Shown here: one piece after another, positions 1-20,535 of the stretch
How the letters are laid out: the number at the start of each line of letters is the position of its first letter
Position numbering within the stretch: position 1 is the stretch's first letter
Virus record (IMG/VR): IMGVR_UViG_3300028388_004534
Span: 1-20,535 of that record
Reading direction: 5' to 3' (one strand)
DNA: 20,535 nt
Source: a virus
The notes under the pieces: model-generated
What the model saw: only the letters and a program-made list of their open reading frames with translations
Told to the model about the DNA's origin: nothing
Database searches by the model: none
Made by a program: the position numbers and the translations under genes

Positions 1-1
1 C

Positions 2-1921
2 CCCTACACCATCGGCATCCAGCGGGCCTTCGCTCTTCCAGGCGTTCACCGGGTGGTCTACATCATGGCCACCCAGATGGGCAAGTCGGCCTGCAGCTTC
101 AACGTCATCGGCTGGCGACTGGATGATGATCCGGCACCGGTGATCTATGTCGGTCCAACCCAGTCGAATATCGACAACGTGGTGGAACCCAAGCTCGAAG
201 AGATGCTCAAGTCCGCCCCTTCGCTCTGGTCGAAGATGGCCAAGGGAAAGCGAAGCACCAAACACCACAAGCGGATCTCCGGCGTATCGCTGCGCCTGGG
301 CTGGGCCGGATCGGCCACCGAGCTGGCCTCTGACTCCGCCGCCATCGTCATTGTCGACGAGCTCGACCGCATGGGCAGAGACACCGCTGGGGAGGGCGAT
401 CCCGTGGAACAGGCCGACGCCCGCTCTGGCACCTACCCTGACGGCAAGACCGGCGTCACCTCCACCCCGAAGATCGGCCATGTGGAAGTGATCGAAGAAC
501 CGCGAACCGGCTTCAAGCACTGGGGCGTAGAAAAGCAGGAAAACATCAACTCGCCGATCTGGCGACTGTGGCAAGAGGGGAGCCGCCACGAATGGGCGGT
601 CCCCTGTCCCCACTGCGGCGACTACTTCGTTCCCCGCTTCTCTTTGCTGTGGTGGCCCAAAGGCGCATCGCCCCGCCACGCGAAACAGGAGGCCCGCCTT
701 ACCTGCGAATGCTGCGGCGCCCAGATCGAAGACCAGCGCCGCCAGTGGATGAACCAGCGCGGCGTCTACGTCGCCCCGGGGCAGATCCCGCTGACCTACC
801 AGGACGGCGACACCTGCGCCCACCTGGTCGACCACAACGAAGAGGCAGACCCCGAAACCGAAGTTGGTGGTCGCGGCGTCTTCGCCATCGACTTCGGCAA
901 CGCCAAGCTGCCGCCCGGCGAGACCGACGCCACCTTCTGGGTCTCCGGCCTGTGCAGCTTCAGCCCCAAGAAGACCTACGGCTTTCTCGCCGCCAAATGG
1001 ATCCGGGCGGTTGCCAGCGCCGAGCCCGAGCGCATCCAGGCGGTGATCAACACCGACTTCGGCGAACTCTTCCGAATCAAGGGCGACGCCCCGGACTGGC
1101 AATCGGTACAGAACTGCGCCTTACCCAGCCTCAAACCGGGCAGCGTCCCCGACTGGGTACGCCTCATCACCGCCGGTGCCGATGTGCAGAAGGATCGCAT
1201 CGAATACGTCGTGCGTGGCTGGGGTCCGGGCATGGCCTCGGTACTGCTGGAAGAGGATGTGCTGATGGGTGCCACCGATCAGCACGATGTCTGGCACCAG
1301 TTGGGTGACCTGCTCGACCACGAATGGGGCGGCCTGCGCATCGCCCGCATGGGGGTGGACTCCGGCTACCGCGCCAACATGGCCTACGACTTCTGCCTGA
1401 TCCACGCCAATGCCATCGCCCTCAAGGGGCGCGACAAGCTCGACAAGGTATTCAACTCGGTGCTGATCGACCTCGACAAGGACGGCCACACCATCAAGAA
1501 CGGCATCCGGCTCTGGCACTTCAATACCGACATCGCCAAATCCTTCGTCCATGGGCGCATCCGCTGGATGAACGATCAGCTCGCCGAGGTTCCCAGGGAG
1601 GCCCGCGCGCATCAGCTTGAACAGCTCAACGGTGAACCCGGCGCCTGGCTGCTGTTCGATGGCATCAGCGAAGACTACTGCAAACAGATCGTCGCCGAGC
1701 AGCGGGTCTCCAAGCCCTCCGGTGGGATCCTCTGGGTGGCCCATGGCGACAACCACAAGCTCGACGCCGAGGGCATGGCCTATGTCACCGCCCGCACCCT
1801 GGGCGCCGGGCGACGCTCCAATCGCATGCGAAGCGCCCCGGAAGAGCCCGATGCCAAACCGGCCCCACGCAAGCGACCCAACAAACGCCGGCGGCAATTC
1901 AGCCGCGGCATCAACGGATAG
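2..1921 (+). CDS. Phage terminase large subunit, GpA family (5' end outside window)
   Basis: This is the ATPase/nuclease that pumps DNA into the prohead and cuts concatemers, as lambda gpA does. The frame is open from base 2, so the true start lies upstream; a start at 53 would delete conserved sequence (PYTIGIQRAF) just before the ATPase motif. Numbering from the codon at 53, a Walker A-like ATQMGKS is at residues 6-12 and a Walker B-like VIVDELD at 99-105. Two CxxC pairs follow (CPHC 185-188, CECC 218-221), the zinc-knuckle pattern common in GpA proteins. A nuclease-like region begins TAGADVQKDR with D376, then D435 in GVDSGYR, and a C-terminal DNHKLDAE. The C terminus is a basic tail (RKRPNKRRRQ). 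It is followed after six bases by a gpW-like gene and then the portal gene. The family is clear; the missing N terminus should hold the small-subunit contact. Confidence 0.96.
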   Translation, partial: PYTIGIQRAFALPGVHRVVYIMATQMGKSACSFNVIGWRLDDDPAPVIYVGPTQSNIDNVVEPKLEEMLKSAPSLWSKMAKGKRSTKHHKRISGVSLRLGWAGSATELASDSAAIVIVDELDRMGRDTAGEGDPVEQADARSGTYPDGKTGVTSTPKIGHVEVIEEPRTGFKHWGVEKQENINSPIWRLWQEGSRHEWAVPCPHCGDYFVPRFSLLWWPKGASPRHAKQEARLTCECCGAQIEDQRRQWMNQRGVYVAPGQIPLTYQDGDTCAHLVDHNEEADPETEVGGRGVFAIDFGNAKLPPGETDATFWVSGLCSFSPKKTYGFLAAKWIRAVASAEPERIQAVINTDFGELFRIKGDAPDWQSVQNCALPSLKPGSVPDWVRLITAGADVQKDRIEYVVRGWGPGMASVLLEEDVLMGATDQHDVWHQLGDLLDHEWGGLRIARMGVDSGYRANMAYDFCLIHANAIALKGRDKLDKVFNSVLIDLDKDGHTIKNGIRLWHFNTDIAKSFVHGRIRWMNDQLAEVPREARAHQLEQLNGEPGAWLLFDGISEDYCKQIVAEQRVSKPSGGILWVAHGDNHKLDAEGMAYVTARTLGAGRRSNRMRSAPEEPDAKPAPRKRPNKRRRQFSRGING

Positions 1922-1927
1922 AGCCGC

Positions 1928-2164
1928 ATGGCCATCAAGACCTACACCCAACAACTCGAAGAAGTGCAGGCCGCCATCAGCGAAGTGCTGAGCATGGGCC
2001 AGGAAAACCGCGGCGTGGATGCGCAGGCCCTGGTACGTGCCCGCCTGGACGCCCTCCAGCGTCGCGAACAGTACCTCCGACCGCTGGCTCAGAAAGAGGC
2101 CCTGAGCGCCTCCGGCCGTCGCGGCAAACGCCGCATCGCCTACGTGGTACCAACCAATGGGTAA
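1928..2164 (+). CDS. Small gpW-like head-tail joining protein
   Basis: This is a 78-residue basic, mostly helical protein in the slot that lambda gene W occupies, between terminase and portal. Lambda W is a 68-residue head-completion protein that caps the portal after packaging. The sequence begins with a helix (TYTQQLEEVQAAISEVLSMG), has a short turn, then a second helix (ALVRARLDALQRREQYLRPL), and ends in a basic stretch (SGRRGKRR). That two-helix layout with a YTxQLxEVQxAI opening recurs in small phage proteins at this position. The stop overlaps the portal start by eight bases, so translation is probably coupled. The role is inferred from position and size; the fold match to gpW is not proven. 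Confidence 0.75.
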   Translation: MAIKTYTQQLEEVQAAISEVLSMGQENRGVDAQALVRARLDALQRREQYLRPLAQKEALSASGRRGKRRIAYVVPTNG

Positions 2165-3758
2165 CCTGATCAACAACGCCCTGGCGGCGATCGCCCCCAA
2201 GGCCGCCCTGGAACGCGAACTGGCCAGCCAGCGCTACAAGGCGCTGGCCAATCTCACCGGATCGGAGACTCGCTGGCGCGGCGCCTCACGCACCCTGCGC
2301 AGCCTGCGCGGCTGGATCCCCGGCCTCGGCTCCGGCAAGTCCGACCTGCCCGAGGGCGAAAAGCGCACCCTGGCGGCACGTTCGCGAGACGCCTTTCGCA
2401 ACCAGCCCATCGCCCGAGCGGCGATCATGCGCTCGCGCACCGCCATCGTCGGCACCGGCCTGCGCCCCTCCGCCTCGGTGGACTGGAAGACCCTGGGCAT
2501 CAGCGAAGAGCAGGGCAAGGAACTCAACCGCACCATCGACCGCCACTGGCGGCTCTATGCCAACGATCCGCGGGAATGCGACGCCGAGGCCACTCTCAAC
2601 GCCTACCAGCTGCAATCCCTGGCGCTGGTGTCCAGCATGCTCGCCGGCGACTGCTTTGGTCTGACCCCCTTCAAGAAGCGCCCCGGCTGCATCTTCGGCA
2701 CCAAGCTCCAGCTCATCGACGGCGCCCGGGTCAGTAATCCCGACCACCAGGCCGATACCGATACCCTGATCAACGGCATCCAGCTCGATGCCCTGGGCGG
2801 CCCGGTGATCTACCACATCGCCTCCAGCCACCCGAGCGATCCGCCCAGCGCCGGCAACCTCACCACCTGGAAACCGGTGCGCGTGTTCGGCCAGCGCACC
2901 GGCGTGCGCCGCGCCCTGCACATCTGGAACGACAAGGCCGACATCGGCGCGGTACGCGGCGCGCCTTTTCTCGCGCCCATCCTGGAGCCGCTGGCCAAGC
3001 TCGAACAGTACAGCCAGGCCGAACTTACCGCCGCCGTGGTGGCCGGCATGTTCACCGTCTTCATCGAGCGCGACAGTGAATCCCACGAGGACCCCAACGA
3101 CCCCCTCGAGGAGCTCGAATCCGGCGAAGATGAAAACGTCCCCCTGGAAGAGGGCGAGATCGCCCTGGGCAACGGCGCGGTGGTCGGGCTCGATGCCGGC
3201 GAAAAGGCCAACACCGCCAACCCGGGCCGCCCCAACGCCAACTACGAAGGCTTCTTCTTCGCCATCATCAAGGAGATCGGCGCGGCGCTGGAGATCCCCG
3301 CCGAAGAGCTGCTGCTCTACTACTCCTCCAGCTACAGCGCCGCCCGCGCCGCCATGCTCCAGGCCTGGCGCTTCTACACCACCCGTCGGCAATGGCTCGT
3401 CACCCAGCTCGCCGACCCCTGGCGCGCCATCTGGTTCGACGAACTGGTCGCCAGCGGCAAGATCCCCGTCACCGGCTATACCGACCCCATCCGGCGTGCC
3501 GCCTACCAGCGTGTGACCTGGACCGGCCCGGCGCGGGGCGCGATCGACGAACTGAAAGAGGCCAAGGCAGCCCGGGAGATGATCGCCGGTCGCCTCTCCA
3601 ACCGTCGCATCGAGACCCAGCGGATGCTTGGCGAGGATTGGGACGTGGTGGCCGAGGGATTGGCTGACGAAGAGGAATTCCTGCGGGACAAAGGAATTCA
3701 GGAGAGTGCGAAGACCGCCAATAAGCCCGAAACAACTAGCGGTGAAGAGGTGGAGTAA
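2157..3758 (+). CDS. Portal protein, lambda gpB family
   Basis: This 533-residue protein should form the dodecameric ring at one head vertex through which DNA enters and to which the connector binds. The N-terminal region carries the usual signature: SRDAFRNQPIARAAIMRSRTAIVGTGLRPS at about residues 75-104, followed by the LNRTIDRHWRLYANDP segment. The middle has the ILEPLAKLEQYSQAELTAAVVAG stretch and the C-terminal half has AALEIPAEELLLYYSSSYSAARAAMLQAWRFYTTRR, all typical of lambda-family portals; length is also typical. The start at 2157 lies inside the preceding gene and lacks a clear Shine-Dalgarno sequence, consistent with coupled translation. The C-terminal tail is acidic. It is followed by a terminator-like hairpin and then the protease gene. 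Confidence 0.95.
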   Translation: MGNLINNALAAIAPKAALERELASQRYKALANLTGSETRWRGASRTLRSLRGWIPGLGSGKSDLPEGEKRTLAARSRDAFRNQPIARAAIMRSRTAIVGTGLRPSASVDWKTLGISEEQGKELNRTIDRHWRLYANDPRECDAEATLNAYQLQSLALVSSMLAGDCFGLTPFKKRPGCIFGTKLQLIDGARVSNPDHQADTDTLINGIQLDALGGPVIYHIASSHPSDPPSAGNLTTWKPVRVFGQRTGVRRALHIWNDKADIGAVRGAPFLAPILEPLAKLEQYSQAELTAAVVAGMFTVFIERDSESHEDPNDPLEELESGEDENVPLEEGEIALGNGAVVGLDAGEKANTANPGRPNANYEGFFFAIIKEIGAALEIPAEELLLYYSSSYSAARAAMLQAWRFYTTRRQWLVTQLADPWRAIWFDELVASGKIPVTGYTDPIRRAAYQRVTWTGPARGAIDELKEAKAAREMIAGRLSNRRIETQRMLGEDWDVVAEGLADEEEFLRDKGIQESAKTANKPETTSGEEVE

Positions 3759-3815
3759 CCACAGTTCTCCACGTGTTACTAAAAACGTTCACCGGTTGAC
3801 ATTTCAGAAATCACC

Positions 3816-3837
3816 AACCCGCCGAGGCGGGTTTTTT
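3816..3837 (+). terminator. Rho-independent-terminator-like hairpin before the protease gene
   Basis: AACCCGCC (3816-3823) pairs with GGCGGGTT (3826-3833) across a GA loop and is followed by a run of six T (3832-3837). It lies 58 bases after the portal stop and only 18 bases before the protease start, leaving no room for a promoter. The hairpin plus the trailing ATTGCC closely matches the ones before 13566 and 16595. It looks like a terminator or attenuator inside the operon. Confidence 0.75.
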
Positions 3838-3855
3838 ATTGCCCGCAAGAAACCC

Positions 3856-5181
3856 ATGAACAGAGCCCTCGACCACATCCTATCCCAGCCCTGGGCGATC
3901 CAGCCTGACTGGCTTGAGGTTATCTCCGGCATCGCCCAGCGTGAGGGTGATATTCACGCGGTCATGGATCAGCGGGAACAGCGCTTCGAGGCGCTGGATG
4001 CCATGCCCGGTGATCGGCTGGAAGGGGCCACCCGGGTGCGGGTGCGCGATGGCGTGGCGATCGTTCAGGCCATCGGCCCGCTGATCCGCTACGGCAACCT
4101 GTTCAGCATGGTTTCGGGTACCCAGTCGTTGCAGATGCTGGCCCAGGACTTCCGCACCGCCCTCGAGTCCCCCGAGGTGCAGGCGATCATCCTCTACGCC
4201 GATGGCCCCGGCGGGCAGGCGGCGGGGATCCACGAGTTCGCCAACCAGGTCTTCGACGCCCGCGCCGGTGACAAACCGGTGGTCGCCTACGTCGCCGGCA
4301 TGGCGGCATCGGCCCACTACTGGTTCACCTCTGCCGCCTCCGAGATCGTTATCGACGCCACCGCCGAGCTGGGCAGTATCGGCGTGGTGTTCGGCTACAC
4401 CGATTACAGCGAGGCGGACAAGAAGGCTGGGCGCAAGCGCATTGAGGTGGTCTCCAGCCGCGCGCCCCTCAAGCGCGCCGCCCCAACCGAGGAAAAGGGT
4501 CTGCAGGAGATCCAGGCCCGCGCCAACGCCATCGAGGAGGTGTTTCTCCAATCCGTCGCCCGCAACCGTGGCGTGACCGTCGAGACCGTGGCATCCGACT
4601 TCGGCCAGGGCGGCATTCTGGTGGGGCAGGCCGCCGTAGAGGCCGGTATCGCCGACCGCCTGGGCGACTTCGAGAGTTTACTCACCGAACTGGCCGGTTC
4701 CGCCAGCAATCACCAGAGGAGCTACTTCATGTCGAAGAGCAACCACGGCGCACCGGCCGCCGAAAAGACCGGGACCGTAACCTTGGAGGCTTCGCCGATC
4801 ACCGTCGAATCCGTCAAGTTCGAGTCTCCAGAAGTGGCAGCTGCCCTGATCAAGGAGGGCGAGGATAAACAAGCGGCGGCTTATGGAGAGATCAAGAAGT
4901 CTGGCGAGGATATTCAGTCCGAAGCCACCAAGGCCGAACGCACCCGCATCTCCACCATCCTCGACCTCGCCGGTGCGAATCTCAGCGATGAGACCGCCAA
5001 GGCGATCAAGGATGGCGACACCCCCGAGGCCTACGCCATGGCCGCCATGAAGGCCGCGCGGGAGCGGGGCGTCTCCCTGACGGACATCGCCGCCGACTCC
5101 ACCGAAGCCCCGCCCGATCCCAAGGGCAACCAAGAAGCCAGTGCATCCGCCCTGTGGGATGCGTCCATTCCAAAGGAGTAA
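3856..5181 (+). CDS. S49-family prohead protease with C-terminal scaffold part (lambda gpC-like)
   Basis: This 441-residue serine protease is expected to process proteins inside the prohead. The start at 3856 is chosen because the frame further upstream crosses the terminator hairpin and the end of the portal gene; its ribosome site (AAGAAA) is weak. The ClpP/SppA fold is seen in YADGPGG (114-120), then VAGMAASAHYW with the likely nucleophile S152, then ELGSIGVVFGYTDYSEADKKAG. K206 in SSRAPLK aligns by eye with the presumed general-base lysine of gpC (SGSHK). The protease domain ends near residue 285 (GIADRLGDFESLL). The rest is charged and low in hydrophobics, and can also be made separately from an internal start at 4729. 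The stop overlaps the ribosome site (AAAGGAG) of the decoration gene. Confidence 0.92.
   Translation: MNRALDHILSQPWAIQPDWLEVISGIAQREGDIHAVMDQREQRFEALDAMPGDRLEGATRVRVRDGVAIVQAIGPLIRYGNLFSMVSGTQSLQMLAQDFRTALESPEVQAIILYADGPGGQAAGIHEFANQVFDARAGDKPVVAYVAGMAASAHYWFTSAASEIVIDATAELGSIGVVFGYTDYSEADKKAGRKRIEVVSSRAPLKRAAPTEEKGLQEIQARANAIEEVFLQSVARNRGVTVETVASDFGQGGILVGQAAVEAGIADRLGDFESLLTELAGSASNHQRSYFMSKSNHGAPAAEKTGTVTLEASPITVESVKFESPEVAAALIKEGEDKQAAAYGEIKKSGEDIQSEATKAERTRISTILDLAGANLSDETAKAIKDGDTPEAYAMAAMKAARERGVSLTDIAADSTEAPPDPKGNQEASASALWDASIPKE
4715..4721 (+). promoter_or_regulatory. Internal ribosome binding site for the nested scaffold gene
   Basis: AGAGGAG lies seven bases before an in-frame ATG at 4729, inside the protease gene. 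It is stronger than the site of the full-length protein. Its placement, exactly where the protease domain ends, indicates that it drives internal initiation. Confidence 0.75.
4729..5181 (+). CDS. Nested in-frame scaffold protein (lambda Nu3-like)
   Basis: This 150-residue product shares its frame and stop with the protease gene. Lambda makes its scaffold Nu3 the same way, from an internal start in gene C. Here the ATG follows a strong Shine-Dalgarno sequence and opens MSKSNHGAPAAEKTG, resembling the Ser/Thr/Ala-rich opening of Nu3. The body is acidic and helical (AAALIKEGEDKQAAAYGEIKK), then has a conserved-looking ERTRISTILDLAGANLSDE stretch comparable to the ENSRIMGIL region of lambda C/Nu3. 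It ends with a Pro/Ala-rich tail. It would assemble with capsid subunits and then be degraded. Internal initiation is inferred from sequence, not measured; the same residues also exist as the tail of the protease. Confidence 0.78.
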   Translation: MSKSNHGAPAAEKTGTVTLEASPITVESVKFESPEVAAALIKEGEDKQAAAYGEIKKSGEDIQSEATKAERTRISTILDLAGANLSDETAKAIKDGDTPEAYAMAAMKAARERGVSLTDIAADSTEAPPDPKGNQEASASALWDASIPKE

Positions 5182-5187
5182 GCCACC

Positions 5188-5826
5188 ATGCCTCTCTATG
5201 CAACCGAACAGAATCACGCCGGCGAATACATCGTCGAAGAGCGTTCCGTCAATTTCTGCCGCGAGTCGGTACGGCTGGCGGCGGGCAACAACCTGCAAGC
5301 CGGTGCGGTGCTGGGACAGATCGCCAACGCCAACACGGTGGCAGCCGATGCTGGCAATACCGGAGACGGTTCGGCATCCGCCGTCACCCTGGGGCCGGAC
5401 GCCATCAACGGCGTCTACACCGTGACCTGCACCGCGGCGGCGGCCAATGGCGGGACCTTTTCCGTGGTGGATCCCAATGGCAACGCCCTGGCCGATCTCA
5501 CCGTCGGCGTCGCCTACCTCTCCAGTCACATCAACCTGACGATCTCCGACGGCGCCACCGACTTCGCCGCGGGAGACGCCTTTACCGTCGATGTGGTGCT
5601 GGGTGAGTACGCCGAACTCGACCCGGCGGCCAGCGACGGTACTGAGAGTGCCGCCGCCATCCTGTTCGACGCGGTGGATGCCTCTGCCGAAGAGCAGGAC
5701 GCGGTGATCACCTCCCGAGATACCGTCGTCAACGAGCAGGAGCTGGTGTGGCCTGACGGCATTACCGAGGCCCAGAAGGCAACCGCCCTGGGGCAGCTCA
5801 AGACCAAGGGCATCATCGCCCGCTGA
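5188..5826 (+). CDS. Head decoration protein, lambda gpD family, with inserted domain
   Basis: This 212-residue protein has gpD features at both ends: an N-terminal arm (YATEQNHAGEYIVEE), a RLAAGNNLQAGAVLGQI segment, and a C-terminal AAAILFDAVDASAEEQDAVITSRDTVV and LVWPDGIT. Lambda gpD is 110 residues and binds capsid three-fold sites to stabilise the expanded head. The extra length is an insertion at about residues 58-136, rich in Gly/Ala/Thr and predicted beta (GVYTVTCTAAAANGGTFSVVD, then VGVAYLSSHINLTISDG). The ribosome site AAAGGAG at 5172-5178 is nine bases before the start. It lies between the scaffold/protease and capsid genes, as in lambda. The family call is firm; the function of the insert is unknown. 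Confidence 0.9.
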   Translation: MPLYATEQNHAGEYIVEERSVNFCRESVRLAAGNNLQAGAVLGQIANANTVAADAGNTGDGSASAVTLGPDAINGVYTVTCTAAAANGGTFSVVDPNGNALADLTVGVAYLSSHINLTISDGATDFAAGDAFTVDVVLGEYAELDPAASDGTESAAAILFDAVDASAEEQDAVITSRDTVVNEQELVWPDGITEAQKATALGQLKTKGIIAR

Positions 5827-5841
5827 TAGAGGAGAACGATC

Positions 5842-6870
5842 ATGCCTTTTTCCGATATTTTCAACGCCAACGCATTCCATCTGGTGGAGATGACCGCGGC
5901 GGTCAACAAGGTCCCGTTTAAGCCCTCTCGCCTTGGCGAGCTGGGCATCTTTACCCCTCGCCCGCTGCGCACCGAGGTGGTTGGCATCGAGGAGCAGGAG
6001 GGCACTCTCTCCCTGATCCAGACCTCGCCGCGCGGTGCTCCGCTTGCCCAGCGCAAGAACGAGAAGCGCAAGGTACGCTACTTTCAGACCAACCGCATCG
6101 CCAAGCAGGATCATATCGAATCCTCCGAGCTGCAGTTCGTTCGCGAGTTCAACACCGATGGGCAGGTCAAGGCGCTGGTCTCCGAGATGGCGCGACGCAT
6201 GTCCGGTCCCGCAGGACTGGTGTCTGAGGTGGAACTGACCTGGGAGAGTCATCGCATGGGCGCGGTGCAGGGCAAGGTGCTTGATGCCGATGGCTCGGTC
6301 ATCATCGACTGGTTCGACGAGTGGGGCATTACAGAGCCCGCACTGATCGACTTCGACCTGGATAACGCCTCCCCAGCAAGCGGGGCACTGCGCAAGAAAT
6401 GCCAGCAGGTGGTGCGCACCATGGAAAAGGCTGCGAAGGGGGCGCGCTATGGCGTAGTGCATGGCCTTTGTGGTGAGGCCTTCTGGGACGACCTGATCGC
6501 CCACCCCGAGGTGCGGGAGACCTACAAGAACTGGGTTGCCGCTGCCGAACTTCGTGGCAGCTACGATAACGAGTCGTTCTACTTCGGCGGCATCCTGTTC
6601 GAGCGCTACCGCGGCACAGATGACGGCTCAACCGTCGCGGTAAATGCCGACCACTGCCGCTTCTTCCCAGGAGGCTCCGGCAATGGCGTGTTCGAGGTCG
6701 CTCTGAGCCCAGGCGAGTCGTTCTCGCAGATCGGCGCCATGGGTCAGCCGCTTTACTCCATGGTCGTTCCGGATCGGGAGCGCGATATGTGGGTAGATCT
6801 GGAGGTGTACAGCTATCCGCTGTTCATCTGCAAACGTCCCGAGATGCTGCTGCGTGGCAAGCGGACCTGA
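5842..6870 (+). CDS. Major capsid protein, lambda gpE family
   Basis: This 342-residue protein has the length of lambda gpE (341) and builds the head shell. Visible signatures include an N-terminal FHLVEMTAAVNKVPFKPSRLGELGIF, the TLSLIQTSPRGAPLAQRKNEKRKVRYFQTNRIA region, the RRMSGPAGLVSEVELTWESHRMGAVQGKVLDADG segment, and a C-terminal YSYPLFICKRPEMLL, all familiar in gpE homologues. The ribosome site AGAGGAGA (5828-5835) lies six bases upstream. The stop overlaps the next start as ATGA. No truncation or frameshift is seen. Confidence 0.95.
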   Translation: MPFSDIFNANAFHLVEMTAAVNKVPFKPSRLGELGIFTPRPLRTEVVGIEEQEGTLSLIQTSPRGAPLAQRKNEKRKVRYFQTNRIAKQDHIESSELQFVREFNTDGQVKALVSEMARRMSGPAGLVSEVELTWESHRMGAVQGKVLDADGSVIIDWFDEWGITEPALIDFDLDNASPASGALRKKCQQVVRTMEKAAKGARYGVVHGLCGEAFWDDLIAHPEVRETYKNWVAAAELRGSYDNESFYFGGILFERYRGTDDGSTVAVNADHCRFFPGGSGNGVFEVALSPGESFSQIGAMGQPLYSMVVPDRERDMWVDLEVYSYPLFICKRPEMLLRGKRT

Positions 6871-7187
6871 TGACAACCCACGCTGAAAGGATGGCCAAGG
6901 TGGTGGAGAGCAATCTCGCCACCTTTGGCGAACCCGTCACCCTCACGGTCGGCGGCGTGGACTACCCGGTCACCGGGCTTCCACGCCTCGACCACGCGGG
7001 CGCGCGGGTTAGCCGAATGGATCTGGAGGTCTTCACCCCCGCGGTGCTCATTCGCACCGAGGATGCCGAGACCAGCGGCGTGGAGCTGGGCGCGGAGGTA
7101 TTGATTCGTGGCCGGTCCTACCGCGTCACCGAAGACCCCAAGCCCGACGGCCACGGCCTCACCGAACTCACCCTGCAGGAGGCCTGA
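6870..7187 (+). CDS. Probable head-tail joining protein
   Basis: This 105-residue protein begins at the ATG that overlaps the capsid stop (ATGA at 6870). It occupies the place of lambda FII, a 117-residue head-tail connector component. It has a helical N terminus (HAERMAKVVESNLATFG) followed by a beta-rich body (VTLTVGGVDYPVTGLP, FTPAVLIRTEDAE, GAEVLIRGRSYRVTEDPKPDGHGLTELTLQEA). The final strand pattern, RGRSYRV then LTELTL, is common in FII-like and related connector proteins. The end overlaps the next gene by one base in TGATG, and AGGAGG at 7177-7182 serves that gene. The assignment rests on gene order, size and pattern. Confidence 0.75.
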   Translation: MTTHAERMAKVVESNLATFGEPVTLTVGGVDYPVTGLPRLDHAGARVSRMDLEVFTPAVLIRTEDAETSGVELGAEVLIRGRSYRVTEDPKPDGHGLTELTLQEA

Positions 7188-7711
7188 TGCTGCTCACCTT
7201 CGAACTCGATGGCGTGCGCGAGACCGTGGCCGCCCTGCTGGAGACCCAGCCCGCGGCCAAACGGGCGGCGGTGCGCGCCACCAACAAGACCCTGAACTGG
7301 TTATCCACCCAGGTCGCCCGCGAGGTGGCCGCGCAGTACGACGTGCCGGTGCGGGCCATCAAGGCCCACCGGGTCTATACCCGACTCGCCACTCAGAAGA
7401 CCCTGCAGGGCGAACTCTGGATGGGCATCAACCCCATCCGCTCCGGCTACCTCAAGCCGCTGCGTCAGATGAAGCGGGGGGCGAGAGCCCGCAGCCACTT
7501 CTTCGAGGGCGGTTTCGTGGCCACGATGGCCAGCGGCCACCGCGGCATCTTCCAGCGCTCTGGGAAGTCCCGGCTGCCGATCTATGAAGCCACCGTCGAG
7601 ATCGGCAACGCCGGTGACTACGCCCACCTCGAAGGCGATGCCGAACAGCGCCTCGATACGGTGCTGGCCCAGGAGCTCAACTACGAACTCAACGTGAAGG
7701 GCAACCGCTGA
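7187..7711 (+). CDS. Minor tail protein Z-like / HK97 gp10-like connector-tail protein
   Basis: This 174-residue protein has the pattern of prophage minor tail protein Z: an N-terminal beta/helix (FELDGVRETVAALLETQPAAKRAAVRATNKTLNWLSTQVAREVAAQYDVPVRAIK), a GELWMGINPIRSGYLKPL segment, then RSHFFEGGFVATMASGHRGIFQRSGKSRLPIYEATVEIG. The GHRGIFxR(S)GKSRLPI motif is characteristic. Lambda Z acts at the head-proximal end of the tail. The ribosome site AGGAGG is four bases before the start codon. The stop overlaps the next start in TGATG. The length and motif make the family likely; the exact structural position is inferred. Confidence 0.85.
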   Translation: MLLTFELDGVRETVAALLETQPAAKRAAVRATNKTLNWLSTQVAREVAAQYDVPVRAIKAHRVYTRLATQKTLQGELWMGINPIRSGYLKPLRQMKRGARARSHFFEGGFVATMASGHRGIFQRSGKSRLPIYEATVEIGNAGDYAHLEGDAEQRLDTVLAQELNYELNVKGNR

Positions 7712-8160
7712 TGGACAACCTGCACGCCTATTCGCCCGCCATCATTGCTCGCCTGGAGGAGCAGTGCGGGTACCTCAGCCAGGGCGGAATATTCACCACC
7801 ATCGGATCGTCCCGGCTGCTGTTGGGAGAACGGACCCCGCTTCGGATGTCGCCCGCGGTGTTCGTGCAGATGCCGGATGCCGCCATGGAAGGCAAGGCCA
7901 GCCTCAACCTGGAAGAGCGCCAGGACTGGTCCCTGGTGATGCTGGTCGGCCGCTACAAGCCGAACAGCAAGGACGAATACACCGATGTGGAGATCGGCGA
8001 AATGATCTTCGCCGTAATCCAGGCACTCATGCCCCCATGGAAGCCGGGAGACCGGCATCTCTTCTACTACCGCGACCGCAGCGTTCTGGAGAACCCCCTC
8101 GGCTGGGTCGAGGTGGTTCTGAACTTCGAAATCAAGGCCACCGTGCCTTATCCAATCTAG
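7711..8160 (+). CDS. Probable tail terminator (gpU-position) protein
   Basis: This 149-residue protein lies between the Z-like and tail tube genes, where lambda has gpU, which caps the tail tube and joins it to the head. It starts with a helix (YSPAIIARLEEQCGYLSQGG). Beta strands follow (LRMSPAVFVQMPDAA, WSLVMLVGRYKPNS), then a helix (DVEIGEMIFAVIQALMPPW) and a last strand pair (LGWVEVVLNFEIKATVPYPI). That alpha/beta order fits tail terminators and also Mu gp37-like proteins. It overlaps the preceding stop in TGATG. I do not recognise a diagnostic motif, so the role is inferred from position and shape. Confidence 0.65.
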   Translation: MDNLHAYSPAIIARLEEQCGYLSQGGIFTTIGSSRLLLGERTPLRMSPAVFVQMPDAAMEGKASLNLEERQDWSLVMLVGRYKPNSKDEYTDVEIGEMIFAVIQALMPPWKPGDRHLFYYRDRSVLENPLGWVEVVLNFEIKATVPYPI

Positions 8161-8172
8161 GGAGAACCCGCT

Positions 8173-8922
8173 ATGTCTGGTCTGATCCTCGCCGGCAACG
8201 TGATCCTCGATCGCTATGTTGACGGCTCGCGCTCCAATGTCTTCATTGGCCCCATCAACGTGCCAAACCTCACCGTATCGGTCGGTGATGCCAACCGGCT
8301 GCAGCGCAAGAGCTATCTGCGCGACAGCTACCAGCAGAACCTCGACTCGGTGGTCATTCCCGGCTCCCCGTCGATCACCCTCACCACCGACGAGATGAGC
8401 GCCTCCGTGATGGCCTATGCACTGCTCGGGTCGGTGGAGAGCGTCTCGCAAACCGCCGGCGACGTGACCGATGAGGCGGTGACCGCCAGCCAGCTCGACG
8501 TATGGATCAAGCTCGCCAGCCACGCCATTAGCAGCGTGGTGGTCCAGGACGCCACCGACACCACCACCTACGTGCTGGATACCGATTACACCCTGGATCT
8601 CGACTCCGGGCTGATCAAGTTCCTCTCCACCGGCTCGATCAACGCCGCCGACGTGCTCCACGTCGACTACACCAAGGCGGCCACCACCTCCAGCCGCGTC
8701 AACGCCAACCAGGAGACGGACATCACCGCCTACATCCGCCTCGACGGGAAGAACCTCGCCACCGGCAAGCGGTGTCGGGCGATCTTCAAGAAGGCCGTGC
8801 TCGCCCCGTCGGGCGAGATCCCGCTGATCGGCGGCGATGACTTTGCCAGCTTCGAGCTTTCCGGCGACCTGGTGACCCCCGACGGCGAGACGGTGGCGTA
8901 CTACTACGAAGAGGAGCAGTAA
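8173..8922 (+). CDS. Major tail tube protein with inserted beta domain
   Basis: This 249-residue protein follows the tail terminator candidate and has tail-tube character. The N terminus (SGLILAGNVILDRYVDG...NVFIGPINVPNLTVSVGDANRLQRKSY) and the C terminus (ITAYIRLDGKNLATGKRCRAIFKKAVLAPSGEIPLIGGDDFASFELSGDLVTPDG) read as strands of a tube domain whose subunits stack as rings. Residues about 92-172 look like an insert (ASQLDVWIKL...VVVQDATDTTTYVLDTDYTLDLDSGLIKF...VLHVDY). Its DxDYTLDxxSGxIKF pattern resembles repeats in the large protein at 17002. The ribosome site GGGAGAA (8160-8166) is well placed. A hairpin and terminator follow, not a G/GT frameshift gene pair. Confidence 0.83.
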   Translation: MSGLILAGNVILDRYVDGSRSNVFIGPINVPNLTVSVGDANRLQRKSYLRDSYQQNLDSVVIPGSPSITLTTDEMSASVMAYALLGSVESVSQTAGDVTDEAVTASQLDVWIKLASHAISSVVVQDATDTTTYVLDTDYTLDLDSGLIKFLSTGSINAADVLHVDYTKAATTSSRVNANQETDITAYIRLDGKNLATGKRCRAIFKKAVLAPSGEIPLIGGDDFASFELSGDLVTPDGETVAYYYEEEQ

Positions 8923-8932
8923 TCCGCCCCGG

Positions 8933-8975
8933 TGTTGATTTTTTTGACCTTAAAACAAGGCGGCAAAAATCAACA
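8933..8975 (+). repeat. A+T-rich inverted repeat after the tail tube gene
   Basis: TGTTGATTTTT (8933-8943) is the exact reverse complement of AAAAATCAACA (8965-8975), with a 21-base spacer. It starts ten bases after the tail tube stop and is followed nine bases later by a strong G+C palindrome. It could form an RNA stem or act as a binding site; nothing in the sequence decides which. Confidence 0.6.
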
Positions 8976-8983
8976 TCCACCCA

Positions 8984-9004
8984 ACGGCCCCGCGGGGCCG
9001 TTTT
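8984..9004 (+). terminator. Rho-independent-terminator-like palindrome before the lysis cassette
   Basis: Bases 8984-9001 form a perfect 18-base palindrome (ACGGCCCCG/CGGGGCCGT) followed by TTTT. It lies 21 bases before the start at 9026, which has its own TGGAGA ribosome site, so there is no room for a promoter after it. It marks the boundary between the tail tube gene and the lysis-like cassette. The T run is short, so termination may be partial. Confidence 0.7.
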
Positions 9005-9025
9005 CATTTCTGGAGACTGAAACCC

Positions 9026-9346
9026 ATGAACCCCAAGCAACTCGTTCTCACCGCCCTCGTGGCCCTCATCACCCTCACCGGCACCGTCGGCTGCATCGAC
9101 CAGATCCGGGAGGCCAAGAAGCATATCGCCGAGTCCGGCATCACCGACATCGCCATCGACGTGGCGGCCCGCGACGTGTTGGAGGCCATCGCCACGCCGG
9201 ACACCAAGGCCTCGCGGATCGCCGGCCGGGCGCTGGAGATTTATATCGACGACGCGCCGGATGGTCTGCGCCATGCCGCCCAGCAGCGCTACGGCGTGCA
9301 GCTGGCGCCTGCCGACTGGACCTGTACCCCGCCGGCGACACCGTAG
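9026..9346 (+). CDS. Small predicted lipoprotein of unknown function
   Basis: This 106-residue protein has a lipoprotein signal: Lys near the N terminus (MNPKQ), a hydrophobic core (LVLTALVALITL) and a lipobox TVGC with C23 as the first mature residue. The -3 Thr is less usual than Leu. The mature part is helical (IDQIREAKKHIAESGITDIAIDVAARDVLEAIA), then RIAGRALEIYIDDAPDGLRHAAQQRYG, and ends Thr/Pro-rich with a second Cys. It should be anchored in the inner or outer membrane facing the periplasm. The ribosome site TGGAGA at 9011-9016 supports the start. It opens the cassette that contains the lysozyme, so a role in lysis or cell-surface change is possible. I do not recognise the family. Confidence 0.75.
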   Translation: MNPKQLVLTALVALITLTGTVGCIDQIREAKKHIAESGITDIAIDVAARDVLEAIATPDTKASRIAGRALEIYIDDAPDGLRHAAQQRYGVQLAPADWTCTPPATP

Positions 9347-9351
9347 CGCAA

Positions 9352-9525
9352 ATGCCCTCCACCGACCCGCGCCTAATCCAGCCCAATACCTGGAACGAAT
9401 GGAAAGAATGCCAGCGAAAGCTGGAGGCGGCGCGCCAACGGATCGCGGAACTGGAACAAAGAATCAAGGAGCTGACCAATGACACAGCGACTGATCGAGC
9501 TGCACCGGCAGCTGGTGAAACATGA
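9352..9525 (+). CDS. Short coiled-coil peptide overlapping the lysozyme gene
   Basis: This is a 57-residue open frame (MPSTDPRLIQPNTWNEWKE...) whose middle is a strong coiled-coil candidate (CQRKLEAARQRIAELEQRIKELTND). It fills the 130-base gap between the lipoprotein and lysozyme genes and overlaps the lysozyme start by 47 bases. The ribosome site is poor, so it may depend on coupled translation from the lipoprotein stop five bases before its start. No membrane segment is present. It is a plausible small gene because the helix is well formed and the gap is otherwise unexplained; it could still be chance. Confidence 0.5.
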   Translation: MPSTDPRLIQPNTWNEWKECQRKLEAARQRIAELEQRIKELTNDTATDRAAPAAGET

Positions 9526-9904
9526 GGGGCTGCGCCTCAAGCCATACCGATGCACCGCCGGGAAACTGACCATCGGTGTGGGCCGCAACCTGGACGATGT
9601 GGGCATCACCCAGGGCGAGGCCATGGCGCTGCTGGATAACGACATCCAGCGGGTGGAGCGGGAGGTGGAGCAGGCGTTCCCCTGGTATGACCGACTGAGT
9701 GCCCCGCGCAAGAACGTGGTGCTCAACATGGTATTCAATCTCGGCCTTGCCCGGTTCCGCGGTTTCCGCAACGCCATCGCCGCCATGCAGACCGAGAACT
9801 GGGCGGACGCCGCCGCCGAGATGCTGGACAGCAAGTGGGCGCGCCAGGTCGGCAACCGAGCCCGCGAGCTGGCCCGGCAGATGGAGACGGGAGAGTACCA
9901 ATGA
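9479..9904 (+). CDS. Endolysin: GH24 (T4-type) lysozyme
   Basis: This 141-residue muramidase should cleave the glycan strands of peptidoglycan for host lysis. The family motif is present: E16 in KHEGLRLKPY, then C25 and T31 in RCTAGKLTIGVGRNLDD. The spacing equals T4 lysozyme E11, D20 and T26, with Cys replacing Asp, a variant known among phage lysozymes. Later signatures are AFPWYDRLSAPRKNVVLNMVFNLGLARFRGFRNAIAAM and SKWARQVGNRARELARQM. There is no signal peptide or hydrophobic anchor at the N terminus, so a separate holin should release it. AAGGAG at 9466-9471 is the ribosome site. The stop overlaps the next start (ATGA). Confidence 0.95.
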   Translation: MTQRLIELHRQLVKHEGLRLKPYRCTAGKLTIGVGRNLDDVGITQGEAMALLDNDIQRVEREVEQAFPWYDRLSAPRKNVVLNMVFNLGLARFRGFRNAIAAMQTENWADAAAEMLDSKWARQVGNRARELARQMETGEYQ

Positions 9905-10095
9905 TCCGGATACCGAAGAACCCGTTTCGCGGTGGCCGTCGCGAGGCGCTGCGCGTGATTGATCGGTCGATACAGGAGCGTCGCCGGATGCTGGTCGACG
10001 TGCGACAGGAGATCACCGATAAGGTGAACGAAAAGACGCGTCTCGAAAAAGAACTGTGGGCGCTGGAAGACAAGCGCCGCGAGTTGGGAGGCTGA
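9901..10095 (+). CDS. Small basic coiled-coil protein in the lysis cassette
   Basis: This 64-residue protein starts at the ATG overlapping the lysozyme stop. It has a short basic N terminus (MIRIPKNPFRGGRREALR) and a long amphipathic helix rich in Glu, Arg and Lys (IDRSIQERRRMLVDVRQEITDKVNEKTRLEKELWALEDKRREL). No membrane segment or signal is visible, so it is not a typical inner-membrane spanin despite lying between lysozyme and lipoprotein. The next gene starts one base after its stop. I do not recognise a family; self-association or pairing with another coiled-coil product nearby is an inference. Confidence 0.7.
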   Translation: MIRIPKNPFRGGRREALRVIDRSIQERRRMLVDVRQEITDKVNEKTRLEKELWALEDKRRELGG

Positions 10096-10096
10096 C

Positions 10097-10654
10097 ATGC
10101 GCTACATGATCCGCATGGTCCTGATGATCGCCGCCGTGGCCCTGTCCGGGTGCGCTACCGATGCCGAGCTGCGTGCCAGGGTGGCGACTGCCAATATCGA
10201 GATGGCCAAGCGCGCGCCCCAACTGCTGCTGGATGCGGCGATCCCTGTCCCGGGGAGTGACCGCGTGATGACGATCAAGGTGGCCAATCCGGACGGCGCA
10301 AGTAGGGCAATCCACGCCCCGCAGAACCCGTGGGCCGGCGTAGCATCCGACGCGCTCAAGACCGTTGGCACCGTGGGCGGCATCGTCGCCGGCGGCCATG
10401 CCGCTCGGTGGCTCGTCGAGAGTACCGGGGCGGGTATCGCCGGGGCGTTGCAGCATGTGCCAGATCCGGTCCAATTCGACCAGCCCGCGCCCGTGGTGGT
10501 GGAGCAGCCAGCGCCTGCCATCGTGGAGCAGCCCAGCCCGACCGTGGTAGAGCAACCCGCGCCGATCATCGTACCACCCACCGACCCGGTAATCGTCACC
10601 CAGCCGGACCCGATCATCGTAGAGCCGAGCTATCCGCCGGTGGGAGAGTTGTGA
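10097..10654 (+). CDS. Lipoprotein with octapeptide proline-rich stalk; candidate outer spanin
   Basis: This 185-residue protein has a clear lipoprotein signal (MRYMIRMVLMIAAVALSGCA) with lipobox LSGC and C19. A helical section follows (ATDAELRARVATANIEMAKRAPQLLLDAA), then a Gly/Ala-rich, weakly hydrophobic stretch (about 88-118). The C-terminal third is seven tandem octads (residues 127-182) on the pattern V-E-Q-P-A-P-x-V/I. Such a stalk should be extended and could reach across much of the periplasm. Proline-rich lipoproteins next to a lysozyme recall outer spanins such as lambda Rz1, but this one is much longer, and no membrane-anchored coiled-coil partner of the usual Rz type is seen. It may instead be a lipoprotein that alters the cell surface. 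The ribosome site is GGGAGG at 10086-10091. Confidence 0.8.
   Translation: MRYMIRMVLMIAAVALSGCATDAELRARVATANIEMAKRAPQLLLDAAIPVPGSDRVMTIKVANPDGASRAIHAPQNPWAGVASDALKTVGTVGGIVAGGHAARWLVESTGAGIAGALQHVPDPVQFDQPAPVVVEQPAPAIVEQPSPTVVEQPAPIIVPPTDPVIVTQPDPIIVEPSYPPVGEL
10475..10642 (+). repeat. Seven tandem 24-bp units encoding a proline-rich octapeptide
   Basis: The stretch encodes FDQPAPVV, VEQPAPAI, VEQPSPTV, VEQPAPII, VPPTDPVI, VTQPDPII and VEPSYPPV without interruption. The inner units are most alike at protein and DNA level and the outer ones have drifted. Such repeats can expand or contract by recombination or replication slippage. Confidence 0.85.
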
Positions 10655-10794
10655 TGGTGACCGAAATCACAAACAGGGCTATGTTTTTTATTATTTTCTT
10701 CGCGCTTGCTGTGATTGCAATAGCCTCGCCATCTATAGCCGTTAGTCAGTGCATTAAGCTGTCGAGATTGGCGCAAAAGAACGGGGTACAGTAA
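10654..10794 (+). CDS. 46-residue single-span membrane peptide; holin-type candidate
   Basis: This short gene starts at the ATG overlapping the lipoprotein stop and ends in TAATG with the next gene. It encodes MVTEITNRA, then a hydrophobic span of about 20 residues (MFFIIFFALAVIAIASPSIAV) and a short basic tail (KLSRLAQKNG). Its DNA is A+T-richer than the genes around it, partly because of the Phe/Ile codons. Its place after a lysozyme and before another membrane protein fits a small holin, antiholin or inner-membrane partner of the lipoprotein. No family motif is recognised, so the role is inferred. Confidence 0.68.
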   Translation: MVTEITNRAMFFIIFFALAVIAIASPSIAVSQCIKLSRLAQKNGVQ

Positions 10795-11099
10795 TGACGG
10801 ATTACGATTTCCAGACCGAGATGCTCAAGGGCCTTGGTCGCATCGAGGAGGTGCAACGCAAGCAGACCGAGCTGCTTGAGCGCCTGATAACCGTGGAGGC
10901 AGACCAGCGCGGCGTGCGCGATGACGTGTCCGAGATCCGCCGCGCCCACGACGAGTTGTTTTCCCGGCTGCGCAGCCTGGAGGAGGAACTGAGCCAGTGG
11001 CGCACAGTGCGCAAAATTATTGCTTGGCTCGGCCCCACCGGCGCGATTGCCGCCGCTATCGCGTTCTACCAGTCCACCGGCGGCGCTGGAGGAGTCTGA
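10794..11099 (+). CDS. Coiled-coil protein with C-terminal membrane segment; XhlA-like holin-associated candidate
   Basis: This 101-residue protein starts in TAATG with the upstream gene. Its first 75 residues form a helical coiled coil (MLKGLGRIEEVQRKQTELLERLITVEADQRGVRDDVSEIRRAHDELFSRLRSLEEELSQW). A C-terminal hydrophobic span follows (KIIAWLGPTGAIAAAIAFY) and then a Gly-rich end. That order, coil then tail anchor, matches XhlA-type proteins that work with a holin to deliver an endolysin in some Gram-positive phages; similar small proteins occur beside lysozymes in other prophages. The lysozyme here needs an export route, so a holin or holin partner role is reasonable. Similarity is by architecture only. 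Confidence 0.75.
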   Translation: MTDYDFQTEMLKGLGRIEEVQRKQTELLERLITVEADQRGVRDDVSEIRRAHDELFSRLRSLEEELSQWRTVRKIIAWLGPTGAIAAAIAFYQSTGGAGGV

Positions 11100-11102
11100 C
11101 CC

Positions 11103-11498
11103 ATGACCGCAAACGTGCTCAACGCCCGCCTGCCGGCCGCGGCCAACATCCTGCTCGTGCGCGGAGAGGACTTCCGCGCCCAGTTTGCGCTGGAGAATAG
11201 CGACGGCACCGCAGTGGGTTGGGCGGGCTACAGCGCAGAGGCTGAGATCGTCGACGATGCCGGGAACGTCCTGCTGGCCATCCCGGCTGACGCGGGCGCG
11301 GTCACTCTCGACACCAGCGACCCGCCAACCGGGCGCGTCACAATCACCCTGCCACGCGCTACCGTGGACGCGCTCACCTGGACCTGCGGATCGTTTCGGC
11401 TGTGGGTCACTGACCCGCTGGGCGAGCGCTGGCGGCTAGTCGCCGGCCTGGCTGTCGTATCTGATGGAGGTATCGGCCAATGTCCGACGCAGATCTGA
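11103..11498 (+). CDS. Ig-like beta-sandwich protein; tail-fibre adaptor candidate
   Basis: This 131-residue protein has a strand-rich layout. It opens RLPAAANILLVRGEDFRAQFALENSDGTAVGWAGYSAEAEIVDDAGNVLLAIPAD, then DPPTGRVTITLPRATVDALTWTCGSFRLWVTDPLGERWRLVAGLAVVSDG. The order (RGEDF, a GYSAEAEI strand, a GRVTITLP strand, and a final FRLWVTDPLGERWRLVAG hairpin) recurs in small phage proteins just upstream of fibre genes and resembles BppU-type N-terminal domains that attach fibres to the baseplate. The strong ribosome site GGAGGAG (11088-11094) suggests high expression. It overlaps the fibre gene by 19 bases. The adaptor role is inferred from position and pattern. Confidence 0.72.
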   Translation: MTANVLNARLPAAANILLVRGEDFRAQFALENSDGTAVGWAGYSAEAEIVDDAGNVLLAIPADAGAVTLDTSDPPTGRVTITLPRATVDALTWTCGSFRLWVTDPLGERWRLVAGLAVVSDGGIGQCPTQI

Positions 11499-12862
11499 TC
11501 AAGCGAGCGTCCCTGCCGATTGTCCGCATCGACCAGGACGGCACGCGGGTGATCCGCGTCTCGCAGGGTCTGACAGGCCCGACTGGTCCCGCGGCGGAGA
11601 GCGCAGCCCTGTCTGATGCTGACCCCGCCGTGCTGGGCGTAGCGGCCCCCGGGGTGTCTGCCGATGCGTCCCGCGCCGATCACGTCCACCCAATGCCGAG
11701 CGCCGCAGACGTGGACGCAGACCCCGCCGGCACCGCGCTAGACGCCATGAATGCCCACCTCACCGCGCCCGACCCGCACGGACAATACCTGAGAGCGACT
11801 GAGGGCGACGCTGCCTACGAGCCGATCGGCACTGCCTCCGCTGGTGATGCACAGCACCTGCTCGACTACGACCACCCGGCCCTTACTGCCCATATCGCCG
11901 CAACGGGCAACCCACACAGCACCGCCCCCTCTGATCTGGGACAGGACGGCGCAACCGATGGACAGGCCATTATCTGGGATGATGCCACTGGGCAGTGGAC
12001 GCCGGGCACGGTGGCGTCGTATTGGACCGAAGACGCGGTTAACGGCTATCTCTATCCGTCTGATCTGACGGGTAATGTGGGGATAGGGACTGATACGCCA
12101 GAACATAAACTTTCGGTTATTAGAGAACTAAATATACAAAAACAAGCTATATTTGCAGATGCACCATCTTCATCGACTTCGTTAGGCGTTACTTATGCTG
12201 GGATATACTTAGCAAACCAAAAGGCAATTAACAACAATTGGGTTAGATTAAATTTTGGAACAGGGCACTCGAATTCGGTTGGGGCAATGGGGATACAAAT
12301 AACCGACCATGCTAATAGATACGGTAAGTTCTTCATAAGCTCTCAGGGGGCTGGTAATCATGTCTCAGACGTAAATTTGTTAATTGATGAGACTGGAAAT
12401 GTAGGGATAGGAGAAATAACCCCAACAGCCCGTCTTCACGTAGTCGGCCCAGGAAACGACTCACTAACTTACTCGACCAAGTTCCAGGATGGTGACGAAA
12501 ATACCGCGTTATCTGTGCGAGATGATAGAGCGGTATTTATCTCTACTGTAGAGTCGGAGCCGCTAGATGCAGGGATGGAAACACCGGCGGCTGGCGCTCG
12601 TCTGACAGTGGACTGGTGGGACGATACGACCGGCATCTACCGCCGAAAACAAATCGACTCCCTGGGCGTTACGGACTCCGCGCCGCTGACGCATATTGCG
12701 CCCTGCCTGGTATCTGAGTTGCCAAGCGCATCAACGGCTGGGGCTGGGGTGCGCGGAATGGTGACAGACGCAAATGCAACGGCATTTGGCAGCGTTGTCG
12801 CTGGCAGTGGGGCAAACACCGTGCCAGTTTACTCTGACGGCACTGATTGGAGGATTGGATGA
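11480..12862 (+). CDS. Tail fibre / receptor-binding protein
   Basis: This 460-residue protein is modular. The N terminus has a short collagen-like GLTGPTGPA and the fibre motif GVSADASRADHVHP. A His-rich shaft follows (PHGQYL, DYDHPALTAHIAATGNPHST), which in other fibres binds metal along the trimer. Two NVGIG repeats (GNVGIGTDTPEHKLSV at 198-213, GNVGIGEITPTARLHV at 306-321) flank a segment of about 90 residues. The C terminus (LVSELPSASTAGAGVRGMVTDA...VPVYSDGTDWRIG) is a widespread fibre ending. Bases from about 12100 to 12560 are markedly A+T-rich compared with both flanks, with AGA/ATA codons otherwise scarce here, suggesting acquired receptor-binding sequence. The ribosome site is TGGAGGT (11465-11471). 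It lies before the tape measure, an unusual place for a fibre. Confidence 0.88.
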   Translation: MSDADLIKRASLPIVRIDQDGTRVIRVSQGLTGPTGPAAESAALSDADPAVLGVAAPGVSADASRADHVHPMPSAADVDADPAGTALDAMNAHLTAPDPHGQYLRATEGDAAYEPIGTASAGDAQHLLDYDHPALTAHIAATGNPHSTAPSDLGQDGATDGQAIIWDDATGQWTPGTVASYWTEDAVNGYLYPSDLTGNVGIGTDTPEHKLSVIRELNIQKQAIFADAPSSSTSLGVTYAGIYLANQKAINNNWVRLNFGTGHSNSVGAMGIQITDHANRYGKFFISSQGAGNHVSDVNLLIDETGNVGIGEITPTARLHVVGPGNDSLTYSTKFQDGDENTALSVRDDRAVFISTVESEPLDAGMETPAAGARLTVDWWDDTTGIYRRKQIDSLGVTDSAPLTHIAPCLVSELPSASTAGAGVRGMVTDANATAFGSVVAGSGANTVPVYSDGTDWRIG

Positions 12863-13344
12863 TTGAAGAACTTGTGATTGAGCTGCCGGACGGGCTAACC
12901 GTTGACGGCCTGTATCGAGCTGCGGCGATCAAATCGGGATGGACGCCAGAGACGACGCAGCTGGGAGCGGAGCAGGAGCATGTCGCGGCGGATGCCACGG
13001 CGGCGCGGGCGTTTGTCGACGACCTGCGGGTGAGCGGTGGAGAGCTGATTCCGCCGGCCCGGCAGGAACAGGATGGCTCGTTTATCATTACATACCGACC
13101 GGCAGAGACTGTCGCCAACCCCGTGGACATCCTAGCCGCAGGGCAGGCCGCAATCGAGGAGCGGTTTCGAGAGGAGGCGATTGATGCGATTGAGGCGGTT
13201 GAGGCGGCAACACCTATCCCAATGCCAACGGAGCCGATGACCGCAACACAGCTGGAGACGTATATCCAGGAGAAGCGGCAGGAGGCGCGTGGGGAAGCAG
13301 AGAAAATGGTCCGCGGCAAGGGGCGACTGCGGAGGCCGCTGTGA
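12859..13344 (+). CDS. Unrecognised 161-residue protein between fibre and tape measure
   Basis: The start at 12859 overlaps the fibre stop (ATGA) and follows GGAGG at 12849-12853; an upstream in-frame ATG at 12847 would precede that site. The N-terminal half looks globular (IEELVIELPDGLTVDGLYRAAAIKSGWTPE, then DGSFIITYRPAETVANPVDILAAG). The C-terminal half is helical and charged (AAIEERFREEAIDAIEAVEAA, ...LETYIQEKRQEARGEAEKMVRGKGRLRRPL) with a basic end. Its coupling to the fibre suggests a fibre partner or fibre-assembly helper. Its location just before the tape measure is also where tail-assembly chaperones sit. No known motif supports either, so the function is open. Confidence 0.75.
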   Translation: MIEELVIELPDGLTVDGLYRAAAIKSGWTPETTQLGAEQEHVAADATAARAFVDDLRVSGGELIPPARQEQDGSFIITYRPAETVANPVDILAAGQAAIEERFREEAIDAIEAVEAATPIPMPTEPMTATQLETYIQEKRQEARGEAEKMVRGKGRLRRPL

Positions 13345-13372
13345 TAATTACTGCTAATTCCACCCGGATGGC

Positions 13373-13448
13373 TTTTATTGCCTGAACCAAAATGCCCAAC
13401 CAACACGAAGTCAAGCTCCTGCTCTCCACCGAGACCACCGGCGAGGGC
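13373..13448 (+). repeat. Upstream copy of duplicated tape-measure leader and 5' end
   Basis: This 76-base segment matches 13547-13622 with one difference (G at 13415, A at 13589). It covers TTTTATTGCCTGAACCAAA, the ATG and the first 19 codons of the tape measure gene. The two copies are 174 bases apart. Downstream the match decays over a few codons (CAGATCCGGAAT against AATATCCGCATT). Confidence 0.95.
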
Positions 13449-13463
13449 CAGATCCGGAATTAA
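13392..13463 (+). pseudogene. Truncated duplicate of tape measure 5' end
   Basis: The ATG at 13392 reads MPNQHEVKLLLSTETTGEG, identical to the start of the tape measure protein, then QIRN and a TAA at 13461. It is in the same frame as the intact gene at 13566 but is stopped. The preceding hairpin is degraded (CCACCCGGATGGCTTTT) compared with the intact terminator before 13566. It is most simply a recombination or duplication relic; a functional 23-residue leader peptide is a less likely alternative. Confidence 0.8.
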
Positions 13464-13500
13464 AGGGGCCAGGCACGAATTAAACGGACCCAGTAAACGC
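13451..13500 (+). repeat. Short spacer with GAATTAAA direct repeats, REP-like
   Basis: GAATTAAA occurs at 13457-13464 and 13477-13484, each followed by a G/C-rich block (GGGGCCAGG, then CGGACCC). From memory, the AATTAAAGGGGxCAGGCACGAATT style resembles repeats linked to REP-associated tyrosine transposases in gammaproteobacteria. No transposase gene is present in the window. The resemblance is unverified. Confidence 0.4.
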
Positions 13501-13526
13501 ATCCATAACAACCCATCCTCCACACC

Positions 13527-13550
13527 AAAACCCGCCCTGGCGGGTTTTTT
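13527..13550 (+). terminator. Rho-independent-terminator-like hairpin before the tape measure gene
   Basis: CCCGCC (13531-13536) and GGCGGG (13539-13544) pair across a CT loop, flanked by AAAA and followed by six T. It lies 15 bases before the tape measure ATG, with no recognisable ribosome site or promoter between. Its sequence and the trailing ATTGCCTGAAC recur before 16595 and, in part, before 3856. Confidence 0.75.
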
Positions 13551-13622
13551 ATTGCCTGAACCAAAATGCCCAACCAACACGAAGTCAAACTCCTGCTCTC
13601 CACCGAGACCACCGGCGAGGGC
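13547..13622 (+). repeat. Downstream (intact) copy of the tape-measure leader duplication
   Basis: This is the partner of 13373-13448 and forms the real leader and first codons of the tape measure gene. One mismatch separates the copies over 76 bases, so the duplication is recent or kept similar by recombination. Confidence 0.95.
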
Positions 13623-16526
13623 AATATCCGCATTCTGTCCGCCGACCTGCAAAAAGTCGCGGAGGTGTCGGACGAGGCCGCCGAGGCCGCGGCCCCGCTC
13701 GCCCGGGAGTTCGACGCGCTGGGCAAAAAGCAGGCGCTGAACAACCAGCTCCAGGCCCTGCAGAAAGCCCTGGGCAGGACCGCGGATCAGCTGGGCGAGC
13801 AGACCAAACGCCTGCGGGAACTCAAGGCCCAGTACGACGCCGCCGAGAAGCCCTCCCAGCGCCTCACCGCCAGTTACCAGAAACAGGCCGCCCGGGTGCG
13901 CGACCTGCTGGAGCGCAAGAAACAGCTCGGCGGCCAGTTGTCCAACCTCTCCGGGCGGCTCAAGGCCTACAACCTCTCCACCACCAACGCGGTCAAGAAT
14001 CAGGTCCAGCTCTCCCGCTCCACCGGCGAGGCCAAGCTCAAGCTGCAGGACCTGCAACGCCAGTACGGTAAGACCGGCGAGGCAGCGGATCTGGCGGGCG
14101 CAAAGCAGCGCAAGAGCCTGGATGCACTCAAGCCGAGAATCGACGGGCTGTCCGGCAGCATTAAGGCATTCATCGGGGCCTATGCCGGACTGCAGGGGGT
14201 GCGCGCACTATCACAGCAGGCTGACGAGTGGAGTCAGCTGAACAGCGCCCTACGGCAGGTGACGCAGACCGAGGAGGAACTGGTCTCTGTGCGCGAGCGG
14301 TTGTTCGAGGTCTCGCAGGACACCCGCACCGACCTGACTGCCACCGTCGATCTCTATGCCAAGGTGGCGCGCAACACCAAAGAGCTGGGGTTATCCCAGC
14401 AAGAGGTGATCGACATCACCCGCACCGTCTCGCAATCGTTCCAGATCAGCGGGGCGAGTGCGACGGAAGCCGCCGGCGGGACGCGGCAGTTTGCCCAGGC
14501 GTTGGCATCCGGCGTTCTCCGGGGCGACGAATTCAACTCGGTGATGGAGAACGCCCCGCGGCTCGCCGAGGCGCTGGCAGCGTCCCTCGGGGTGTCCACC
14601 GGCGAACTGCGCGCCATGGCAGAGCAGGGCGAGTTGACTGCCGACAAGCTGGTCAATGCGCTATCGGGACAGGCCACCGACATCGCCGCCGAATACGAAA
14701 AGGTCACGCCGACCATCGCCAGCGCAATCACCACCGTCGAAAACGCATGGCTCCAATATATAGGCACCGCAGACGATGCAGGGAGCGTGTCTGCTGAAGT
14801 TTCTGATGCTCTGATGTCGTTGGCCGAAAACATGGATACCATCGGCGCGGTGATCTCCACCGCCGCCAACTCCATCGATATCGCCCTCACCTCCATCGTG
14901 ATGCGCGCATTTCAGGCAATCGAGGCCTGGAACAGACTGATGGCCACGATCACCACCGGCGACACGGCCGCGCAATTCGAGGCCCAGGCCATCGCCGCCG
15001 CCTCGACGGTGGAACAACTGAAGCTGGAGATCGAACAGGACACCGCCGACATCAAGGCCGCCTGGGATCGCTCCGGCAATGCCGCCGCCCAGGCCGGGCA
15101 GAAAACCGCCGAGGGTGCCGCCGTGGCCACCGACGCGGGGGACAAACTGGCCACCGCCACCGGCAAGGTGGTCGAGGCGGTGGGAAAACAGATCGAGGCG
15201 GGCGCAAAGGCCACCGATGCCGCCCTCAAGCAACTGGACAAGATCGGCACGAAGAGCGGCGACCAGGTGGTCGCCATCGCCAAGGGTTTGCAGGCCGCCA
15301 CCGAGGCCGGAACCATCGGCGCCTCGGATGTCCAGGCCGCCTGGTCCGAGGCGCTGGCGGAAATGTCCGGCGAGGAGCTGACGCGGTTTTCGGATACGAT
15401 CCATAAGGAGTTCAGCGGAAGCGAGGAATCGGTTCGCGGGCTGGGCACGGTGATCGACGCCGTGAACCAGGAATCCCTCAAGCGGCTCGGAGTCGACTCG
15501 CAAGAGATCCTGACGGGGCTCTCCAGCGAGTTCCGCAACACCGCCCAGACCGTCGATCAGCTGGCCGCCAGCGGGCGTGTGACGGGCGACGTGATGGAGG
15601 CGGCGCTGTCCCGTCTCGCCGATACCGCCAACAGCCAGCAGGCCGTCGAGGCGGTTCGCCAGCGGGTGGAGGCGCTGCGGGAGTCTGGCGCGCTCAGCGA
15701 AGGCGCGTTCGAGCGGCTGGGGCAAAAGCTGGATGTGCTGGGCAGCAAGGCAGCTGGCGTTGCCGATCCGTTTCGCGAGCTGGGCATCGTGTCGCAGCAG
15801 GCAGCAAACCAGATCGCCGGTAACCTGATGGGGGCCTATGCTGAGGCGCGCGAGGCCGGGTTTCGGTCGGCCCGCGATCAGGAGGTGGCGTTCAAGCGCA
15901 TGGCAGCGGCCGTTATTGAGTCCGGCGATCACGCAAAGATCACCATGCTCGACGCAGAGGCTGCCACGCTCGGGCTGACCAAATGGCTGTATGAGGCGAA
16001 AGACGCGGCGGCAGAGGCCGGTCGATCAATGGAGGATGCAGGGTATCGAGGCGCGAAGTCGTTCAGGGATGCCGCGAAGTCGGCACGAGAATATCGGCAG
16101 GAGGCGGAAGCGGCAAGCAGCGTCCCGCCCCCAGGAGACCAGGATTCCGGCAGCGACTACCAGGCCCCGCTCACCGGCATCGGCGTCCCCAGCGGCGTGG
16201 TGGACCAGTTCAACCGGCTGGCGGATCAACTGGGCGACGACTTCGTGCGCGAGTACGAGCGGCTGGCCAAGGAGACCGGCGCATTGAGCGGAAAATTCGC
16301 CAACGAGATCCAGCTCGACAACCAGGCCCGCGGACTGATTGAGCGGGCGGCGTTCAACCTCCAGGCCAATGCCAAGCCGGACCCATCCACGACGCCCGCC
16401 CGCACCGTGCGCCACGAATTCCAGATCGGCGGCAAGAGCTTCGCCGTGGACGCCACCGAGGGCAGCAGCGACGACCTGGACCGACTAATGAGCGAGCTGG
16501 AACGCCTCAGCATGGCCGGCGGATAG
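13566..16526 (+). CDS. Tail tape measure protein
   Basis: This 986-residue protein is the largest head/tail-core product and should set tail length; at about 1.5 angstrom per residue the tail would be near 150 nm. It starts MPNQHEVKLLLSTETTGEG and runs into long coiled coils (residues about 45-150: LNNQLQALQKALGRTADQLGEQTKRLRELKAQYDAAEK and similar). A tape-measure N-terminal domain follows from about 200 to 400: SGSIKAFIGAYAGLQGVRALSQQADEWSQLNSALRQV, VDLYAKVARNTKELGLSQQEV, RQFAQALASGVLRGDEFNSVMENAPRLAEALAASLGVSTGELRAMAEQGELTADKLVNAL. A hydrophobic segment lies near 436-455 (SIDIALTSIVMRAFQAIEAW). The rest is Ala/Glu-rich helix, with a C-terminal ARTVRHEFQIGGKSFAVDA strand region. The start has no clear ribosome site and lies 15 bases after a terminator-like hairpin. 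Confidence 0.95.
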   Translation: MPNQHEVKLLLSTETTGEGNIRILSADLQKVAEVSDEAAEAAAPLAREFDALGKKQALNNQLQALQKALGRTADQLGEQTKRLRELKAQYDAAEKPSQRLTASYQKQAARVRDLLERKKQLGGQLSNLSGRLKAYNLSTTNAVKNQVQLSRSTGEAKLKLQDLQRQYGKTGEAADLAGAKQRKSLDALKPRIDGLSGSIKAFIGAYAGLQGVRALSQQADEWSQLNSALRQVTQTEEELVSVRERLFEVSQDTRTDLTATVDLYAKVARNTKELGLSQQEVIDITRTVSQSFQISGASATEAAGGTRQFAQALASGVLRGDEFNSVMENAPRLAEALAASLGVSTGELRAMAEQGELTADKLVNALSGQATDIAAEYEKVTPTIASAITTVENAWLQYIGTADDAGSVSAEVSDALMSLAENMDTIGAVISTAANSIDIALTSIVMRAFQAIEAWNRLMATITTGDTAAQFEAQAIAAASTVEQLKLEIEQDTADIKAAWDRSGNAAAQAGQKTAEGAAVATDAGDKLATATGKVVEAVGKQIEAGAKATDAALKQLDKIGTKSGDQVVAIAKGLQAATEAGTIGASDVQAAWSEALAEMSGEELTRFSDTIHKEFSGSEESVRGLGTVIDAVNQESLKRLGVDSQEILTGLSSEFRNTAQTVDQLAASGRVTGDVMEAALSRLADTANSQQAVEAVRQRVEALRESGALSEGAFERLGQKLDVLGSKAAGVADPFRELGIVSQQAANQIAGNLMGAYAEAREAGFRSARDQEVAFKRMAAAVIESGDHAKITMLDAEAATLGLTKWLYEAKDAAAEAGRSMEDAGYRGAKSFRDAAKSAREYRQEAEAASSVPPPGDQDSGSDYQAPLTGIGVPSGVVDQFNRLADQLGDDFVREYERLAKETGALSGKFANEIQLDNQARGLIERAAFNLQANAKPDPSTTPARTVRHEFQIGGKSFAVDATEGSSDDLDRLMSELERLSMAGG

Positions 16527-16553
16527 ACGACCCCCATACCACCACCCGACCAA

Positions 16554-16572
16554 CCCGCCCCGGCGGGTTTTT
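16554..16572 (+). terminator. Rho-independent-terminator-like hairpin after the tape measure gene
   Basis: CCCGCC (16554-16559) pairs with GGCGGG (16562-16567) across a CC loop, with AA/TT extending the stem and five T following. It lies 27 bases after the tape measure stop and 22 bases before the next start. The trailing CATTGCCTGAAC repeats the leader seen before the tape measure gene. Confidence 0.75.
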
Positions 16573-16594
16573 CATTGCCTGAACGAAAAACTAC

Positions 16595-17002
16595 ATGGCC
16601 ATCACCCTGACCTACAACACCGAGACGATCAACCTCTCCGAGGATCTCCACTGGTCCGACGAATACGCCTGGACGCCCATCGCCCAGACCCGACAGTACA
16701 GCGCCGGCGGGGCGTTGATCGTGGAGGAGGCCACCCGGCAGGCCGGACGGCCCATCACCCTGTCAGGCCACAACCGGGAGGTCTGGGTCACCCGGGCCGA
16801 GCTCGAGGCCCTGCGCGCCTGGCTCGCCGCCGATGCCCAGATGGCCCTGACCCTGCACGACGCCCGCCAATTCACCGTCCGCTGGGACCACGCCAGCAAT
16901 ACGCCAATCGACACCCCGGGCACCGTGCTCGGCGGCCTTGCAGATCCCGTCGACGCCGACTGGTACGTAATCAATAACCTGAAATTCATCGAGGTGCAGT
17001 AA
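16595..17002 (+). CDS. Small tail protein, probable minor or distal tail protein
   Basis: This 135-residue beta-rich protein follows the tape measure gene. It reads ITLTYNTETINLSEDLHWSDEYAWTPIAQTRQYSAGGALIVEEATRQAGRPITLSGHNREVWVTRAELEALRAWLAADAQMALTL and ends FTVRWDHASNTPIDTPGTVLGG...DWYVINNLKFIEVQ. The GRPITLSG then W(V)TRAELEALR order recurs in small tail-tip proteins placed after tape measures, which join the tube end to the hub. The preceding hairpin leaves only a weak ribosome site. Its stop overlaps the next start in TAATG. The position supports a lambda M or distal-tail-type role, but no diagnostic motif fixes it. Confidence 0.75.
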   Translation: MAITLTYNTETINLSEDLHWSDEYAWTPIAQTRQYSAGGALIVEEATRQAGRPITLSGHNREVWVTRAELEALRAWLAADAQMALTLHDARQFTVRWDHASNTPIDTPGTVLGGLADPVDADWYVINNLKFIEVQ

Positions 17003-20000
17003 TGCCCATCCAACGCGAGAACCTGGAACTGGTCGAATCCCAAGTCATGGACGACGTACCCGAAGGCGGCGGCGCCCTGACCGGCAACGCCATCGAAAGC
17101 GGGGTGATGAACAACCTGTTCCCCGATGTCTCAGATCTCGACCGCGCGACGGGTAGATGGAGGGCGCGCAAGGTCGGCATGCGGGTGCGCACCTTCGATA
17201 CCGACAAGGTGCTGGGATCCCGCCTGGCGATCAACCAGTTGCCCACCGACCCCTTCAAGGACTATGTTTTGTTTCGCCGCAACGACGCATTCGACACCCG
17301 CGCCGATGCCGTCGACTATGCCGCCGGCTACTACGTGGCCCAGGTCCAGTGGCCCGGCGCGCTGCTGGGCAGGCACAACGCCGGGCAGAGCCTGCTGTCC
17401 GTAATCCAGCCGCCCAACAGCGAACTGCCCCCGCGTAACCGGGTGCTGCAGGTATCGAGCGACGAGGGCGGGCCGAACGAAACCAGCGAATACGTGCGCG
17501 TGGTGGATGTGGAGTATTACGAGCGGGAGACCTACGACGCCAATGGTTACTACAGCTATTGGGAGGTGCGCATGACCCTGGAACAGCCGCTGCAGAACGG
17601 CTACCAGGGCCATGAACCGGTGCGCTCCTTCAAGTTCGATTACGACAACGAGGAGGCCCGGCTGCGCGATACCGGCGTATCGGATGCGTTCCGTGGCTAC
17701 GGCAGCCGGGTGCTGACCCAGGCCGCCAGCATCGGCGACAAGACGCTCAACGTGGACTCGGTGTTCGCCCAGCTGGCCCCCAGCAATCGATCCGAGGAGC
17801 CGCTGGCCAACCAGCCGACCAATCCGGCGCTGACGATCACCCTCGACGCCGGGGCGCGGGAGGTGCAGGTCTCCGAGGCCATGCACACCCGGGCCTTCAA
17901 GGTCACCGCGGAAAACCGTCGCCTGAACTACGTCGACACCCTGCGGCCCATCCCCAAGCCGGGGGCCTACACCCTGGACTACTACGCCGCCGGGCGCTGG
18001 TACCAGCTGGTCGACGATGGCGCCGGCAACCTCACCTCCACCTCCGTGGGGGCCGGGTCCGGCACGATTGACTATGTGACCGGCACCCGCACCGTCACCC
18101 TGGCCGCGCTGCCCGATGTGGGCAGTATCGTGCTCGATTCCTGGGGCACCGAGGCGCATTTCGAGCAGCTGGTGGGGGCCGCCGACCTGCAGACCGCACC
18201 GCGCATCGACCACGAATTCGGCGAGGCCATCGCACCGGGCACCCTCGCCCTCTCCTGGACCAGTGGCGGGGTTGCGAAGATGGCCACGGCGGATCTCGAC
18301 GGCCTGATCTCCGGCGATGCCGAGGGCACCATCACCCACGCCACTGGACGCCTGGAGCTGTTCACCGATGCGCAGCCTGACCCGGGCACCAGCATCGCGG
18401 CGGATTACGACACCCGCGCCACCAACACCTACACCATCACCGGGCTGTCGGCATCCGCCGGCCTGGTCACCCTGGACGCCGCCGAGGCGGTGGAGCCGGG
18501 TACCGTCACCTGCACCTGGTACACCCAGAGTTTGCGCACCGCGACGGGCAAGGATTTCATCATGGGGGAGACCTGCACACCAGCGGGCGCCGGCCTCAAC
18601 TGCAGTCAGACCGTCAAGGCGGTGGTTCCCAATGCCGAATCCAGTAGCACCCGGTTCCGCCACACCCTCACCGACGATGGGCAGGGCGGTATCGGGGTGG
18701 ATGGCATCGTGACCTATGCCACTGGCGAGATCGTGCTGCCGGTCATTCCGCTGGTAGACCAGGAGAGCTGGAACAGCGGCGACTGGAGCGAGGAGACAAG
18801 CACCAACTTCATCGGCATCGTGGTATTGAGCTACGCCCAGGCCGGCACCGGCACCACCAGCGTCTCCACCACCATCGCCGCCCCCGCCATCTCCCTGCGC
18901 CTGTTGCCGCCCATCGCCACCCGGCAGGTGGTGCCCAATAGCGTCCAGTTTTCGTGGAACGGCCAGACCTACGAGGACCGTGGGGACGGCATCCTCTATA
19001 CCGACATCGATCCGGCGACAGGGGCAGGCACCGAGGCTGGGGCCATCGATTACGAAAGCGGTGTGGTGGAGCTGACGGACTACACCCCCGGCGCCGGGGC
19101 GGTGGAGGTGACCTCCCTGTTATCCCGGCGCGGCCAGTGGCTGGCGGATGCGGTCTATTTTCGCACCGCGTCGGCCCCCCTGGCGGTGCAGGCGACCCAG
19201 ATCCTGGCCACCGCGGCGGATGGCGAACTGCTGAGCCTCACCGATGACGCAGACGGCAACCTCACCGGTGGACCCGCCGAGGGGTCCGTGAATACCCAAT
19301 TCGGCGTGGTCGATTGCACGTTCGGGGAGTGGGTGGTGGATGCCAATCTGACGGACGACGAGAAGGCGGAATGGTGGTACGACGCGGCCAACGTGCAGGG
19401 CGATGGCACCATCTGGCGGCCCAGGCAGGTCGATCCGACCCTGGTCTACAACACCGTGGCGCTCCAATCGTTGCCCGTACCCGAGGAGCTGGTGGGCATC
19501 CCCACCACCCAGCTGCCACCCGATGGGCGCATCCTGATCTTTCGCCCCGGCGAGCCGATAGAGATCATGCACCCGCAGACCACCGCGCCGGCCACCATTG
19601 CCAACGGCGACAGCATCGCCACCCGGCCACGCGTCTCCTGGGTGCGGCCCTATGACGCCAACGGCGACGAGATCACCAGCGGCTGGGAGCTGGACCATGC
19701 CACCGGCGCCGTGACATTCCCGGACGTGGCCGGCATCGCCCAGCCCATCACCGTGGAAAGCTGGATCAGCGACCTGGTGGTGTGTGCCGATGTACAGATC
19801 GGCGGCATCGTGGAGGTCAATCTGCCCATCACCCACGACTACCCGGCGGACGAGACCATCGTGGCCGCGCCGCTGCCGCTGGGCGACCGCTGGGCACGAG
19901 TCGTCTCCACGTGGGACCAGGCCACCTGGAATGGCGAGTTCCTGGACTACCCGGTCGGCGATTCGTCCATCGCGACGATGGACTTTCTGAACCATCCACC

Positions 20001-20391
20001 CACCGTTGACAACGATGGGGCCGAGACGCAGATCTGGGTGCTGCGCTGCACCAGCGGATCCAGCAACACCTTCGAGCTGATCGGCGATAAGGTCGGCAAG
20101 GTGTGGTCCGGCGAGTTCACCCCGGTGGGCGACGACATCGCCCCGATCAATCCGCGGACTCGAACCTACGACGAGGGGTCTGGAACCTGGATCGGTGGGC
20201 GGCCGTATCTCACCATCCCCGCCGCCGCCAATGGGGGCGGGTGGAGCACGGGTAATACCATCCACTTCGTGACCGAGGCCGCCGCCGCCGAGGTGTGGAT
20301 TGCCCAGAGCCTCCAGCCCTCCGAGATCCCCGCCGGTGACGGCGAAGACGGGGCCGAGCTGGTCATTCTCACCAACGTGAACAGGCCATAA
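17002..20391 (+). CDS. Large tail-tip protein with six degenerate beta repeats
   Basis: This 1129-residue acidic protein starts in TAATG with the gene upstream. The N-terminal 230 residues include IESGVMNNLFPDVSDLDRATGRWRARKVGMRVRTFDTDKV and a segment with many Tyr (VDVEYYERETYDANGYYSYWEVRMTLEQPLQNGYQGHEPV). The remainder is strand-rich, with a motif G-x-I-x-Y/H-x-x-G-x-x-x-L at residues 354, 442, 568, 680, 761 and 894, such as GTIDYVTGTRTVTL, GTITHATGRLELF and GAIDYESGVVEL. A similar motif lies in the tail tube insert. The C-terminal part has more beta sequence ending VILTNVNRP. It is probably a structural tail-tip or baseplate-type component at the distal end; a lambda J-like hub motif is not recognised. 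No frameshift is seen. Confidence 0.82.
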   Translation: MPIQRENLELVESQVMDDVPEGGGALTGNAIESGVMNNLFPDVSDLDRATGRWRARKVGMRVRTFDTDKVLGSRLAINQLPTDPFKDYVLFRRNDAFDTRADAVDYAAGYYVAQVQWPGALLGRHNAGQSLLSVIQPPNSELPPRNRVLQVSSDEGGPNETSEYVRVVDVEYYERETYDANGYYSYWEVRMTLEQPLQNGYQGHEPVRSFKFDYDNEEARLRDTGVSDAFRGYGSRVLTQAASIGDKTLNVDSVFAQLAPSNRSEEPLANQPTNPALTITLDAGAREVQVSEAMHTRAFKVTAENRRLNYVDTLRPIPKPGAYTLDYYAAGRWYQLVDDGAGNLTSTSVGAGSGTIDYVTGTRTVTLAALPDVGSIVLDSWGTEAHFEQLVGAADLQTAPRIDHEFGEAIAPGTLALSWTSGGVAKMATADLDGLISGDAEGTITHATGRLELFTDAQPDPGTSIAADYDTRATNTYTITGLSASAGLVTLDAAEAVEPGTVTCTWYTQSLRTATGKDFIMGETCTPAGAGLNCSQTVKAVVPNAESSSTRFRHTLTDDGQGGIGVDGIVTYATGEIVLPVIPLVDQESWNSGDWSEETSTNFIGIVVLSYAQAGTGTTSVSTTIAAPAISLRLLPPIATRQVVPNSVQFSWNGQTYEDRGDGILYTDIDPATGAGTEAGAIDYESGVVELTDYTPGAGAVEVTSLLSRRGQWLADAVYFRTASAPLAVQATQILATAADGELLSLTDDADGNLTGGPAEGSVNTQFGVVDCTFGEWVVDANLTDDEKAEWWYDAANVQGDGTIWRPRQVDPTLVYNTVALQSLPVPEELVGIPTTQLPPDGRILIFRPGEPIEIMHPQTTAPATIANGDSIATRPRVSWVRPYDANGDEITSGWELDHATGAVTFPDVAGIAQPITVESWISDLVVCADVQIGGIVEVNLPITHDYPADETIVAAPLPLGDRWARVVSTWDQATWNGEFLDYPVGDSSIATMDFLNHPPTVDNDGAETQIWVLRCTSGSSNTFELIGDKVGKVWSGEFTPVGDDIAPINPRTRTYDEGSGTWIGGRPYLTIPAAANGGGWSTGNTIHFVTEAAAAEVWIAQSLQPSEIPAGDGEDGAELVILTNVNRP

Positions 20392-20393
20392 CC

Positions 20394-20535
20394 ATGGACA
20401 TCTCAACCGCACACTCCGACGCCGTGGACGCCGCCGTGCGCGTTCCCGCGCTCAATGCCCGCCTGGCCCTGCTGGTGGGGGACGCCACCAACCAGGCCCA
20501 GATCGATCTCTACGGCACCACCCAGCCCACCCCCG
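20394..20535 (+). CDS. Start of a further tail-region gene (3' end outside window)
   Basis: The ATG at 20394 comes two bases after the stop of the large tail protein. The open frame runs to the window edge: MDISTAHSDAVDAAVRVPA, then LNARLALLVGDATNQAQIDLYGTTQPTPG. Only 47 codons are visible, with codon use like the neighbours. It is probably another tail protein of the same operon; the family cannot be told from this fragment. The ribosome site is not obvious, so coupling to the upstream gene is likely. Confidence 0.75.
   Translation, partial: MDISTAHSDAVDAAVRVPALNARLALLVGDATNQAQIDLYGTTQPTP

Follow-up and report, generated by a model that had tools for sequence, protein, structure and literature searches.

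An octad-tailed lipoprotein of phage lysis regions with a possible accessory role beside the spanins

Introduction

Rupture of the outer membrane is a poorly understood step in the lysis of Gram-negative hosts by phages. Among the closest described systems is the outer spanin Rz1 of phage lambda, an outer-membrane-type lipoprotein with a proline-rich mature part that is encoded in the lysis cassette. The proline-rich region of Rz1 is described as essential, and the authors compare it with fusion motifs (PMC5295617). In a survey of 677 genomes, a spanin was not found in 91 genomes, and 31 of those carried a lone lipoprotein without a partner (PMC6139136). Phage-coded and variable lipoproteins also act in superinfection exclusion, such as T5 Llp and T1 Cor. 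T5 Llp is periplasmic and its gene lies beside that of the receptor-binding protein, and lipoproteins of this kind also counter adsorption to debris (PMC9586334).

The DNA described here (the window) is a stretch of 20,535 nucleotides from a virus record of IMG/VR. It contains a lipoprotein gene with a tail of eight-residue repeats (octads) which is compared below with these systems.

Sequence features of the lipoprotein

The features of the lysis region are the following:

9026..9346, + strand: putative lipoprotein of 106 aa with TVGC, the second in this region, upstream of the lysozyme; from the sequence, phrog_10733 E 0.0056
9479..9904, + strand: phage lysozyme of the GH24 family, the endolysin, without a visible signal peptide; PF00959 E 3e-16, PHROG endolysin E 3e-24
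9901..10095, + strand: charged, coiled-coil-like protein of 64 aa between lysozyme and lipoprotein, no transmembrane segment; from the sequence
10097..10654, + strand: gene of the octad-tailed lipoprotein (185 aa); reading frame with lipobox and period 8, homologues L074 (48-49%) and L109 (31%)
10142..10153, + strand: lipobox LSGC with lipidated Cys19, +2 residue Ala; from the sequence and a strict lipobox scan
10154..10474, + strand: variable head, residues 20-126; AF2 model and head homology to L071/L074 and L109
10475..10642, + strand: seven octads, residues 127-182, predicted to be without secondary structure; from the sequence, codon test and AF2
10654..10794, + strand: 46-aa protein with a single transmembrane segment, putative holin-like candidate; start overlaps the lipoprotein stop (TGATG)
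10794..11099, + strand: 101-aa coiled coil with a C-terminal transmembrane segment and weak XhlA/holin resemblance; XhlA match that misses the cut-off (E 0.007) and phrog_689 holin match (E 0.033)

The ORF, its lipobox and its octads were confirmed where the initial annotation had placed them, and the neighbouring products at 9901, 10654 and 10794 that it had named were present as ORFs. The ORF at 10097-10654 was the only one on either strand of the window to pass the strict lipobox scan, which it did with each of two alternative start codons. Its signal peptide was the only hydrophobic segment above threshold. The protein thus shares the N-terminal lipoylation signal of the T1 gp11-type unimolecular spanin but lacks a C-terminal transmembrane domain. 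By the +2 residue rule for lipoprotein sorting, the alanine behind Cys19 suggests that the protein is sorted to the outer membrane.

The octads read FDQPAPVV, VEQPAPAI, VEQPSPTV, VEQPAPII, VPPTDPVI, VTQPDPII and VEPSYPPV. All seven units were exactly eight residues long with no indels, as had been claimed, whereas the V-E-Q-P start that was also claimed for them is found in only three (at residues 135, 143 and 151), the others being degenerate. Identity at lag 8 was found in 24 of 51 residue pairs of the tail, a score that was reached by none of 10,000 shuffles at lag 8 and by none of 10,000 at any lag from 1 to 24. At the DNA level, identity at lag 24 was 0.59 compared to 0.62 ± 0.03 expected when the protein is kept and codons are random, and 15 of 23 same-residue pairs had identical codons (11.7 expected). 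Since a random choice of synonymous codons would make the octad DNA at least as similar, the protein pattern was kept while the DNA drifted. The octad units are old at the DNA level, with no trace of recent slippage in this gene, and an expansion by recent slippage was set aside by the codon test. A reading of the octads as a tandem TonB-box-like array, which they may resemble, was also set aside.

The AF2 model of the protein had a mean pLDDT of 62, which is low confidence, with a head of one helix, short strands and two helices and a tail without secondary structure. A fold search with this model produced no match at E ≤ 0.001 and the best hit of a PDB profile search had an E value of 0.48. 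The two AF2 models obtained (pLDDT 62 and 42) are too poor for fold claims.

Family of octad-tailed lipoproteins

Searches of family databases with the lipoprotein gave a Pfam match to the PXPV repeat (PF12778), likewise rich in proline and valine, on residues 121-143 that was below threshold (E 0.0038, score 17.5 against a cut-off of 23.1), PHROG matches of E 0.06 or worse at the N-terminal end only, and no NCBIfam match. The family is described by no Pfam, PHROG or NCBIfam family and is so far unnamed. Titles and the starts of abstracts in the open-licence PMC literature yielded no phage repeat lipoprotein or extra lysis lipoprotein matching it. It is placed here among the lysis-region lipoproteins of phages and is not classed as a spanin.

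By tblastn against 50,697 phage records, neither the whole protein nor its head had a match, and the same was found for three relatives (L091, L074 and L094) against phage records. The TVGC lipoprotein at 9026-9346, which is unrelated to the octad protein, also had no phage match by tblastn. Scans of viral contigs for close relatives of the lipoprotein, the 1129-aa tail protein, the protein at 10794, the LtfC-like protein and the capsid protein found nothing, and the sole match of a genome-contig scan (L064) was rejected because its frame lies on the opposite strand of an ABC-transporter-like gene in an archaeal MAG. Among lysozyme relatives, 26 of the 54 viral loci and the named phages Pq0, AS1 and ZP9 were filtered for ORFs with a lipobox or rich in proline in a region that began 300 bases upstream of the lysozyme and ended 2 kb downstream, and none of these had an octad lipoprotein (PHS21 and C72C1 were covered by annotation only).

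Relatives were found by scanning IMG/VR with a degenerate DNA pattern for the tail, P-[A/D]-P-[V/I]-[V/I]-V-x-[Q/E]-P-[A/D]-P, in which a few other residues were also admitted. A total of 45 stretches matched, 38 of them in octad-tailed proteins. A lipobox was visible in 35 of these (34 by script and LMGC of L086 by eye), and the three without one (L098, L103 and L110) were cut by contig ends or decayed. The seven remaining matches (L075, L078, L090, L096, L099, L105 and L112) are not octad lipoproteins and were dropped. In L112 (3065-3096) a glycine-zipper-like non-lipoprotein ORF has a similar PVVVQQPAPVVV tail, so that this type of tail is not confined to phage octad lipoproteins.

The 38 proteins reduced to 21 distinct mature sequences, L086 included. 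The window protein has the two features that define the family, a lipobox and a C-terminal Pro/Val tail of period 8. Its closest relative was L074 with its identical copies and a distant homologue was L109 (E 1e-8). In a set of 22 sequences, homology of the head extended to L071/L074 (E 2e-18) and L109 (E 1.5e-7). Heads differed strongly between groups while the eight-residue period was common to the family: the top lag was 8 in 20 of 22 sequences examined, window included, the exceptions being L090, a non-member, and L108, which is cut by a contig end and was left unscored.

Tail length ranged from 23 residues (L081 and L094) up to 105 (L104), with tail starts set approximately by a regular expression and L108 (cut at 16) left out. 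Chains of prolines spaced by 8 counted 3 to 11, which bears out the expectation that the octad number varies between related phages; the chain of 11, in the octad lipoprotein of L104 (3857-4711), was the longest seen. The initial annotation had proposed a periplasm-spanning stalk of about 17 nm. The figure is arithmetically correct for a fully extended chain, but the proposal is weakened by a tail length that is not conserved, at about 23 to 105 residues. Since tail lengths vary among the relatives, a fixed-length ruler across the periplasm is unsupported and was set aside. The sequences support instead a putative extended arm of variable length.

Gene context

The genes beside the octad gene in relatives encode endolysins of GH24 (L107 and L081), GH108 (L072), GH19 (L084), M15 (L085) and SLT (L108) type, and PHROG endolysin 465 in L086. 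A confirmed endolysin lay within 2.2 kb of the octad gene in 11 of 14 lineages compared to 2.5 expected (P 4e-7), an estimate that assumes even placement; the endolysin queries were drawn from the neighbours themselves. Without four similar type-A entries the count was 7 of 10 compared to 1.6 expected (P 1e-4). Lineages were counted on contigs of at least 11 kb, and endolysins were confirmed by a Pfam or PHROG match or by phmmer similarity to an endolysin confirmed in this way. The lineages not counted as confirmed were L074, L109 and L094/G016. The neighbour in L074 is M15-like by eye only, with no Pfam or PHROG match; the space separating it from the lipoprotein holds a PHROG holin match (E 0.0026). 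No endolysin was found near the octad gene of L109. In G016 the octad gene lies 4.4 kb from an M15 endolysin with Ig-domain fibre-like genes between. The stop or start of the octad gene overlaps the endolysin gene in L085, the i-spanin gene in L107 and L110 and a transmembrane protein gene in the window, and the gene order in L107 and L108/L110 is endolysin, octad lipoprotein, spanin pair. Overall, the proposal of a lysis-region lipoprotein with a probably extended tail is supported.

The main rival is a superinfection-exclusion or receptor-shielding lipoprotein like T5 Llp or T1 Cor, which is considered unlikely, if less so than the other rivals; it corresponds to the surface-change lipoprotein named in the initial annotation. 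Such a protein, anchored in the outer membrane, would jam the phage's own receptor from the periplasm and spare the progeny from binding debris. A variable head on a shared tail would suit varied receptors, and fibre-like genes adjoin the octad gene in many records, among them tail-fibre-like genes in L072, L077, L084, L091, L104 and G016; fibre-like genes also follow it in the window. The octad genes thus resemble those of Cor and Llp in lying near late and fibre-like genes. However, the match to the Cor family (phrog_1119, E 0.062) covers residues 4-32 only, mostly signal peptide, no Llp-like head was found, and the long octad tail sets the protein apart from Cor and Llp. In addition, the octad genes of L074, L081, L085, L107 and L108 lie among lysis genes with no recognised tail fibre gene among the neighbours read, which argues for a link to lysis genes that is independent of fibre genes. 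A lysis role and receptor shielding could not be separated by sequence.

Other observations concern the phage itself. The GH24 lysozyme at 9479-9904 reads YRCTAGKLTIG, with Cys at the position of the usual catalytic Asp (T4 Asp20). Cys also occupies this position in L081 and in Shewanella phage ZP9, and Asp does in Pseudoalteromonas phage Pq0. Lysis and fibre-like genes occupy about 4.6 kb (8923-13565) between the major tail protein and the tape measure, and the tape measure begins at most a few hundred bases after the tail gene before it in Marinobacter phage AS1, Curvibacter phage PCA1 and Pseudomonas phage Lodos. An LtfC-like beta-sandwich protein (11103-11498) precedes a fibre-like gene and has weak similarity (32%) to proteins of Synechococcus phage S-CAM1. 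The capsid protein (5842-6870) is closest to Synechococcus phages Ssp-JY39 and Yong-M2-251 (48%) and the lysozyme to marine gammaproteobacterial phages, which suggests a mosaic phage.

Spanin genes

The initial annotation had suggested an unusual outer spanin. In this explanation, the lipoprotein would pair with an unrecognised inner-membrane partner. It is encoded in a lysis cassette, carries an N-terminal lipoylation signal and is rich in proline like Rz1, whose proline-rich region is essential (PMC5295617), and lone lipoproteins with no i-spanin were met in 31 genomes of the survey (PMC6139136). Within the window, a 20.5 kb fragment of a phage genome, no canonical spanin pair was found by a detector that recovered two of three control loci. 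However, no protein with an N-terminal transmembrane segment and a periplasmic coiled coil was seen beside the octad gene there, and the detector found no paired adjacent or overlapping i-spanin gene on this fragment; spanin genes may still lie elsewhere in this phage.

Cassettes in which the octad lipoprotein is the outer spanin should contain no second one. The detector was run on 20 stretches of 13 records and the window (345 kb, several records partly read), with settings relaxed after two stricter runs which both missed L085 and the first of which also missed L107. Three pairs were found (L107, L085 and L108/L110) and none in reversed sequence; one further match, L129, was judged by eye to be an antisense artefact and left out. 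No spanin pair was seen in the other records, which are mostly fragments. In L107 a GH24 lysozyme and the octad lipoprotein are followed by an i-spanin-like protein with an N-terminal transmembrane segment and an overlapping 81-aa Rz1-like lipoprotein; as the i-spanin has no PHROG match, the call rests on topology and the overlapping lipoprotein. L108/L110 is a single contig of 44 kb with a 127-base overlap between its two ends. Its octad stop overlaps the start of an i-spanin gene (phrog_214 Rz-like spanin, E 1e-4), inside which a 97-aa lipoprotein is encoded. In L085 the order is M15 endolysin, octad lipoprotein, holin-like gene, short ORF and i-spanin (phrog_1403 Rz-like spanin, E 4e-4), with a gene for an 83-aa proline-rich lipoprotein embedded in the last.

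Since these three relatives have another Rz1-like lipoprotein in or overlapping the i-spanin gene, the octad lipoprotein is, as judged from gene content, additional to the spanins in at least L107, L085 and L108/L110. The outer-spanin proposal is weakened by these complete pairs and is the least probable of the explanations considered. The octad protein also differs from Rz1 in being larger, with a period-8 Val/Pro tail and a separate head.

A relative of the L085 cassette (L147, in G018) has kept a GH108 endolysin, a holin-like gene and a spanin pair, while all that is left of its octad gene is an open frame of 36 residues that includes the end of the tail. This stub (6425-6499) lies between the endolysin and the holin-like gene. 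The octad gene is thus dispensable or replaceable in G018, and the cassette seems recombined because that of L085 has M15 at the same place. The decayed copy, together with widely variable tail lengths, diverse heads and the similar tail of the L112 ORF, would suit a moron-like envelope or virion lipoprotein that is neutral for lysis and merely sits in a variable spot near the late genes. This explanation is quite improbable, a little less so than an outer spanin, and against it stands the close linkage of the octad gene, seen repeatedly, with spanins and with endolysins from five families.

Discussion

The explanation tentatively preferred, with a probability of about 0.4, is an outer-membrane lipoprotein with an accessory role in the phage lysis region, which would act in addition to the spanins and not as one of them. 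The lipoprotein would be made together with the endolysin and the holin-like gene products. The lipid on Cys19 would anchor it in what is probably the inner leaflet of the outer membrane, with the variable head near the membrane, and the Pro/Val octad tail would stretch into the periplasm as an extended arm directed at the peptidoglycan. At lysis this arm may engage peptidoglycan or outer-membrane partners, and it would most likely help to loosen either the outer membrane itself or the connection between this membrane and the peptidoglycan as the endolysin acts. By analogy with the essential, fusion-motif-like proline-rich region of Rz1, an outer-membrane-perturbing role of the arm would be plausible at most.

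The octad family occurs with endolysins of five families and both with and without canonical spanins, and it could give some orphan lipoproteins a testable identity. The cases in which the two coexist allow the function of the octad lipoprotein to be separated from that of the spanins.
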